A stretch of 64,000 bases of DNA. It comes from Chloroflexota bacterium (lineage in GTDB: Bacteria; Chloroflexota; Anaerolineae; UBA4142). The stretch is taken from positions 1 to 64,000 of the forward strand of contig JACRBM010000058.1 of the NCBI GenBank assembly GCA_016219275.1. Reading direction: 5' to 3'. How positions within the stretch are numbered: position 1 is the first letter of the stretch; each line of letters begins with the position of its first letter. Positions 1-64,000 of this stretch are shown one piece after another. Below the pieces are notes generated by a model that saw only the letters and a program-made list of their open reading frames with translations, was not told the origin of the DNA and made no database searches. A program made the position numbers and the translations under genes.

Positions 1-1
1 A

Positions 2-124
2 CGGGTGCGCACGCATCGCCGTCGGTTTCGGATGCACACACGCTCCGTCAAACAATCCAACGCTCAACTCAAGGATTTGGTGCGTCGTTGGAAAATGCTC
101 CCGGCGGACAACGCGCCCAAGTGA
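2..124 (+). CDS. 3' end of an unidentified protein (partial)
   Basis: An open frame enters from the left edge and runs 40 codons to a TGA at 122-124. The visible residues are basic (a run of Arg/His near the edge, then KQSNAQLKDLVRRWKML) and look like an amphipathic C-terminal helix. Base composition is like the GC-rich bulk of the window and unlike the AT-rich gene that follows on the other strand. No family can be named from this fragment. It could also be a chance open frame, since only about 120 bases are seen. Confidence 0.35.
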   Translation, partial: RVRTHRRRFRMHTRSVKQSNAQLKDLVRRWKMLPADNAPK

Positions 125-247
125 GTTTTGCGGTATTGCGTTTTTTCCCTTTTTCATTTCTGTGTCTGCCACGCTGCGCCCCCATTATTTTTTGGCGCGC
201 GCGATTTTCTCGCCCTTTGGCTGAGTAAATGGAACCTTTTGTCTCAT

Positions 248-982
248 TTATTTACCTTTTCTTGCAGATACAATCAACATCATAGGACGCCTAAGTTCGT
301 TTTTCATACGTGCATCTTCTTCGAGCATTTTCTTGGTTGGTTGGGGTTCAACAACTCCTGTTATTTTAAAACCTTTTTGTATCAGTGTATTAAGGTAAGT
401 CGTTAGTGTCCTGTGATATTTTAGAACTTTTTCTCCAAGGAAGATAGCTTCTCGCTTTCCTTCATTAAAATAATTATCGACAGGGAAATGCAGAATTTCT
501 CCGTTTGCATTGTAATACCAGTCCTGGGTACCGTAGGATGTAAAGATGGGATGCTCAACTGAAAACACAAACTCGCCACCTTTTGCGAGCCAATTGAAAA
601 CATTTTGAATTATCTTTTCACAAGATTCTAAATAGTGAAATGCAAGAGAGCTGATAACTACATCAAAAGAAGCTTTAGGGAATTGTGCATCGTCAATAGA
701 TTGACAGATATACCTAATCTTTTTGGAGGTCTTATCTTTCGCAACCGCTAACATTTTCTCCGAGATATCAATACCAATAACTGATGCTGCACCGTGTTCT
801 ATCGCATATTGACAGTGCCAACCAAAACCACAACCTAAATCAAGAACGCGCTTTCTCTTGAAATTAGGCAACATCTTTTCGAGTGTCTTCCATTCACCCG
901 CGCCTTCAAGACCCATAACCGACCGCTTCATTTGGCTGTATTTTTCGAAAAACGTTTTATCGTTGTATATGTTCTGTTTCAT
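248..982 (-). CDS. class I SAM-dependent methyltransferase, AT-rich, probably acquired
   Basis: This 244-residue protein has the class I methyltransferase signature: motif I VLDLGCGFGWH at about residues 45-55, an acidic ribose-binding end of strand 2 in VIGIDIS, and the motif IV region SFDVVISSLAFHYL. Such proteins transfer a methyl group from S-adenosylmethionine; the substrate cannot be told. The distinctive C-terminal half (VEHPIFTSYG, then VEPQPTKKMLEE) matches what I know of small free-standing methyltransferases common in Firmicutes. The gene is much richer in A and T, and in Lys/Ile/Phe codons, than anything else in the first 46 kb, which points to horizontal transfer. It stands alone on the minus strand, bounded by hairpin repeats at 1056-1116. 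Confidence 0.88.
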   Translation of the reverse strand: MKQNIYNDKTFFEKYSQMKRSVMGLEGAGEWKTLEKMLPNFKRKRVLDLGCGFGWHCQYAIEHGAASVIGIDISEKMLAVAKDKTSKKIRYICQSIDDAQFPKASFDVVISSLAFHYLESCEKIIQNVFNWLAKGGEFVFSVEHPIFTSYGTQDWYYNANGEILHFPVDNYFNEGKREAIFLGEKVLKYHRTLTTYLNTLIQKGFKITGVVEPQPTKKMLEEDARMKNELRRPMMLIVSARKGK

Positions 983-1055
983 ATGCTTGTATTTTATCTA
1001 AAACTTTTGGCGAGATGTGCCGCCGCTGTTCAAACGAGATGTCACAAAACACTAT

Positions 1056-1116
1056 CTTCCCGCATGGGTGCGGGAAGCATGCCAATTTGGGTGGTTTCCC
1101 GCACTCCGGGTGCGGG
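1056..1116. repeat. two related hairpin repeats
   Basis: Two inverted repeats lie side by side. The first pairs CTTCCCGCA (1056-1064) with TGCGGGAAG (1069-1077) over a 4-base loop. The second pairs CCCGCAC (1098-1104) with GTGCGGG (1110-1116). Both contain the CCCGCA...TGCGGG core, so they are copies of one motif. They lie just past the stop of the minus-strand ABC permease gene and could end its transcript, although no run of T follows. Confidence 0.7.
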
Positions 1117-1166
1117 TATCCAGACTTTCAACTGTCCACGTCCCACTGCTCACCACTCACTGCCCA

Positions 1167-2777
1167 CTATGTCTTCTGCAACCCAGCCCTGCGTCCGCTG
1201 ATGATCCACACGCTCACAACCACAACCACCGCCATCCCAATCACCGACACGGTGAACGCGGTTGCGCCGCCCCAATTGAAATCGTTCACGAGTTGGAAAA
1301 TCGTAATCGTCGCGACGGTTGTGCCGGGTGTGAACAGGAAAATGATCACCGAGAGCGTCGTCACCGCGCGCACGAACGCGGTCACAAAGCCGGTTAACAG
1401 CGAACTGCCGAGCAGCGGAAATAAAATGTCGCGAAAACCGCGCAGCGTGCTCGCGCCCAAACTCGTCGCGGCTTCGTCGAGCGAGCGATCAATCTGTTGC
1501 AAGCCCGCGACCGCCGCTTGAAAACCAACCGGGATGTTCCAAAAAATCATCGAGATCATAATCAGCGTGCCGCGATCCAACCAATCGAGCCAGCGATAGT
1601 TGAACGCAGTCGCGTAGCCGATGCCAAAGAAAATTCCTGGGACTGCCGCCGGCATGATCGCGATGAAATCCACGATGCGCCGACCGGGCCACTCGTGCCG
1701 CTGAACGAGAAAGCCGAGCACCATCGCGTACAACGCGCACACACTCGCGGCGATGCCGCCGTAAACAAACGTGTTGCGGAGCGAGAGCGAGTTCGCACCC
1801 AGGTACGCAAAGTGCTTCGTCGTGAACGTCCAATTCGCCGGGAACGCCTCGACGAGCGCGCTGACGAGGAGTACGCCGTACACCATCAAGACAAGTCCAG
1901 CGAGGATTAAGCACGCGACAAAGCAAGCCATGTTGAGCACGCGCGGTACTGGCGGATGCGGAATCGAAGAGGACTTGCCGCTGATCGTAACGAACGATTG
2001 CCGACCTTCCAAACGCAACTTGGTGAGGTACATCGAGAGCGCAATCAAAAGGAGAATTGTGCTCACGACTGCCGCGCCGACGACATCGCCAAAACCGGAG
2101 ATGAGTCCGTACGCTTGCGTCGGCAAAACGGTGAATCGTCCGGCGATGAGCGCGGGGTTGCCGAAATCTTCGAGGATGTAAATCGCGGTCGTCAAAATCG
2201 CGGCGGCGAGACCAGGGCGCGCCATCGGCAGCGTGATCGTGCGAAACACGTCCCAGTAACTTGCACCGAGATTGCGCGCGGCTTGCTCCATTCGCGCGTC
2301 ACTGCGCGCAAGCACATCGGCGATGAGTTGGTACGCGAACGGAAAGAACGCAATCGTTTGCACGCCCCACAAGCCACCCAGACCCAGGATGTTCGGTGTC
2401 TGTCCAAAGACGTAATACGAAATAATGCCGCGCGGACCGAAGAGCAAAATGTAACTCGCCGCGACGACGAACGGCGGCGAGAGCAAAGGCAAGATGCCGA
2501 TGAGTCGAAAGAACGGCTTCCACGGCATCTTGCTGTACACCATCGCGTACGCGTAGATGAAACCGAGTGTGACCGCGGTCGTCGTCGAGAGGAGCATCGT
2601 GAGGAACGAATTCTGAAGCGGAATGAGCCACATGCCTTCGCTCAGAAATTCAACGTACCCTTTGAAACCGGGGACGAGGACGACTTGAACTTGCGGGTAG
2701 ATGATGAACAGCAACATCAACCCGACGAGGACGCTCAATGTAACGACGACCGATGGCTCACGCAGGATGCTACGCAT
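1167..2777 (-). CDS. ABC transporter permease, double-domain FbpB/AfuB type
   Basis: An integral membrane permease of 536 residues with about 12 hydrophobic segments, arranged as two homologous halves. Each half ends in an EAA loop that contacts an ATPase: EQAARNLGASYWDVFRTITLP in the first half and DEAATSLGASTLRGFRDILFP in the second. This fused layout is typical of ferric iron and related importers (FbpB, AfuB, also phosphonate and spermidine types). The open frame extends upstream to 2870, but those extra 31 residues are translated from the dyad repeat between the genes, so I place the start at the ATG before RSILREPSVV. The substrate-binding protein lies directly upstream. No ATPase gene is adjacent, so the ATPase must be encoded elsewhere or shared. 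Confidence 0.87.
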   Translation of the reverse strand: MRSILREPSVVVTLSVLVGLMLLFIIYPQVQVVLVPGFKGYVEFLSEGMWLIPLQNSFLTMLLSTTTAVTLGFIYAYAMVYSKMPWKPFFRLIGILPLLSPPFVVAASYILLFGPRGIISYYVFGQTPNILGLGGLWGVQTIAFFPFAYQLIADVLARSDARMEQAARNLGASYWDVFRTITLPMARPGLAAAILTTAIYILEDFGNPALIAGRFTVLPTQAYGLISGFGDVVGAAVVSTILLLIALSMYLTKLRLEGRQSFVTISGKSSSIPHPPVPRVLNMACFVACLILAGLVLMVYGVLLVSALVEAFPANWTFTTKHFAYLGANSLSLRNTFVYGGIAASVCALYAMVLGFLVQRHEWPGRRIVDFIAIMPAAVPGIFFGIGYATAFNYRWLDWLDRGTLIMISMIFWNIPVGFQAAVAGLQQIDRSLDEAATSLGASTLRGFRDILFPLLGSSLLTGFVTAFVRAVTTLSVIIFLFTPGTTVATITIFQLVNDFNWGGATAFTVSVIGMAVVVVVSVWIISGRRAGLQKT

Positions 2778-2797
2778 AAAGCTCTGTTTGTTAGTTG

Positions 2798-2887
2798 AAT
2801 CGTTGAATCGTTGGTTCGTTGAAAAGTTGGTTTGTAACCAAACCATCCAACTATGTAACGATCCAACCAATCAACGATTCAACGATT
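2798..2887. repeat. intergenic dyad repeat, 16-bp perfect arms
   Basis: AATCGTTGAATCGTTG (2798-2813) is the exact reverse complement of CAACGATTCAACGATT (2872-2887). The arms are built of the tandem unit AATCGTTG, and the 58 bases between them hold further partly paired GGTTCGTTG/CCAACC pieces. It separates the binding-protein and permease genes of one transport operon, so its RNA would form a large hairpin between two co-transcribed genes and could change their relative expression. Confidence 0.85.
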
Positions 2888-2894
2888 TAACGAT

Positions 2895-3977
2895 CTAGAC
2901 TCCAACCGTCGCTTGCCACTTTTTCAGCAGACGGTCTTTGTTGTCGGTTGCCCATTGACGATCGTACTGCACGAGTTTCACTTTGTCGAGCGTTGGCGCA
3001 CCGGGCGCAGGCGGGACATCCGTACGCACCGAGCCGCGGTTCGAAAGTTTCACGTTGAGTTCGCCGGCTTCTTTCGTCAACACCCAGTCCACGAACGCTT
3101 TCGCGGCGGTTGTGTTCGGTCCACCCTTGACGATGCTCACGCCGCCCACTTCAAAGCCAGTGTTTTCCGGCACGACGAGGTCAATCGGATTGCCTTGCGA
3201 TTTCGCGGTGAGGATGTCGTGCGCCCAATTCACCGCGCCGACGAATTGCCCTTGTCCGACGAGTTGAATCGCTTGCGGTGAAGTGCCGGTGTATTGTCCA
3301 ATGTTCGCGTGGAGTTTCTTCATAAACTCCATCGCCTTGTCTTCGTCTTTGTTGAAACGGAAAACCTGGGTCGCGATAAAAATGTAGCCGCCGCCGGTCT
3401 TGATCGGATCGGGATAGGCAAGTTTGCCTTTCCATACCGGATCGAGCAAATCATCCCAGGTCGTCGGCTTTTTGACGTTCGCCATTTCTTTGGCGTAGCG
3501 ATCGGTGTTGTAGAGGAAACTGAAAACGCCGATATACCAACCCGTCCACAGTCCGCTTGCTTCTTTGAATTGCGCGTCGAGCGCGGCGGCGTTCGGCGAT
3601 TTGTACGCTTCGAGCAAACCTTCTTTGCCAAGTGGGTCGTGAAACTCGCTGGACCCGCCGACAAAGACGTCGCATTTGGGGGAATTCTTTTCGGTGCGAA
3701 TGCGCGTTTGCAGTTCGCCCGCCGCGGCAAGGGGCAACAATTCAACCGTGACGCCGGGGTACGCGGCTTGGAACGCTTTGACGAATTCGTTGTTCGTCGT
3801 TTCGTTCAGCGCGGAGTACACGGAGAGTTTGCCGGTCGGTTTCGACATCGCCGCCGGTTGGGCAGGGGTCGTGCACGCTTCAAGCAATCCGCCGGTTGCC
3901 GTGAGCGCGATGCCTGCGCCGAGCACGCGCAGAAACTCGCGGCGATTCATCGTCGGTGACCATTTCTTTTCGTCCAT
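2895..3977 (-). CDS. ABC transporter substrate-binding lipoprotein (iron/phosphonate-type, family 1)
   Basis: This 360-residue periplasmic-type binding protein carries a Tat-like signal (NRREFLRVLGAG) running into a lipobox, LLEAC, with the lipidated Cys at about residue 35. The mature part has features of the Fbp/Afu/PhnS cluster, such as YNTDRY and PTTWDDLLDPVWKGKLAYPDP. It would capture a substrate outside the membrane and pass it to the downstream permease. I do not see the paired C-terminal tyrosines of classical ferric-binding proteins, so the ligand is open: iron, a phosphonate or an organic phosphate. Three ATGs lie in a row (3983, 3980, 3977); the GAGGAGGA ribosome site at 3985-3994 is best spaced for the third. 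Confidence 0.85.
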   Translation of the reverse strand: MDEKKWSPTMNRREFLRVLGAGIALTATGGLLEACTTPAQPAAMSKPTGKLSVYSALNETTNNEFVKAFQAAYPGVTVELLPLAAAGELQTRIRTEKNSPKCDVFVGGSSEFHDPLGKEGLLEAYKSPNAAALDAQFKEASGLWTGWYIGVFSFLYNTDRYAKEMANVKKPTTWDDLLDPVWKGKLAYPDPIKTGGGYIFIATQVFRFNKDEDKAMEFMKKLHANIGQYTGTSPQAIQLVGQGQFVGAVNWAHDILTAKSQGNPIDLVVPENTGFEVGGVSIVKGGPNTTAAKAFVDWVLTKEAGELNVKLSNRGSVRTDVPPAPGAPTLDKVKLVQYDRQWATDNKDRLLKKWQATVGV

Positions 3978-4075
3978 CATCATTCCTCCTCCTCGAGAAT
4001 CATGGATAGCCGATTCGAAATTACCGATGCAAGATTATTTTATTTCCAGTCCTCCTTTCTGTTCGCATCAAACCA

Positions 4076-4084
4076 AGTATAGCA
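4076..4084 (-). promoter_or_regulatory. candidate extended -10 promoter for the binding-protein gene
   Basis: Read on the minus strand, TGCTATACT is an extended -10 element about 100 bases before the binding-protein start. No convincing -35 box lies 16-18 bases upstream, which is tolerated for extended -10 promoters. It would drive the transporter genes separately from the upstream dehydrogenase. Confidence 0.4.
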
Positions 4085-4154
4085 CAAATTCCGGAAAAAA
4101 GAATCGCCCGCCATTTTGTGAATCGAATGACCAAGCGATTGTAAATCGAGTGTT

Positions 4155-4198
4155 CAGTATTCAGTATTCAGCGAACCCAAACTGAATACTGAATACTG
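4155..4198. repeat. 17-bp perfect inverted repeat
   Basis: CAGTATTCAGTATTCAG (4155-4171) pairs perfectly with CTGAATACTGAATACTG (4182-4198) over a 10-base loop. Further partial copies (TGTTTACTGAAAACTGAAAC) follow up to the dehydrogenase stop. It lies just downstream of that gene and upstream of the transporter promoter, so it may act as a transcription end point, though there is no T run. It belongs to the tandem-unit dyads scattered through the window. Confidence 0.9.
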
Positions 4199-4216
4199 TT
4201 TACTGAAAACTGAAAC

Positions 4217-5371
4217 TTACGGCTTGACCGTGATCTTGCCGTGGAAGCGTTCGCCCGATGCGGCAATCGCTTCGACCGTCTTGGGCAAATCGTAACGTGC
4301 GGTGATCATCTGCGTCATGTCGAGTCGTCCCGATGCCATCATGCGAATGACACTAGGGAAGACCGCGTCGCCGCTGTGCCCTTGCGCGCCGTACACTTGA
4401 CCGCGTCGCACTTGCAACGTTTCGAGATACATCGGCACGCGCTCTGCCGCGCGACCAATCTGTACGATCTTGCCGTTGATCGCGAGCGCCTTTTCCATTT
4501 CGGGAATCGTCTTTGTCGGTGCACCCGCGGCTTCGACGCAAAAGTCTACGCCTTCGCCCTTGGTCAGCTCCATCAAAACCTGGGACGGCACAACCTCGCG
4601 CGGATCGTACGCGTAATCCGCGCCGAGTTTCTTGGCGATCTCGCGGCGATTCGGCGAGACCTCGAACGCGACGACCAAGCCCGCGCCGGATGCGCGGCAC
4701 AACGCGATGGACGCGAGACCGATCGGACCCGCGCCGAAAACTGCCGTGAATGAACCGGGTGCGAAACCGCCCGCGCGCGGGAAGATGCCGTTGTACGCGA
4801 CGCTCGTCGGCTCGACGACCGAGCCGGCTTCGAACGCTTTTTCCTTCGAGCCGTAGCGGTCTGCAATCGCGTCCAACTTCCAGCAGTATTTCGCGCCGAT
4901 GGAAAGATACTCTGCGAACGCGCCGGGAATCGTAAAGCCGATCTCTTCCAAGTTCTCGCAGTGATTCGGAAAACCATTGCGGCACGGTGTGCAGTAACCG
5001 CACCAGATCATTTCTTCCGCCGTCACCATGTCGCCGACCTTGAGACTCTTGACATTCTTGCCGACCTCGACGACTTCGCCGGAAAATTCGTGACCGGTCG
5101 TCGTCGGGAATTTGGTCAACCCAGGATAGAGAATGTAATCGTCCTTGTCGTGTTCGTAGAAATGGATGTCGGAGCCGCAAACGCCGCAGGCTTTGATCTT
5201 GAGCAGCACGTCATCCGGACCCGGCGTCGGGTCGGGAACGGTCTGCACTTCTAGTTTGGGATGCCGCCAAATGCTTGAACCGGTCACGGCTTTACCGGTT
5301 TGCTTTTCCCAGTCCGAGACCTTATAGTCCGGACGGGGTTCCCACTTGGCATCTAGCACTAACGCTTTCAT
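4217..5371 (-). CDS. zinc-dependent dehydrogenase, scyllo-inosose 3-dehydrogenase (IolM)-like
   Basis: A medium-chain, zinc-dependent dehydrogenase of 384 residues. The catalytic zinc region reads CGVCGSDIHF (Cys65) and TTGHEFSGEVVEVG; a structural zinc site reads WCGYCTPCRNGFPNHC; the NAD(P) site is FGAGPIGLASIALC. The N-terminus (MKALVLDAKWEP), the stretch DDYILYPGLTKFPTTTGHEFSG and the late motif GQVYGAQGHSGDAVFPSVIRMMASG closely resemble the Thermotoga enzyme that oxidises scyllo-inosose in myo-inositol catabolism, as I remember that sequence. The reaction would be NAD-dependent oxidation of a cyclitol or polyol in the cytoplasm. The LacI-type regulator gene lies 67 bases upstream in the same direction. 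No other inositol genes are visible, so the exact substrate remains uncertain. AGAGGTG precedes the ATG. Confidence 0.85.
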   Translation of the reverse strand: MKALVLDAKWEPRPDYKVSDWEKQTGKAVTGSSIWRHPKLEVQTVPDPTPGPDDVLLKIKACGVCGSDIHFYEHDKDDYILYPGLTKFPTTTGHEFSGEVVEVGKNVKSLKVGDMVTAEEMIWCGYCTPCRNGFPNHCENLEEIGFTIPGAFAEYLSIGAKYCWKLDAIADRYGSKEKAFEAGSVVEPTSVAYNGIFPRAGGFAPGSFTAVFGAGPIGLASIALCRASGAGLVVAFEVSPNRREIAKKLGADYAYDPREVVPSQVLMELTKGEGVDFCVEAAGAPTKTIPEMEKALAINGKIVQIGRAAERVPMYLETLQVRRGQVYGAQGHSGDAVFPSVIRMMASGRLDMTQMITARYDLPKTVEAIAASGERFHGKITVKP

Positions 5372-5392
5372 TCTTCACCTCTCTGAATTTGC

Positions 5393-5440
5393 GATTTGCG
5401 ATTTTTCCAACCGCAAATCAAGAATCGAAAATCGAAAATC
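5393..5440. repeat. short dyad repeat between lacI-type gene and dehydrogenase
   Basis: GATTTGCG (5393-5400) pairs with CGCAAATC (5412-5419), followed by tandem AATCGAAA units. It fills most of the 67-base gap between two co-directional genes and is another member of the A/T-rich tandem-unit dyads. Confidence 0.65.
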
Positions 5441-6431
5441 ATATCGCGCGCGTAGATTCGCGCACGATCAACTCGACGGCAAGTTTGATGTTCTCGACCG
5501 GCGCGCCGCTCAGCAATTGCATGAGCATCTGCATCGCTTTGCCGCCGAGTTCGTCTTTCGGTTGACAGATCGTCGTCAGCGGCGGATCGGTGTACGCGGC
5601 GAGCGCAATGTCGTCGTAGCCGACGAGCGACACCTCGCGCGGCACCGCGACGCCGGCGCGTTTGAGCGCGCGCAACGCGCCTAGCGCGGTCATATCGTTG
5701 TAACAAAAAATCGCGGTTGGTTTGAGATCGAGCAAGCGCGTCACTTGTTCGCCGCTTTCGACGCGCCCCGTCCCCGTGAGCGTAAGCGCCGGATCGAACG
5801 CGATTTTTGCGCGGGTGAGCGCGCGGCGATAGCCCTTCAAGCGTTCGCGATGCGAAAGCCGATCCGGCGGACCGCCCAGGTACGCGATGACACGATGCCC
5901 TCGCGCGATCAAATGCTGGGTTGCCAACTCGCCGCCGAGCATGTCGTCTACGGCAATCGAGTGAATCGCATGTCCGCCCTCGGCGTTCTGGTTGTTGATG
6001 AGCACGATGGGCGCGCCGATTTCTTCGAGGAGCGGTTGATACTGCCCACCCATCCGCGACGAGGCAACGATCACGCCATCCACGCGCCACTCGCGCAATG
6101 CTTTGACGAGACTGACCTCCCGCGTTGGCTCATCGTGCGACGTGCCCAAAAACACGCGATATTCTTGCTCGAGCGCCACGCGTTCGATGCCGCGCACCAC
6201 GTCGGCGATGAACGGATCGGCGATGGAGGTGACGACGACCCCGATCGCGCGCGTTTGTTGTGTGACCAAGCCACGCGCAATCGCGTTAGGGGCGTAACCG
6301 CGTTTTTGCGCGATGCGGTGGATCCGCGCGCGGGTGCGTTCGGCGATGAGCGGACTGTCCGCCAGCGCGCGCGACACGGTCGAGTGCGAAACGCCGGCGG
6401 ACTTGGCGATGTCCTTGATCGAAACGCGCAT
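5439..6431 (-). CDS. LacI-family transcriptional regulator
   Basis: This 330-residue repressor begins MRVSIKDIAKSAGVSHSTVSRAL, the LacI helix-turn-helix, followed by the hinge (YAPNAIARGLV) and a periplasmic-binding-protein-like sensor domain with GVIVASS, YLGGP, FCYNDMTALGALRAL and VSLVGYDDI. It binds an operator as a dimer and releases on a small sugar-like ligand. The frame is open to 6476, but the ATG at 6429-6431 has AAGGAG six bases upstream and the promoter lies just before it, so the longer start is wrong. The gene precedes the dehydrogenase and probably controls it and possibly the transporter. A palindromic operator overlaps its own transcription start, indicating autoregulation. 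Confidence 0.93.
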   Translation of the reverse strand: MRVSIKDIAKSAGVSHSTVSRALADSPLIAERTRARIHRIAQKRGYAPNAIARGLVTQQTRAIGVVVTSIADPFIADVVRGIERVALEQEYRVFLGTSHDEPTREVSLVKALREWRVDGVIVASSRMGGQYQPLLEEIGAPIVLINNQNAEGGHAIHSIAVDDMLGGELATQHLIARGHRVIAYLGGPPDRLSHRERLKGYRRALTRAKIAFDPALTLTGTGRVESGEQVTRLLDLKPTAIFCYNDMTALGALRALKRAGVAVPREVSLVGYDDIALAAYTDPPLTTICQPKDELGGKAMQMLMQLLSGAPVENIKLAVELIVRESTRAI

Positions 6432-6446
6432 GAGGGACTCCTTTTT

Positions 6447-6462
6447 ATGCACACGTGTGCAT
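6447..6462. promoter_or_regulatory. LacI-type operator, 16-bp palindrome
   Basis: ATGCACACGTGTGCAT is a perfect palindrome centred on CG, the usual geometry of LacI-family operators. It sits immediately after the -10 box of the regulator's own promoter and before its ribosome site, so bound repressor would block transcription initiation. I found no second copy in front of the dehydrogenase or the transporter. Confidence 0.85.
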
Positions 6463-6466
6463 TGAT

Positions 6467-6495
6467 ATTCTATCAAAAACGGGTTGGGCTGTCAA
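6467..6495 (-). promoter_or_regulatory. sigma-70 promoter of the LacI-type gene
   Basis: On the minus strand TTGACA (6490-6495) and TAGAAT (6467-6472) are separated by exactly 17 bases. The predicted start falls in the palindromic operator, about 30 bases before the ATG. Confidence 0.85.
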
Positions 6496-6539
6496 TTTGT
6501 CATCCCGCCGCGCAAGATGGAATCTTGCGTTACACGCGT

Positions 6540-6567
6540 TTGACTTTTTTATTCGCGCGGATATACT
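6540..6567 (+). promoter_or_regulatory. sigma-70 promoter of the metallophosphoesterase gene
   Basis: TTGACT (6540-6545) and TATACT (6562-6567) are spaced by 16 bases. The open frame upstream of 6631 overlaps this promoter, which supports the internal ATG as the true start. The promoter is divergent from that of the LacI-type gene. Confidence 0.75.
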
Positions 6568-6630
6568 TTGTCCGTAAGTGACATCGCCCTGATCTCGTCG
6601 AGGTCAGGGCACTCTTTTGACGGCGGGACG

Positions 6631-7266
6631 ATGCAGGTCTTGGTGGTGAGCGATCACGTCAGCGGCTATTTGCACACGCGCGCGGTCACGGAATACGCGC
6701 GCGGCGTGGATTTGATCTTGTCGTGCGGCGATCTCCCCGCCGATTATCTCGAATACATCACGACCATGCTCAACGTGCCGCTGTATTACGTGATGGGCAA
6801 TCACGGCGGCGCGGGCGGGGACCGCACGTTTCCCGAAGGCGGCGAAAACCTGGACGGTCGCGTCGTCGAGTACAAAGGATTGTTGCTCGCGGGACTCGAA
6901 GGTTCGATGCGCTACAACGACCGACCGCAATTTCAATACACCGACAATGAAATGCGCGCCAAGGTCGCGTTGCTGACGCCGGCGCTCGTGATGAATCGCG
7001 CGCGGTACGGACGCTACCTCGACGTGCTAGTCACGCACGCGCCGCCGTTTGGCATTCACGACGCGAGCGATCTGCCGCATCGCGGTTTCAAGGCGTTCGG
7101 ATGGTTGATTGAACACTACCAGCCGCGTTATGTGTTGCATGGTCACAAGCACGTGTACGACACGCGCGAGGAAACGATCACCCAGCGCGGCGCGACGACG
7201 ATCATCAACACGTACGGCTATCGCCTGCTTGTCATCGAACCGCTCAAGACCCGCGCGGCGAGATGA
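6631..7266 (+). CDS. metallophosphoesterase (calcineurin-like)
   Basis: A 211-residue calcineurin-like phosphoesterase. The metal-binding blocks appear in order: VVSDHVSGYLH near the N-terminus, LILSCGDLPADYLEYI, YVMGNHGG, VLVTHAPPFG and YVLHGHKHVYD. Such enzymes cleave phosphomonoesters or phosphodiesters with two metal ions; the substrate is unknown. The block usually written GNHD or GNHE is GNHG here, so one second-shell acidic residue is absent. The frame begins with a TTG at 6568 that lies inside the promoter; the ATG at 6631 is the sensible start, though its ribosome site (GGCGGGACG) is weak. A 160-base repeat element follows the gene. Confidence 0.85.
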   Translation: MQVLVVSDHVSGYLHTRAVTEYARGVDLILSCGDLPADYLEYITTMLNVPLYYVMGNHGGAGGDRTFPEGGENLDGRVVEYKGLLLAGLEGSMRYNDRPQFQYTDNEMRAKVALLTPALVMNRARYGRYLDVLVTHAPPFGIHDASDLPHRGFKAFGWLIEHYQPRYVLHGHKHVYDTREETITQRGATTIINTYGYRLLVIEPLKTRAAR

Positions 7267-7287
7267 GTTTTGGGTAGCAACTCTGGC

Positions 7288-7447
7288 GTCATTTCGAGGA
7301 GCGCAGTTCCCTGGCACTTGCCGATGGTATGTCAATAACTCGATGCCTTGCATCGAATCAAGGACATGCCATTGCCGCCAGGACAAGTGTGCGACGAGAA
7401 ATCTCATTCCGCGTGAGGAAAAAATTTCTCCCTTCGGTCGAAATGAC
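7288..7447. repeat. 160-bp intergenic element with terminal inverted repeats
   Basis: The element is bounded by GTCATTTCGA (7288-7297) and its exact reverse complement TCGAAATGAC (7438-7447). Inside are GAGAAATCTC and ATTTCTC, which pair, and a partly symmetric middle. The ends and the GAGAAATCTC box match a dispersed repeat type that I know from many bacterial genomes with terminal TGTCATTTCGA. It carries no reading frame of its own and may be a small non-autonomous mobile element or a repeat-derived hairpin. Confidence 0.75.
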
Positions 7448-7482
7448 AATGGGCTGAGTAGAGACAATTCTGGACTGGATCA

Positions 7483-8475
7483 ATGAGAAATTTGTTTTCG
7501 CCTCAAACCGAATCGGATTTCAACCGCGCGCGTATGAAAGCGTTCTGGAACGAATTGCTCGCGATGATCGCGCGGCGTCCCAACGAAATGCTCTCGTTCG
7601 AGCAAGTCAAGCGCACCGTCAAAACGTTCGGCGAAAGTTTTCGCGGCGTGCAAACCGTGTCCGTCGCCAAAATCGTCGGCAGCGCGACGTTGCGGTACAA
7701 CGATTTCGACCGCGCGTTTCTGCCAACGCAAAACACAACCAAGTCGCGCTGGCGGCGCGTGGACGAAGCGTACTACAATGACGTGGATTTGCCGCCGGTG
7801 CAGTTGTATCAGGTCGGCGAAGTGTACTTTGTGCGCGATGGACATCATCGTATCAGCGTCGCGCGCGAACGCGGTCAAGAATTCATCGAAGCCGAAGTGA
7901 TCGAAGTGAAAACGCGCGTGCCGCTGACACCCGACTTGACCGCGCGCGATTTGGAAATCGTCGGCGAGTACGAACACTTTATCGAAAAGACGCAGCTCGA
8001 TAAATTACGCCCCGGACAAAAAATCGTTTTCTCGGAACCCGGCGGGTACGCGCGCTTGATCGAACACATCGCGGTGCATCGTTATTTTCTCGGCGTGGAA
8101 GCGCAACACAAGATCAAATGGCAAGACGCCGTCACGAGTTGGTACGATCATTTGTACACGCCGGTCATTCAAATCATTCGCGAACACAAAATCCTGCAAG
8201 ATTTTCCGCATCGCACCGAAGCGGATTTGTACTTGTGGGTGATGGATCACCATTACTTTTTGCACGAACAAGGCGAAGACGTAGATTTCGAACAAGCCGC
8301 GGTGGATTTAGCGGAACGCTACAGCGAACGCGTGGACAAGAAATTGTTGCGCGGCGTGCGCCAAGCCGTGCTTGAATTGTTGGAAGGTACCGACGATTTG
8401 CAACCGGTCGAAGGCACGATGGCAAGCGAACCACAACATCCGAACAAGGAGACGAACGATGCAGAATCATCATGA
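7483..8475 (+). CDS. ParB/sulfiredoxin-fold-like protein of unknown role
   Basis: The 330-residue protein has a central block VGEVYFVRDGHHRISVARERGQEFIEAEVIEV (residues about 104-136), in which DGHHRISVA matches the nucleotide-binding box of ParB-like/sulfiredoxin-fold proteins. The C-terminal half holds SWYDHLYTPVIQIIREHKILQDFPHRTEADLYLWVMDHHYFL, a conserved-looking helical module that I have seen in proteins annotated only as transcriptional regulators or unknown. There is no obvious helix-turn-helix or membrane segment. The next gene overlaps its end by 17 bases and is read from an internal ribosome site, so the two are translationally coupled. I would not claim DNA partitioning; a nucleotide-dependent role is all the motif supports. 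Confidence 0.7.
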   Translation: MRNLFSPQTESDFNRARMKAFWNELLAMIARRPNEMLSFEQVKRTVKTFGESFRGVQTVSVAKIVGSATLRYNDFDRAFLPTQNTTKSRWRRVDEAYYNDVDLPPVQLYQVGEVYFVRDGHHRISVARERGQEFIEAEVIEVKTRVPLTPDLTARDLEIVGEYEHFIEKTQLDKLRPGQKIVFSEPGGYARLIEHIAVHRYFLGVEAQHKIKWQDAVTSWYDHLYTPVIQIIREHKILQDFPHRTEADLYLWVMDHHYFLHEQGEDVDFEQAAVDLAERYSERVDKKLLRGVRQAVLELLEGTDDLQPVEGTMASEPQHPNKETNDAESS

Positions 8476-9043
8476 ACGCGTGATCGCCGTCTTTGGCGGC
8501 TCACGCCCGGCAAGGCACACGCCCGAGTATACCGAAGCGTATACCGTCGGCAAGTTGCTCGCGCGCGCCGGGTTCGTCGTGTTGAACGGCGGCTTCGCGG
8601 GGACGATGGAGGCATCGGCGCGCGGCGCACGCGAAAATGGCGGTCGCACGATTGGCGTGATCTCCGGTGAATTTTCCTGGCTCACGCCGAATCCATTTCT
8701 CGACGAAGTTGTGATGCGCGACGATTTGTTCGCGCGCATTCGCGAGATGCACACGCGCGCGGACGGGTTTGTCGTGCTCAAGGGCAGTATGGGCACGCTC
8801 GCCGAACTTGCAATTGTGTGGAATCTGGCTAAGATAAACGGCGACGCGTCCAAGCCGATTGTGTTGTTGGGCGAGTGGTGGAATTCGATCCTGGGTTCGT
8901 GGCGCGAGCATCTCGCCGTGACCGAAGAGGAAACCAAGTTGTTGCAAGTCGTTGCGCGACCTGAGCAAGCGATAGAACAAATAACGCGCGTGTTGCGCCA
9001 GGAACATGCGCCTTCGCCGCGCGCCCCCTCTTCTGCAACCTGA
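8459..9043 (+). CDS. LOG-like Rossmann-fold nucleotide-binding protein
   Basis: This 194-residue protein resembles the LOG/lysine-decarboxylase-like fold: VIAVFGGSRPARHTPEYTEA at the start, GFVVLNGGFAGTMEASARGARENGG, and FVVLKGSMGTLAELAIVWNL. In true LOG phosphoribohydrolases the last box reads PGGxGTxxE; here it is KGSMGTLAE, so the first Gly-rich positions differ while GT..E is kept. It may bind or hydrolyse a nucleotide. Start: AAGGAG at 8446-8451 is seven bases before the ATG at 8459, inside the preceding gene. A structured leader and a terminator follow before the first prolyl-tRNA synthetase gene. Confidence 0.78.
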   Translation: MQNHHERVIAVFGGSRPARHTPEYTEAYTVGKLLARAGFVVLNGGFAGTMEASARGARENGGRTIGVISGEFSWLTPNPFLDEVVMRDDLFARIREMHTRADGFVVLKGSMGTLAELAIVWNLAKINGDASKPIVLLGEWWNSILGSWREHLAVTEEETKLLQVVARPEQAIEQITRVLRQEHAPSPRAPSSAT

Positions 9044-9051
9044 CACTGGAA

Positions 9052-9135
9052 CGGGAGAGGGGGAACAGACGAATGAATACGCGTTCCCTTGCCGCGTCGC
9101 GCAGCGACTCTCCCGAATGACCGTCGTGTTCGGTC
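9052..9135 (+). promoter_or_regulatory. structured RNA leader candidate upstream of proS
   Basis: CGGGAGAG (9052-9059) pairs with CTCTCCCG (9108-9115). Inside are GGGAAC/GTTCCC (9061-9066/9083-9088) and GTCGC/GCGAC (9096-9100/9104-9108), giving a three-way-junction layout. GACCG/CGGTC (9119-9123/9131-9135) follows and then an intrinsic terminator. This is the order expected for a transcription attenuator before an aminoacyl-tRNA synthetase gene. The conserved T-box core sequence is not visible, so a classical T-box is not supported. Confidence 0.4.
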
Positions 9136-9154
9136 AATCGCATATTGTCGAGTT

Positions 9155-9184
9155 GCCCGTCGCGCTGCGGCGGGCGTTTTCTTT
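9155..9184 (+). terminator. intrinsic terminator or attenuator before proS
   Basis: GCCCGTCGC (9155-9163) pairs with GCGGCGGGC (9167-9175) with one G-U pair and a 3-base loop, followed by GTTTTCTTT. It ends the ParB-like/LOG-like transcript or serves as a regulated attenuator for the synthetase gene about 100 bases downstream. Confidence 0.75.
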
Positions 9185-9189
9185 CCCTC

Positions 9190-9259
9190 AGTTCCTTTCT
9201 TACCTTCAGTTCCCTTTGGACTTTCGGGAACGGAGGGAAAGAAGGGAAATAAAGGAACT
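9190..9259. repeat. dyad repeat before proS
   Basis: AGTTCCTTT (9190-9198) pairs with AAAGGAACT (9251-9259), and GTTCCC (9209-9214) with GGGAAC (9226-9231) inside. The arms are made of imperfect repeats of a TTCCCT/AGGGAA unit. It lies between the terminator and the proS ribosome site. Confidence 0.7.
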
Positions 9260-9279
9260 CGAAATTTGGAGTTTTCACC

Positions 9280-11037
9280 ATGCGAATGACTAAACAATTC
9301 AGCCAGACCTTGCGCGACACACCATCCGAGGCGGAGGTCGCGAGCCATCAATTGCTTTTGCGCGCGGGCTATGTTCGACAACTCGGCGCGGGTATTTTCA
9401 GCGCGTTGCCATTCGCGCGCCGGTCGCTCACCAAAATCGAAAACATTATGCGCGATGAAATCAACGCGATGGGCGGTCAAGAGCTGACGATGCCGGTGAT
9501 TCATCCCGCTGATTTGTGGAAAGAGACCGGGCGCTGGTACGCGATTGGCGACGAGATGGGGCGCTTTACCGACCGCGGCGGACGCGAGATGGCGCTCGCG
9601 ATGACGCACGAAGAAGTCGTCGCCGATCTCGCACGCAAAGAGATTCGCTCGTACAAACAATTGCCCCAACTCATCTACCACATTCAAACGAAATGGCGCG
9701 ACGACCCGCGCCCGCGCGCGGGGCTGATTCGCGTGCGCGAGTTTACGATGCTCGACTCGTACTCGCTCGATGCGGACGACGCTGGGTTGGACGCGCAGTA
9801 CCGCGCGCACTATCAAGCGTACTTTAACATTTTCAATCGCTGTGCGCTCGACGCGATTGCAGTCAAAGCCGATGTCGGAATGATGGGTGGATCGCTGTCG
9901 CACGAGTACATGTATCTCACACCGATTGGCGAGGACACGTTGATGTTGTGCGACGCGTGCGGCTCTACCGCGAATCGCCAGGTCGCGCGTTTTCACAAAC
10001 CGCCCGCCGCGTCCGAAGCATCGTTGCCGCTCGAAAAAATCGCGACGCCGGATTGCAAAACGATTGACGCGCTCGCGCAACTGCTCAATATTCCAAAATC
10101 GAAAACCGCCAAAGCCGTGTTCTTGCTGGCGACAATCACGGAACAAGATCACGATGTCGAAAAATTTGTGTTCGCGGTTGTGCGCGGCGATATGGACGTG
10201 AACGAAACGAAACTCGCGAACGCGGTGCGAGCCAAAGATTTGCGTCCCGCGCGCGAAGACGAAATCCGCGCGACCGGCGCGACGCCGGGGTACGCCTCGC
10301 CCATTGGTTTACGCGATGTCATCGTCATCGTGGACGACGCGATTCCTGGGTCGCCGAATCTCGTCGCCGGCGCGAACGACGCGGGCTATCACTTGCTCAA
10401 CACGAATGTTCCGCGCGATTACGCGGCGAACCTCGTCACCGATATCGCGATTGCGAACGAGGGCGACGCGTGTCCGAATTGCGGCAACGCGTTGCGCGCC
10501 GCGCGCGGCGTCGAAGTCGGCAACATTTTCAAACTCGGCACACGTTACACGGAGGTGCTCGGCGCGCGTTATCTCGCGGCAGACAAACAACTCAAGCCGA
10601 TTTGGATGGGCTCGTACGGTATCGGCAGCGGGCGCTTGCTCGCGTGCATCGCGGAAGAACATCACGACGAGTACGGCTTGTGCTTGCCGATCACCGTCGC
10701 GCCGTATCAAGTTCATCTCGTCGCGCTCGGCAATGTCACCGCGCAAACCGAATCGGTGTACGCGCAACTGCGCGATGCCGGCATCGAGGTCTTGTTCGAC
10801 GACCGCGACGCGACGCCCGGCGTCAAGTTCAACGACGCGGATTTGATTGGCGTGCCCTTGCGTGTTACAATCAGCGAGCGTTCGCTGAAACAGAACAGCG
10901 CCGAGTTCAAGCGACGTACAAGCAAGGATCGCGTCAGCGTTCCGCTCGACGAAACCGTTGCACGCGTGCGCGCAGAAATCGCGGCGATGTTCGACGAGAT
11001 TCGCGCGCGCGTCGTACCAGTCGCATTCAAAGATTAA
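9280..11037 (+). CDS. proS: prolyl-tRNA synthetase, bacterial type with editing insertion
   Basis: A 585-residue class II synthetase that charges tRNA-Pro with proline. Motif 1 region: HQLLLRAGYVRQLGAGIFSALPFARRSL; motif 2: KWRDDPRPRAGLIRVREFTMLDSYS; motif 3: GSYGIGSGRLLACIAEE. Between motifs 2 and 3 (about residues 230-390) lies the YbaK-like insertion (SKTAKAVFLLA, NETKLANAV, DVIVIVDDAIPGSPNLVAGAN), which removes mischarged alanine in bacterial-type enzymes. The C-terminal anticodon-binding domain contains APYQVHLVALG and VLFDDRDATPGVKFNDADLIGVPLRV. TTTGGAG lies eight bases before the ATG. A second, structurally different prolyl-tRNA synthetase gene follows directly. Confidence 0.95.
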   Translation: MRMTKQFSQTLRDTPSEAEVASHQLLLRAGYVRQLGAGIFSALPFARRSLTKIENIMRDEINAMGGQELTMPVIHPADLWKETGRWYAIGDEMGRFTDRGGREMALAMTHEEVVADLARKEIRSYKQLPQLIYHIQTKWRDDPRPRAGLIRVREFTMLDSYSLDADDAGLDAQYRAHYQAYFNIFNRCALDAIAVKADVGMMGGSLSHEYMYLTPIGEDTLMLCDACGSTANRQVARFHKPPAASEASLPLEKIATPDCKTIDALAQLLNIPKSKTAKAVFLLATITEQDHDVEKFVFAVVRGDMDVNETKLANAVRAKDLRPAREDEIRATGATPGYASPIGLRDVIVIVDDAIPGSPNLVAGANDAGYHLLNTNVPRDYAANLVTDIAIANEGDACPNCGNALRAARGVEVGNIFKLGTRYTEVLGARYLAADKQLKPIWMGSYGIGSGRLLACIAEEHHDEYGLCLPITVAPYQVHLVALGNVTAQTESVYAQLRDAGIEVLFDDRDATPGVKFNDADLIGVPLRVTISERSLKQNSAEFKRRTSKDRVSVPLDETVARVRAEIAAMFDEIRARVVPVAFKD

Positions 11038-12567
<1,530 letters not shown>

Positions 12568-12570
12568 CTG

Positions 12571-12597
12571 GTAGGGGCGGGGTAACCCCGCCCCTAC
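12571..12597. repeat. 12-bp hairpin repeat GTAGGGG...CCCCTAC
   Basis: GTAGGGGCGGGG (12571-12582) pairs perfectly with CCCCGCCCCTAC (12586-12597) over a 3-base loop, a few bases after the second proS stop. A related GTAGGG...CCCTAC hairpin lies at 18444-18471 and another variant at 41826-41849. No T run follows, so it is a weak terminator at best. Confidence 0.85.
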
Positions 12598-12736
12598 GAA
12601 TTTGGAGCCGCCCATAACGCGTTGACGCAAAAATGGTGAACACGTTGGGAGAATTCGCGAATCAAAAAGCGCGGAATGAAAATTCTGCGGCGGTCGGCGG
12701 TCGGTTGTCGGCGGTCGCAGCGGTGAGGAGAGTACG

Positions 12737-13564
12737 ATGCCGATAGAGTCAAATCGTCGCGGTGATGCCGCGCCGGACATCTACTATCGCGAAAAAGAGT
12801 CCGCGATCTACGATCTGGAGTACGCGTGGAAAACGGACGACGTGGAATTCTGGCAGACGATGGCGCGCGAGTACGCGACGGATGGGCGCGCACTCGAACT
12901 TGCGTGTGGCACACTGCGGATCGCGTTGCCGCTTGCCGAGTCCGGCATGCGCGTGACCGGCGTGGACATTTCGCCGTTCATGCTCGAACACGCGCGCAAA
13001 AAACTCGGGCGGTTTGCGCCGGACATTCAGACGCGGATCACCTTGCACGAAGGCGATATGCGCGCGGTGCGGCTCGGCGAGCGATTCAATTTTGTTTATC
13101 TTCCGTTCAACACGTTTCTCGTTTTGCTCACCACGCAAGATCAGCTCGCGCTGTTCGAAACAGTGCGCGCACATCTCGCGCCGGGCGGCGTGTTCGTGTT
13201 CGATATTTTCATGCCCGACATCAACCGGCTCAAGGTCGAGCACAACCCCGCGTGGTCGCTCGAAGTGGATCAGACCATCAAGGACATTGGTTTTCGTTTC
13301 CAGCGCGATCATGCGCGCGAGTTGGATCCGCTTCGCCAGACGATGGTCATTCATTTTCGGATGCGCGAGTTCAAAGACAATGTGCTGCTGCGCGAGTGGT
13401 TGAGCGATCTCCACATCGCGTACATTTTTCCGCGCGAACTGGAGCATCTCATCGCGCGCGCGGGGTTCGAGATCGTTCATTTCTGGGGCGATTACGCGCG
13501 ACACGATTTCTATTCGCTCACGGATCCGCAAAAGCAAATCGTCGTGGCGCGTGCGATGCGCTAG
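12737..13564 (+). CDS. class I SAM-dependent methyltransferase
   Basis: A 275-residue methyltransferase. After a short N-terminal part (YYREKESAIYDLEYAWKTDDVEFW) it has motif I as ALELACGTLRIALPLAESGMRVTGVDIS and the later GDMRAVRLGERFNFVYLPFNTF and LAPGGVFVFDIFMPD blocks. The motif I glycine pattern (ELACGTLRIA) differs from the usual GxGxG, with Leu-Arg in place of the second glycine region, a variant known in one group of small-molecule methyltransferases. The substrate is unknown. GAGGAG precedes the ATG. The 170 bases before it hold the GTAGGGG hairpin and a run of GTCGG units (about 12690-12720). Confidence 0.85.
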   Translation: MPIESNRRGDAAPDIYYREKESAIYDLEYAWKTDDVEFWQTMAREYATDGRALELACGTLRIALPLAESGMRVTGVDISPFMLEHARKKLGRFAPDIQTRITLHEGDMRAVRLGERFNFVYLPFNTFLVLLTTQDQLALFETVRAHLAPGGVFVFDIFMPDINRLKVEHNPAWSLEVDQTIKDIGFRFQRDHARELDPLRQTMVIHFRMREFKDNVLLREWLSDLHIAYIFPRELEHLIARAGFEIVHFWGDYARHDFYSLTDPQKQIVVARAMR

Positions 13565-13614
13565 GACGAGGCATGGCGCGCGCCGGCGCTTTCGCTGCTC
13601 ACGCTGCGCTTACT

Positions 13615-13643
13615 TTGACTCGCGTACACGCGTGATGTATAAT
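13615..13643 (+). promoter_or_regulatory. strong sigma-70 promoter
   Basis: TTGACT (13615-13620) and TATAAT (13638-13643) are spaced by exactly 17 bases, and TGATG before the -10 adds an extended element. It drives the small membrane protein gene starting at 13672 and perhaps the genes beyond. Confidence 0.88.
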
Positions 13644-13671
13644 TCCAATAAAGGGAACGAAAGAGACGGTT

Positions 13672-13929
13672 ATGGCAAACGATACCAAACCCAATTCACC
13701 AACTATCAGTGTGATCGCACGCGTGCGCGGTGTTCTGCACGGTCCGGTGCTCGTTGGCGTGATTGCCGCCTTGATCGCGATTGCGCTTTCAGTGTTCGGA
13801 ATGATTCGCAATGCCGATCCCGAACTCAACCTGCGCTCGCTGCTCCTCGTCGTCGTGCTCGCCGGCGGCAGTTGGGGATTGATCGCGTGGGCGATTGCGA
13901 CTGCCGCGGTCGAAGCCGGCAAGGACTAG
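13672..13929 (+). CDS. small membrane protein, two transmembrane segments
   Basis: An 85-residue protein of unknown function. Hydrophobic segments lie at about residues 25-44 (VLVGVIAALIAIALSVFGMI) and 57-77 (LLLVVVLAGGSWGLIAWAIA), with a short polar loop NADPELNLRS between them and short charged ends. It has no signal cleavage site. A near-consensus promoter and a short leader with GAGA before the ATG show it is a real, probably well-expressed gene. About 100 bases of GTCGTATCC-like tandem dyad sequence separate it from the next gene. Confidence 0.75.
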   Translation: MANDTKPNSPTISVIARVRGVLHGPVLVGVIAALIAIALSVFGMIRNADPELNLRSLLLVVVLAGGSWGLIAWAIATAAVEAGKD

Positions 13930-14028
13930 TCATCTAGTCGCATCGTCAAATGGTCGAGTAGTCTGGTAGTCTATCCAACGACGCGACCATGCGCCCATTC
14001 GACCATGCGACAAGGCAACGAGGTCAAC

Positions 14029-16530
14029 ATGCAAGCCGTTGTGATGGCAGGTGGCGAAGGTTCGCGCCTGCGTCCATTGACGCTTCACCGCCCCAAACCG
14101 ATGGTGCCCCTGGTCAATCGTCCTGTGATGGGGCACATCATCGAATTGCTCAAATGGCACAAGATCACCGACATTGTGGCGACGCTCCAGTATCGCGCGG
14201 ACGACATTCGCGATTATTTTGGCGACGGTTCGCATCTCGGCGCGACGATCAATTACTCGGTCGAGACGCATCCGCTCGGCACGGCTGGCTCGGTGAAACT
14301 CGCGGAAAAATTTCTGACGCGCGACGAGCCGTTTATCATCATCAGCGGTGATGCGGTGACCGATATCAACCTTGGTGAGATTGTCGCGTTTCACAAACGT
14401 ATGGGCGCGGCGGCGACGCTCACGCTGTACCACGTTCCGAATCCACTCGAGTACGGCGTCATCATGGTGGACGCGAACGGACGCATCGAACGCTTTCTCG
14501 AAAAACCGTCGTGGGGCGATGTGATTTCGGACACGGTCAACACCGGCATTTACGTGATTTCGCCCGACGTGCTCGACGAGATCGAGCCGGGCACGCCGTG
14601 CGATTTCGGCAGAGACGTGTTTCCGCTCTTGATGAAAAAAGGCGCGCCGCTGTACGGTTACATCGCGGACGGGTATTGGTGTGACATCGGCACCATTGCC
14701 GAGTACGCGCGCGCGACCGGCGATTTACTGAGCGGCAAAGTAAAACTGGGCGAAACCGGCAAACACATCGGCGGCGGCATTTACATCGAGGACGATGTGC
14801 AGATCGCGCCGGACGCGCAACTGTTCGGACCGATTTTCCTGGGTGAAGGGACGCGGATCAAGGGCGGCGTCGTGATTCACGGTCCGACCGCGATTCGCCC
14901 GTACACCGTGGTGGACAATCGCTCGCATATCGAACGCAGTATCATTTGGCGCAACACGTACATTGGCGAAGGCGTGGAATTGCGAGGCGCGATGATCGGT
15001 CGGCAGTGCAGTTTGAAATCGCGCGCGGTTGTGTTTGAAGGCGCGGTGATCGGCGATGAGTGTACGATTGGCGAAGGCGCGGTCGTGCATCCCAACGTCA
15101 AACTGTGGCCCAACAAACAGGTCGAAGCCGGCGCGACGGTGAAATCTTCGATCATTTGGGGCGCGCAAGCGCGTCGGTCGTTGTTCGGACGATACGGCGT
15201 GACCGGGTTGGTGAATGTGGACATTACGCCGGAATTCGCCGCGCGTCTCTCCGCTGCATTTGGCGCGACCTTGCCCAAAGGCGCGCGCGTCATCATCAAT
15301 CGCGATATGAATCGCGGCGCGCGCATGGTCAAACGCGCGATGGTGAGCGGTCTGCCCTCCGCCGGCATCACCGTGCAAGACGTGGATTCCGTCCCGATCC
15401 CGGTCGCGCGCTATTACACGGCGGTCACCGGCGCGGCGGGCGGCGTGCACGTGCGCGTCTCGCCGTACGATCAGCGCACCGTGGATATTCGCTTTCTCGA
15501 AAAAGATGGACAGAACCTCAACAAGACCACGGAACGCAGTATCGAAAACATTTTCTTCCGCGAAGATTTTCGCCGGGTTGCCTTCGACGAATTGGGTATT
15601 ATCGAAGAGATCAACGGCGCGGCGGAAAGTCGTTACATCGAGGACGCGCTGCAAGTGGTTGAGGCGGACGTGATTCGTGACGCGCATTTTACGCTCGTCG
15701 TGGATTATGCGAACGCGCCGACCTCGCTCGTGTTGCCGGCGATTTTGAACGAACTGGGTTGCACGGTCATCGCGATCAACGAACGCGTGGAAGAATCCAA
15801 GATGTCCGTTTCGTCCGAGGAGTTCCAGCGCGGCATTGACCAACTCACTTCGATCACGTCGGCGATGAAAGCCGACCTGGGTGTGCGGCTCGATGTGGCG
15901 GGCGAACGCGTGTGGATGGTGGACGGCGCGGGGCGCAAACTTTCCGGCACGACGACCGCGGCGGCATTTATGGAACTGACTCTGCGGACGCAACCCGGCG
16001 CGGTTGCCGTGATGGCGAACCAACCGATGATCTTCGAGCAGATCGCGGAACGGCACGGCGCGCACGTGCGGCGCGTCAAGATTGATCCGCAAGCGATGAT
16101 GTCCGCCGCCGCGTCGAACGACTTGGTGCTGGCGTTGAGCGGCGCGGGCGAATTCATCGTCCCCGCGTTCCATCGCTTGGTGGACGCGATGTTTCCGGTC
16201 GTCAAGTTGCTCGAATACCTCGCCGCGCAAAAAACGACGCTTGCCGATGTGGTCAACGCGCTGCCGCCGTACCACGTGGTCGTAAAACGCGTCGCGTGCC
16301 CCTGGGATCAAAAAGGCACGTTGATGCGGATGTTGAGCGAGCAGTACAAAGATCGCATCACCGATCAAGTGGACGGTTTGCGGATTCAATTGGATGAACG
16401 CGAGTGGGCGTTGGTCGTGCCCGAAGCGGACGCGCCGATGTTTTACATTTTCGCCGAAGGCACCTCGGACGAAAACGCGGCGATGCTCGTAGATCGGTAC
16501 GTGCGCGTGGTCGAGGGCTTGCGCGGATAA
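14029..16530 (+). CDS. mannose-1-phosphate guanylyltransferase/phosphomannomutase-like fusion
   Basis: An 833-residue protein in three parts. Residues 1-235 form a sugar nucleotidyltransferase ([16 protein letters not shown], then [41 protein letters not shown]). Residues about 245-375 are left-handed beta-helix hexapeptide repeats ([24 protein letters not shown]). The rest follows the phosphomannomutase fold. The usual catalytic TASHNP loop is replaced by [11 protein letters not shown], so mutase activity is doubtful. It probably makes GDP-mannose or another NDP-sugar for surface glycans. The frame is open from 14005, but the ATG at 14029 with GAGG five bases upstream starts the conserved domain. 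Its TAA overlaps the next gene's ATG. Confidence 0.88.
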
Positions 16531-17306
16531 TGCACCCCACTGTTGACTTGTTCTTTTTCGAGTTACCCTCTTACACCGCGCTTGTGATGCTGGGTTGCGC
16601 GGCAGGGTTGATCACGGCGTACCTTTACCTGCGTTGGCGTCGCGTTGCCGGACGACGCCGGTTCCTCGATGCTGCGCTCGTCGTGTTCGTTGCCGCGTGG
16701 CTCGGCGGGCGCGCGTATCATGTCGCGTTGAACTGGGACTATTACGCGGCGCGACCGGATGAAATCGCGCAGTTCGGTCTGGGCGGGCTGGCGCTGCGCG
16801 GCGCGTTCATCGCCGGCGCGCTGGCGCTCGTCGCGTATGCGCGCGTGCGGGGTGTCTCGTTCACCTCTTTCGCCGATGCGAGCGCGCTCGGCTTGTGTAG
16901 CGGTCAAGCCATTGGTTGGTACGGCGCGCTCGTCCATGGCGCGAATTACGGCGTCGTCAGCGAGAATCGTTTTGCGCTCGATCTGGCAGATTTGTATGGC
17001 TTGATCCAACCGCGTTTTCCATTGCAACATATTGAAATCGTTTTGTTTATCACTCTGTTTATTGGACTGTTGATGTTGGCGTCGCGCAAACCGCGCGCGG
17101 GCGTGTTGTGCGTCGTTTATCTACTCGGCGCGTCCAGCGCGCAATTCATCCTGGGTTTTCAACGCGGCGACGCGACCGTGCGCCTGGGCGCATGGCGCGT
17201 GGATCAACTGGTGGATGTGGGGTTGATCCTCCTTGCGCTCGTGCTCGGCGCGCGTCAAACTCTCACAACTCGTTCGGAACTCATCGCTCATGTCGAAACA
17301 CACTGA
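16530..17306 (+). CDS. Lgt-like membrane protein, divergent prolipoprotein diacylglyceryl transferase
   Basis: A 258-residue protein with about seven membrane segments and the outline of Lgt, which moves a diacylglyceryl group onto lipobox cysteines: LPSYTALVMLG near the start, AWLGGRAYHVALNWDYY, GLALRGAFIAG, and RFPLQHIEI in place of RHPSQLYE. The catalytic signature GRIGNFINGELWG of Lgt aligns here with a segment reading GWYGALVHGANYG, so the conserved Arg, Asn and Glu are missing and the HGG box is RGA. It may not be an authentic diacylglyceryl transferase. Its ATG overlaps the stop codon of the preceding fusion protein (TAATG), and RNase D overlaps its end by 17 bases. Confidence 0.72.
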   Translation: MHPTVDLFFFELPSYTALVMLGCAAGLITAYLYLRWRRVAGRRRFLDAALVVFVAAWLGGRAYHVALNWDYYAARPDEIAQFGLGGLALRGAFIAGALALVAYARVRGVSFTSFADASALGLCSGQAIGWYGALVHGANYGVVSENRFALDLADLYGLIQPRFPLQHIEIVLFITLFIGLLMLASRKPRAGVLCVVYLLGASSAQFILGFQRGDATVRLGAWRVDQLVDVGLILLALVLGARQTLTTRSELIAHVETH

Positions 17307-18447
17307 CCCATTACCTGATCTTTGTCTCGCGCCGCCGTCATCGCTCGCGACCGTGTGCGAAGCGTTGCGCGCTGAATCCATCATCGCGGTGGATACGGAA
17401 TCGGACAGTTTGTTCTCGTACTTTGAGAAAACCTGTCTCTTGCAATTTTCTACGCGCGCGCGCGATTACATCGTAGACCCGCTTGGCGTTCATGCCGCGC
17501 CGCTCGCGGCGGTGTTTGCCGACCCCGGCATCGAAAAAGTTTTCCACGCCGCCGAGTACGACATCTTTTGCATGAAACGCGATTACCAGTTTGAATTCGT
17601 CCATCTCTTCGACACGATGATCGCGGCGCGCATTCTCGGTTGGAAAAATGTCGGGCTGGGCACGATCTTGCAAGACCGCTTTGGCATCGCGCTGAACAAA
17701 AAAATGCAACGCGCCGATTGGGGGCATCGTCCGTTGACGCAAGAGCACCTGGACTACGCGCGCGAGGATACGCACTATTTGCTAGCGCTGCGCGATATCC
17801 AAATCGTCGAGCTAGAAAAACTAGAACGCCTCGAAGAAGCGCGCGAGGAATTTGAGCGTTTAGCGCGCGTCGAGCCGACGCCGCGCCGCTTCGACCCCGA
17901 CGGCTACTGGAACATCAACGGCGCGCGCGATCTCGATCCGGTGGGCTTGGGGATTCTACGGGAGTTATATCGCTGGCGCGACGGGGAAGCGCGACGCCAG
18001 GATCGTCCCGCCTTCAAAATCGCGGGCGATCATACGCTGATGCGGCTGGCGACGGATCGCCCCAGTTCGGTGCGCGCGCTCGCGCACATCGGCGGTCTGA
18101 CCAATTACACCGTGCATCGCTACGGCGACGCGTTGCTCGAAGCGTTGGAACGCGGACGCCATTCGCCGCAAACCGCGCCTCCGCGCCCGCACGCGCGCCG
18201 CGATGGACAACTCGATCCGGCGGCGCGCAATCGGTTGGGTCGGCTGAAGGAATGGCGCAAAGAACGCGCGGCGGAACGCGGCGTCGAGACCGATGTGATC
18301 GCGCCGAACGACGCGCTCATCGCGATTGCGCTCAAGAATCCGCGCACGCTCGACGCGTTGATCGAAGTGAGCGGGCTGGGCGCGTGGAAAGCGAACGCGT
18401 ATGGCGAGGATTTGTTCGACGCGTTGCGGGGGAAAAAGAAAAAGTAG
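17290..18447 (+). CDS. rnd: ribonuclease D (3'-5' exonuclease, HRDC domains)
   Basis: A 385-residue DEDDy exonuclease that trims tRNA and other RNA 3' ends. The acidic catalytic motifs are IAVDTESD, KVFHAAEYDIFCMKR, FDTMIAARILG and LDYAREDTHYLLALRD (Tyr of the DEDDy class in EDTHYLL). Two HRDC nucleic-acid-binding repeats follow at about residues 225-290 and 315-385, the usual arrangement of bacterial RNase D. The true start is the ATG at 17290, inside the end of the Lgt-like gene, so the two are coupled. It ends at a GTAGGG hairpin and converges on dnaN. Confidence 0.94.
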   Translation: MSKHTDPLPDLCLAPPSSLATVCEALRAESIIAVDTESDSLFSYFEKTCLLQFSTRARDYIVDPLGVHAAPLAAVFADPGIEKVFHAAEYDIFCMKRDYQFEFVHLFDTMIAARILGWKNVGLGTILQDRFGIALNKKMQRADWGHRPLTQEHLDYAREDTHYLLALRDIQIVELEKLERLEEAREEFERLARVEPTPRRFDPDGYWNINGARDLDPVGLGILRELYRWRDGEARRQDRPAFKIAGDHTLMRLATDRPSSVRALAHIGGLTNYTVHRYGDALLEALERGRHSPQTAPPRPHARRDGQLDPAARNRLGRLKEWRKERAAERGVETDVIAPNDALIAIALKNPRTLDALIEVSGLGAWKANAYGEDLFDALRGKKKK

Positions 18448-18471
18448 GGACGTTCGATTGAACGTCCCTAC
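18444..18471. repeat. 12-bp hairpin repeat at the convergent rnd/dnaN junction
   Basis: GTAGGGACGTTC (18444-18455) pairs perfectly with GAACGTCCCTAC (18460-18471) over the loop GATT. The rnd stop codon TAG (18445-18447) is inside the left arm and the dnaN stop is at 18478. It probably acts on both converging transcripts. It is a relative of the 12571 hairpin. Confidence 0.88.
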
Positions 18472-18477
18472 CCTCGC

Positions 18478-19611
18478 TCACTTGTTGATGTGCATCGGCA
18501 TGATAACATGCGTAAAGTCATCGCGTCCGACGGCGCGGATGACGCCAGGACTGGATGAGCCAGCCGTTTCTAACGCGACTTGCGCCGAATGCAGCACGCC
18601 CAGCACATCGCTCAAATAGCGCGCGTTGAACGCGATCTCGACCGCGTCGCCGTCCACTTGCGCGTCAATCTCGCCGAGGTTGTCGCCGGATTCCGCGCTC
18701 GTCGCGGTGATGGTCATTTTGCCGACGCCCCCGTCGGTGCCCGACGCGATTTGCAAGCGGATCGTATTCATCGCCTCGCGCGCGAACACCGACGATGCTT
18801 TGACCGCGCTTTGCCATTCCGCCGTCGAGACCGTAGTGCGTGTCGTGGATTTGTCGGGAATGATCCGCGTGAAATCGGGAAAGACTCCTTCGACGAGTTG
18901 CGACACGATCTCGATGTTCGTGAGATGAAAGAGCGCCTGCGATTGATTTTCCGTCACTGCGATGACGATCGGTTCGTCTTGATCGCCGCTGACGCGTCCC
19001 ACTTCTTGCAGAGCTTTTGCCGGGACGATCACGCTGACGGGCTGTTCGACCGGTTTGCTCAACGCGGCGGAGCGCACCGATAAACGAAAGCCATCTGCCG
19101 CGGCGAAGGTCGCGCGATCGTTTTCAAATTTGGTGAGGACGCCGGTCAACACCGGGCGCGATTCGTCGGTGGCGGCGGCGAACGTGACCTGCTCGATCAT
19201 TTCGCGCAGCGTGTCGGGTTCGAGTTCGATCTTTTTGCCATCGCCAATGGTGGGGATGATGGGGAACTCGGCGGCGTCAATGCCCTTGATGTTCGCATCG
19301 TAGCGCGCGCACTTGATATGTAACGTTTGCGTCCGCACGTTGAGCGACATATCCACCCGTTCGCCCGGGAGCGAATTGACGAAATCAATCAGCGTGCGCG
19401 CAGGCACCGTGGTCGCGCCATCTTCTTCGACCTTTGCGCCGATCCAGCAGGATACCGCCAGTTCCAAATTCGTCGCCGCGATTTTTAGCCGTCCCTGATC
19501 GGTCGCGAGCAACACGTTGCCGAGCACGGGCAGCGTCGAACGCGACGCGACGGCGCGACTGACGACCGAAAGACCTTTGGCAAGATTTTCTTGCAAGCAC
19601 GAGACCTTCAT
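18478..19611 (-). CDS. dnaN: DNA polymerase III beta sliding clamp
   Basis: A 377-residue beta clamp. The chain begins MKVSCLQENLAKGLSVVSRAVASRSTLPVLGNVLL and shows the three similar clamp domains: TNLELAVSCWIGAKVEEDGATTVPARTLIDFVNSLPGERVDM, ATDESRPVLTGVLTKFENDRATFAAADGFRLSVRS, and VIRAVGRDDFTHVIMPMHINK at the end (the HVIMPM C-terminus is diagnostic). It encircles DNA as a dimer and tethers polymerases and repair enzymes. GGAGG precedes the ATG. It stands apart from dnaA and the origin, converging with rnd and diverging from yraN. Confidence 0.97.
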   Translation of the reverse strand: MKVSCLQENLAKGLSVVSRAVASRSTLPVLGNVLLATDQGRLKIAATNLELAVSCWIGAKVEEDGATTVPARTLIDFVNSLPGERVDMSLNVRTQTLHIKCARYDANIKGIDAAEFPIIPTIGDGKKIELEPDTLREMIEQVTFAAATDESRPVLTGVLTKFENDRATFAAADGFRLSVRSAALSKPVEQPVSVIVPAKALQEVGRVSGDQDEPIVIAVTENQSQALFHLTNIEIVSQLVEGVFPDFTRIIPDKSTTRTTVSTAEWQSAVKASSVFAREAMNTIRLQIASGTDGGVGKMTITATSAESGDNLGEIDAQVDGDAVEIAFNARYLSDVLGVLHSAQVALETAGSSSPGVIRAVGRDDFTHVIMPMHINK

Positions 19612-19641
19612 TGATGGACCTCCGTGAAAATGTGCGGCACT

Positions 19642-19670
19642 AGTATACTACAAATGACACGCGGATGCAA
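19642..19670 (-). promoter_or_regulatory. sigma-70 promoter of dnaN
   Basis: On the minus strand TTGCAT (19665-19670) and TATACT (19642-19647) are spaced by 17 bases. The -10 region, TAGTATACTA on the plus strand, is palindromic, so the opposite strand also has a TATACT (19644-19649) that might serve yraN, but no good -35 box accompanies it there. Confidence 0.78.
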
Positions 19671-19675
19671 CGAGG

Positions 19676-20059
19676 ATGAACCCAACGACCACACGCGCGC
19701 GAAAAAATCTGGGTGATGCCGGCGAACGCCTCGCCGCGCGGTTTCTCGAACAGCGCGGTTACGCGATTCTCGCGCGCAACTATCGTACGCGCGCCGGCGA
19801 GATTGACCTCATCGCGCAGGACGCCGGCGGACTCGCGTTCGTCGAAGTCCGTACGCGCCGCGGCGACGCGATGGGCGCGCCGGAAGAATCGCTGACGCCG
19901 CGCAAACGCGCGCACTTGCTCGCGACCGCGCAAGCATTTCTCGCGAGTCACGTCGAGCACGCCGACTGCGCGTGGCGGATTGATCTCGTCGCGATCGAGT
20001 TGGATCGCGTCGGGCGCATCGCGCGGATGAATCTGATTCAAGGCGCGGTCGAGGAATGA
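19676..20059 (+). CDS. yraN: YraN/UPF0102 family endonuclease-like protein
   Basis: A 127-residue member of UPF0102, a restriction-endonuclease-like fold. The conserved path is NLGDAGERLAARFLEQRGYAILARNYRTRAGEIDLIAQDAGGLAFVEVRTR: the early Glu, GEIDLIA and the FVEV(R/K) strand are the expected active-site positions, with Arg in place of the typical Lys in VEVRTR. Function in bacteria is poorly known; DNA metabolism is suspected. GAGG sits directly against the ATG, which is unusually close. Its TGA overlaps the start of miaA by ATGA, so the pair is coupled. Confidence 0.88.
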   Translation: MNPTTTRARKNLGDAGERLAARFLEQRGYAILARNYRTRAGEIDLIAQDAGGLAFVEVRTRRGDAMGAPEESLTPRKRAHLLATAQAFLASHVEHADCAWRIDLVAIELDRVGRIARMNLIQGAVEE

Positions 20060-20997
20060 CCTCGATGGCACGCTCGACACCTCTCATTGCCATCCTGGGT
20101 CCGACGGCGGTGGGCAAAACCGCGTTGGCGGTGAACCTTGCGCGTGAATGGCGCGGCGAAATCGTTTCCGCTGATTCGCGCCAAGTGTATCGTCGGATGG
20201 ACATCGGCACCGCCAAGCCAATGCACGCCGAGCGCGGCGGCGTGCCGCACCACTTGATTGATGTGGTCAATCCGGACGAAGCGTTTTCGCTCGCCGAGTA
20301 CCAACATCGCGCGTACGAGACGATTGCCGCGATTCACGCGCGCGGCAACGTGCCGCTCTTCGTTGGTGGCAGCGGGTTGTACGTGCGCGCGGTGCTCGAA
20401 GGGTTGACGATTCCACGCGTCGCGCCGAATCACGCGCGCCGCGCCGAACTGGAACAAACGGACGCGCACGCGTTGTACGCGCGGCTACAACAACTTGATG
20501 CGTTGGCGGCGGAACGGATTGATCCGCGCAACAAACGGCGCGTGATTCGCGCGATTGAAGTGTGCGAAGCGGGGGGCAAACCGGTCAGCGCGTTGCAATC
20601 GCGCGCCGCGCCGGATTATCGCGTGCTGCGCATCGGCTTGACGATGCCGCGCGAGCAATTGTACGAACGCATCAACGCGCGCGTGGACGCGATGTTGAAC
20701 GCGGGGCTGGTCGAAGAAGTGCGCGGGTTGATCGCGCAGGGATACTCGGTGGACTTGCCGGCGATGAGCGGTCTGGGTTATCGGCAGATCGCGCTGTACA
20801 TCAATGGCGCGGCGCCGCTCGCGGAAGCCGTGCGCTTACTCAAACGCGATACGCGGCGGTTCGTGCATCATCAGTACAGTTGGTTTCGCCTCGACGATGA
20901 ACGCATTCATTGGTTCGACGTCTCGTCGCCGCGCGACACGGAGATTCACAGTCTCGTCGCGCAACATCTGCGCGCGTGTGAAACTGCGGAAACGTAG
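20056..20997 (+). CDS. miaA: tRNA dimethylallyltransferase
   Basis: A 313-residue enzyme that adds a dimethylallyl group to adenosine 37 of tRNAs reading UNN codons. It shows the P-loop ILGPTAVGKTALA, then EIVSADSRQVYRRMDIGTAKP, HHLIDVVNPDEAFSLAEYQ, PLFVGGSGLYVRAVLEG, the RR pair in NKRRVIRAIEV and QYSWFRLDDERIHWFD near the end. All are characteristic of MiaA, and the length is usual. It starts inside the yraN stop codon. The gene ends just before a CAAGTTTCCAA-type dyad. Confidence 0.95.
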   Translation: MTSMARSTPLIAILGPTAVGKTALAVNLAREWRGEIVSADSRQVYRRMDIGTAKPMHAERGGVPHHLIDVVNPDEAFSLAEYQHRAYETIAAIHARGNVPLFVGGSGLYVRAVLEGLTIPRVAPNHARRAELEQTDAHALYARLQQLDALAAERIDPRNKRRVIRAIEVCEAGGKPVSALQSRAAPDYRVLRIGLTMPREQLYERINARVDAMLNAGLVEEVRGLIAQGYSVDLPAMSGLGYRQIALYINGAAPLAEAVRLLKRDTRRFVHHQYSWFRLDDERIHWFDVSSPRDTEIHSLVAQHLRACETAET

Positions 20998-20999
20998 TA

Positions 21000-21035
21000 C
21001 AAGTTTCCAACTTCCAATCGCAAATTGGAAATTTG
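21000..21035. repeat. dyad repeat after miaA
   Basis: CAAGTTTCCAA (21000-21010) pairs with TTGGAAATTTG (21025-21035) at 10 of 11 positions, with a second CTTCCAAT/ATTGG pairing inside. It lies between miaA and the next gene and belongs to the A/T-rich tandem-unit dyads. Confidence 0.65.
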
Positions 21036-21059
21036 TGCCACGTTTTTTTGAGGAGTATG

Positions 21060-21722
21060 ATGTCGAGTACGACATTTGATCGCAAGCGAATCTTGATTCT
21101 TGCCGGCGGCGCGGGATGCGTGTTGGCATTCCTGGCAGTGCTGGTGATCGGGGGAGGATTTTTTGCGTGGAACGCTATTTTCGTCGCGGCGACGCCGACC
21201 GCGCGCGCGGTAGCGATATCCACGCCGACGCGTGTGGCAATCGTTGCGACCACACCTACCGCGCTCCCCACGCGCACGCCCATCGTCGAGTATCAAATTT
21301 ATGCGAGCAAGGTCGCGTTCTTTTCGGTGCAATATCCGCGCGGTTGGACGGTGAACGATCAAGAGCAAGCCAAAGCGATGGTCACGTTCACTGCGCCCGA
21401 TCGCTCGGCGCAACAAAGCGTGTCGTTTGGCGCGGCAGGTTCGCAGACTGCGGAGCAAGCGCTCAATGTGTTTCTCACCGATCGGTTTCGCGCGCAAGCG
21501 CCGGATGTGCGCGTGCTTTCGCAACGCGCCGCGTCCGACGGCAGCGCGCTCGCGGACATTGAGTACACGAGCGCCGACCTGGGTGGGCGCGTGCGCGGCG
21601 TGTTGCGCGTCGTCGTCGTGTCCGGCGGTTTTTACTACGCGGTGCTCTTTAGCGCCAAAGGCGATCAGTTAGATCGCGCGACCGCGGAAAAATTCGTGGA
21701 TGGGTTGAGTATCGGGAAATAG
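21060..21722 (+). CDS. membrane-anchored protein with PsbP/DcrB-like outer domain
   Basis: A 220-residue hypothetical protein. Residues about 10-35 form one membrane anchor (ILILAGGAGCVLAFLAVLVIGGGFFAW). A flexible linker rich in Thr, Pro and Ala follows (residues about 45-80: TPTARAVAISTPTRVAI...PTRTPIV). The outer domain begins YASKVAFFSVQYPRGWTV and continues with DGSALADIEYTSADLGGRVRGVLRVVVVSGGFYYAVLFSA, a pattern like the PsbP/DcrB/DUF1795 fold, which I infer only from the FSVQYPxGW start. Two ATGs are consecutive; AGGAG at 21051-21055 favours the second. No function can be given. Confidence 0.72.
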   Translation: MSSTTFDRKRILILAGGAGCVLAFLAVLVIGGGFFAWNAIFVAATPTARAVAISTPTRVAIVATTPTALPTRTPIVEYQIYASKVAFFSVQYPRGWTVNDQEQAKAMVTFTAPDRSAQQSVSFGAAGSQTAEQALNVFLTDRFRAQAPDVRVLSQRAASDGSALADIEYTSADLGGRVRGVLRVVVVSGGFYYAVLFSAKGDQLDRATAEKFVDGLSIGK

Positions 21723-21732
21723 AGGGCAGAGC

Positions 21733-22593
21733 ATGTCCGTTGACCCGCAAATGATTCAACGCGCGATTGCCGGCATGTACGACGAATTGTCCGCGCGCTA
21801 TGAACGCGTCGTCGCGCCGGTCTATCGCCCGATGGCGAAACGATTGGTGCAGTTGATTGACTTGCGCCCCGGTTGGGTCGCGCTTGATGCCGGCGCCGGA
21901 ACGGGGTTGGTCGCGTTGCTCGCCGCGCCGCGCGTCGGCAAGACCGGCAGAATCATCGGCGTGGACGCGTCGGAGCAGATGCTCGCGTTCGCGCGCGTAC
22001 ACGCCGCGCAGTTCGGTTTTTCGCAGTGTGAGTTTCGGATTGGCGATCTCAATGCGCTCGATCTGCCGGAGGCGTCGTGCGACGCGGTGTTGTCACAATT
22101 CGCGTTGCATTACACCGATCCCGCGCGCAGTCTCGCCGAATTCTATCGCGTGCTCAAGCCGGACGGCATCCTCGCGCTGCAAATCTGGGCGATGGATTCG
22201 TCTGCGCCGCACAAGACGATGTACGACGTGCTGACGCCGTATCGTGCGAAAGAAGAAACGGACGTGTTGGCGCACTTGCGCGCGCAATCCACGCGCGCGT
22301 ATTTGTTTCGTCAAACGTTTGGGGCGGTAGATCAAATCACGCGCGCGGTTGAATTGGCGGGGTTTGAAAATGTAGACGCGCGCCAGGAACACTATCCGGC
22401 GCGCGTGGCTGATCGCGAGGCGTTTCTGGAGTTTGCGGATGCTTCGCCGTTATTGCACGCGGAGATCGCGGCTTTGCCGGCGGACGTGCGGACGCGTTAT
22501 CTCGACGCGGCGCGCGTGGCGCTTGAACGTTTTCAAGCGGCGAGCGGTTTCGCGTGGACGTTCCACACGCTTGCGCTCATCGCGCGCAAGTAA
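21733..22593 (+). CDS. UbiE-like SAM-dependent methyltransferase
   Basis: A 286-residue class I methyltransferase. Motif I is WVALDAGAGTGLVALLAAPRVGKTGRIIGVDASEQML and the motif IV-VI region is ASCDAVLSQFALHYTDPARSLAEFYRVLKPDGILALQIWAMD, closest to the UbiE/Methyltransf_11 group. Substrate unknown. A similar protein is encoded at 34236-35051. It starts 10 bases after the preceding gene and ends two bases before the convergent pilin gene. Confidence 0.88.
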   Translation: MSVDPQMIQRAIAGMYDELSARYERVVAPVYRPMAKRLVQLIDLRPGWVALDAGAGTGLVALLAAPRVGKTGRIIGVDASEQMLAFARVHAAQFGFSQCEFRIGDLNALDLPEASCDAVLSQFALHYTDPARSLAEFYRVLKPDGILALQIWAMDSSAPHKTMYDVLTPYRAKEETDVLAHLRAQSTRAYLFRQTFGAVDQITRAVELAGFENVDARQEHYPARVADREAFLEFADASPLLHAEIAALPADVRTRYLDAARVALERFQAASGFAWTFHTLALIARK

Positions 22594-22595
22594 GC

Positions 22596-22748
22596 TTAGT
22601 TGGGCCAGGCGCTCGTGACCTGACTGAATAAATTACCTACTTGCCCACCAAAGACCGTGACCAGAATGACCAGCACAATAATGACGAGCAATAAAATCAA
22701 GGCGTACTCAACTAATCCTTGTCCGCATTCTATTCCCCCCCGATCCAT
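22596..22748 (-). CDS. Flp-type pilin, 50 residues
   Basis: A very small pilin. After a short basic/acidic leader (MDRGGIECG) comes GQGLVEYALILLLVIIVL, the class III leader and hydrophobic spine of Flp/Tad pilins: cleavage after Gly, with the conserved Glu-Tyr at +4/+5 of the mature protein. The mature peptide would be about 41 residues, ending FGGQVGNLFSQVTSAWPN. It would polymerise into a Tad-type pilus for adhesion. The tad machinery is not in this window. The frame is open from 22874, but GGAGG seven bases before the ATG at 22748 fixes the start; a CGGTCAG/CTGACCG hairpin (22766-22785) lies in its leader. Confidence 0.88.
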   Translation of the reverse strand: MDRGGIECGQGLVEYALILLLVIIVLVILVTVFGGQVGNLFSQVTSAWPN

Positions 22749-22765
22749 ACGCGTTCCTCCCGAGC

Positions 22766-22785
22766 CGGTCAGTCTTCGCTGACCG
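22766..22785 (-). promoter_or_regulatory. hairpin in the pilin mRNA leader
   Basis: CGGTCAG (22766-22772) pairs with CTGACCG (22779-22785) over a 6-base loop. It lies just upstream of the GGAGG ribosome site of the pilin gene and might stabilise that abundant mRNA. Confidence 0.5.
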
Positions 22786-22803
22786 CACCGCCCCAGACAC
22801 GAT

Positions 22804-22832
22804 TTGGAAAAAAAGTTTGTCGTGTTTATAAT
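22804..22832 (+). promoter_or_regulatory. sigma-70 promoter of the membrane glycosyltransferase operon
   Basis: TTGGAA (22804-22809) and TATAAT (22827-22832) are spaced by 17 bases. It overlaps the opposing pilin promoter. It precedes the ATG at 22873 by about 35 bases of leader. Confidence 0.78.
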
Positions 22833-22856
22833 ACTCTTTGTGAAAGCGTTCGTCAA
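22828..22856 (-). promoter_or_regulatory. sigma-70 promoter of the pilin gene
   Basis: On the minus strand TTGACG (22851-22856) and TATTAT (22828-22833) are spaced by 17 bases. Its -10 box shares five base pairs with the -10 box of the plus-strand promoter, so the two polymerases should exclude one another. Confidence 0.72.
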
Positions 22857-22872
22857 TCGAACAAGAGTACTC

Positions 22873-25194
22873 ATGGGCTATCGTGACCGCTGGGTCTACG
22901 CACTATTGGCGGCAAGCGCCTTTGCGTTGTATTTTCGCACGATGTCGCCGACCGTGCTGGATGGCGATAGCGGCGAATACCAGCACATGGCGTACTACCT
23001 GGGCGTGCCGCATTCAACCGGCTATCCGCTGTATATTCTCCTCGCTAAACTTTTCACTTGGCTCCCGGTTGGCGACGTCGCGTATCGCGTCAACCTGTTT
23101 TCGGTTGTCGCCGCCGCGCTCGTTCCCCCCGTCGTCTACGCGATCGCGCGCCGGCTGATTCGTCAACGCGTCCCGGCATTGCTTGCCGCGTTCGCGTTGA
23201 TCGTCACGCCTTCGCTGTGGGGCGCGGCGGCGCAAGCCGAAGTGTACGCGTTGCATTTGCTGATCGGCGCGCTCGCGCTGTTCTGTGCGTTGCGGTGGTA
23301 TCAAGACGGCGCGCCGCGCGATTTTTACGCGCTTGCACTAACGTGCGGATTCGGCTTGACACACCATCGCGTCTTTGTGTTTCTTGCGCCCGCGCTCGCG
23401 CTGATAGTGTGGTTCAATCGCGCGCGCGTCACGCGCGCGATGTTTGGACGTGGCGCGTTGCTCGTTCTGTTGCCGCTCATCTTGTACGCGTACATTCCGA
23501 TTCGCGCGAATCAGTTGATCGCGCAACAAAGCCCGGTGAACTGGGATTTGTACCCGCGCGAAGACGCGATGGTCAAGGGTACCGTGAGCGCGTACTATAA
23601 CAACACGCTGTACGGATTTTTCAACCTCGTCACCGGTTTCGACAATCGCAACAAACTTGGCTTCAAGTCGCCGCTCGACGAAGCCGACCGGCTCAATCTC
23701 GCGACGACGTTGTTGCTCGATCAGTTCACGCTTGTCGGCATTGTGATCGCCGCGCTCGGTGCATGGCAATCGTTCAAACGGAATCGCCGCGAATTTCTGT
23801 TTCTGCTCGTTGCCGGTGCGGGCGTTGGTTTCATCGCGATATATTTGCGTGGAACATCCACGGTTTACTATTTTTCGCTCGCGTATCTAGTGGTGGCATT
23901 GTGGATTGGTTTTGGCGCGGATGCGATAATCCGGTTCGCCGCGCGCGTGCCGATCAAACATTTCACGCGCGCGCCCGCGCTCGCGCTATCGCTCGTGCCG
24001 TTGACGGTTCTCGTTCTGCATTTCTCCGAAATGGACCAGAGTCAGTACTATCTCGCGCGCGACAACGCGCAAGCCGTGTTGCGCGACAACCTCGCGCCGA
24101 ACGCAGTCGTCATCGCGCCCTGGGAAGTGTCCGAGCCGATGCGCTATTATCAGTTTGTCGAAAACCAGCGTCCCGATTTGCTCGTCGTCAACATCAGCCC
24201 CATCTGGCCCCAGTTCGAGCGCCTCATGAAGCGCGCGCGCGAGTTGAATCGTCCGTTTTATTTTGTCGAGTTCAATCCCGAACTGCGCTCCACGCCCGGA
24301 CCGCGTTCCGTCCAAGCCGTGCCGCTGCCGCTGTTGAACGCGCCGCAACCGCGTTACGCGTTGCACGACGCGCGCATCGTTCCCGAAGTGGACATCCTGG
24401 GTTACGATCTCGATCCCGATCCGCCACAGCCGGGCAAGCCGACGCGCGTCCTGGTTTACTATCGCGCGAATGCACGGATGTATCCGATGTACTCGTCGCT
24501 ATTGGGCGTGAATGATCTCACCGGCAAACCCTGGAGCGATTACCCTGGTTTTCCCGCGTCGTTCTATTTTCCGACGTATCGCTGGCAAGCCGGCGATTAT
24601 TATCGCGACGCGTTCACGGTGAATTTGCCGGCGGACGCGCCCGCCGGTTTGTACAATCTCGATTTGTATTGGTACGTGTACGATCTCGACACGCGCAAGC
24701 CGGATTACAACCGCGAGTCGCGCGTCGCGCTCGGCGAAATTCGCGTTGGCGATTTCACCACGGCGAACATATCCCACGCGAATATCATGCGCGTGGGTCC
24801 GGCGATTGCATTCCTGGGTTGGAGCAGCGCGCCCGCGACAAACTCGAACACGCTCGACCTCGCGCGCGGACAATCGCTCGCGCTCGATCTGTACTGGCGC
24901 GCGGTTCGCGAGCCAAACGAAGCGTACACCGTGTTCGTCCATCTTGTCGACGCGAACGGACGCGTAGTCGCGGACGCGGACGCGCCGCCGCTGAGCGGCT
25001 TGTATCCGACGAATCGTTGGCGCACGGGCGAGCCACTCCGCGACCGGCACACGCTCAAAATTCCGGCGGACCTTGCGCCAGGCAATTACACGATTGCGAT
25101 TGGCATGTATCTTCCCGCGACCGGCGCGCGGTTGCCAATAGGTATAACGAACGTCGCCGACAGTCTTGGATTGACCCAGGTCGTCGTCCGATGA
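22873..25194 (+). CDS. DUF2723-type multi-pass membrane protein with two C-terminal beta modules
   Basis: A 773-residue protein. The first 370 residues or so hold about ten membrane segments and the DUF2723 features LDGDSGEYQHMAYYLGVPHSTGYPLYILLAKLF, AQAEVYALHLL and THHR, a family related to polyprenyl-phosphate-sugar-dependent (GT-C fold) glycosyltransferases. A soluble section follows (APWEVSEPMRYYQ). Two beta-rich modules end the chain, the second reading YTVFVHLVDANGRVV, LYPTNRWRTGEPLRDRH and LAPGNYTIAIGMYLP. Similar modules end three of the next four proteins. The frame opens at 22804 inside the promoter, so the ATG before GYRDRW is the start. The downstream gene overlaps by ATGA. Confidence 0.82.
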   Translation: MGYRDRWVYALLAASAFALYFRTMSPTVLDGDSGEYQHMAYYLGVPHSTGYPLYILLAKLFTWLPVGDVAYRVNLFSVVAAALVPPVVYAIARRLIRQRVPALLAAFALIVTPSLWGAAAQAEVYALHLLIGALALFCALRWYQDGAPRDFYALALTCGFGLTHHRVFVFLAPALALIVWFNRARVTRAMFGRGALLVLLPLILYAYIPIRANQLIAQQSPVNWDLYPREDAMVKGTVSAYYNNTLYGFFNLVTGFDNRNKLGFKSPLDEADRLNLATTLLLDQFTLVGIVIAALGAWQSFKRNRREFLFLLVAGAGVGFIAIYLRGTSTVYYFSLAYLVVALWIGFGADAIIRFAARVPIKHFTRAPALALSLVPLTVLVLHFSEMDQSQYYLARDNAQAVLRDNLAPNAVVIAPWEVSEPMRYYQFVENQRPDLLVVNISPIWPQFERLMKRARELNRPFYFVEFNPELRSTPGPRSVQAVPLPLLNAPQPRYALHDARIVPEVDILGYDLDPDPPQPGKPTRVLVYYRANARMYPMYSSLLGVNDLTGKPWSDYPGFPASFYFPTYRWQAGDYYRDAFTVNLPADAPAGLYNLDLYWYVYDLDTRKPDYNRESRVALGEIRVGDFTTANISHANIMRVGPAIAFLGWSSAPATNSNTLDLARGQSLALDLYWRAVREPNEAYTVFVHLVDANGRVVADADAPPLSGLYPTNRWRTGEPLRDRHTLKIPADLAPGNYTIAIGMYLPATGARLPIGITNVADSLGLTQVVVR

Positions 25195-27332
25195 CGCGCC
25201 GCGTGTGGTTCGCGTTCCTCGCGTTCGTCCCGCTTCCCGCCGCGTGGTTTCTTTTGCAAGACGGTTACTTTCAATCGTCCGATGGAATGATTCACCTCTA
25301 TCGGTTGTTCGAACTTGACCGCGCACTTCACCAGAGCATTTTGTTTCCGCGTTGGTTTCCACTTTCGGGTTATGGCTATGGCTTGCCCGTGTTCAATTAC
25401 TATCCGCCATTGGCGTACTATCTCGCAGAATTGTTTCACTTGCTGGGCGCAGGTTACATCGGTGCGATCAAATTGCTGATCGTGCTCTGTTTTTTCCTCG
25501 CTGCTTTCTCCATGTTCTTGTTCGCGCGCGATCTGCTGGGCGACGCGCCCGCATTCATCGCCGCAATCGCGTTTGCGTACTTGCCCTATGTGCTCTCGGA
25601 TGCGTACGTGCGCGGCAATTTTCCGGAACTGCTCGCGCTGTCGCTCATCCCGCTCGCGCTCTACGCGTTCCGCCGCGTGTTCCAGTCCGGCGCGATGCGC
25701 GACGCGATCCTAGCCGCGCTCGCGTTTGCCGCCATTGTGCTCGCGCATCACTTGACCGCGATGCAGTTCGCCGCGCTGTTGCTCGCATACCTGGGCTGGT
25801 TGTTTCTCTTCGCGCGACGAACGACCACCGACCGCCGACCACTGACCGCGCTTGTCGCGATTCTCGCCGGTCTCGCGCTCAGTGCGTTCTACTGGCTCCC
25901 CGCGCTCGCTGAGTTGAATCTCGTGCTCGTCGGACCTGGGTCACTCCCGCGTTTTCTCGTCAGCCGCCTCGTTACGCTCGCGGATTTTTTCGCGCCATCG
26001 CTCGCGTACGAGTACGTACCGCAAACCGAGGTGCTCAAACACAGCGCCGGTTTTCCGCAAACCATTCTTGCCTTGCTTTCGCTTCTCTTGTTGATCGCCA
26101 TCCGCCATTCGCCATCCGCTATCCGCAATTCGCATCACATTTTTTTCCTCCTCCTCCTCCTCGCCTCCCTCGCGATGACGCTTGATTTTTCCGCGCCGCT
26201 GTGGTATGCCATTCCCGCGTTGCGCTTTATGCAATTCCCGTGGCGATTTCAGATTCTTGCTGGGATTAGCATCGCGTTCCTGATTGGCGTGTGGGCGAAC
26301 TGGCTCGCGCGATTTCGCATCGCGCGCGTCGCGTACCCCTTTGCGATTCTCGCGCTCGTCGCGTTGAGTCTCGCGAATTTGCCGGTGCGCGCATTTCCAC
26401 TGACCGACGCACAAGTGGATTTGACGCGCGCCAACGATTCGGATTACGTCATCGCGCAGATGGGCTGGGGCTGGACGCGCGAGTTTGTGCCGAGCACGGT
26501 GAGCGACATCGAAAATGTTTACACGCCGATGGCAAAATCGAACGTTGCCACGCGCGAGTGGCGCACGTTGCCAACGATTGTGGTTACACAAGACGATTCG
26601 CAGACGCACGCCTTCCGCATTGCGACATCCGAACCGTTCGAGTTGTCGCTTGCCGCATTTTACTTTCCACGCTGGCAGGCGTATATTGACGACATGCCCG
26701 CGCCGACTTTTCCACGCGGTGGACTCGGCATAGCCACGATCAATGTGCCGCCGGGCGATCACGCGGTCACATTTCGTTTCGAGAACACGCTTCTGCGCGA
26801 TGTGGCGAGCGGCGTAACATTGATCGCGCTTGGCGCGGGCTTGACCTGGTTGCTGATTACGCGACGACGCGTCGCGCTCGCGCTGCTCGTGTGCATCGTT
26901 TCGCTCGGCGCGGTGTGGGCATGGCATTCGCGCGACGATGCGCCCCGTCAAGCGCCGGTTGCGGTTGCCGCGAATCTCGATAACCAGGCGATGCTCGTCG
27001 GATACACGCGCGAACGCGCGCGCGACACGCTAACCGTCACGCTCCATTGGTTCGCGCTGAACGAGATGAATCACGATTACACCAGTTTCGTTCATCTGCT
27101 CGACGCAAGCGGGGCGGTGATCGCGCAACACGACGGCGTACCAAACCAGGGTCTCACGCCGACGACGCGTTGGCTTGCCGGCGAAATCATCGCCGACCGG
27201 CATAACATTGCGCTGGACGGCATCGCGCCGGGCGAGTATCGGCTCGCGGCGGGAATGTACCTCGCGCAGGAGAATGGTTTTCAACCGGTCGGACGAGCGA
27301 TTGACCTGGGACACATCAGCATATCACGTTGA
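25191..27332 (+). CDS. multi-pass membrane protein, 6-pyruvoyl-tetrahydropterin synthase-related-domain type
   Basis: A 713-residue protein with about 12 membrane segments up to residue ~420 and a soluble tail. The start QSSDGMIHLYRLFELDRALHQSILFPRWFPLSGYGYGLPVFNYYPPLAYYLAELFH is the hallmark of a family usually annotated with the misleading label 6-pyruvoyl-tetrahydropterin synthase-related; a GT-C-like membrane transferase role is more likely. The C-terminus carries the module also seen in its neighbours (DYTSFVHLLDASGAVIAQHDG, LTPTTRWLAGEIIADRH, IAPGEYRLAAGMY). Two loops, around 25819-25848 and 26098-26140, are translated repeat sequence (for example IRHSPSAIRNSHH). It starts in the stop of the preceding gene. 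Confidence 0.78.
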   Translation: MTRRVWFAFLAFVPLPAAWFLLQDGYFQSSDGMIHLYRLFELDRALHQSILFPRWFPLSGYGYGLPVFNYYPPLAYYLAELFHLLGAGYIGAIKLLIVLCFFLAAFSMFLFARDLLGDAPAFIAAIAFAYLPYVLSDAYVRGNFPELLALSLIPLALYAFRRVFQSGAMRDAILAALAFAAIVLAHHLTAMQFAALLLAYLGWLFLFARRTTTDRRPLTALVAILAGLALSAFYWLPALAELNLVLVGPGSLPRFLVSRLVTLADFFAPSLAYEYVPQTEVLKHSAGFPQTILALLSLLLLIAIRHSPSAIRNSHHIFFLLLLLASLAMTLDFSAPLWYAIPALRFMQFPWRFQILAGISIAFLIGVWANWLARFRIARVAYPFAILALVALSLANLPVRAFPLTDAQVDLTRANDSDYVIAQMGWGWTREFVPSTVSDIENVYTPMAKSNVATREWRTLPTIVVTQDDSQTHAFRIATSEPFELSLAAFYFPRWQAYIDDMPAPTFPRGGLGIATINVPPGDHAVTFRFENTLLRDVASGVTLIALGAGLTWLLITRRRVALALLVCIVSLGAVWAWHSRDDAPRQAPVAVAANLDNQAMLVGYTRERARDTLTVTLHWFALNEMNHDYTSFVHLLDASGAVIAQHDGVPNQGLTPTTRWLAGEIIADRHNIALDGIAPGEYRLAAGMYLAQENGFQPVGRAIDLGHISISR

Positions 27333-27375
27333 GTTTTTTTATAGTGCAGCACCGTGACCGATGATTCGAGAATAT

Positions 27376-27472
27376 TACCGCAGAAGCGTAGAGTGCGCAG
27401 AGAGCGCAGAGAAAACGCAGATTGGAAAACTCTGTGTTCAGCGTGCTCCGCGTCTCGGCGGTACAAATTTCG
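27376..27472. repeat. dyad repeat with GCAGAG units
   Basis: TACCGCAGAAGCGTAGAG from 27376 and CGTCTCGGCGGTA ending at 27472 are imperfect reverse complements, with inner GCGCAGAG and CTCTGTG arms. It is the recognisable CCGCAGAGGCGCAGAG-type dispersed repeat. It fills most of the only sizeable gap in the membrane glycosyltransferase operon. Confidence 0.8.
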
Positions 27473-27499
27473 TGAGCTTGCGAGTTTAGTTTGATCAAG

Positions 27500-29503
27500 A
27501 TGTTGCGCTTTCGCAATTGGATACCTTTTCTGCTCATCGCGTCCTTCGCGATTTTTTCGCGCGTGTACGCGATAGATCGGATTCCGCCCGGCTTGTTCGG
27601 CGACGAAGCGGTGGAAGGACTCGACGCGCTCGACGTGATGGCGGGCAATTTCTTCATCTGGTTTCACGCGCACCTGGGGCGCGAGCCGATCTACGTGTAC
27701 CTCACCGCGCTCTCCTACCAGCTCTTTGGCGTCACCGCACTCGCAACGCGCTTGCCCGCGCTGATCGCCGGATTGCTTACGCTGCCTGCCGCGTTCTTAT
27801 TCACCCGCGAGTGGGCGAGCGCGATTTTCTCGCGCGAGCGCGCAACGCGGCTGGCATGGCTTGCGACCGCGCTCGTCGCGATTTCGTTCTGGCACATCGA
27901 GATGACGCGCAACGCGCATCGCGACACGCTCTTGCCGCTCGTCGAGGCGCTGGGCTACTGGCTGTTGTGGCGCGCGTTTCGCACGCGCGACTGGAAGCCG
28001 TTCGCCGCGTCTGGCGCGATCCTGGGTCTCGCGGTATACACGTACTCGCCCGGGCGATTCGTCGGCGTGTTCGTCGCGCTCTTCGTCGCGGTCGAGTTCA
28101 TCATTGCGCGTGTGTCCGCCAACCGCCGACCACCGGCGACAGACGATTACACCCGGTCAGCAGTCGGCGGTCGGCGGTCGGTCATCGGTATCTTCGTCGC
28201 GGGAATCGCGGCGCTCGTCGTTATGCTTCCGCTCGCGATCTATTTCGCGCAGAATCCGGCGCAATTCGTGCGACGCTTCGACAGCACGTCGGTTTTCGAT
28301 CAAGGTGCGCCTGTGCTCGCGTTGGCGACGAGTGTCGTCGGTAACCTCGCGCAATTCGTCATTCCCGGCGCGGGCTATCAGAGCTGGCACTATAATTTGC
28401 CCGGCAAACCGGTTTTCGATTTGCTCCTCGCACCCTGGTTTCTCGCGGGACTTGTCCTCGCGGTTGCGCGCGCGCGGCAATCCCAGTATCGTTTTTTGCT
28501 CTTGTGGTTCGTGGTGATGCTCGCGCCCGCGTTTCTCACCGACGATATGATTCCGAAAGGCGTGCGCGTCCTGGGTGTCGCGCCCGGCGTGTTCATTATT
28601 CCCGCGCTCGCGATGGATTGGCTGTGGGAACGCGCGCTCGACCGATCGTTGCTTGGCGCGATTCAGACCAAGAATCAAGCGCGTTTCAATCGGATGGAAC
28701 CGGTGTCGCCGCAACCGTTCGCCATCGTCATCGTGTTCGCGCTCATCGCGATCTCGTTCGTCGGCAGTGCGGCGTGGACGGCGTACGATTATTTTGTCGC
28801 GTGGGCGAACGCGGAACCCGTGCCGCTCAGGTTCGACGCGGACTATGCCGAGTTGGCGCAATTCGTTTTGCGCGCGCCCACCGATCAACCGATTTACATT
28901 TCGGCGGAAACGTATCGCCACCCGACTTACATGCTTCTCGGCAGGCACATCTCCACGTCGAACTATTTGCAGCGTGCGACGCGCATCCGCGAATTCGACG
29001 CGCGCACGTTGCTCGTCACGCGCGCGCACGATGCGAACGCGCTCTACGTGATCGTGCGCGAAAACAAACCGCCGTTCGATTGGCTCACGCGCGTCGCGTC
29101 CCAGGTCGAGTCGGTGAGTGAAGGTACATACCTTGCGGCGTATCGCTATGGAAATTTCGGATCGCCGCCGCGCGCGCTCGACATCGCGTTCAATCCGTTT
29201 TTGAAACTGACGGGCGTCGCACGGTTCGACGACGAGCCGGCCGGCATCGTGTTGTACTGGCAAGTCACCGCGCTGCCGGATAATCGCGATGACATTCAAA
29301 CAACGCTCACGCTCGCCGACACGAACGGCAAAACTCTCGCGCAAAAGAATCAGCGTTTCGGCTATCCGCCGCTCGAATGGCAAATCGGCGACGTGATTGC
29401 CGAATGGTACGAGTTTGAATCGCTCGACAACGCAACCCAGTTTTCACTCGAAATGACACGCGGCAAATCCAAATGGCAATCGCCTCTCCTTTCCGCAAAA
29501 TGA
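27500..29503 (+). CDS. GT39/ArnT-like membrane glycosyltransferase
   Basis: A 667-residue GT-C-type protein. The first outer loop has the acidic active-site pattern PPGLFGDEAVEGLDALDVMAGNFFIWFHAHLGREPIYVYLTALSYQLFG, where Asp-Glu is followed by the GREP motif, as in GT39/PMT-like enzymes that use polyprenyl-phosphate sugars. About ten membrane segments follow, then a soluble tail ending in a degenerate copy of the shared module (LKLTGVARFDDEPAGIVLYWQVTALPDNRDDIQTTLTL). A stretch around 28115-28185 (NRRPPATDD, then SAVGGRRSVIG) is translated repeat DNA between membrane segments. ATG at 27500; the TTG nine bases earlier is less likely. Confidence 0.82.
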   Translation: MLRFRNWIPFLLIASFAIFSRVYAIDRIPPGLFGDEAVEGLDALDVMAGNFFIWFHAHLGREPIYVYLTALSYQLFGVTALATRLPALIAGLLTLPAAFLFTREWASAIFSRERATRLAWLATALVAISFWHIEMTRNAHRDTLLPLVEALGYWLLWRAFRTRDWKPFAASGAILGLAVYTYSPGRFVGVFVALFVAVEFIIARVSANRRPPATDDYTRSAVGGRRSVIGIFVAGIAALVVMLPLAIYFAQNPAQFVRRFDSTSVFDQGAPVLALATSVVGNLAQFVIPGAGYQSWHYNLPGKPVFDLLLAPWFLAGLVLAVARARQSQYRFLLLWFVVMLAPAFLTDDMIPKGVRVLGVAPGVFIIPALAMDWLWERALDRSLLGAIQTKNQARFNRMEPVSPQPFAIVIVFALIAISFVGSAAWTAYDYFVAWANAEPVPLRFDADYAELAQFVLRAPTDQPIYISAETYRHPTYMLLGRHISTSNYLQRATRIREFDARTLLVTRAHDANALYVIVRENKPPFDWLTRVASQVESVSEGTYLAAYRYGNFGSPPRALDIAFNPFLKLTGVARFDDEPAGIVLYWQVTALPDNRDDIQTTLTLADTNGKTLAQKNQRFGYPPLEWQIGDVIAEWYEFESLDNATQFSLEMTRGKSKWQSPLLSAK

Positions 29504-32226
29504 ATCACACATCACGCAACACGCAATACGCAACACGCAATACGCAACACGCACTTGTCCTTGTGTGTTATCTCGCGCTTGCACTCGTGATGACGTACCC
29601 ACTCGTCACGCAGTTTGGCGATCACGTGCCCGGCACGACGACTTGGTCTATGGACGAGTACGGTTACGTGTGGAACAACTGGTGGTTCAAGCACGCGGTT
29701 TTCGATCGCGCGCAGAATCCATTCGAAACGAATTTCATTCTCTATCCGATTGGCGCGTCGCTCGTGCTCTATGCGTTCACGCTGTTGCACGTTCTAGTCG
29801 GCTTGCCAATTCAATTCGCGTTCGGCTTGATTCCGGCGAGCAACGCGGAATTGTTGTTCTCGTTCGTCGTCGGCGGCTATGGAATGTTTTTGCTCTCACG
29901 CTATTTGCTTCGCACGACACGAATTACGAATTACCAATTACCAATTTCGCACTACGCCGCGTTCATCGCCGGCGCGCTCTTTGCGTTCTCCTCGAATCGT
30001 TTTGTCTACGCGTCGCTGGGACATTACAATGTCGTCGCGACCGAGTGGATTCCGTTCTACATTTTGTTTCTCATCAAGACGGTGCGCGAGCCGCGTTGGA
30101 AAAATGCGTGGCTTGCCGGACTGTTCGCCGCGTTCGCGCTGTACGTCGAGACGACGACCGGCGTGTTGATGCTCTTGTTCACGTTGCTGTATCTGTTGGT
30201 CGCGGGGCGCGCCGCGTGGCAACGCGCCACGCTCGCGCGGCTCGCCGTGCTCGGCGCGACGGCGACGGTGTTGTTCGCGCCCTTGCTTGTTCCGACGATC
30301 AACGAAATCGTGAACAGTACGTACGCCTTGCCCGGCTGGGGGCACGCGGAAAAATTGCTCGTTGACTTACTCGGCTTTTTTTCGCCGACGAGTTTGCATC
30401 CATTGAATCGCGGCTGGGTGCAGGAACTCGATCACGTGCGGCAGGGCAACGCGCGATTCGTGGACGTAAACACCGCGTTCCTGGGTTACGCGACGCTCGC
30501 GCTCGCGCTCGTCGCGGCGCTGCGTTTCTGGAAAACGTTGCGCGTGTGGGCGATCAGCGCGCTTGCGTTTGCGATCCTGAGTCTCGGTCCGCTGTTGAAC
30601 ATCGCCGGTCAATCGCGTTTCAATTTCGACGGGTTGGACGTGACGTTCCCGATGCCGTTCTTGTTGTTGCACTATATTCCGATCATCAAAGAAAATCGCG
30701 TGCCGAATCGGTTTAGCATTCTCGTCATGCTCTCGCTTGCGATCCTCGTCGCGTTCGCCGTCGCGTGGATTCTTGCACGAGTTTCAAGTTCCAAGTTTCA
30801 GGTTACTCGATGGCGTCTGTTGGCTGTTCGCTGTTTACTGTTGACTGTCCTACTGTTCGAGCACTCCGCTATCCCGCTCCCGCTCACCGATGCGCGCGTG
30901 CCGGAAGTGTACGCGCAGATCGCGCGCGAGCCGGGCGATTTTGCCGTGCTCACTCTGCCGCTCGGGTGGCGCAACTCGTTCGGACAACTTGGCGCGGAGG
31001 ACGCGCGCGTGCAGTACTATCAAAACGCGCATCGCAAATTTATTTTCCCGGCGAACATCCAGCGCAATCCGCCGTACTTGTTCGAGTACTTTGATCGCGC
31101 GCCGATTTTTCACTCGCTCACCGAGATCGAATTCTATCGCGAGGTGTTGCCCGAAACGCGCGCGCGCGATAAGGCGATTGCGCCGGCATTGATGGCGTTC
31201 TTCGACGTGCGGTACGTGGTGATTCACCCGGCGATTCCGGGGCGTCCGCCGTACAGCGACACGCGCGGCGCGGTCGTCGAATACATCGAGAATGTGTTGC
31301 CGCTCGGCGAAAAAATCTTCGAGCGCGATGGTGTGCTCGCGTATCGCGTGAAGCAAGCCGCGTTGCCGGCGCGCCAAGAGATTCGCTTTGGCGCGGATGC
31401 CGCGCAGCTCTATCAAGCCGAGGGCTGGGATCGCGATGAAGTGCTCGCGGGCGAGCCGGCGAATTGGGCAACTCAGCGTCAAGCGCGCGTGGTGTTTCCC
31501 TTGCGCGAGGTGAGCGATTATCAGTTGACCGTGCGCGCATTGCCGTTCGCGACCGCGCAAACGATGGAACTCGTCATTAACGATCAGCCGATTCAAAAGT
31601 TTGGAATGAGAACGGGCTGGGAGAATTATACGGTCACACTTCCCGCGCGTGCGTTGCATTCCGGCGTCAACACACTCGCCTTGCGTTTTGCGAATCTCGC
31701 GCGACCGCGCGACGTGACGCCGCCGAATTTCGCGATAGGCGCGACCGGCGTGACGAGTCCGGTCGAGATCGTCGCGCGCGCGGAAGAACGCGCGTCCATC
31801 CGCGTGAATGGCAAAGAAATCGCGCCGCAGAAAACCGGCTATAACGTCGTCGTGCTTGATCCGCGCACCGGCGCGGTGGACGACGCGCGCGCGTTTGACA
31901 CGATCAACGACCGCGTTGGCTCGCGCGCGTTCACCGATTTCATCGCGCAGATTCCGAACGGGCAGATCGTCGCGGTTGTGTCGCAGGACGCGGTTGCCGC
32001 GAACCTGGGTGATCGCGCCGCGGCGGCGTTTCAGTTGATCGGCGGGCAGGTGGACATTCGCGCGAATCCCACGCGCACGCACGCGCTCATCGGCGTGAAA
32101 GGCGCGCCGCCCGGTTCCGCGCTCGAACAATCGCAAGACGGTGCGTCGTTCGTTTCCGTCGGACGCAATCCAGACACGCGCACACTTGCCGCGGCGGTGA
32201 GCGTGATGGTGATTGAGAAGAAATGA
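29500..32226 (+). CDS. large multi-pass membrane protein, glycosyltransferase-like, with soluble C-terminus
   Basis: A 908-residue protein. About 12 membrane segments span the first 440 residues, with MTYPLVTQFGDHVPGTTTWSMDEYGYVWNNWWFKHAVF as first outer loop (acidic Asp-Glu in SMDEYGY), then a long soluble region of beta-rich modules (residues 440-908). The overall plan is that of YfhO-like or GT-C membrane transferases, but I cannot name a family. The N-terminus (HTSRNTQYATRNTQHAL) and two loops at 29919-29950 (RITNYQLPIS) and 30781-30850 (SSSKFQVT, CLLLTVLLF) are repeat DNA read in frame. The ATG overlaps the previous stop (ATGA) and the next gene does the same with its stop. Confidence 0.72.
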   Translation: MNHTSRNTQYATRNTQHALVLVCYLALALVMTYPLVTQFGDHVPGTTTWSMDEYGYVWNNWWFKHAVFDRAQNPFETNFILYPIGASLVLYAFTLLHVLVGLPIQFAFGLIPASNAELLFSFVVGGYGMFLLSRYLLRTTRITNYQLPISHYAAFIAGALFAFSSNRFVYASLGHYNVVATEWIPFYILFLIKTVREPRWKNAWLAGLFAAFALYVETTTGVLMLLFTLLYLLVAGRAAWQRATLARLAVLGATATVLFAPLLVPTINEIVNSTYALPGWGHAEKLLVDLLGFFSPTSLHPLNRGWVQELDHVRQGNARFVDVNTAFLGYATLALALVAALRFWKTLRVWAISALAFAILSLGPLLNIAGQSRFNFDGLDVTFPMPFLLLHYIPIIKENRVPNRFSILVMLSLAILVAFAVAWILARVSSSKFQVTRWRLLAVRCLLLTVLLFEHSAIPLPLTDARVPEVYAQIAREPGDFAVLTLPLGWRNSFGQLGAEDARVQYYQNAHRKFIFPANIQRNPPYLFEYFDRAPIFHSLTEIEFYREVLPETRARDKAIAPALMAFFDVRYVVIHPAIPGRPPYSDTRGAVVEYIENVLPLGEKIFERDGVLAYRVKQAALPARQEIRFGADAAQLYQAEGWDRDEVLAGEPANWATQRQARVVFPLREVSDYQLTVRALPFATAQTMELVINDQPIQKFGMRTGWENYTVTLPARALHSGVNTLALRFANLARPRDVTPPNFAIGATGVTSPVEIVARAEERASIRVNGKEIAPQKTGYNVVVLDPRTGAVDDARAFDTINDRVGSRAFTDFIAQIPNGQIVAVVSQDAVAANLGDRAAAAFQLIGGQVDIRANPTRTHALIGVKGAPPGSALEQSQDGASFVSVGRNPDTRTLAAAVSVMVIEKK

Positions 32227-32285
32227 AATTCGTAATTCGTAATTCGGAATTCACAATTCACAATTCAAATTACAAATTACAAATT
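32223..32285. repeat. tandem AATTCGT/AATTACAA dyad encoding a protein N-terminus
   Basis: Tandem units AATTCGT, AATTCACAATTCACAATTC and AATTACAAATTACAA run from the overlap of two genes into the next reading frame. They supply about 20 N-terminal residues (FVIRNSEFTIHNSNYKLQI) of the DUF2723-type protein. Confidence 0.8.
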
Positions 32286-34160
32286 ACGCTTGCTCTCGCG
32301 TTCGCCGCGTTTGTACTCTATCTTCGCACGCTTGCGCCGGATGTGTTGGACGCGGACAGCGGTGAGTTTCAGTTTGCCGCGTGGAATTTTGGTTTTGTGC
32401 ACCCGACCGGCTACCCGCTCTTTTTGATTTTGGGCGGCGCGTTCCAACATCTCGTCCCGCTGGGCAATCCCGCGTTTCGCCTCAATCTGTTCAACGCGAT
32501 TCTCGCCGCGTTGACGATTGGCGTGCTTTACCTGGCGATGTACGCGATCACGAAGCAACGCGTTGCGTCGGTCATCGCCGCCGCGTCGTTCGCCGTGACG
32601 CGCACGTTTTGGTACGACGCGAGCGCGGTCGAGGTGTACGCACTGAACGCGTTGTTCATCACAATTCTCGTTTGCATCGCGTTGCAATGTCAAGCCAAAC
32701 TCTCCGCACGCAAATTCGCTTTCTTCTGTTTCACCTTCGGACTCGCGCTCACGCACCATCGTTCGATGCTCTTGTGGATTCCGGCATTCGCGTTGTTCTT
32801 TGCCATTGTCGCGGATCAGTTCCGCATCCCAACGAAAAATCTCGTCCGACCGGCGCTACGCTTTGGAGTGTATTTCCTGGTTCCCTTTTTGCTCTATTTG
32901 TACATTCCGCTGCGCGCACCGGCATCGCCGTACGCGACGCTTGCGCTTGCGCCTGGACGTGATCTCGTCTTGTTCGACAACTCGTTCAGCGGATTCGTCA
33001 ACTATTTCCTGGGTCGCACGTTTCAAGGCGAGTTGCGCTGGGATGCGACGAGCATCGTGCGCCTTGCCGCGTTGCCGCAATTATTTCTCGATCAGTTCGG
33101 CGCGCTCGGCGTCGCGTTGGGCATCCTGGGATTTATCGCGCTGTTGGCGCGTCGCGCGTGGGCGCTTGTTGCGTTGACGTTGACCGCGTTCGCCGCGACG
33201 ATTTTATTCGCGTCGTTCTATCACATCGGCGACATCGCGCACTATTACATTCCGGCGTACCTCGTGTGGACGATTTGGTTCGGTGCCGGACTCGCCGTCA
33301 TCCCAGATTTAATTTCACGCACACTTGCACCGCACGCAAATGCAGGTGTCACGCATCCCGCATCCCGCATCCCGCAATACGCAATATACTTCGCGTACCT
33401 TCTCGCCGCCGCCTGCCTCCTCTACCAACTCACGCTCAACCTGCCGCTCGCCGACCGAAGCCGCGAAACGCAACCGCGCGAACAATGGACGCGCCTGGTC
33501 GCCGCGCCGATTCCGGCGAACGCGATTTTGATTTCGAACGACCGCGATGAAATGATGCCGCTCTGGTACATGCAATACGTAGAAGGCGCGCGGCGCGATG
33601 TGCTCGGACTGTTTCCGCTAATCACGCCCGACCGCGCGAACATCGCGCAGTTGACCGACAGCGTGCTCGACGCGAACCGTCCGATCTATTTCATCAAGCC
33701 GATGCCGGGAATGGAAATCAAGTACGATTTGCAGAGATTTGATTATTCACTCGTCCAAGTTCTCGGCGCGGCAAATCACACACCGCGAGTCGCAAGCAAC
33801 GCGGTGATCGGCGAGCGCGTGCGTGTGCTCGGTTACGATCTCGCGCGCGAGGGGAACATGTTGCGCGTCACGCTGTACTTGCAATCGCGCGTGAAACTCG
33901 CGAGTAATTACACGGCGTTCGCGCAATTGGACGGCTCACGCGGCGGCAAGATCGCGCAAGGCAACGATCATCAAGTCGGCGGCGAATTTTATCCGAGTTC
34001 GATGTGGGCGGTCGGCGAAATTCTGCGCGACGCACACACGATCGAGTTGCCGCCCGACGCGATGCCCGGCACCTATCGTTTGTTCGTCGGCATGTATCGC
34101 CAACCGGATTTCGATCCACTCGGCGATCCCGTCGAAGTCGGCTGGGTGGATTTGCAGTAG
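32223..34160 (+). CDS. DUF2723-type membrane protein with C-terminal beta module
   Basis: A 645-residue paralog of the first gene in this operon: LDADSGEFQFAAWNFGFVHPTGYPLFLILGGAF, ASAVEVYALNALF and LTHHRSMLLWIPAF match its DUF2723 features. About 11 membrane segments precede a soluble tail whose last 110 residues contain the shared module (NYTAFAQLDGSRGGKIAQGNDH, FYPSSMWAVGEILRDAHTIELPPDAMPGTYRLFVGMYRQ). The first 20 residues come from the repeat at its start, so the native start might be internal, but the ATG overlaps the previous stop and no better one is near. A loop at 33340-33390 (THPASRIPQYAIY) is also repeat-derived. It closes the operon. Confidence 0.82.
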   Translation: MKFVIRNSEFTIHNSNYKLQITLALAFAAFVLYLRTLAPDVLDADSGEFQFAAWNFGFVHPTGYPLFLILGGAFQHLVPLGNPAFRLNLFNAILAALTIGVLYLAMYAITKQRVASVIAAASFAVTRTFWYDASAVEVYALNALFITILVCIALQCQAKLSARKFAFFCFTFGLALTHHRSMLLWIPAFALFFAIVADQFRIPTKNLVRPALRFGVYFLVPFLLYLYIPLRAPASPYATLALAPGRDLVLFDNSFSGFVNYFLGRTFQGELRWDATSIVRLAALPQLFLDQFGALGVALGILGFIALLARRAWALVALTLTAFAATILFASFYHIGDIAHYYIPAYLVWTIWFGAGLAVIPDLISRTLAPHANAGVTHPASRIPQYAIYFAYLLAAACLLYQLTLNLPLADRSRETQPREQWTRLVAAPIPANAILISNDRDEMMPLWYMQYVEGARRDVLGLFPLITPDRANIAQLTDSVLDANRPIYFIKPMPGMEIKYDLQRFDYSLVQVLGAANHTPRVASNAVIGERVRVLGYDLAREGNMLRVTLYLQSRVKLASNYTAFAQLDGSRGGKIAQGNDHQVGGEFYPSSMWAVGEILRDAHTIELPPDAMPGTYRLFVGMYRQPDFDPLGDPVEVGWVDLQ

Positions 34161-34170
34161 AAACGGCATG

Positions 34171-34217
34171 ACCTCACCCTGCCCTCCCCTTTGCAAGGGG
34201 AGGGTTAGGGAGGGGTG
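34171..34217. repeat. CCCTCCCCTT hairpin repeat
   Basis: CCCTCCCCTT (34182-34191) pairs with AAGGGGAGGG (34195-34204) over TGC. Outer CCTCACCCT and AGGGAGGGGTGA extend the symmetry. It is the familiar CTCACCCTGCCCTCCCC-type dispersed repeat and lies just past the five-gene operon. Confidence 0.85.
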
Positions 34218-34235
34218 ATTTCAAGTGAGTGTTTG

Positions 34236-35051
34236 ATGTCCGCCCCTATCGTAGCCACAAAAAAAATCATCGAAGGAATTTTTGATCGCGCGGCGGTGCA
34301 GTACGATCACACCGGTCCGCGCGTGTTCGAACAACTCGGCGCGCGGCTCGTCGAGTTGATGCCGCTCGCGCCCGGCGCGCAAGTCCTCGATGTTGCGACG
34401 GGACGCGGCGCGGTGCTCGTCCCAGCCGCGCAACGCGTCGGCGCGACCGGGCATGTCGTCGGGATTGACTTGGCGCAAGGGATGCTCGACGCGACCGCGC
34501 GCGACATCGCGCGACACAACGTCGAACTGCGAAAGATGGATGCCGAGCAACTCGAATTTGCGGACGCGTCGTTCGACGCGGTCACCTGCGCGTTCGCGCT
34601 TTTTTTCTTTCCCGCGATGGATGTGGCTTTGCGCGAAATGATTCGCGTGTGCAGGTCCCGCGGATGCTTGGGCGTTTCGTTGTTCGGCGACTCGCCCGCG
34701 CCGTTTCGTCCCGCGTGGAGCATTCTCGCCGAACAGATTCAGGCGTATGGCGTCGCGATGCGAATGCCGCAATGCGTCGTCTACAATTCGGAGATCGTGC
34801 GCGGGTTGTTGACCGAGGCGGGCTGGACGCGCGTCGAAATGGCAAGCGAGACGCACGAATTCGTTTACGCGACCGAAGAAGATTGGTGGCAGTTTCAATT
34901 CACGCTTGGAACGCGCGCCGCGCTCGAGCAATTGGACGACGCAACGCGCGTGCGTTTTCGCGACGAGTATCTCGCAAAACTACGACCGCTGTATCGCGCT
35001 GACGGATTGCATTTGCCGGTGTCGGTGATTTACGCGCGCGCGTTCAAGTGA
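34236..35051 (+). CDS. UbiE-like SAM-dependent methyltransferase
   Basis: A 271-residue class I methyltransferase: KIIEGIFDRAAVQYDHTGPRVFEQLGARLVELMPL then motif I QVLDVATGRGAVLVPAAQRVGATGHVVGIDLAQGMLDATARDI, MDAEQLEFADASFDAVTCAFALFFFPAM. The GIFDRAAxxYD start is common in a group of UbiE/COQ5-like enzymes of unknown substrate. It resembles the protein at 21733-22593. The frame can be read from a GTG at 34215; the ATG at 34236 begins the conserved part. A 13-base inverted repeat follows the stop. Confidence 0.87.
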   Translation: MSAPIVATKKIIEGIFDRAAVQYDHTGPRVFEQLGARLVELMPLAPGAQVLDVATGRGAVLVPAAQRVGATGHVVGIDLAQGMLDATARDIARHNVELRKMDAEQLEFADASFDAVTCAFALFFFPAMDVALREMIRVCRSRGCLGVSLFGDSPAPFRPAWSILAEQIQAYGVAMRMPQCVVYNSEIVRGLLTEAGWTRVEMASETHEFVYATEEDWWQFQFTLGTRAALEQLDDATRVRFRDEYLAKLRPLYRADGLHLPVSVIYARAFK

Positions 35052-35053
35052 AA

Positions 35054-35092
35054 AACCTTGCGAAGGCGCGGAGCGTAAACCTTCGCAAGGTT
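35054..35092. repeat. 13-bp inverted repeat, possible terminator
   Basis: AACCTTGCGAAGG (35054-35066) pairs perfectly with CCTTCGCAAGGTT (35080-35092) over a 13-base loop. It directly follows the methyltransferase stop and precedes the oxidoreductase promoter. There is no T run. Confidence 0.82.
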
Positions 35093-35102
35093 GGTTATGG
35101 AA

Positions 35103-35131
35103 TTGACAATCTCGACAAGGCGCGTTAATAT
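35103..35131 (+). promoter_or_regulatory. sigma-70 promoter of the aldehyde oxidoreductase gene
   Basis: TTGACA (35103-35108) and TAATAT (35126-35131) are spaced by 17 bases. The transcript would have a leader of about 116 bases before the ATG at 35253. Confidence 0.85.
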
Positions 35132-35149
35132 GTTGCAAGAGAATGGTGA

Positions 35150-35222
35150 TCGCGCGACCTGTCTTGCTTCCGCATCCCATTCCGCTTCCCCTCACATCGT
35201 GACGCAGGCGATGGTTGCGCGA
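35150..35222 (+). promoter_or_regulatory. long-range stem in the oxidoreductase mRNA leader
   Basis: TCGCGCGACC (35150-35159) pairs with GGTTGCGCGA (35213-35222), ten pairs with one G-U, enclosing 53 bases and ending 18 bases before the AAAGGAGG ribosome site. No known riboswitch core, including the Moco/Tuco motif, is recognisable to me. Confidence 0.35.
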
Positions 35223-35252
35223 CATCATCCATTTATTTCCAAAGGAGGAAAA

Positions 35253-37079
35253 ATGGCGGTAGGTGGTTTTGCAAATCGGATCGCGCACGTGGACTTGACG
35301 GCAGGCAAGGTCGAGTTCAAACCCATTCCGGAAGAATGGGCACGCAAGTACGTCGGCGCACGTGGCTTGGGTGTCAAGTACGTGTTAGAGAATGGTCCCC
35401 AGGTGGACCCTCTCAGCCCCGACAACATCCTCTGCTTTTTGAATGGTCCCCTCACCGGCACCGAAGCCAACATGAGCGGTCGTCTCGCGGTCGTCACCAA
35501 ATCCCCACTCACCGGCACGGTAACCGATAGCCATCACGGCGGTTGGTCTGCCGCGCGTCTGCGCTGGGCGGGCTTGGACGGCTTAGTCTTCAAAGGCAAA
35601 GCGAGCAAACCTGTGTACGCGTACATCCACGACGGTCAAGTCGAGGTCCTTGACGCCGCGCCAGTCTGGGGCAAGGGTGTGCACGATACAGTCAAGTTCT
35701 TCCAGAACAAGTACGGTGAGAAAGATTTGTCCGTTATCGCGATCGGGCAGGGCGGCGAAAAACTCTCGCGCTTTGCGTGCTGGATCAATGAGAATGATCG
35801 CGCGAGCGGACGCGGCGGCACAGGTTGCGTCGGCGGCAGCAAGAACTTGAAAGCGGTCGTCATCAAGCAGGAAAAGAATATTCCGCGCGCCCAGAATCAA
35901 CCGCTGTGGCAAGAGGCGCACAAAAAGATGCTCGCGGAAATCATGGACGAACGCGTCGTGACCGCGCCGCGCAAAGGCGGCTTGTCGGTGTACGGCACGA
36001 ACGTTTTGATGAACCTCACCAACCCCATCGGCGCGATGCCGACGCGCAATTCGCAGACGACGTACTTTGGCGGACACGAAAAGATCAGCGGCGAGTACGT
36101 CAAGCAGAACATTCTCGTCGAAGATCCAACGTGCCACGCGTGCCCGGTCGCGTGCAAGAAGGAAGTCGAAGTCAAGAGCGGACCGTACAAAGGTTTGCGG
36201 ATGGAAAGCGTCGAGTACGAATCGGCATGGGCGTTCGGCGCGAATTGCGGCAACGACAACGTCGAGAGTGTCGCCAAGTTGATTGACCAGTGCAACGATT
36301 ACGGCTTCGACACGATCGAAATGGGCAACGTGCTCTCGGCGTTTCAAGAAGCCACGCAGAACGGTTACATCCAGGGCGATGAAGTTCTCCAATTTGGCGA
36401 TTGGGTCGCGATGGTCGAAACAGTTGACAAGGTTGCCCAGCGCCAAGGCATTGGCAATTTGTTGGCGGAAGGGACGCTGCGCGCGGCGGAACAATGGGGA
36501 CATCCGGAAATCGCGATGGTGTGCAAAGGTCAAGCGATTCCGGCGTACGATCCGCGCGGCATCAAGGGCATGGGCATCGGATACGCGACGAGCAATCGCG
36601 GCGCGTGCCACCTGCGCGGTTACACACCCGCGGCGGAAGTCGTCGGCAACGTGCTGGGTCCCGCATCCGTCGCCGATCCGCTCGCGTGGAAGGGCAAGGG
36701 CGAGATGGCGGTGATCTTCCAAAACGTGCACGCCGTCACCGATTGTCTCGACGTATGCAAGTTCGGCACGTTCGCGATTTCATTGGCGTCGTATGCCGCG
36801 GTGTACACGGCGTACACCGGCATCGAGACGACCGGCGATGATCTGGTCAAGGCGGGCGAGCGCGTTTACAATCTCGAACGCTATTACAACAACCTTGCCG
36901 GTTTGGGCGCTGGTTCCGACCAACTCCCCGAGCGCTTTACCAAAGAACCTTCGACGATGAAAGGTTCCAAGGGGCAAGTGTGCGAGCTAGATTTGATGCT
37001 CGACGAGTACTACAAAGCGCGCGGTTGGGTCAACGGCGTAGTGCCGGAAACCAAGTTGAAGGAACTGGGAATTCTGTAA
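35253..37079 (+). CDS. aldehyde:ferredoxin oxidoreductase family protein (tungsten-molybdopterin)
   Basis: A 608-residue AOR-family enzyme that oxidises aldehydes to acids (or the reverse) with ferredoxin, using a pterin-bound tungsten and one 4Fe-4S cluster. The N-terminal domain starts GGFANRIAHVDLTAGKVEFKPIPEEWARKYVGARGLGVKYVLE. Cluster ligands are CHACPVAC in the middle (a CxxCxxxC set) with a later Cys in DCLDVCKFG. The cofactor-binding segment DPRGIKGMGIGYATSNRGACHLRGYTP is diagnostic. AAAGGAGG lies before the ATG; the upstream frame is leader sequence. No pterin-biosynthesis, ferredoxin or partner subunit gene is adjacent. It is an oxygen-sensitive enzyme type, which suggests an anaerobic or facultative host. 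Confidence 0.92.
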   Translation: MAVGGFANRIAHVDLTAGKVEFKPIPEEWARKYVGARGLGVKYVLENGPQVDPLSPDNILCFLNGPLTGTEANMSGRLAVVTKSPLTGTVTDSHHGGWSAARLRWAGLDGLVFKGKASKPVYAYIHDGQVEVLDAAPVWGKGVHDTVKFFQNKYGEKDLSVIAIGQGGEKLSRFACWINENDRASGRGGTGCVGGSKNLKAVVIKQEKNIPRAQNQPLWQEAHKKMLAEIMDERVVTAPRKGGLSVYGTNVLMNLTNPIGAMPTRNSQTTYFGGHEKISGEYVKQNILVEDPTCHACPVACKKEVEVKSGPYKGLRMESVEYESAWAFGANCGNDNVESVAKLIDQCNDYGFDTIEMGNVLSAFQEATQNGYIQGDEVLQFGDWVAMVETVDKVAQRQGIGNLLAEGTLRAAEQWGHPEIAMVCKGQAIPAYDPRGIKGMGIGYATSNRGACHLRGYTPAAEVVGNVLGPASVADPLAWKGKGEMAVIFQNVHAVTDCLDVCKFGTFAISLASYAAVYTAYTGIETTGDDLVKAGERVYNLERYYNNLAGLGAGSDQLPERFTKEPSTMKGSKGQVCELDLMLDEYYKARGWVNGVVPETKLKELGIL

Positions 37080-37087
37080 GCACGAAG

Positions 37088-37119
37088 AATGGGGCGACTG
37101 CCTGCGCGGTCGCCCCATT
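37088..37119 (+). terminator. 11-bp hairpin after the oxidoreductase gene
   Basis: AATGGGGCGAC (37088-37098) pairs perfectly with GTCGCCCCATT (37109-37119) over ten bases. It begins eight bases past the stop. No long T run follows, so termination is likely but not certain. Confidence 0.6.
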
Positions 37120-37195
37120 AACGTTTGGGACCAGGTAGCGCGCAATTTTTTCGCGCGTTTTTGTCTAGTCGCGTAGACTGGCGAGGAAGCAGACG

Positions 37196-37690
37196 ATGAT
37201 TCGGTCCACCTCAGATTTCATCGCGTACTTGGCGAGCATCCGTAAACGCACGCTCAACTACGCGCGGCTTGTGCCGGCGGCTCGCCTCGACTGGTCGCCG
37301 CAGGCGGGCGAGTTCACCTGCGCGGATATTTTGCGTCACATTGCTGCGGGCGAAAGGATGTTTGTTGGCGTCGTGACGCAGAACCGGTGGAAGTACGACG
37401 GACATCGCGGCGAGCAGAAAAGTGTGGAAGAACTCATCGCGTATCTCGAGCATATTCACGGCGAAGCGATGGAGGCGTTGCGCGCGCTGCCCGATGGGGA
37501 ACTCGATCAAATGCGCGCGCCGCTGGAGGGCAACGCGCAGGTGAAAGCCTGGCGTTGGCTTATGGCAATGACCGAACACGAGATCCATCATCGCAGTCAG
37601 TTGGCAATGTATTTATTATTGATGGGCATTACCCCGCCGCACATCTATGGCTTGGGTGTGGAAGATTTACTTGCCAGGGCGACAGAGTGA
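37196..37690 (+). CDS. DinB-like four-helix metalloprotein
   Basis: A 164-residue DinB/YfiT-like protein. The predicted metal-binding histidines are in ADILRHIAAGERMF and TEHEIHHRSQLAMYL, the usual spacing for this four-helix-bundle family, whose members act as thiol-dependent transferases or are of unknown role. Length is typical. It stands alone between the oxidoreductase and the sensor kinase. A GTCTA/TAGAC hairpin lies just upstream and the ribosome site is weak (GAGGAAG eleven bases before the ATG). Confidence 0.82.
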   Translation: MIRSTSDFIAYLASIRKRTLNYARLVPAARLDWSPQAGEFTCADILRHIAAGERMFVGVVTQNRWKYDGHRGEQKSVEELIAYLEHIHGEAMEALRALPDGELDQMRAPLEGNAQVKAWRWLMAMTEHEIHHRSQLAMYLLLMGITPPHIYGLGVEDLLARATE

Positions 37691-37809
37691 AGGCGCGGAA
37701 CAGAGCAGAGCAAGTTACCAATTTGCCTCACGCGTCGGATGTCCCTGCGAAGCGGAAGCAGACAGAAACTGGTTCAACCAATGGTTAAGGAAAAAATACC
37801 TATCCAAAA

Positions 37810-37837
37810 TTGACACCTGCTAAAGAGACGATATAAT
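37810..37837 (+). promoter_or_regulatory. near-perfect sigma-70 promoter
   Basis: TTGACA (37810-37815) and TATAAT (37832-37837) match both consensus hexamers exactly, with a 16-base spacer. It is among the strongest-looking promoters in the window and lies 275 bases before the sensor kinase ATG. Confidence 0.9.
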
Positions 37838-37877
37838 CAAATTGTAGAGCACTCTGCGAAGGACTTGGGTTTTCCAA

Positions 37878-37913
37878 ACACGCGCCGAGTTCGATTGTGC
37901 GCGTGTCTTTTTA
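37878..37913 (+). terminator. intrinsic terminator or attenuator in the kinase leader
   Basis: ACACGCGC (37878-37885) pairs with GCGCGTGT (37899-37906), followed by CTTTTTA. It is only about 40 bases past the strong promoter, so it defines either a transcript of about 70 bases or an attenuator for the sensor kinase. Confidence 0.65.
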
Positions 37914-38113
37914 GTTTCGTCGAAATAAATTCCTCCGTCGGAGTAGTACCCTTCCAAGCGCGACAGAGTTTTGAAATTCGCGCCCAACCCCGAAAGAATT
38001 CGGCTGGCAAACGCATCAACCCAATTAGGTTCCCGGCTGTTTTGAAGAATGGACAGGTCCGGATCGGTAAAGCGCCGTGCGCGTGACCGCGTATCGCGCC
38101 ATCCACTCCGTTC

Positions 38114-41100
38114 ATGATGAGGGCATTAATGCAACAGGGCACGCCAGAAAATAATGGCGAGCGAATCACGGCGCTTCCGGTAGTCTCATCGCGCGACGCG
38201 CTCTATCGCGATGTGTTCGATGCCGCGCCGTTCGGCTATGTCCTGACCAACCTGGCTGGGATCATCCAGGAGACGAATCGCGCCGCGGCATTGATGCTGG
38301 GTGTGCGTCAAGACGCATTGACGGGTAAACCGCTGGTGGATTTCGTCGCGGAGGAGGGGACCGAACGTCTAACGTTTAACGCATGTTTGGCGCGGTTACA
38401 AGCCGGGCAAACCAACGAAGCGTGGGCGGTACGGTTGCGGTCTGCCGAGGGCGGGTCGTTCTACGCGGCGGCGAATGTGTCCACGTTGCCCGACGCGCGC
38501 GCGACCGATGGAACGCCAAGGTTGTGCTGGGTTCTGCGCGACATTACGCGACCCAAACGAACCGAGGGTATGCTGTGGCAAAGCGAGCAACAACTGCGCG
38601 GCATCTTCGAGAACTCGGCGGATGGAATTAGTTTGGTGGACGCGCGCGGCGAGGTCGTCGAGTGGAACCACAGCATGGAACGCATCACTGGATTGACGCG
38701 CGAAAATGTTCTCGGCAGGTTCTACGGCGACGTCGCCGCCCAGTTGATCGCCGATCCTGAGCTAGCGGAACGCACCCGCGCGCGCAAGCGCACCCGGTTG
38801 ACGGATCCCTCGCCCTGGCAGAGCAAAACGGTCGAAGTCGAAATTCGCCGATCGGATCGTACGCGTTGTGTCGTCCAACAAACCGTGTTCCCGATCCATA
38901 CGGAAGACGGTCCGATGTTCGGCAGTATCGTGCGCGATGTGACCGAGCGCCGGGAAATGGAAAATACGCTCCGTCGCGCGAACGAGCAGTTGGATGCGCG
39001 GGTGCAAGAGCGCACCATCGCGCTGACGCAAGCCGTCCAGCGGTTACAAGACGAAATCGCGCATCGCCGCGCGATGGAATCGTCGTTACGCGATCGGGTG
39101 CGGATCGAAAAGATCATCAGCGCGATCTCGAATCGCTTTGTCACCTTGGCGACGGATCAGGTCGAGCGCGAAATCCACGCGGCGTTGCGGCTCGTCGGCG
39201 AGTTCAGCGGCGTAGACCGCGCGCACGTCTCGTTATTGTCCGATACGGGCACCGTGTTTGCCGAGTCCTACGAATGGTGCGCGGAGGGAATCGAAGCGCA
39301 CGCCGTGGACGCGTTGCGCGTCTCGCCCGAACTGGTCGCGCTCTGTCTGCAAGCGATGCGGCAGGACGCGAAAATACACGTTCCGCGCGTGGCGGATATG
39401 TCAGACCTGCCCGGCGAAGCGGGCGACCTCTTGCGTCAGCGCGGCGTGCAATCGTTCATCCTGGTGCCGATGCTCCATCAAGGCAAGTTGATCGGCGTGC
39501 TCGGTTTCGACGCGGTGCGCGCGGAAAAAACCTGGCTCGCCGAAGACATCACCTTGCTCCAAGTGGTCGCGGAGATTTTTGCGAACGCGCTCGAACACCA
39601 CCGCGCCGAACGCGTGCTCCGGGAAAGCGAGAGCCGGCAAGCCGTCATCTTGAATACGGTGCCGGTGATTCTCTACGCGTTCCGCATGAACGACGGCGTG
39701 TCTACGATGACCTGGATCAGCCCGAACGCGAAACAGATCACCGGCTTTCCTCCCAACCGTTTCGTGGACGATCCCCGGTTTTGGTTCGCGCGGATCCACC
39801 CGGACGATCAAGCCCAGGTTATGGAACAATTGCGCGACCTGGCTTTTGTGTCCCGGTCGGTCGAATATCGCTGGCAATGCGCGGATGGTTCGTATCACTG
39901 GTTCCTCGACCGGGTGGATGGAGTGACCCAGGACAATGCCACCGAATACGTCGGCACGTGGCTGGACATCACCAAGCGCAAACGCGCCGAAGAAGCGGAA
40001 CACGCGCAACGCGTCCTCGCCGAAGTCTTGCGCGATACCGCCGAGTCGTTCAGCAACATGCTCGACGCCGACCAGGTGCTCACCAGTTTGCTCGCCAATG
40101 TCGAGCGCATCGTGCCGTGCGACGGCGCGAACGTGATGTTGGTAAAGGACGGTCTGCTGCGCGTGATGGCGTGGCACGGGTACGCGGACTTGCCAAAGCC
40201 GAACCTGGAACAGGGACTACTTGATCTGGAAATGCTGCCGAGTTTGCAAAAGATGTTTGCAAACGGTCAGCCCCAGCTCGTCCCCGACACCGCCACCGAC
40301 GAGCATTGGGTCACGTGGACGGGGATGTCCTGGATTCGTTCGTACATCGGGATGCCGATTCGCGCGCTCAGCAAGACAATCGGGTTTTTGAATGTGGATA
40401 GCGCGACGCCGCACTTTTTCAATCCGACGCACGTCGAACGCTTGAAAGCGATCACGGGTCAGGCGTCGGTCGCGCTTTCCAACGCGCACTTGTTCGCGGA
40501 AACGCGCCAAAAAGCGGATCGCCTCCGCGTGCTGTCCCAGCGATTGGTCGAAGCGCAAGAGATCGAGCGCGCGCGCATCGCGCGTGAACTGCACGACGAG
40601 ATCGGACAAATTCTGACCGCGTTGATGGTAGATTTGCACTATGTCGAGCGACATGCCCAGGAACCGGATTCGATTCGGGCGCGCGCGGCGGACGCCAAAC
40701 GACTGACGAACAACGCGTTGGAAGGTTTGCATCAACTCGTCGTGGATTTGCATCCGACGAGTTTGGAGTACCGCGGTCTAGTGCCCGCGCTGCGCCAGTA
40801 CATTGACGGCTTTGTCCAGCAGTTCCAGGTGCCCGTCGAATTCGACGATATGGGTTTGGGGGATGTGCGTCTGCCCGATGAAGTTGAAACCGCGTTGTAT
40901 CGCATCGTCCAGGAGGCGCTGACGAACGTCGCGCGCCACGCGCACGCGCAGAGCGCCCAGGTTCTGTTCACGCAACGCGAAGGTTGGTTGAGTCTGCTCA
41001 TTTGGGACGATGGGGTCGGCTTCGATCCGAACGGTCCGGCGTTGAGCAATCGGCTGGGCTTGGTCGGCATGCGCGAACGCGCGGAAATGCTCGGCGGACG

Positions 41101-41182
41101 ATTCTCGGTGGAGAGCGATACCGGTATCGGCACAACATTACGCGTGGAGGTTCCTTATGTCCGTGCGAATTCTAATCGTTGA
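38114..41182 (+). CDS. hybrid PAS/GAF sensor histidine kinase (HisKA_3, NarX/LiaS type)
   Basis: A 1022-residue soluble sensor kinase without membrane segments. In order: PAS (about 30-150), PAS (160-290, VRDVTERREMENTL), coiled coil (290-330), GAF (345-495), PAS with PAC (505-640, LDITKRKRAEEAEH), GAF (650-800), then dimerisation domain with the phosphoacceptor His827 in RIARELHDEIGQ, and an ATPase domain with EALTNVARHAHAQ (N box) and WDDGVGFDP (G1). It would sense an intracellular signal or redox change and phosphorylate the regulator encoded next, whose ATG lies 26 bases inside its end. Two ATGs are adjacent at the start; the choice is arbitrary. Confidence 0.92.
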   Translation: MMRALMQQGTPENNGERITALPVVSSRDALYRDVFDAAPFGYVLTNLAGIIQETNRAAALMLGVRQDALTGKPLVDFVAEEGTERLTFNACLARLQAGQTNEAWAVRLRSAEGGSFYAAANVSTLPDARATDGTPRLCWVLRDITRPKRTEGMLWQSEQQLRGIFENSADGISLVDARGEVVEWNHSMERITGLTRENVLGRFYGDVAAQLIADPELAERTRARKRTRLTDPSPWQSKTVEVEIRRSDRTRCVVQQTVFPIHTEDGPMFGSIVRDVTERREMENTLRRANEQLDARVQERTIALTQAVQRLQDEIAHRRAMESSLRDRVRIEKIISAISNRFVTLATDQVEREIHAALRLVGEFSGVDRAHVSLLSDTGTVFAESYEWCAEGIEAHAVDALRVSPELVALCLQAMRQDAKIHVPRVADMSDLPGEAGDLLRQRGVQSFILVPMLHQGKLIGVLGFDAVRAEKTWLAEDITLLQVVAEIFANALEHHRAERVLRESESRQAVILNTVPVILYAFRMNDGVSTMTWISPNAKQITGFPPNRFVDDPRFWFARIHPDDQAQVMEQLRDLAFVSRSVEYRWQCADGSYHWFLDRVDGVTQDNATEYVGTWLDITKRKRAEEAEHAQRVLAEVLRDTAESFSNMLDADQVLTSLLANVERIVPCDGANVMLVKDGLLRVMAWHGYADLPKPNLEQGLLDLEMLPSLQKMFANGQPQLVPDTATDEHWVTWTGMSWIRSYIGMPIRALSKTIGFLNVDSATPHFFNPTHVERLKAITGQASVALSNAHLFAETRQKADRLRVLSQRLVEAQEIERARIARELHDEIGQILTALMVDLHYVERHAQEPDSIRARAADAKRLTNNALEGLHQLVVDLHPTSLEYRGLVPALRQYIDGFVQQFQVPVEFDDMGLGDVRLPDEVETALYRIVQEALTNVARHAHAQSAQVLFTQREGWLSLLIWDDGVGFDPNGPALSNRLGLVGMRERAEMLGGRFSVESDTGIGTTLRVEVPYVRANSNR

Positions 41183-41804
41183 CGATCACGCGGTGGTGCG
41201 CGCGGGATTGCGCGTGTTGCTCGGCGCGGAACCGGATTTTCAGCTGGTGGGCGAAGCTGCCGACGGGCAAGCGGCGTTGCGTTTGGCGGATGAACTAGCG
41301 CCCGATGTGGTTCTGCTCGATATGAACATGCCGCGCTTGAACGGCATCGAGACCACGAAACAGATCACGCAAAAACTGCCGCACGCGCGCGTGCTGATCC
41401 TGACGCTCCACGCGGACATTAGTTATTTGCGTCAAGCGATGGAGAGCGGCGCGGCTGGCTATATTCTCAAATCCGCCATCGAACCGCAGATCATCCACGC
41501 GATCCGCGCGGTGGTTAAAGGCGAAATGTTCATTGACCCGGCGATGACGATGACGGTCGTGCGCAGTCTTGAATCGGCGGACGCGTCCAAGAAAAGCGCA
41601 GCGGACAATCTGTCCGCGCGCGAAACGGAAATCTTGAGTCTGGTTGCGCGCGGACATACGAATCGCGAGATCGCGGAAAAAATGCACCTCAGCATTCGCA
41701 CGGTCGAAGGGCATCGCTCCAGCATCTTCGCCAAACTGGGTTTATCCACGCCGATTCAAATCGTGCGGTACGCGATGCAACACGGTTTGCTCGAAGAATG
41801 CTAG
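41157..41804 (+). CDS. NarL/LuxR-family response regulator
   Basis: A 215-residue response regulator. The receiver domain has the acidic pair VDDH (Asp9, Asp10), phosphoacceptor Asp55 in VVLLDMNMPRLNG, Thr in ILTLHAD and Lys in YILKSA. The C-terminal LuxR-type helix-turn-helix reads LSARETEILSLVARGHTNREIAEKMHLSIRTVEGHRSSIFAKLGL. It would bind DNA when phosphorylated by the upstream kinase. GGAGG six bases before the ATG lies inside the kinase gene, so translation is coupled. A strong terminator follows. Confidence 0.95.
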   Translation: MSVRILIVDDHAVVRAGLRVLLGAEPDFQLVGEAADGQAALRLADELAPDVVLLDMNMPRLNGIETTKQITQKLPHARVLILTLHADISYLRQAMESGAAGYILKSAIEPQIIHAIRAVVKGEMFIDPAMTMTVVRSLESADASKKSAADNLSARETEILSLVARGHTNREIAEKMHLSIRTVEGHRSSIFAKLGLSTPIQIVRYAMQHGLLEEC

Positions 41805-41825
41805 TGCAGTTTGACAGACGCCGCT

Positions 41826-41849
41826 GGGAACGCTCCGGCGAGCGTTCCC
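41826..41849. repeat. 10-bp hairpin repeat
   Basis: GGGAACGCTC (41826-41835) pairs perfectly with GAGCGTTCCC (41840-41849) over CGGC. With the adjoining TAC it resembles the GTAGGG...CCCTAC hairpins at 12571 and 18444. Confidence 0.8.
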
Positions 41850-41864
41850 TACGCCGATTGCATC

Positions 41865-41906
41865 AATCTCCCGCTGGGCACCGCCCAGCCGGGAGATTTT
41901 TGTTGT
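41865..41906 (+). terminator. strong intrinsic terminator of the kinase/regulator operon
   Basis: AATCTCCCGCTGGGC (41865-41879) pairs with GCCCAGCCGGGAGATT (41883-41898), with one bulged C and a 3-base loop, followed by TTTTTGTTGTTT. The stem and T run are textbook. Confidence 0.92.
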
Positions 41907-42033
41907 TTCGCGATGTCCGCGAGGCACACGGGCGATTTCGCACCGAGAATTTTCCAGTGGTTGAGGGCGTTGCGTAATCGGTGATAATTTCGTGATGGCG
42001 CAGATGTATATTAGACATCGTCGGGAATAAGAC

Positions 42034-42109
42034 CTCTCTCGCCCAGCCGCCAAGAACGCCAAGTTTTTTCAAGATGATTCTTTGCGTGCTTTGCGTCTTG
42101 GCAAGAGGT
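42034..42109. repeat. GCCAAGACGCAAAG-type dyad repeat
   Basis: GCCAAGAACGCCAAG (42049-42063) and CTTTGCGTCTTGGC (42089-42102) are imperfect reverse complements, with outer CCTCT/AGAGG. It is a widespread bacterial dispersed repeat type and another version of the tandem-unit dyads. Confidence 0.8.
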
Positions 42110-42284
42110 AAAAGTTGTTTCCGATAAAGTCTATTCTGGTTGAACTTTGAGCCGTGCATAATTTGCCAGTGTCAGGTTAGCCGCACACTTGGCTCCGCGC
42201 ACGCTTCGCGGCACGCGGAACATTTCTTTGTAGCCGTTCAGCCCATTCTGTCACACCTACACTCCCGAAGGGGTATGGTGCAAG

Positions 42285-42450
42285 TGTTACGAGGGCGGTT
42301 TTCGCGTGCTGAGCGAAGCCGAAGCAAGCAATCCCCAAAATATGGTCTGCCCGGCAAATTGCCCGGGGATTGCTCACTTGTCCTGGCGGGAACGCAAGCG
42401 CCAGGGTCGTCGCAAACAACGCTCCTCCATTAGACTTCGCAATGACACCA
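42285..42450. repeat. intergenic repeat with GGGGATTG core
   Basis: TGTTACGAGGGCG near 42285, AGCAATCCCC (about 42327-42336) with its reverse complement GGGGATTGCT (about 42365-42374), and CGCAATGACACC near 42440-42450 outline an element like those bounded by GTCATTGCGAG ends. It also holds the CTGAGCGAAGCCGAAG box. It compares with the element at 7288-7447 in size and end sequence. Confidence 0.6.
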
Positions 42451-42658
42451 TTCCCCGCGTGCACCGATTGCGGACACTACGCGCGTAGTCCCCGTTACGC
42501 GACTACGCTATTTTACCGTAGGAACTCGGTACTAGATACGTAATTATCCGCTTCACAGAATGGCTCATTCGAGAGTAAAGTGCTAGTGTTTGCCGGGTGA
42601 TTGGCAACGCGCGATTTGAACGCGCCGATCTTGGATTCGCGAGGTACTTTTGGTGGAA

Positions 42659-43147
42659 ATGCGTTTGGAGCAAAATGACGCGTCAGAGGATTGGCGTTAT
42701 GTCGTGACCTTTGACTTGGATCAACAAACGTATGCGGTGCCCATCGAATCCGTCGTCAAGATCAGCGAAATCACCGCGCTGACACCCGCGTCCGGCGCGG
42801 ACAGTAGTATCGCAGGGATGATCGAGATCGCGGGACGACAAATCCCGGCGGTCAATCTGCGCCGACAGAATGGTTCGGCGGAGAATCGAATTGATCCGCA
42901 CACGCCGGTGCTCACCGTTCAGATCGGCGAGGTGGTTGTGGCGATGATCGTAGACAAAATCGCCGGCGTGTGGCGATTGCCGGCGACCCAGGTCGAGCGC
43001 TCGGCGAAGATGTTACCGGGAACGATGATGAACACGCCGCGTGGCAACGCCTTGTTGTTGAGTCTAGCATCCTTGTTCACCGCGGACCAGATCAACGTGC
43101 TGGCGCAGTGCGCGCCCGCGCTGCCCGGCGAAGAGCGTCCTAATTAG
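42659..43147 (+). CDS. CheW-like adaptor protein (orphan)
   Basis: A 162-residue CheW-domain protein: YVVTFDLDQQTYAVPIESVVKISEITALTPASGADSSIAGMIEIAGRQIPAVNLRRQNG, then VLTVQIGEVVVAMIVDKIAGVWRLPATQVE. The order of strands and the GxIEIxGxxIPxVxLR segment are diagnostic. CheW links chemoreceptors to the CheA kinase, yet no che, mcp or flagellar gene is near; it follows a sensor kinase operon after a long repeat-rich gap. Start uncertain: TTG 42650, GTG 42653 or ATG 42659; GAGG at 42641-42644 would suit the GTG. Confidence 0.85.
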   Translation: MRLEQNDASEDWRYVVTFDLDQQTYAVPIESVVKISEITALTPASGADSSIAGMIEIAGRQIPAVNLRRQNGSAENRIDPHTPVLTVQIGEVVVAMIVDKIAGVWRLPATQVERSAKMLPGTMMNTPRGNALLLSLASLFTADQINVLAQCAPALPGEERPN

Positions 43148-43470
43148 CGATACCTGTTTTGCCGATGTTCGATCAGCCACTGAGCGCACGGAGAGATAAT
43201 AATCCGAAACGTTGAACAACACCTTCGCCAAAATCATAAATTGATCCGCGAATAACGCGAATCACGCGAATAAAAAAATTAGCGAAGATTCGCGAGATTC
43301 GCGGATGAAGGAATAAATTGGCGATGGTATTGCTGAACCGCCGTGGTTGAAATGTAGCGGCGCTGATTCTAGCCCCGCGCGGTGATAACGCCAGCGCTTT
43401 CGATTCGACGATTCGGGCAGGCGAACGATGCTTGCCGGAACGGCGGAGCGCGCCCAGAGTTCAGATCATT
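43148..43470. other. intergenic region before the polysaccharide cluster
   Basis: A weak promoter-like pair, TTGAAC (43212-43217) and CATAAA (43235-43240), 17 bases apart, is followed by the dyad at 43244-43306. Beyond that, up to the permease ATG, I see nothing clear; the upstream extension of the permease frame is unlikely to be translated. Confidence 0.45.
43244..43306. repeat. ATCCGCGAAT dyad repeat, 19-bp arms
   Basis: ATCCGCGAATAACGCGAAT (43244-43262) and ATTCGCGAGATTCGCGGAT (43288-43306) are reverse complements at 17 of 19 positions, enclosing an A-rich loop. This is the recognisable ATCCGCGAATxxCGCGAAT dispersed repeat, placed at the border of the polysaccharide cluster. Confidence 0.88.
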
Positions 43471-44340
43471 ATGACAATTCTCTCCTGGACAAAAAACGAC
43501 GACGCGAATTGGACGTTGATCATTCGCGCGCAACGCAATTGGCTCGATTTGCGGCTCGGCGAATTGTGGAGTTATCGCGATCTCGTGATGCTCTTCGTCT
43601 GGCGCGATTTTGTCTCGGTGTACAAGCAGACGATCCTGGGTCCGGTATGGTATCTCATCCAGCCGCTGTTGACGACGCTGACGTTCACCGTGATCTTTGG
43701 CAACATCGCGCGCTTGCCGACGGACGGCTTGCCGCAATTTCTGTTCTACATGTCTGGCACCGTCATTTGGAATTATTTCGCCGACGGCTTGACGAAAACC
43801 TCGAACACGTTTGTCAACAATTCGAATCTTTTTGGCAAGGTCTATTTTCCCCGGCTTGCCGTGCCGGTCTCGATTCTGATCTCGAACCTGGTCACGTTCG
43901 CGATTCAACTCGCGCTGTTCATTGGCTTCATGGTCTATTTTGGATTGTCGGGCGTAGCGATTCGTCCGAACGTCTGGATTGCGCTCGCGCCGATCCTGGT
44001 CTTGATGATGGCAGGGTTGGGACTCGGTTTTGGGATCATCGTCTCGTCGCTCACGACGCGTTATCGCGATCTGCGCTTCCTCGTGACGTTCGGCGTGCAA
44101 CTGTTGATGTACGCGACGCCGGTCATTTACCCGGTCTCATCCATCCCCGAACAATTCCGCTGGCTCATCCTGGCAAATCCATTGACGCCGATCATCGAGG
44201 GCTTTCGATTCGCGTTCCTGGGCGCGGGCGCGTTCGACGCGGGGCAACTGCTGTACAGTTTCGGCTTTACGGTCGCGGTTTTGCTGATCGGGGTTTTGCT
44301 GTTCAACCAGGTCGAGCGGACGTTTATGGATACGGTGTAG
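43471..44340 (+). CDS. ABC-2 type polysaccharide export permease
   Basis: A 289-residue permease with about six membrane segments. It opens with an amphipathic stretch and then LWSYRDLVMLFVWRDFVSVYKQTILGPVWYLIQPLLTTLTFTVIFGNIARL, the Wzm/TagG/RfbA hallmark (WRDxxxxYKQTxLGxxWxxxxP), and ends with a typical LANPLTPIIEGFRFAFLG loop. With the Wzt-like ATPase at 45826 it would export an undecaprenyl-linked glycan across the inner membrane. The ATG at 43471 begins the usual part; the frame opens at 43432 without need. An aminotransferase gene separates it from the ATPase. Confidence 0.9.
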   Translation: MTILSWTKNDDANWTLIIRAQRNWLDLRLGELWSYRDLVMLFVWRDFVSVYKQTILGPVWYLIQPLLTTLTFTVIFGNIARLPTDGLPQFLFYMSGTVIWNYFADGLTKTSNTFVNNSNLFGKVYFPRLAVPVSILISNLVTFAIQLALFIGFMVYFGLSGVAIRPNVWIALAPILVLMMAGLGLGFGIIVSSLTTRYRDLRFLVTFGVQLLMYATPVIYPVSSIPEQFRWLILANPLTPIIEGFRFAFLGAGAFDAGQLLYSFGFTVAVLLIGVLLFNQVERTFMDTV

Positions 44341-44464
44341 GGGAGAGTTGGATAGTGCGATAGTGGGGAGTAGTAGCAAGAAACCCGTGTTCCACAAACC
44401 CCGGAAGCGAATTGGAGCGGGAGTGTCGTTAGCAGATTTGAACTGGTGGGGCGGATCGAATAGC

Positions 44465-44500
44465 AAGGATGTAAGAAGGATGTAAGAAGGATGAAGGTAG
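44465..44500. repeat. short tandem direct repeat
   Basis: AAGGATGTAAG occurs at 44465-44475 and 44476-44486 and is followed by a degenerate copy (AAGGATGAAGG). Three 11-base units lie 40 bases before the aminotransferase ATG. Nothing else in this 199-base gap is recognisable. Confidence 0.7.
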
Positions 44501-44539
44501 GATGCCCGAGGGATGCTTAATGCGGCAAGATAAAACAAG

Positions 44540-45745
44540 ATGACAATAAAATTAGCCATTGAGGGCGGCAAGCCCGTCCGCGAAAAAATGTTATTGTTCG
44601 GCGCGCCAAATTTCGGCGACGAAGAGATCGCCGAGATAGTGGACACGATCAAGTCGGGCTGGGTCGGCACTGGACCCAAGACAAAAAGATTTGAAGAAGA
44701 ATTTGCGACGTACGTCGGCGCGAAATACGCGGTCGCGCTCAATTCCTGCACGGCGGGTTTGCATCTCTCGCTTGTTGTGCTGGGCATCGGTCGCGGCGAC
44801 GAGGTAATCGTTCCATCGCTGACGTTCGGCGCGACGGCAAACGTCGTTGAACACGTTGGCGCGCGCCCGGTGCTCGTTGACATTGACCCGGTATCGTTGT
44901 GCATCGCGCCGCGCGAAATCGAGAAGGCGATCACGCCGCGCACAAAAGCGATTATCCCAGTCCACTACGGCGGGATGCCATGCGCGATGAATGAAATCCG
45001 CGCGATTGCTGCCGCGCACAACATCACCGTCATTGAGGATGCAGCGCATGCGATTGGCGCGAAATACCAGGGCAAGAAAATCGGCGCGATCAGCCCGCTC
45101 ACCAATTTCAGTTTTTACGCGAACAAGAATCTTTCGACCGTTGAAGGCGGGATGGTGACGACGGATGATCCCGCGCTCGAAGGAAAATTGCGCGTGTATC
45201 ACTTGCACGGACTGAGCCGTGACGCGTGGAAGCGCTATCATACGAAAGAGTTTTCGGTCAGCGAGGTTGTCGTGCCGGGCTACAAGTACAACATGACGGA
45301 CTTGCAGGCGTCGCTCGGCTTGCATCAACTCCGCAAGCAGGAGCAGTTCATCGCGCGGCGCGAAGAGATTGCGGCGTTCTACGACGAGGCGTTTAGCGAA
45401 CTCGATGGCATGGTGCGAACCCAGCCGCGCCCGCATGACGGCGCAAGCCGCCACGTCTTGCACTTGTACGTGTTGATGCTCAACCTCGCGCGGTTGAAAG
45501 CAGATCGCAACCATGTGATTAGCGCATTGCTCGCGGAAAATATCGGCGCGGCGATGCACTTTATGCCTTTGCACATGCACCCGTACTATCGCGACACGTA
45601 TGGCTATCAGCCAAACGATTTCCCAGTGTCGCGTTACGTAGGCGAATCGGTCTTGTCGCTTCCGCTCGTGCCGCAGATGTCGCGGCGGGACGCGCAAGAT
45701 GTGGTGGACGCGGTGGAGAAGGTTTTGGGGGCATACAGAAATTAA
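44540..45745 (+). CDS. DegT/DnrJ/EryC1/StrS-family sugar aminotransferase
   Basis: A 401-residue PLP-dependent aminotransferase that typically converts a keto group of an NDP-sugar to an amine. Features: SGWVGTGPKTKRFEEEFATYVGAKYAVALNSCTAGLHLSL at the front, PSLTFGATANVVEHVGARPVLVDID, PVHYGGMPCAMNEI, VIEDAAHAIGAKYQGKKIG, and the PLP lysine in FSFYANKNLSTVEGGMV. It would make an amino sugar for the glycan built by the cluster. The TTAACAAG-like region before the ATG has no clear ribosome site. The next gene follows after an 80-base dyad. Confidence 0.93.
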   Translation: MTIKLAIEGGKPVREKMLLFGAPNFGDEEIAEIVDTIKSGWVGTGPKTKRFEEEFATYVGAKYAVALNSCTAGLHLSLVVLGIGRGDEVIVPSLTFGATANVVEHVGARPVLVDIDPVSLCIAPREIEKAITPRTKAIIPVHYGGMPCAMNEIRAIAAAHNITVIEDAAHAIGAKYQGKKIGAISPLTNFSFYANKNLSTVEGGMVTTDDPALEGKLRVYHLHGLSRDAWKRYHTKEFSVSEVVVPGYKYNMTDLQASLGLHQLRKQEQFIARREEIAAFYDEAFSELDGMVRTQPRPHDGASRHVLHLYVLMLNLARLKADRNHVISALLAENIGAAMHFMPLHMHPYYRDTYGYQPNDFPVSRYVGESVLSLPLVPQMSRRDAQDVVDAVEKVLGAYRN

Positions 45746-45810
45746 ATGGGATGCAAACAAGCGCAAATTGTTTTTGTCCGCGTTCATCCGCGCGCGAAGC
45801 GATCCGCGTC
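45746..45810. repeat. GGATGCAAACAAGCGCAAA dyad repeat
   Basis: The sequence from 45749 (GGGATGCAAACAAGCGCAA) and the segment ending GATCCGCGTCCC near 45812 mirror each other imperfectly, with GTCCGCGTTCATCCGCG in the right half. It is a version of the GGACGCGGATxxACGCGGA dispersed repeat also seen at 62243 and at the right edge of the window. Confidence 0.65.
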
Positions 45811-45825
45811 CCACTCTATTGAATC

Positions 45826-47100
45826 ATGACAACAGTTATCTCCGTTGAAAACCTCAGCAAATATTACAACCTCGGCACCATCGGCACCGGCACGCTCTCG
45901 CATGACCTGAACCGCTGGTGGGCGCGAATGTGCGGCAAGCCAGACCCGTTGCTCAAGATCGGACAGCAAGATCACGGCAACCGCAACGGCGAGGCGATTT
46001 GGGCGTTGCGCGATGTGAGTTTCGAGGTCAAGCAAGGTGAGGTGCTTGGTATCATTGGACGCAACGGCGCAGGCAAAAGCACACTGCTGAAAATCTTGTC
46101 GCGCGTGACAGCGCCAACTTCAGGAGAGGTCAAGGTCAAGGGGCGCATTGCAAGTTTGCTTGAAGTCGGCACCGGGTTTCATCCCGAACTGACCGGGCGC
46201 GAGAACATTTTTCTGAACGGCGCGATCCTGGGAATGAGCAAGCGCGAAGTTTCACGAAAGTTTGACGAGATTGTGGCGTTCGCCGAAGTGGAAAAATTTA
46301 TTGACACGCCGGTGAAACGTTATTCAAGCGGGATGTACGTGCGCTTGGCATTTGCAGTTGCCGCGCACTTGGAGCCGGAGATTTTGTTGGTGGATGAAGT
46401 GCTGGCGGTAGGCGATGCCGCGTTTCAGAAAAAGTGCCTAGGCAAGATGGGTGATGTGGCGAAGGAGGGGCGGACGGTGTTGTTTGTGAGCCATAGTATG
46501 GGCTCCGTTATGAGTTTGTCGAAGAAGGGAATGTTGTTGGACCAAGGGAAGATTAAGATCTTTGGTGACATTGATGCTGTAGTTGATGCCTATTCCGGTG
46601 AAGCGACTCGGGATACTTTTGTTGAAGGGCGAAAAGTGGACACGCTTGCTTATATCGAGTCAGTTCGTTTTGTTGGGTCAAGGACAATTCGATCAGGACA
46701 AATTCTTACAATCGAAGTTTGCGTTTTTTCCAATTCTCTCAAGGCGCTAAACATTAGTTTGGACTGGCGGATAAAAGATAGCCGAGGTGCGCCACTTATC
46801 GGAGGTATTCCTCATGTTCAATTTGGACAGACTAATGCTTTGGCTTTCGGGCTCAACCGATTTTTGATCAAGATTGGTCCGCTTCCGTTAGCAGAAGGAG
46901 ATTACAAACTAAGTTTTGATGTTGATTTACCTTGGGCAGAGTATTTGGATCGTCTTGAGGACTGTTTAGAATTCTCAATCAGCAGTTGCGTGCTCGGGGC
47001 CGCTGGACAGTCCTTCAAGAATTCTTGGGGGCATGGGAGTTTGATCGTTCCTTTTCAGATCGACCGCTCAATGGGAATGAGAGCAGAACCAAATGAATGA
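45826..47100 (+). CDS. Wzt-like ABC transporter ATPase with C-terminal glycan-binding domain
   Basis: A 424-residue ATPase for polysaccharide export. Walker A is GIIGRNGAGKSTLLKILS, the signature YSSGMYVRLAFAVAAHLEPEILLVDEVLAVGD includes Walker B, and FVSHSMGSV carries the switch His. Residues about 275-424 form a Wzt-type C-terminal domain (IRSGQILTIEVCVFSNSLKALNISLDWRI), which in O-antigen systems recognises the finished glycan end. The ATPase part has the CGCG-rich composition of the window, but from about 46500 the DNA becomes much richer in A and T. That break inside one gene suggests exchange of the glycan-specific portion. Confidence 0.92.
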   Translation: MTTVISVENLSKYYNLGTIGTGTLSHDLNRWWARMCGKPDPLLKIGQQDHGNRNGEAIWALRDVSFEVKQGEVLGIIGRNGAGKSTLLKILSRVTAPTSGEVKVKGRIASLLEVGTGFHPELTGRENIFLNGAILGMSKREVSRKFDEIVAFAEVEKFIDTPVKRYSSGMYVRLAFAVAAHLEPEILLVDEVLAVGDAAFQKKCLGKMGDVAKEGRTVLFVSHSMGSVMSLSKKGMLLDQGKIKIFGDIDAVVDAYSGEATRDTFVEGRKVDTLAYIESVRFVGSRTIRSGQILTIEVCVFSNSLKALNISLDWRIKDSRGAPLIGGIPHVQFGQTNALAFGLNRFLIKIGPLPLAEGDYKLSFDVDLPWAEYLDRLEDCLEFSISSCVLGAAGQSFKNSWGHGSLIVPFQIDRSMGMRAEPNE

Positions 47101-47758
47101 ATCGCAATATGCCGAGTTTGGGAAGGGGCGATTTGATACAGTTAGTGGAAGCAAGTTGGCGCAAATCAAGGATGACGCAGGAAAGTCTATTCTCGACGTG
47201 GGATGCGGTCCTGGCGCATATCTGAAAGAACTTGCAATCCTCGGCTATGAGATTGCGGGAGTGGACAGGAATAAATTGTTTATCGAACAGGCGCTTCATG
47301 TTACAGACAAAGTCTACCTGGTTGATCTAGATACGGAAGCACTATCGAGGTTCAGTGATGCAAGTTTTGATACTGTCTTGATATTGGACGTCCTCGAACA
47401 TATCCAAGACGACGCCAGATTGCTTCAAGAAGCAAAAAGGGTCTGTCGCCGAAACGTAATTCTTACAGTGCCAGCACGAATACCTAATGGTATGTCCGAA
47501 ATGCATTTCGTGTTTAGTTCTTATTTGGACCCATCGCATCTGCGTTACTATTCATTCTCAGACATGGTCAACATTATGGACAAGGTAGCTTTCGACCACT
47601 ACAACATCAAGTCGGTGATGCGTTTTGATCCTATTCTATATCGGATATTTCCTGGCTATCTTCGTATTGCGCTCGCTCTAATCAATAGGGTGCTCTTGAA
47701 AATATCTGACCCTAGGTTGCTCACTTCTATATGGTATGCTGTGGGATGGAAATCCTAG
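47093..47758 (+). CDS. SAM-dependent methyltransferase of the glycan cluster
   Basis: A 221-residue class I methyltransferase (ILDVGCGPGAYLKELAILGYEIAGVDRNK, then SFDTVLILDVLEHIQDDARLLQEAKRVCRRNVILTVPAR). The DVLEH block is typical of Methyltransf_11/23 members in polysaccharide clusters, where they can methylate a sugar or cap a chain. Its ATG overlaps the end of the ATPase gene by eight bases, fitting a role linked to chain termination, though that is inference. AT-rich like the following genes. Confidence 0.85.
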   Translation: MNESQYAEFGKGRFDTVSGSKLAQIKDDAGKSILDVGCGPGAYLKELAILGYEIAGVDRNKLFIEQALHVTDKVYLVDLDTEALSRFSDASFDTVLILDVLEHIQDDARLLQEAKRVCRRNVILTVPARIPNGMSEMHFVFSSYLDPSHLRYYSFSDMVNIMDKVAFDHYNIKSVMRFDPILYRIFPGYLRIALALINRVLLKISDPRLLTSIWYAVGWKS

Positions 47759-47812
47759 CATTGATGAAGCCTCAAAAGTTTGATTATTCTATTTGCATGG
47801 ATATGGAGTTCG

Positions 47813-48345
47813 ATGATTGCTCGATTTTCAAATCTTTGGTTTAGGTTTCAGCAGTCGTTGACCACGTGGTATTATGCTCAACAGCTCGGTATATCCAAGA
47901 AGAGCGTAATTATCGGTGGGGCCTGCGTTATTCACGGTGGGGGTAATTTCGTTGTGGGTAAAAATGTTGCCATTCGCTCGACTCCGCGTTTGCCAGTTGA
48001 ATTGTATTGCTCGAGCGGTGCGGCATTGACGCTTGCCGATGGTTGTTTCCTAAACCAGGGTGTTCATATCGCATGTTGCAAAGAAATTTATATCGGAGAG
48101 CAGTGTTTGATCGCCGATCAGGCATTGATTATGGACAGCGATTTTCACGGCGTGGTGATGTGCTTCCGCAGTCTACTCCGGTTCGTATTGAGCGTGGTGC
48201 ATGGATCGGCGCACGAGCGATTATTCTCAAAGGCGTAACGATTGGTGAAGGTGCGGTCGTGGGTGCAGGCGCGGTAGTCACACATTCTGTACCACCTAGG
48301 TCGCTTGCCGTTGGTAATCCAGCGCAAATAGTACGGCAGTGGTAG
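47813..48345 (+). pseudogene. hexapeptide acyltransferase split by a frameshift
   Basis: A left-handed beta-helix acetyltransferase of the maltose/colanic-acid type, in two frames. The first part (IARFSNLWFRFQQSL...SVIIGGACVIHGGGNFVVGKNVAIRSTP...GVHIACCKEIYIGEQCLIADQALIMDSDFHG) runs from 47813 to about 48155. The rest ([53 protein letters not shown]) continues in the -1 frame to 48345. One base appears to be missing near 48150-48165, just after DSDFHG, where such proteins continue without interruption. GGAG four bases before the ATG at 47813 is a good start. It is either a real pseudogene or a sequencing error; both halves are otherwise well conserved. Confidence 0.8.
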
Positions 48346-48346
48346 T

Positions 48347-49543
48347 ATGAGAATTGTCTACGTTGCGCCCTTCCTGGGGGTGCCGCCGGACAATGGGGGC
48401 GCAATTCGCGCCTATAACCTCGTTCGTTATCTAGCACAGAGTCATCAAGTCACTGTAGTGACTTGGGCTTCCGATCAACAAGAGGCGTTGTCTGTATGGG
48501 CTAGCAAATATCTCGATCGCCTAATAATATTGCCCTCTCTGCGCCGAGATTCTTCTTCCCAAGATAGGGCTACCACATTGCGGCGTATGTTGGCTTTTCC
48601 ATCTGAATCGTTTCGGCATTTTCCAAGCAAGCTACTAGTGTCAGCAGTTGAGCAGGAGTTCCAAAGAGAGACACAACCAGACATTATCATTTTTGATACG
48701 CTCTACACCGGGCAGGCGATTCGTTTGCGTCGGTGGCTTGTGCCGACAATACTTTCGCTTTACGATGTTGAATCAAACTACTCACACCAAATGTACGCTA
48801 AATCGGGTTGGCGACCGTACAAATTTGTTTACGGACTCGAATGGCTCAAGACATGGCTCTATGAGCGACAGATTGTACGTTCATTTCAAACCATAGCGGT
48901 TGTATCGCCGCAAGATGCGGTGGCGATTCAGAAAATGCATCCTGCCGCGCAAGTGCTATATGTGCCCAACGGAGTTGACACACACATAAGGGTTCCGCTT
49001 TCCGAAATGTGCGGTGATGCAATTCTTTTTGTCGGCAACTTTGACTATGCGCCGAATGTAGAAGGGCTATGGTACTTTTACGAGGAGATTTGGCAGAAAA
49101 TCAGAGCACACGTTGACGCGCGGTTTCTTCTAGTAGGTCGTAATCCACCGCGTCAGTTTTTCGAAATATCACAAAGTGATCCATCGGTAGAGATAGCTGC
49201 GAATGTACCTGACGTGCGCCCCTATTATGCACAGGCGCGTGTGTGTGTAGTGCCGCTTCAAAGCGGCGAAGGGACGAGATTGAAAATACTCGAAGCATTC
49301 AATCTAGGGATTCCAGTTGTTTCAACTTCAATAGGTTGTGAGGGATTGGATGTGGTGGATGGCGAGTCCTTGATGATCGCTAATGATTCCGATACCTTTG
49401 CTCGCAATGTCATCGGATTATTCCAAAATCGCACTCAGGCGGAAGCAATGGTTGCGAAAGCGCGGATGCTGGTCGAGAATCGCTACGACTGGAATACTAT
49501 CGGGTGTAATTACCAAGCGGAGTTGGAACGGTTGGTGAACTGA
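48347..49543 (+). CDS. GT4-family glycosyltransferase
   Basis: A 398-residue GT-B glycosyltransferase. The N-terminal half has the acceptor-side glycine turn VPPDNGGAIRAYNLVRYLAQSHQVTVVTW. The C-terminal half has VVSPQDAVAIQ, VLYVPNGVDTHI, ILFVGNFDYAPNVEGLWYFYEEIW and the donor-sugar-binding end VVPLQSGEGTRLKILEAFNLGIPVVSTSIGCEGL, as in GT4/GT1 enzymes. The sugar is not predictable. It starts one base after the split acetyltransferase and is followed after six bases by another glycosyltransferase gene. Confidence 0.9.
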   Translation: MRIVYVAPFLGVPPDNGGAIRAYNLVRYLAQSHQVTVVTWASDQQEALSVWASKYLDRLIILPSLRRDSSSQDRATTLRRMLAFPSESFRHFPSKLLVSAVEQEFQRETQPDIIIFDTLYTGQAIRLRRWLVPTILSLYDVESNYSHQMYAKSGWRPYKFVYGLEWLKTWLYERQIVRSFQTIAVVSPQDAVAIQKMHPAAQVLYVPNGVDTHIRVPLSEMCGDAILFVGNFDYAPNVEGLWYFYEEIWQKIRAHVDARFLLVGRNPPRQFFEISQSDPSVEIAANVPDVRPYYAQARVCVVPLQSGEGTRLKILEAFNLGIPVVSTSIGCEGLDVVDGESLMIANDSDTFARNVIGLFQNRTQAEAMVAKARMLVENRYDWNTIGCNYQAELERLVN

Positions 49544-49549
49544 CCGCAA

Positions 49550-50671
49550 ATGAAAGTTTTGTTAGTCGTTTCGAGTTATCTACCCAACCTCGGTGGCTTG
49601 CAAAGAGTTACATCGAATCTCGTCCACGAATTACAACAGCGTGGTCACTCAATCACAGTACTAACCCAGCGTTACCCACGCACGCTCCCGACCGTAGAAG
49701 AAATAGATGGCGTGTGTGTGCGGCGATCACTTTTCCTCACGCCCCGTTTGCGCGATTTGCAGAAAAGACGACTGGATTTATTTCTCGCGAGTCTCTTCTA
49801 TTTTCCAACGACATTGATGCCCTTGATCTGGCGCATTGCGTGCGACAAGCCGAAGGCGGTGAACCTACATTTTGTTGGCGCTCCAGCATTATTCTTGGTC
49901 ATCGCGCATGCATTGCTCCATTTTCGATTCGTCGTCTCTTTGCATGGTGATGATGTGGAAGGGCTAGCTCGCGGAACTTGGTTTGACCGTTGGGTATTCC
50001 GCACCACGCTGCGAAAAGCAGATGCGGTGACGGCTTGCTCACGCTATTTGCTTGATAAGGCAATCGCGGTCGAGCCTAACATAGCGAGCAAAGCGCGCGT
50101 GGCTTATAACGGTATGCAAATCGAGAATACGCTGTCGGCTGCAGGCGGCGATGACATCTTTGCGGCTGGGCGCATGGTGCCTAAAAAAGGGTTCGACGTT
50201 TTACTGCGCGCAATTGCTCAATGTCGGAACGAAAAACAAACCGTTTGCTTGAATCTTGTTGGTGATGGAGCAGAGCGATGTGCGCTAGAATCACTTGCGT
50301 ATGAATTGGGATTGGCAGATAACGTGACGTTTCTCGGTGGCAAGGATCACGCATCGGTTGTGCTTGCGATGCGAGCAAGTCGGTGTGTCGTCGTGCCTTC
50401 GCGCGAAGAGCCGTTCGGCTTGGTTGCGCTTGAAGCGATGGCGGCAGGCAAACCTGTGATTGCGACGCGCGTAGGTGGATTGCCCGAAGTGTTGGACGGA
50501 GCAGATGCGATCCTGGTTAAGCCAGACGACCCCGATGCACTCGCCCAAGCCATTCGCCAAATATCAGATCGCTTGGAGAGCGAGCCTCAGTTCGGAGTAC
50601 GCAACCGTGAGGTCGCCGCGCGATTTTCTGTTGAGCGAATGACTGACATGTATCTTGCGACGTATACGTAG
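49550..50671 (+). CDS. GT4-family glycosyltransferase
   Basis: A 373-residue GT-B enzyme. It begins KVLLVVSSYLPNLGGLQRVTSNLVHELQQRGHSITVLTQRYP and has FVVSLHGDDVEG, VTACSRYLLDKAI, FAAGRMVPKKGFDVLLRAIAQC and the EX7E-type donor motif SREEPFGLVALEAMAAGKPVIATRVGGLPEVL. These are the classical GT4 features. It probably adds one sugar of the repeat unit on the cytoplasmic side. Confidence 0.92.
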   Translation: MKVLLVVSSYLPNLGGLQRVTSNLVHELQQRGHSITVLTQRYPRTLPTVEEIDGVCVRRSLFLTPRLRDLQKRRLDLFLASLFYFPTTLMPLIWRIACDKPKAVNLHFVGAPALFLVIAHALLHFRFVVSLHGDDVEGLARGTWFDRWVFRTTLRKADAVTACSRYLLDKAIAVEPNIASKARVAYNGMQIENTLSAAGGDDIFAAGRMVPKKGFDVLLRAIAQCRNEKQTVCLNLVGDGAERCALESLAYELGLADNVTFLGGKDHASVVLAMRASRCVVVPSREEPFGLVALEAMAAGKPVIATRVGGLPEVLDGADAILVKPDDPDALAQAIRQISDRLESEPQFGVRNREVAARFSVERMTDMYLATYT

Positions 50672-50682
50672 AATTGAATGTT

Positions 50683-51774
50683 ATGCGTGTCGCTTGTATC
50701 CATCCCTTTCTCTTTCGTCTCCCGCGTGGTATCGAGCGATACACTTTTAATTTGGCAAACACCTTGACACGGCGCGACATCCAAGTTGATCTGCTCACTT
50801 GGCGCTGGCAAACGCCAATACGGATTAATGGGCTTGATTCGCGTGTGCGGGTATCCGAGTTTCCTACCTCGCGCTATTACGCGGCACAAGCAATTGTTCC
50901 GTTTTATGTTTGGGATTTGCTAACACACAGGTATGATTTTGTCTGGATTTTCTTTGCCGGGTTCGGTGAAGTGGAAGCATTGACTTTGGTTCGGCAGCAA
51001 AAGTTTGGGATTGTTTTCCATTATCCATACTCCCAGGTACCTCACCGCTATCGTGAGTTTCAACGGTTTGGGTTGGCGCAACGCGCTGAAAAAATAGTGT
51101 CAGTCAGCCGTTTTGTTGCCGAAGGTGTGCGCGAAGCATTGGGGCGGGACAGTGTAGTGATTCATCACGGTGTGGATGCAGAACGCTTTGCGCCCAATCT
51201 GAAAATGCGAAAACAAGTTCGGCAATCATTGAATTTGCCGCCAGATGAAAATTTGCTCGTTACCGCGGCAGCGTTGGAAGAACGTAAGGGTGTGCAATGG
51301 GTGATTCGCGCAATACCGCATGTTCTGCGCGAGTTCCCCTTGACAACCTACCTTGTATTGGGTGATGGAGCATACCGCGCGGAGTTAGAGCTACTAGCGC
51401 GCGAATTGGGTGTGTCGGAACGCGTGCGTTTTCTCGGAGTACAGTCGGAGGTTGCCCCGTTCTTTCAAGCAGCCGATCTTTCCCTGATTTTGTCGCGCGG
51501 AGAAGCGTCGTCGCTGACCGCGCTCGAATCATTAGGATGCGGTACGCCGGTGATTGCGGCACAACGCCCCCCGTTCGACGAATTGCTTAGTCCAGAGTAT
51601 GGTTTGATGGTGAATGAAGAAGACAATCGCCAAGTCGCAGCGATGATTGCTAGCTTGTTGAACGATCCGACGCGGCGGCAGAAGATGGGCGGGGCAGGGC
51701 GCGCGCGGATTCTGACTGATTTTACCTGGGAGCGAGTAGGCGAGCAATATCTACAATTGATGGCACCGGGGTAA
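50683..51774 (+). CDS. GT4-family glycosyltransferase
   Basis: A 363-residue GT-B enzyme: RVACIHPFLFRLPRGIERYTFNLANTLTRRDIQVDLLTW, VSRFVAEGVREALG, VIHHGVDAERFAPNL, VTAAALEERKGVQWVIRAIPHVL, then ILSRGEASSLTALESLGCGTPVIAAQRPPFDELL. The donor motif keeps the first Glu (GEASS) and the second Glu (ALES). ATG at 50683; a TTG three codons earlier is an alternative. The gap to the previous gene is 11 bases. Confidence 0.88.
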   Translation: MRVACIHPFLFRLPRGIERYTFNLANTLTRRDIQVDLLTWRWQTPIRINGLDSRVRVSEFPTSRYYAAQAIVPFYVWDLLTHRYDFVWIFFAGFGEVEALTLVRQQKFGIVFHYPYSQVPHRYREFQRFGLAQRAEKIVSVSRFVAEGVREALGRDSVVIHHGVDAERFAPNLKMRKQVRQSLNLPPDENLLVTAAALEERKGVQWVIRAIPHVLREFPLTTYLVLGDGAYRAELELLARELGVSERVRFLGVQSEVAPFFQAADLSLILSRGEASSLTALESLGCGTPVIAAQRPPFDELLSPEYGLMVNEEDNRQVAAMIASLLNDPTRRQKMGGAGRARILTDFTWERVGEQYLQLMAPG

Positions 51775-51780
51775 ACACAA

Positions 51781-53013
51781 ATGAGTTTGTATCCACTTAA
51801 TCGCCAGCATTTATATATCGCAATTGGAATTGGGCTAGTTGCATTATCTGTTCGATTCGCTATTGTCGCGTTTTACCCCGCATCATCTTTGGCGGGCGGT
51901 GATCCGGTTGCCTTTTGGAGTTTTGCGCAGGGTATCGCTTCGGGGCAAGGATTCCACTCGACTGTCGAACCTTGGTTGGCAGATCGTCCGCCACTCTATT
52001 CGTATTTCGTGGCGGGAGTCGTTTTGGTATTTGGAGAAAACCGCTTGATGGTCTTTGTTTTGCAAGCCATCATCGGAGCGATAGCAGCGTCTTGCTTTTA
52101 CCTTGTCACTGTGCGAATTATGGGAACATGGCGTGGTTATTTTGCTGGAATCTTGTTCGCGCTTTTTCCCCACTTTTTGCTTTTTACGAAACAAATTCTG
52201 ACAGAGACGATCTATATTCCTTTGATTGTATTTCTCTTGGCATCCTTGATCTTGCCTAACTCGTTCCGTTCACTTTTCGTCTGGTTAAGCGCCGGTATTC
52301 TGATTGGATTGCTTGCGCTTGTTCGTCGCGAGGCGATGCTTCCCGTACTAGTCATATTCGTTTGCGTCGCCTGGTTGCGCTTGGGTGTAGATCGCCAGCG
52401 ATTTACAATTGCCATGCTGGTTACGGTCTTGATAGCTGGCTTGACCGTATTGCCCTGGCTCATACGTAACCAGATTGTTTTGGGTTCTCCTGTGCTCAGT
52501 AGCAGTAGCGGATACAATTTTCTTGTAGGTAATAATCCGAACGCACATGGTTCCTATACGCCGGTTCCTTCTAATTGGGCGAGCGAGTTTATCGGTTTGG
52601 GTGAATTGGAACGTGATCGCAAGGCATGGGAGTTGTCTACCGGTTGGATCAGAAACAGTCCAATTGCCTTTCTTCAATTATTGCCTGCGAAGGTAGGTGC
52701 ACTCTGGGGACCAGCGTACAACCCGGTGCTTGACGGGAGCGACCTTATCTTAATCCCGTTCTACATGCTCGGATTCATTCGCTTGTTCAAACATCGCGCG
52801 GGGTGGCGAATAGTTGTCTCAATTGCCGTGCCGCTCATTCTCTGCAATCTATTGATCGGTTTGGTTTTTGTCGGTGGTTGGCGTTACCGATTGGCTATCT
52901 ATCCTGGGCTTTTGATGTTAGCCGCGTATGGAATACCTGAGCGATGGCTTGCCGAAGCCAAATTGGTCTTGTCCGCGTTTGTTGGCGTTCGGCGATCAGC
53001 CAAGATTGCCTGA
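51781..53013 (+). CDS. GT39/ArnT-like membrane glycosyltransferase
   Basis: A 410-residue GT-C-type membrane protein with about ten hydrophobic segments. The first outer loop is SSLAGGDPVAFWSFAQGIASGQGFHSTVEPWLADRPPLYSYFVAGVVLVFG, with the acidic Asp and RPPLYS motif typical of this group. A later NPNAHGSYTPVPSNWASEF loop also fits. Such enzymes transfer sugars from a polyprenyl phosphate carrier on the outer face. No C-terminal beta module is present, unlike the 23-34 kb proteins. Its TGA overlaps the next ATG (TGATG). Confidence 0.82.
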   Translation: MSLYPLNRQHLYIAIGIGLVALSVRFAIVAFYPASSLAGGDPVAFWSFAQGIASGQGFHSTVEPWLADRPPLYSYFVAGVVLVFGENRLMVFVLQAIIGAIAASCFYLVTVRIMGTWRGYFAGILFALFPHFLLFTKQILTETIYIPLIVFLLASLILPNSFRSLFVWLSAGILIGLLALVRREAMLPVLVIFVCVAWLRLGVDRQRFTIAMLVTVLIAGLTVLPWLIRNQIVLGSPVLSSSSGYNFLVGNNPNAHGSYTPVPSNWASEFIGLGELERDRKAWELSTGWIRNSPIAFLQLLPAKVGALWGPAYNPVLDGSDLILIPFYMLGFIRLFKHRAGWRIVVSIAVPLILCNLLIGLVFVGGWRYRLAIYPGLLMLAAYGIPERWLAEAKLVLSAFVGVRRSAKIA

Positions 53014-53780
53014 TGGGGTATTCTCCCTTGTGGTCGTGGCTTGCGCGTCGTCGCCTTCGCATCTTGATGTACCACAGTATCTCCGATGCCCCGCGCGACC
53101 GCTGGGCGGTTTGTCCCGAAATGTTTGCGGCGCAGATGCAGTATCTATCCGAATCGCGGTACCATGTCATTCCATTGGCAGAAGCGGTTCGTTTGTTACG
53201 GACGAACGGCGATTTACACCGCAAGATTGTGCTGACCTTCGATGATGGCTTGCGCGATTTTCTCACGAACGCCGCGCCGATTCTACGCAATCACAATTAC
53301 CCCGCAACGCTTTTTATCGTGACGGGCTACTCGGGAAAAACGGCGCAGTGGAGTTCGGTGGACAAGACACAGCGTCTGTTGTCGGCGGATGAATTGTGCG
53401 CAATCAAGGCTATGGGTTTTGTGCTGGGTAGCCATACCGTGACGCATCCCGATCTCACTTCGCTTGATGACACGGGTTTGGAGCGTGAACTGTTTGAATC
53501 GCGCGACCAAATCGCATCCTTCGGTGAAACCTTTATCCCGTTTGCGTATCCCGGTGGCGCATTTACACGTCGTGAGCGTGATGCCGTTGAACGCGCGGGG
53601 TATGATTGTGCAGTGATCGTTGGTGGGCGATGGGGCAACGGTTCTGAAACGGATTGCTATTTGCTTAGACGCGAACCAATGATGGCATCGGATACGTTAA
53701 GTTGGTTCACCAGGCGTGTGTGTGGGTTTTACGAATGGTATTATCTTTGGGCGCAAGTGCGGGGAATCCAAACGCGATGA
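53013..53780 (+). CDS. polysaccharide deacetylase (NodB-like)
   Basis: A 255-residue NodB-fold, metal-dependent carbohydrate esterase 4 family member. Motif 1 is KIVLTFDDGLRDF (catalytic Asp and metal Asp), motif 2 is VLGSHTVTHPDL (metal-binding His pair), motif 3 is FIPFAYPGGAF. It would remove N- or O-acetyl groups from the glycan. No signal peptide is seen, so it may act in the cytoplasm on an intermediate, or through a hydrophobic N-terminus (WSWLARRRLRILMYHSI). It starts inside the previous stop codon and overlaps the next gene by ATGA. Confidence 0.9.
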   Translation: MGYSPLWSWLARRRLRILMYHSISDAPRDRWAVCPEMFAAQMQYLSESRYHVIPLAEAVRLLRTNGDLHRKIVLTFDDGLRDFLTNAAPILRNHNYPATLFIVTGYSGKTAQWSSVDKTQRLLSADELCAIKAMGFVLGSHTVTHPDLTSLDDTGLERELFESRDQIASFGETFIPFAYPGGAFTRRERDAVERAGYDCAVIVGGRWGNGSETDCYLLRREPMMASDTLSWFTRRVCGFYEWYYLWAQVRGIQTR

Positions 53781-54697
53781 CGACTTGTTCGGTCTTGATC
53801 TGTACTTATAATCGCCCAGAGATGTTGGCGCGATGTCTGACCGCGTTGATTGAACGTACGGATGAAAAGCCTGACCAAATTGTTGTGGTGAATGGCGGCG
53901 ACAGGCGTTCTGATATTGTTGTGGAAAATTATATAGGTAAACAGGGCGCACAAGTAGAACTAGTAAAGGCGGAAAACAAAAATCTTGCCGCCAATCGAAA
54001 TGTTGGATTGCCATACTGCATAGGTGACATCATTGCCATGACTGATGATGATGCCGAAGTATTTCCTGACTGGGTGACTCGAATAAAGCAAGTTCATTGT
54101 GAACATCCTGAAGCAGGGGCTGTGGGCGGACCGGTAATTGGAGTAAATTCAGAATCAATTATTGGACGCATTTCGGACCGTGTGACTTTTTCTTCTTCTC
54201 CGAAGGCAAGCATAGTTCGCACATTACCTGGTGTGAATGTATCATACAAAAAGAAAGTGATCGCATTAGTTGGGCTGCAAGATGAAATGTTTTATCTCAA
54301 TTGTGGTGAAGATGTGGATTACAATTGGCGCGTCAAAAAACTTGGATACGAGGTCTATTATGACCCTACGATCCGTGTCTTTCACCAGCACCGCGCAACT
54401 CTGAAAGCATTCCTCAGACAACATTACAACTATGGACGCTCCTATTATCTGGTGCGTAACAAATGGCCCGAAATGTATTGCGTCTATCCGCACAAGCTTC
54501 AGCGTCCCAAGGATTTTCTCAAGGCAATCAATTTTGTTGTGGCAATGTTCTACGAGCCATTTCAGTACGCGGTGAAGATGGAGCGCGTGGCGGATAAGGT
54601 GTTGGCGATGCCAGTTCTTTTGCTCAATGGTCTAGGTTGGCGCGGGGGAATGATAAGACAAAAACTGAGTACTCGAAAGGTTGAGCAAGCAAACTAA
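53777..54697 (+). CDS. GT2-family glycosyltransferase
   Basis: A 306-residue GT-A enzyme: TCSVLICTYNRPEMLARCLTALIER, NLAANRNVGLPYCIGDIIAMTDDDAEVFPDW with the DDD metal site, then GGPVIGVNSE and NCGEDVDYNWRVKKLGYEVYYDPTIRVFHQHRAT with the ED catalytic pair. These are diagnostic of GT2 rhamnosyl/glucosyl-type enzymes. It starts within the stop of the deacetylase and ends with TAATG overlapping the next start. Confidence 0.92.
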   Translation: MTTCSVLICTYNRPEMLARCLTALIERTDEKPDQIVVVNGGDRRSDIVVENYIGKQGAQVELVKAENKNLAANRNVGLPYCIGDIIAMTDDDAEVFPDWVTRIKQVHCEHPEAGAVGGPVIGVNSESIIGRISDRVTFSSSPKASIVRTLPGVNVSYKKKVIALVGLQDEMFYLNCGEDVDYNWRVKKLGYEVYYDPTIRVFHQHRATLKAFLRQHYNYGRSYYLVRNKWPEMYCVYPHKLQRPKDFLKAINFVVAMFYEPFQYAVKMERVADKVLAMPVLLLNGLGWRGGMIRQKLSTRKVEQAN

Positions 54698-55305
54698 TGA
54701 TGAAGAAACGATTTACCGAAGAGGTCGAAACCTATACTGTTCTTATTTTGCAACTGGACGAATACAAAGGATCGGCGCGTAATCTTCCTAATGGATTTGA
54801 GATACTCTCTTTTGAAAAACATGATTTGGTACGAGCGCAAGAAAAAAGAATTCTCCAGGAACTCTTTGATGACTGGGCGATCCCTTATTGCGGCAAGTTG
54901 CGTGGCTGGCGCGTGGACTCGCCGGTTTTTGTGGTGCAGGGCAATCGCCTAGTCGGTGGGGTGTATCTTTGTGTCGGCAATGAGTTTGATGAGGACTCGC
55001 AACAGGGTCAGTTGCATTATGCCTTTATGGATCCCGCTTTCCGTGGGCAAGGTATTTACAGCGTGATTTTTGGCGGGGCGGTGAAGTGCGCTCGGGTGTG
55101 GGGATTGCGAACGCTGTACCTCAATTCCGATAGATATATGCTACCAGAAGTTTATCTGCGCTGGGGTGCTAAACCCTACAAGGTGATCTCAAAAACATCG
55201 CGTTGGTCTCAGAATCGAATTTTGAGGCCGGTTCGCCCATACCTGCGAGCGTTAGGGCGTCAACTTCGTCTAGTGGCACAGTGGATCAAACCACCCTGTG
55301 CATGA
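54697..55305 (+). CDS. GNAT-family N-acetyltransferase
   Basis: A 202-residue protein whose middle reads PVFVVQGNRLVGGVYLCVGNEFDED...QLHYAFMDPAFRGQGIYSVIFGGAVKCARVWGLRTLYLNSDRYMLPEVYLRWGAKPY. The FRGQGIYSVIF segment is the acetyl-CoA loop (R/QxxGxG/A) of GNAT enzymes, and YLNSD...YLRWGAKP matches the usual GNAT end. In this setting it probably acylates an amino sugar made by the aminotransferase. Start overlaps the previous stop. Two ATGs are adjacent. Confidence 0.8.
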   Translation: MMKKRFTEEVETYTVLILQLDEYKGSARNLPNGFEILSFEKHDLVRAQEKRILQELFDDWAIPYCGKLRGWRVDSPVFVVQGNRLVGGVYLCVGNEFDEDSQQGQLHYAFMDPAFRGQGIYSVIFGGAVKCARVWGLRTLYLNSDRYMLPEVYLRWGAKPYKVISKTSRWSQNRILRPVRPYLRALGRQLRLVAQWIKPPCA

Positions 55306-55342
55306 GTGTTGAATTTGCGACCGCAACGTAAATGAGAAATGA

Positions 55343-56752
55343 ATGTCTTCTTTGATTGATTCTCTTCGCCCTACGGCATGGTCGAGATTTTTGCTCGTTG
55401 GTTTTGCTTTGATCATTGCTGTTATGCTTGGTGCCCTGGTGGCGATCTGGGGTATAGGTACGCGCGAGTTAGTTATCTTTACCTTGGTCGTGCTTACCGT
55501 AATTGTTGTCGCAATTCCCAGTGACCGTATCTTGCGTTTGGGATTTGCGCTCTGGATATTCACTTTTGGGTTTGGTTGGCGGACAATATACCTCGCCCCT
55601 AATTTAACGATTCATCCTTCTGAGGTCCTTGCTGTTCTCTTGTTCTTTGCGATTGCCCTTCAGTCTCTTGTCTACCACCAGAAGGTGGATTTTTCTATCC
55701 CACCGGTCATGTTGCTCCTTGTCGCATGGAGTGTTATCGGAATTGTCGTTGGGGTGATGCGGGGTAATCCGATAGATGTCGTGCTCCACGAGTTCAAGAT
55801 CTTTTTTGTTGCGATCCCGTCTTATTATGTGGTCAAGCATCTCATTGCCAGCCGTCGCGATTGGGAGCGTGCTATCCTTTTAAGCATCCTGGTGGCTGTG
55901 TATATCAGCGGCTTAGGGTTGATGGACGTGTTCGCCCCAGACTTGACTAAACGTCTTCAAGGTGAATCCGTAGAGACGATTCGCACTACCATCACTGGGT
56001 TTGATCGCGCGGGTTTCCTTTTCTACGGGCATGTCGCAGCGGGACTTGTCGTGTTTACTTTCTTCGGTGTGACTGTGCGTCAGTTGGTGGCGGTGCGCTC
56101 TAATGGATGGATACGATTGATTTGGGGGAGCGCCCTGATGGCTGATCTTTTCGCAATGTATCTTAGCGGGTTTCGCGGGTTGTGGTACGCTATGGTTGTT
56201 TTCCTTATAGCGTATGCCTTTGTTCAAAAACGTTCGTGGGTTTTATTGGTGCTTGCCGCATTGGCGATTCCTTTTCTTCCCTCTGCGTTTATGCAGCGGT
56301 TTGAATCTCTTTATAACCTGCAATATGCGGATTCCAGTCAGTTCAAGCGAATTGATCGTGTGACCGCGGCTTTCGATCTGCTGAAAGAGAATCCCCTTTT
56401 AGGTGTAGGATGGGGTGGAAGTGGCTATGTCCACAGTGACCTGATTCAGATTGGCGCAAACCTGGGTATCTTGGGGCTAGGACTGTTTTCGTTGTGGATA
56501 GTGCATCTCATCTGGCGAATGTTCCAATTGACCCGCCAGTCTGGGTGGATTGGAGAATCTGCGAGTGGGTTGTTTGCGACATTTTGTGGGTTAGCCGTAA
56601 TTTTCGCCGGAGAAGGAGTGATTGTATGGGCGCAGTTGACAGTGCCGATATGGTTCTTGTTTGCGATGGGCTACAAGTTGGATGAATTGGCGCGCAGTTC
56701 TGTCACGCCGAATTTTGGTGGTACCCTTGTTGCGAAACAGGTAAATCTTTGA
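55343..56752 (+). CDS. O-antigen ligase/polymerase-like membrane protein (Wzy/WaaL family)
   Basis: A 469-residue protein with about 12 membrane segments. A large outer loop and the late segment ENPLLGVGWGGSGYVHSDLIQIGANLGILGLGLFSLWIVHLIW match the Wzy_C/WaaL signature, with the Arg-rich loop around FRGLWYAM. Such proteins join lipid-linked glycans to acceptors or polymerise repeat units. In a cluster that also has an ABC exporter, a ligase role is more natural, but a polymerase cannot be excluded. Its TGA overlaps the TTG start of the next gene. Confidence 0.88.
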   Translation: MSSLIDSLRPTAWSRFLLVGFALIIAVMLGALVAIWGIGTRELVIFTLVVLTVIVVAIPSDRILRLGFALWIFTFGFGWRTIYLAPNLTIHPSEVLAVLLFFAIALQSLVYHQKVDFSIPPVMLLLVAWSVIGIVVGVMRGNPIDVVLHEFKIFFVAIPSYYVVKHLIASRRDWERAILLSILVAVYISGLGLMDVFAPDLTKRLQGESVETIRTTITGFDRAGFLFYGHVAAGLVVFTFFGVTVRQLVAVRSNGWIRLIWGSALMADLFAMYLSGFRGLWYAMVVFLIAYAFVQKRSWVLLVLAALAIPFLPSAFMQRFESLYNLQYADSSQFKRIDRVTAAFDLLKENPLLGVGWGGSGYVHSDLIQIGANLGILGLGLFSLWIVHLIWRMFQLTRQSGWIGESASGLFATFCGLAVIFAGEGVIVWAQLTVPIWFLFAMGYKLDELARSSVTPNFGGTLVAKQVNL

Positions 56753-57525
56753 GCGAGATTCCCGTGTCGCTTTCCGTCTTGCTTCCAACATACAACAATG
56801 AAGCGATCATCCGCAATTGCCTCGAATCGGTGAGATGGGCAGACGAAATCCTGGTTGTAGATTCTTTCAGCACGGACCGCACGTTGGAAATCTGTCGTGA
56901 GTACGGCGCACGCATCATTCAACACGAGTACCTTCAATCGGCGAAACAAAAAAATTGGGCGATTCCGCAATGCGCGCACGAATGGGTCTTGCAAGTGGAT
57001 ACCGACGAGCAATTTGAAGAAGGAGCGCAGGCAGAGATTCACCAGGTCATTGCGAATGTCAAGCCGGATGTCCATGCTTTTCAGTTTCCGCGCAAGAATT
57101 TTATCATGGGGCAATGGCTTCAAATTTCAAATCTGTATCCTGACTATCAGATTCGGTTGTTTCGGCGTGACATAGGACGATTTGAAGACAAAGAAGTGCA
57201 TGCCCATGTCCAAGTGCCAGGACGAGTTGGGATGTTGCGGTGCCACATCCTTCATTTTGGTATGCCGACCATTAGTAAGCAATTGGGAAACATTGATCGT
57301 TATAGTCGCTACCAAGCGGACGAACTCAAAAAGCGCGGCAAACGATTTCACTGGTATCATTTGCTCTTGCGTCCTTTCGCCGTGTGTGTGTACTACTATG
57401 TGTGGAAGCGGGGTTTTATCGCCGGGAACCGCGGCTTGCTGATCGCGGCGATCAACATGACGTTTGACTTTTATGCTCACGCCAAGTTGTGGGAGTTGGA
57501 ACAACCAAAGGATTCCATCCGATGA
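56749..57525 (+). CDS. GT2-family glycosyltransferase, WaaE/KdtX-like, copy 1
   Basis: A 258-residue GT-A enzyme. LSVLLPTYNNEAIIRNCLESVRWADEILVVDSFSTDRTLEICREYGARIIQHEYLQSAKQKNWAIPQCAHEWVLQVDTDEQF contains the nucleotide-sugar Asp and the DTDE metal site, the style of lipopolysaccharide core WaaE enzymes. LRLFRRDIGRFEDKEVHAHVQV and PTISKQLGNIDRYSRYQADELKKRGKRFHW follow. The start is a TTG that overlaps the previous stop codon; a GTG at 56764 is an alternative. The next gene is a close paralog. Confidence 0.9.
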   Translation: MSEIPVSLSVLLPTYNNEAIIRNCLESVRWADEILVVDSFSTDRTLEICREYGARIIQHEYLQSAKQKNWAIPQCAHEWVLQVDTDEQFEEGAQAEIHQVIANVKPDVHAFQFPRKNFIMGQWLQISNLYPDYQIRLFRRDIGRFEDKEVHAHVQVPGRVGMLRCHILHFGMPTISKQLGNIDRYSRYQADELKKRGKRFHWYHLLLRPFAVCVYYYVWKRGFIAGNRGLLIAAINMTFDFYAHAKLWELEQPKDSIR

Positions 57526-58301
57526 GTAATCGGCAAAAACTTTCGGTTCTACTGCCCACCTTTAATAACCAAGACCTAATCCGGGATTGCCTTGAATCGG
57601 TCATGTGGGCGGATGAAATCTTGGTCGTAGATTCGTTTAGCACGGACCGCACGCTCGACATCTGTCGTGAGTACGACGCGCGGATTATTCAGCACGAGTA
57701 TATTCAATCCGCAAAACAAAAAAATTGGGCGATCCCGCAATGCGCGCACGAATGGGTCTTGCAGGTGGATACCGACGAGCGATTTGAGCTGGGATTGCGC
57801 GAGGAAATCGAATCCATTTTGGTTGATCCGTCGCCCGGTGTGGATGGCTATCGCATACCGTTTAAGCATCACATCCTTGACCAGTGGGTGAGTGTGGCGG
57901 GGTTATATCCCGAATATCATTTGCGCTTGTTTCGGCGCAATGTCGCGCGCTTCGAGGACAAAGAAGTGCATGCTCATATCCAAGTGCCAGGACGAGTTGA
58001 GACGTTGCGCGGTCATATTCTCCACTTTGGAATGCCGACGATCAGCAAACAACTCGGCAACATTGACCGCTATAGCCGCTACCAAGCTGATGAAATGAAA
58101 AAGCGCGACAAACGGTTTCGCTGGCATCACTTGGTGGTGCGTCCTTTCACTGTGTTTGCGTATTACTATGTGTGGAAACGTGGCTTTTCGGCTGGTTATC
58201 GGGGCGTGCTGATCGCGGCAATCAATACGACCTTTGATTTTTTCGCGCACGCCAAGTTATGGGAACTCGAAACGATGGGTTTGGACGCCAGCCCCAAGTG
58301 A
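57522..58301 (+). CDS. GT2-family glycosyltransferase, WaaE/KdtX-like, copy 2
   Basis: A 259-residue paralog of the preceding gene, with about 70 percent identity by eye. Large blocks are identical (for example KQKNWAIPQCAHEWVLQVDTDE, HILHFGMPTISKQLGNIDRY and RYQADE), while residues about 85-135 differ strongly (FELGLREEIESILVDPSPGVDGYRIPFKHHILDQWVSVAGLYPEY). Its ATG overlaps the previous stop. The pattern is a tandem duplication followed by divergence of the central, probably acceptor-binding part. Confidence 0.9.
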   Translation: MSNRQKLSVLLPTFNNQDLIRDCLESVMWADEILVVDSFSTDRTLDICREYDARIIQHEYIQSAKQKNWAIPQCAHEWVLQVDTDERFELGLREEIESILVDPSPGVDGYRIPFKHHILDQWVSVAGLYPEYHLRLFRRNVARFEDKEVHAHIQVPGRVETLRGHILHFGMPTISKQLGNIDRYSRYQADEMKKRDKRFRWHHLVVRPFTVFAYYYVWKRGFSAGYRGVLIAAINTTFDFFAHAKLWELETMGLDASPK

Positions 58302-59524
58302 GAGAAATTGCTTTGGTCGAAGTAACGTCGCAGATGAGTGGCGTCGAATTTAGCACCTTGTATCTGGCACAGTCTCTTGACCGAACGCGTTGGATGCCGC
58401 TGGTCATTTGCCCCGAAGAGGGTGATCTCCCCAATCGCTGCCGCGCAGTGGGGATTCCGGTTTCGATTGTTCCACGCACTCACTTTTTCTCTACCGGTTT
58501 GCGTCTTGGCGGTCACGTCGTCCCCAATCCGTTTGCGGTGATGTTGAATGGTATCGCGGTGATGGTTAGCGCATTGCATCTGACTCGGTTTCTCTATTCC
58601 CGTCGCCCGGCACTGATTGTGACGAAAGGATTGCTTGCTCATTTCTACGGTGGCTTGGCGGCGCGTTGGGCAAAAATTCCCTGTGTCTGGCACGTACAAG
58701 ATCGGATCTCGGACCACGCGGGTCCTTTGTTTCCCTGGATATCAAGTCTTGGTGCGCGCTGGTTGGCGCGCGCAAGTATTGCCGACGCCGATAGCATCGC
58801 ACGGCAACTTGGCGCATTTGTTCCTTCAGATCGAATCACTGTGATTTGGAATGGGGTGGATACTTGCGAGTTCTCGCCATCTGTTGACGGTTCGCGCGTT
58901 CGCGCAGAATGGCAAGCCAGTGCGGATGATCTATTAATTGGCGTGATCGGTCGTTTGGTTTTTTGGAAGGGTCAACATATTTTAATTCGCGCGTTTGCAC
59001 GGATTGCTGAACAGTTTCCGCAAGTGCGTGTGGTCATTGTTGGGTCACCGCTCTTTGATACCGATGTCTATGCCGAGCATCTGAAAACAGAAACGCGGCA
59101 GTTGGGCTTGGATCATCGCGTCATTTTTGCCGGCTTTCGACCGGATTTGCCGCAGGTATTGGCGGCGCTCGACCTGGTCGTGCATACGGCATTGGAAAAA
59201 GATTCTAGCCCGCTCGCGGTTGTCTCTGCGATGGCTGCCGGCAAGCCGATTGTCTGCACGCGCGTGGATGGGACCGAAGAATTGTTTGACGAGGGTGTAG
59301 ATGGATTCCTGGTTCCGCCGGGAGATGTAGATGCGCTTGCGGAGAAGCTGGTGATTCTGTTGCAAGACAAAGAATCACGACGGCGTTTGGGGCAGGCGGC
59401 GCGCGCAAAAGCCGAACGTGAATTGAGCATTGAGCAATTCACGCACAAGTGCGAACAAGTTTTCGCCCACGCGCTTGCCAATCAGAAATCGAAAATCCTT
59501 GCCCTGAGCAAAGTCGAAGGGTGA
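58298..59524 (+). CDS. GT4-family glycosyltransferase
   Basis: A 408-residue GT-B enzyme: ALVEVTSQMSGVEFSTLYLAQSLDRTRWMPLVICPEEGDLPNRCRAVGIPV at the front, CVWHVQDRISDHAGP, VIWNGVDTCEFSPSV, IGVIGRLVFWKGQHILIRAFARI and TALEKDSSPLAVVSAMAAGKPIVCTRVDGTEEL in the donor half. The start is the GTG at 58298 that overlaps the stop of the previous gene (GTGA). The last residues, SKILALSKVEG, are translated from a CCCTGAGCAAAGTCGAAGGG repeat, so the native C-terminus has been extended by repeat DNA. Confidence 0.88.
   Translation: MREIALVEVTSQMSGVEFSTLYLAQSLDRTRWMPLVICPEEGDLPNRCRAVGIPVSIVPRTHFFSTGLRLGGHVVPNPFAVMLNGIAVMVSALHLTRFLYSRRPALIVTKGLLAHFYGGLAARWAKIPCVWHVQDRISDHAGPLFPWISSLGARWLARASIADADSIARQLGAFVPSDRITVIWNGVDTCEFSPSVDGSRVRAEWQASADDLLIGVIGRLVFWKGQHILIRAFARIAEQFPQVRVVIVGSPLFDTDVYAEHLKTETRQLGLDHRVIFAGFRPDLPQVLAALDLVVHTALEKDSSPLAVVSAMAAGKPIVCTRVDGTEELFDEGVDGFLVPPGDVDALAEKLVILLQDKESRRRLGQAARAKAERELSIEQFTHKCEQVFAHALANQKSKILALSKVEG
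59502..59521. repeat. CCCTGAGCAAAGTCGAAGGG repeat at a gene junction
   Basis: This 20-base sequence is a form of the dispersed repeat CCCTGAGCxxxGTCGAAGGG. It encodes the last residues of one glycosyltransferase, and its final G forms the first base of the GTG start of the next. Confidence 0.75.
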
Positions 59525-60507
59525 AATCAAAGATTCTCTTTGTTCACAATCACCCCGCCAAGTTCGTGCAGATGGACCTCACGCTCTTGCGCGAACGCTA
59601 TCAAATGCGCGAGTGGTATCAGAAAACACGCATGGTCAATTTGTCGGCTCTGACAACGGCGATAATGCAGAGCGATCTTGTCTTTGGCTGGTTCGCGAGT
59701 TGGCACACATTTTTTCCAATGTTGATTGCGCGTGCTCTCAGGCATCCTTCCGTGTTAGTGGTGGGCGGGTACGATACGGCGAATCTACCAGAGATCGGAT
59801 ACGGCAGTCAGCGCGGCGGTTTCAAACGGTGGGTGTCGCGTCAAACAATGCAGTGGGCAACGCGGGTGGTTGCCTTCAGCGAATTCAGTCGTCAGGAGAC
59901 GATCCAGAACGCCGGTATTGCACCTAACAAGGTGACTCGGGCATATATAGGCGTTGAAGATCGAAAGTGCCCGTTCCGGCAAAAAGAGCAAATGGTCATC
60001 ACGGCAGGCAACGTAGATCGCAGCAATCTGCAACGGAAGGGTTTGAAATCGTTCGTTCGTACAGCATCCCATTTCCCGGATATTCCTTTTGCCTTGGTTG
60101 GCGCGTGGCGAGATGACACGATTGATTATCTGCGATCCATCGCTTCGCCGAATGTCCAGTTCACGGGCTGGGTTAGCGCCCAGGCATTGGATGATTATTT
60201 TTCGCGCGCGCGCGTGTACGTTCAGACGTCGCGCCACGAAGGATTCGGGCTTGCGGTTGCGGAAGCGATGTTGCGTGAATGTGTGCCGGTGGTGACACGT
60301 GCCGGATCATTGCCCGAGGTCGTTGGCGATACAGGCGTTTATCTCGATTCGACAGAGCCAGCGGCAGTGGCACAGGGTATTCGCCAAGCGTTGGCGGATG
60401 ACGACACATTAGGCAAGCGTGGTCGCGAACGCATCTTGCGTGAATTTCCGTTAGAACGTCGGCGTGCTCAACTGTTTGCGCTTGTGGACAACCTGATCGC
60501 TAATTGA
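59521..60507 (+). CDS. GT4-family glycosyltransferase
   Basis: A 328-residue GT-B enzyme, somewhat short at the N-terminus. KILFVHNHPAKFVQMDLTLLRERYQMREWYQ, VVGGYDTANLPEIGYGS, VVAFSEFSRQETIQNAGIAPNKVTRAYIGVED, then RVYVQTSRHEGFGLAVAEAMLRECVPVVTRAGSLPEVVGDTG, the GT4 donor motif with both Glu residues. Start is the GTG at 59521, inside the previous stop region; the longer upstream frame is not needed. Confidence 0.87.
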   Translation: MKSKILFVHNHPAKFVQMDLTLLRERYQMREWYQKTRMVNLSALTTAIMQSDLVFGWFASWHTFFPMLIARALRHPSVLVVGGYDTANLPEIGYGSQRGGFKRWVSRQTMQWATRVVAFSEFSRQETIQNAGIAPNKVTRAYIGVEDRKCPFRQKEQMVITAGNVDRSNLQRKGLKSFVRTASHFPDIPFALVGAWRDDTIDYLRSIASPNVQFTGWVSAQALDDYFSRARVYVQTSRHEGFGLAVAEAMLRECVPVVTRAGSLPEVVGDTGVYLDSTEPAAVAQGIRQALADDDTLGKRGRERILREFPLERRRAQLFALVDNLIAN

Positions 60508-60512
60508 GAATT

Positions 60513-61562
60513 ATGGTTGATTCGCCTACATCACAATCCATTGTCCGCGATTCTCAAGTCACTGTCATCCTCCCCATCCGCAACGAAGCGCGCTACATCG
60601 CGCGCACTCTCGAATCACTCCTCACACAAGATTATTCCCAAGAGAAAATTGAGATTCTTGTTGTGGACGGAATGTCTGGTGACGGCACGCGCCAGATCGT
60701 AACCGAGTTTGAACAACGCGATTCGCGTATCCGTCTGTTAGATAATTCGCAACAGATCGTTCCCGCGGCGATGAATAAAGGGATTCGTGCGGCGCGCGGC
60801 ACGATTGTCATTCGGGTTGATGGGCATACCGTGATTGCCCAGGACTATGTGCGGCGATGTGTTGTGCAACTGGCAACAACTGGCGCAGACAACGTTGGCG
60901 GTCCGATGCGCGCGGAGAGCGATACGTGGATTGGCAACGCGATTGTGCTGGCGACGAGTTCGCCGTTTGGCGTGGGTGGTGCGCGTTTCCATTATGCGGA
61001 AACACCGGGCTGGGTGGACACGGTTTACATGGGCGCGTACCGCCGCGAGGTCTTTGACCGCATCGGTCTCTTTGACGAAGAACTCGTTCGCAACCAGGAC
61101 GACGAACTCAACTTTCGCCTGATTCAAGCCGGCGGCAAAATCTGGCTCGACCCTCAAATTCGCTCGACGTATTACTCGCGTTCGACCTTGCGCGGTTTGT
61201 GGAAGCAGTATTTCGAATATGGCTTTTGGAAAGTGCGCGTGATTCAAAAGCATCGTCGCCCCGCATCGTGGCGGCATCTCGTGCCAGCGACGTTTGTGCT
61301 CGCGCTATTCGTTTCAACACTTGCCAGCATCTTCGTCCAATCGCCGATTCCATTTCCCGCCGTTGCGTGTCCTTACGTCTTGGCGTCGCTTTTTATCTCG
61401 CTAACGATTGCCGCGCGCGAAGGATGGCGGTACGCGCCGATTCTACCGCTCGCCTTTGCGACGATGCACGTGGCTTATGGCGTGGGGTTTCTCGCTGGCA
61501 TAGCGCGGTTTGGTTTTGCCAAACGCTCTCCCTCTGTTTCGCAACGCCAATGGATGACGTAG
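60513..61562 (+). CDS. ExoA-like GT2 glycosyltransferase with C-terminal membrane segments
   Basis: A 349-residue GT-A enzyme: VTVILPIRNEARYIARTLESLLTQDYSQEKIEILVVDGMSGDGTRQIVTEF, IVIRVDGHTVIAQDYV, DNVGGPMRAESDTWIGNAIVLATSSPFGVGGARFHY and LVRNQDDELNFRLIQAGGKIWLDPQIRSTYYSRSTLRGLWKQYFEYGFWK, the ExoA-type succinoglycan transferase pattern. Three hydrophobic segments end the chain. ATG at 60513, with a TTG at 60504 that would overlap the previous stop. The methyltransferase gene starts within its last 13 bases. Confidence 0.9.
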   Translation: MVDSPTSQSIVRDSQVTVILPIRNEARYIARTLESLLTQDYSQEKIEILVVDGMSGDGTRQIVTEFEQRDSRIRLLDNSQQIVPAAMNKGIRAARGTIVIRVDGHTVIAQDYVRRCVVQLATTGADNVGGPMRAESDTWIGNAIVLATSSPFGVGGARFHYAETPGWVDTVYMGAYRREVFDRIGLFDEELVRNQDDELNFRLIQAGGKIWLDPQIRSTYYSRSTLRGLWKQYFEYGFWKVRVIQKHRRPASWRHLVPATFVLALFVSTLASIFVQSPIPFPAVACPYVLASLFISLTIAAREGWRYAPILPLAFATMHVAYGVGFLAGIARFGFAKRSPSVSQRQWMT

Positions 61563-62275
61563 CGCGTCTCAAAGTCGAATACGCCCGCCGCGCGCACGAT
61601 CCGCGTTATCGCGATTGGTACTCGCCGTTCAATCCCGCGAACATTTTTATCACACAAGAACGCGACCGCGCCATCGCGCAAATGCTTGCTCACCACATTC
61701 GCGGCGAATGGGATGTTTGCCGCGTTCTCGATGTCGGATGCGGGCGCGGGAATGAACTGTTCAAGTTCCTGGGCTATGGCGCGGCGGCGCAAAATTTGTT
61801 CGGCGTGGATTTGTTGGGCGAGCGGGTGCGCGAGGCGCGCGACAAGTATCGCATCCTGCAATTTGCGTGCGGCAACGCGGCGACTCTGCCTTATCCCGAC
61901 GGCGCGTTCGACCTGGTTTTTCAATTCACCGTGTTCACTTCGATCTTGGACGACGACTTGCGCCGCCGAATCGCTTCCGAGATGTTGCGCGTGTTGCGAC
62001 CAAACGGCGTGATCTTGTGGTACGACTATCGTTTGAATCCCACGAATCCGCAAACGCGCGGCATCGAGAAAGCGGAAATCAAAACGTTATTCCCAAATTG
62101 CGACTATCACTTTCGCCGCGTCACGCTCGCACCGCCGCTCGCGCGTTTCATCGCCCCACGTTCCTGGTTCGCTTGTGAGTTGTTGAATCAATTGTTTTTC
62201 TTGAGAACGCATTGGTTAGCTGTCATTTCTAAAAGACTGAATTGGACGCGGACTAACGGGGATGGACGCGGATAG
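61550..62275 (+). CDS. SAM-dependent methyltransferase
   Basis: A 241-residue class I methyltransferase: VARLKVEYARRAHDPRYRDWYSPFNPANIFITQERDRAIAQMLAHH, motif I RVLDVGCGRGNELFKFLGYGAAAQNLFGVDLLGERVREAR, then GAFDLVFQFTVFTSILDDDLRRRIASEMLRVLRPNGVILWYDYRLN. The YSPFNPANIF start is a known variant in polysaccharide clusters. Its last residues (NWTRTNGDGRG) come from the TGGACGCGGA repeats at 62243-62272, so repeat DNA again forms a C-terminus. Starts inside the end of the preceding gene. Confidence 0.87.
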   Translation: MDDVARLKVEYARRAHDPRYRDWYSPFNPANIFITQERDRAIAQMLAHHIRGEWDVCRVLDVGCGRGNELFKFLGYGAAAQNLFGVDLLGERVREARDKYRILQFACGNAATLPYPDGAFDLVFQFTVFTSILDDDLRRRIASEMLRVLRPNGVILWYDYRLNPTNPQTRGIEKAEIKTLFPNCDYHFRRVTLAPPLARFIAPRSWFACELLNQLFFLRTHWLAVISKRLNWTRTNGDGRG

Positions 62276-62318
62276 AAATCAAAAAATCTAAAATCCAAAA
62301 TCCAAATTCTAAATTCAC
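62243..62318. repeat. TGGACGCGGA direct repeats and AAATCC tandem units
   Basis: TGGACGCGGA occurs at 62243-62252 and 62263-62272. After it, ATCAAAAAATCTAAAATCC and AAAATCCAAATTCTAAATTC run to the ATG of the phosphoglycosyl transferase, which has no clear ribosome site. These are dispersed-repeat types also seen at 45746 and at the right edge of the window. Confidence 0.7.
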
Positions 62319-62320
62319 CT

Positions 62321-63949
62321 ATGGATCAAACCCAAACTTTTCCAAGCGTACGTTTTCCTCAAACGCCTATTTTCGATTGGTCGCGCGCGCGGCTCGACCG
62401 ATTCGCTAAACGCGCCTTCGACATCGTCGCTGCGCTGGTTGGCTTGGTCGCGCTCTCCCCATTCTTGCTTCTCGTCGTCGTGCTCATCAGGCGCGAGGGC
62501 GCGGGTCCGGTCTTGTATCGCGGACAACGCGCGGGGAAGGACGACAAGAACTTTGGCATCCTCAAATTCCGCACGATGCGCGAAACGCCGGACGCGCATC
62601 GCGGTCCGCGTGTCACCGCGCAGGACGATCCGCGCATCACGCCGCTGGGTCGCTGGCTGCGCGATACGAAACTGAACGAACTGCCGCAATTGTGGAACGT
62701 GCTGGTCGGCGAGATGAGTCTCGTCGGTCCGCGCCCCGAAGACCCGGAGATCGTCGCTGGCTGGGATGAGGACGTGCGCGGGGAAGTGCTCTCGGTGCGA
62801 CCGGGGATCACGAGTCCGGCGTCGGTGCAGTATCGCAACGAGGAATCGCTCTTGCATGCCGGCTCGGTGATGGAAACGTACCTGGGATCCATCCTGCCGA
62901 GCAAACTGCGGCTCGATCAACTCTACGTCCGTCATCGCACGTTCATGGTTGATTTGGATGTGCTCTTTTGGACGGCGATGGTGTTGCTGCCGCAGTGGCG
63001 CACCTTCGCGCCGCCGGAAGAATTGCTGATCTTTGGACCGTTGCGCCGGCTCGTCCGTCGCTACCTGAATTGGTTCGTCGTAGACGCACTCATCACGCTC
63101 GCCGCGATCGCGTTGGCAGGCGCGATCGAGCGTTCCCAGGGTCCGCTCGACCTAGGTTTGTGGAAAGCGTCCGTGATCGCGTTCGGGTTTTCGCTGTTGT
63201 TCGGCGCGACGAGCGCACTGCTCGGCATGTATCGGGTCGCGTGGTCGCAGGCGAGCGACACGGAATCGCTGGGTCTGGTCATGGCGGCAGCTTTGGCGTG
63301 CGGGTGCGCGCTCGCGCTCAATCAGTTCACCGGCGATCCATTGCTCTTGCCGCCGAGCATGATCGTGGTCGGCTCGACGCTTGCGCTCATCGGCTCGGTG
63401 GCGCTGCGTTATCGCGGTCGTTTGGTGGATCGCGTCTGGGCGCGCGGGGCGCGCGGGAATGCCAGCACGCGTTTGGCGCGCGAACGCGTGTTGATCGTCG
63501 GCAGCGGTTACGCGGGACAGTTTATGACCTGGTTGCTCAGTCACGGACCCAGCGCGGACGCGTTCCACGTCGTCGGTTTCGCGGACGACGACCTCTACAA
63601 GCAAGGCATTCGGATTAACGGCGTCACCGTCCTGGGTCGGCGCGGCGATATTCCACGGTTGGTCGCCAAGCACGACATTGGCATCATCGTGTTTGCGATT
63701 CACAACGTCAAACCGCTCGAACGAATGCGCTTGCTCGATATTTGCGCGAGCGCCAAGGCGCGCGTGGTGATGGCGCCGGACATTATGGGCGCATTGAACG
63801 AGGTTCGTACAACCAGCGTCGAGTTTCGGAACGCCTCCTTCAAGTCGCCCGATGCGTCGCGCGAGTTGGATCCGTGCCAGGTATGTCTAATGCGCGGCGA
63901 GAAGAACGGGCGCAATTCCTGGGTCGAGCGGCGACCACATGATGATTGA
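62321..63949 (+). CDS. phosphoglycosyl transferase fused to a CapD-type membrane/Rossmann half (permuted WcaJ-like)
   Basis: A 542-residue protein in unusual domain order. Residues about 25-215 form the bacterial sugar transferase domain (KRAFDIVAALVGLVALSPFLLLVVVLIRREGAGPVLYRGQRAGKDDKNFGILKFRTM, KLNELPQLWNVLVGEMSLVGPRPE), which moves a sugar phosphate onto undecaprenyl phosphate. About four membrane segments follow (residues 245-365), then a Rossmann-like part RVLIVGSGYAGQFMTWLL...FHVVGFADDDLYKQGIRINGVTVLGRRGDI. In WcaJ/WbaP enzymes these come before the transferase; in CapD/FlaA1 the Rossmann part leads into a dehydratase, absent here. It probably starts the repeat unit of the cluster. Confidence 0.9.
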   Translation: MDQTQTFPSVRFPQTPIFDWSRARLDRFAKRAFDIVAALVGLVALSPFLLLVVVLIRREGAGPVLYRGQRAGKDDKNFGILKFRTMRETPDAHRGPRVTAQDDPRITPLGRWLRDTKLNELPQLWNVLVGEMSLVGPRPEDPEIVAGWDEDVRGEVLSVRPGITSPASVQYRNEESLLHAGSVMETYLGSILPSKLRLDQLYVRHRTFMVDLDVLFWTAMVLLPQWRTFAPPEELLIFGPLRRLVRRYLNWFVVDALITLAAIALAGAIERSQGPLDLGLWKASVIAFGFSLLFGATSALLGMYRVAWSQASDTESLGLVMAAALACGCALALNQFTGDPLLLPPSMIVVGSTLALIGSVALRYRGRLVDRVWARGARGNASTRLARERVLIVGSGYAGQFMTWLLSHGPSADAFHVVGFADDDLYKQGIRINGVTVLGRRGDIPRLVAKHDIGIIVFAIHNVKPLERMRLLDICASAKARVVMAPDIMGALNEVRTTSVEFRNASFKSPDASRELDPCQVCLMRGEKNGRNSWVERRPHDD

Positions 63950-64000
63950 ATGGGAAAGAAAGATTATTGGACGCAGACAAACGCAGATTTTTATTTTTGT
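63950..64000. repeat. partial GGACGCAGACAAACGCAGA dyad at the right edge
   Basis: TTGGACGCAGACAAACGCAGATTTTTATTTTTGT is the left half and loop of a dyad whose right arm would lie outside the window. It is the same repeat type as at 45746 and 62243. Confidence 0.6.

Follow-up and report, generated by a model that had tools for sequence, protein, structure and literature searches.

Introduction

Bidirectional promoters are defined by experimentally mapped divergent transcription start sites that lie 7–25 bp apart. The commonest start spacing among those described is 18 bp, according to the excerpts available of two reports on E. coli and Salmonella (Warman et al. 2026, PMC12825309; PMC10268837). 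TA-led genes form another described class: they are leaderless, and a TATAAT-like signal stands shortly ahead of their start codon. The accessible part of one survey predicts them in 4 of 12 Chloroflexi genomes, where they make up 4.7% of genes on average (PMC3160421). Here we describe a short stretch of DNA between two divergent genes that resembles both classes. With the bidirectional promoters of E. coli and Salmonella, as far as the excerpts describe them (PMC12825309, PMC10268837), it shares overlapping -10 boxes, predicted starts 18–19 bp apart, the -7/-11 pairing and divergent genes; unlike them, it is known from sequence alone, its -35 box is recognisable on both sides, and one of its mRNAs is probably leaderless and holds a -35 box in its codons. 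With the TA-led genes, in the accessible part of their description (PMC3160421), it shares a TATAAT about 12–13 bp before the start codon and the predicted absence of a leader, and it differs from them in that its -10 region would also serve a divergent gene. The arrangement itself is of a known type, the bidirectional promoter, and the leaderless geometry is its most interesting part.

Overlapping promoter boxes between two divergent genes

The window, by which we mean the whole stretch of 64,000 nt that was analysed, comes from a Chloroflexota bacterium, and the features of the locus are as follows.

22596–22748, minus strand: pilin-like (Flp type) gene, ATG at 22748, 50 aa; Pfam PF04964 at E 0.00063, with homologs in the family
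22756–22760, minus strand: Shine-Dalgarno site GGAGG of the pilin-like gene, by direct reading
22804–22809, plus strand: forward -35 box TTGGAA, by direct reading and scan; TTGGCG in most relatives
22821, minus strand: predicted reverse transcription start, placed from the -10 position
22827–22832, plus strand: forward -10 box TATAAT, by direct reading and scan
22833–22828, minus strand: reverse -10 box TATTAT, sharing five base pairs (22828–22832) with the forward -10 box
22839–22840, plus strand: predicted forward transcription start, placed from the -10 position, at the GTG or one base before it
22856–22851, minus strand: reverse -35 box TTGACG, inside codons 4–6 of the glycosyltransferase gene
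22840–25194, plus strand: TMEM260-like membrane glycosyltransferase, GTG at 22840, 784 aa; Pfam PF11028 at E 2.4e-30 on 22873–25191

On each strand the -35 and -10 boxes are 17 bp apart and the promoter scores 10/12, by direct reading and by scan; the original prediction had named these boxes, the 17-base spacings and the five-bp overlap of the -10 boxes, and all of them were found exactly where it had placed them. It had also called the promoters ‘face-to-face divergent’, of which the second word holds, with transcription predicted to run rightward from about 22839/22840 and leftward from 22821, and the first does not if it is taken to mean convergent. The predicted starts are 18–19 bp apart, and if transcription begins at 22839 and 22821, the -7 and -11 positions of both strands fall on the same two base pairs, 22832 and 22828, in reciprocal coincidence. 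The locus thus has, at its predicted starts, the overlapping -10 boxes with reciprocal -7/-11 positions by which bidirectional promoters are recognised.

Overlapping -10 pairs in which both promoters score at least 10/12 occur once in the window, and this pair is the one; none was found in 40 dinucleotide shuffles of the window or in 3000 shuffles of the local 152 bp. At a looser criterion of 9/12, the window holds two pairs against a shuffle mean of 0.275 (11 of the 40 shuffles had at least one). The box pair is therefore beyond chance expectation. The overlap of the -10 boxes is nearly free, because the symmetry of TATAAT and a following A provide it; the information lies in the pair of -35 boxes at 17-bp spacing. 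A search of 22500–23000 against Rfam returned nothing up to E 1, and the 152-bp region had no match in a plasmid collection at E 1e-5.

The left-hand product is called pilin-like because its match to Flp_Fap (PF04964), at 19.9 bits, is below the curated cut-off of 32.2, and because an NCBIfam search gave no match up to E 0.01. Flp/Fap prepilins carry a G or A followed by a segment with E5 and Y6 and then a hydrophobic helix; by eye, the window protein and the homologs neighbouring the glycosyltransferase in relatives are short and have this G/A, this E5 Y6 segment and this helix. T2SSE-family ATPase matches over the cut-off number five in the genome and none on the contig of the window. Active pilus transcription has been reported in Anaerolinales and linked to aggregation, and the locus is unmentioned in the part of that text examined (PMC4877987). 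Just upstream of the pilin Shine-Dalgarno site lies a perfect 7-bp hairpin, CGGTCAG/CTGACCG, at 22766–22785 on the minus strand. The window's pilin leader as a whole showed no significant structure against shuffles, and hairpins were rejected as a conserved feature of pilin leaders, of which only 2 of 8 fold better than shuffles at p < 0.05.

The glycosyltransferase is followed in the 3′ direction on the same strand by a row of genes for a PTPS_related/PMT_2 protein, a PMT_2 protein, an ILEI-domain protein and a second TMEM260-like protein. A literature search on DUF2723 together with bacteria found nothing. Within this row the ILEI domain (E 2.6e-16) is located near the C-terminus of a 917-aa protein (29473–32223, plus strand), and the second TMEM260-like protein (32223–34157, plus strand) is followed by a second relative of the methyltransferase (34236–34727, plus strand, 33% identity), so that the pair at 32223–34727 echoes the methyltransferase and glycosyltransferase neighbours at 21733–25194. 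Elsewhere in the window, tandem prolyl-tRNA-synthetase-like genes (9280–11034 and 11068–12564, plus strand) carry a tRNA_edit domain in one and a ProRS-C_1 domain in the other, and they look like two different types side by side.

Start of the glycosyltransferase gene

GTG follows TATAAT after seven bases in 12 of 12 orthologs of the family, and in the sister family it follows after six (2/6) or seven bases (4/6) and is in frame in all six; in both families the start codon keeps the short, fixed spacing from the -10 box that characterises leaderless genes. In all 12 family orthologs this GTG opens a reading frame that continues uninterrupted through the gene (773–802 aa), and the distance from GTG to the next conserved motif takes five different lengths. 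In 10 of the 12 no other in-frame ATG, GTG or TTG occurs up to codon 14, and none of the other 11 orthologs has an ATG corresponding to the one at 22873 (codon 12). Judged from this comparison, the gene very probably starts at GTG 22840, seven bases past the -10 box, a start that the original prediction had not noticed; hence its mRNA is most likely leaderless and the pilin -35 box would be inside codons 4–6. Against this start, a crude codon model rates the first 11 codons as non-coding, at -0.13 per codon compared with 0.35 per codon from 22873 onward; such a score is expected of codons shaped by a promoter, but it is also compatible with translation from 22873 in the source genome.

The idea that leaderless starts are common in the source genome was considered and rejected, with weak enrichment at best. 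In a crude scan of 0.83 Mb, TATAAT was found 7 nt before starts in five exact cases, the highest of 41 distances and with the glycosyltransferase included; allowing up to one mismatch, there were 15 cases at 7 nt and up to 14 at other distances. A separate count of TATAAT before starts, in which the reading frames used excluded the glycosyltransferase, showed no enrichment. The 18-base pattern TTTATAATAN6GTG occurs once in the source genome, at the locus, and its reversed control also once.

Conservation of the boxes and of the divergent neighbour

The family search covered 14 genomes including the source genome, with an ortholog threshold of E 1e-40 or better, and an ortholog of the glycosyltransferase was found in 12 of them (G003 and G013 have none). 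Ten of the relatives have named records, all of them metagenome bins, under the labels Anaerolineales, Anaerolineae, Anaerolinea, Candidatus Aquidulcis or Chloroflexi. Both -10 boxes are invariant in these orthologs (forward TATAAT and reverse TATTAT, each 12/12). The reverse -35 box, at exactly 17 bp, has 5–6 of 6 matches in all 12 (mean 5.75), and the forward -35 box at 17 bp matches TTGACA at 3–5 of 6 positions (mean 4.0). In the sister family of the same order, represented by six orthologs (G014–G019), the forward -10 box is TATAAT in 6/6 and the reverse is CATTAT in 6/6, and at 17 bp the mean number of -35 matches is 1.17 of 6 for the reverse box and 2.0 for the forward box. Conservation of the forward -10 box thus reaches further than that of the reverse promoter: the former is present in both families, the reverse boxes in one. 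This comparison of two families counts as one split on the tree and not as independent trials. No pilin match was found beside the sister-family gene in the five loci searched, and for G019, with about 200 upstream bases, no pilin match was found on the contig.

In 8 of the 12 family orthologs a pilin-like gene stands directly beside the glycosyltransferase gene in divergent orientation, and in G004 the contig ends there. In the other three (G008, G009 and G011) the neighbour is another protein, with several GAF domains in G008 and G011; in G009, where the contig ends inside the gene, what is present is the initial portion of a protein related to that of G008 (57% identity). The GAF proteins at the pilin-side promoter are large (L134, 2989–5640, minus strand, in G008; L135, 3070–6222, minus strand, in G011), with four and five GAF-domain stretches respectively, and a kinase domain is absent from their Pfam matches up to E 1e-4. 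The gene order in G008 is the GAF gene, a pilin-like gene directly behind it and then the methyltransferase, which is the order of the window plus the GAF gene; in G011 no pilin match was found within the 6.5 kb examined. The reverse promoter boxes are also present in the three genomes that have the GAF gene as first neighbour. In a tree of 18 orthologs, several forks of which are weak, these three genomes group together (92/94) inside the genomes with a pilin neighbour, and the GAF gene was therefore probably inserted between the promoter and the pilin gene. The gene pair and both putative promoters are conserved in the family, and the comparative support for them is strong. Together with the Pfam matches, this conservation backs the original proposal of one promoter region for a pilin-like gene and a glycosyltransferase-like row.

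A model of transcription from the shared region

We consider it quite probable that the region is a sigma-70-type bidirectional promoter with a leaderless rightward and a leadered leftward pilin mRNA. Two-way transcription start from one short stretch is very probable. What the sequences show is where the boxes lie, that they are conserved, that their distance to GTG is fixed and that the sister family lacks the reverse boxes; the use of both boxes, the exact starts and leaderless translation are what we infer. RNA polymerase would bind one symmetrical -10 region in either orientation and produce two divergent mRNAs with starts about 18–19 bp apart. The rightward mRNA would be leaderless, with its 5′ end no more than about 2 nt away from the GTG of the TMEM260-like glycosyltransferase, and the leftward pilin mRNA would have a leader of about 73 nt with a Shine-Dalgarno site. 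Because the forward gene would have no leader, the reverse -35 box would be placed within codons 4–6, where codon choice seems to be held in part by the promoter. Points against this model are the forward -35 box, with only 3–5 of 6 matches in the family and 0–3 at 17 bp in the sister family, the weak enrichment of TATAAT 7 nt before starts in the scanned 0.83 Mb, and the rank of codons 4–6 within the gene (below).

As to regulation, largely independent basal expression in both directions seems most likely by analogy, and competition would arise only if one side were strongly activated. The original prediction had proposed a built-in switch instead, in which polymerase on one gene excludes the other, so that pilus and surface glycan alternate. 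The shared -10 DNA cannot be bound both ways at once (PMC12825309), and with the reverse promoter of the relatives near consensus, occupancy could exceed that of the E. coli examples. In the available excerpts of the E. coli study, the partner was repressed only upon substantial activation of one side, activators tending to repress the other direction; at all five bidirectional promoters tested there, basal activity was insufficient for competition, and a weakened promoter in one direction left the opposite one largely unaffected (PMC12825309). This speaks against a built-in switch, for which moreover no regulator or signal was identified at the locus; the pilin-like protein and the glycosyltransferase could equally be needed together, and co-expression of the two surface functions is at least as likely as exclusion. 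Hence we regard the switch as unlikely, and it is the least unlikely of the alternatives to the bidirectional promoter with independent basal expression.

A putative -35 box inside codons 4–6

The six bases of the reverse -35 box are divided among three codons: the third base of codon 4, all of codon 5 and two bases from codon 6. At codon 5, 11 of the 12 orthologs have GTC and G001 has TTC; GTC accounts for 44% of the valine codons of the gene, although two more of the 28 valine columns contain nothing but GTC. The third base of codon 4 is T in 10 of the 12, even though the encoded residue varies. When codons were resampled synonymously by the usage of each gene, a procedure that ignores relatedness, none of 20000 draws reached the 69 of 72 matches to TTGACA observed at codons 4–6, against a mean of 55.8. 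Compared with 744 triplets of the same alignment, a control in which each other site picks its own best consensus and which therefore favours the controls, codons 4–6 rank 5th by z and 22nd by excess, suggesting that shared ancestry accounts for part of the codon signal.

This modest rank within the gene is one of the points in favour of a second alternative, in which only the forward leaderless promoter would operate, the reverse boxes would arise incidentally from the symmetry of TATAAT and from the conserved V-N-R-T N-terminus, and the pilin gene would be transcribed from elsewhere. TATAATA yields TATTAT on the opposite strand for free, and valine-asparagine at residues 5–6 is conserved in the glycosyltransferase; but the reverse -35 box keeps its exact 17-bp spacing and is a perfect TTGACA in 9 of 12, the T that ends codon 4 persists though the residue varies, and the sister family retains the forward -10 box and not the reverse boxes, which makes a by-product slightly less probable to us than the switch. 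Least probable, by a small step further, is that the ATTTGG... and TTGTCAAtCgaACaA blocks are transcription-factor operators as much as -35 boxes and the region mainly regulatory, since, even though conservation extends past the -35 hexamers on both sides and the forward TTGGCG is nearly invariant as a mediocre match to TTGACA, each block is exactly 17 bp from a -10 box in 12/12, the right-hand one is also coding, and no regulator was identified at the locus.

For the bidirectional promoter, the comparison of codons gives moderate support to a promoter constraint on codons 4–6. A stronger claim, a dual code in which the gene's own bidirectional promoter forces the -35 box of the partner into codons 4–6 and so partly dictates x-V-N among the initial residues of a membrane enzyme, may equally be right or wrong. 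If it is true, the constraint would be shared by every leaderless gene whose bidirectional promoter has an 18-bp spacing and a far-side -35 box.

The arrangement in other genomes of the class

The pattern TATAATA-N6-RTG-N8-TGTCAA was found in 15 of 298 genomes of the class and its reversed control in none. Eight of the 15 matches are the glycosyltransferase locus in the family, of which the set contained 13 genomes (G010 was not among them); the source genome, G001 and G008 have an imperfect reverse -35 box and therefore escape the exact pattern, and G003 and G013 have no ortholog. The other seven matches lie elsewhere, and the frame from RTG is 2–14 aa long in five of them and 74 and 87 aa in two, which had no Pfam match. 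Among the 298 genomes, the leaderless and bidirectional combination is thus convincingly present at this locus only. A literature search for leaderless genes with bidirectional or overlapping divergent promoters, judged on titles only, gave no title describing such an arrangement.

L141, L143 and L146, which belong to other families of the class, have a promoter-like stretch, TATAATAGCACAAATGTTCTAATTTGTCAA, from position 1501 when read in match orientation; its sequence is the same in L141 as in L146, and that of L143 is similar. Part of it, AGCACAAATGTTCT, is flanked by a -10 box on one side and a reverse -35 box on the other, and presumably resembles a LexA-type operator.

Implications

These results establish no new regulatory principle. 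For an uncultured branch of the Chloroflexota, they describe a putative bidirectional promoter that is supported by comparison across genera and not by one start-site map, and whose reverse direction is present with either a pilin or a GAF neighbour and is not kept in the sister family. From the leaderless geometry one would expect N-terminal codons to be constrained, which may be checked in organisms rich in leaderless genes.
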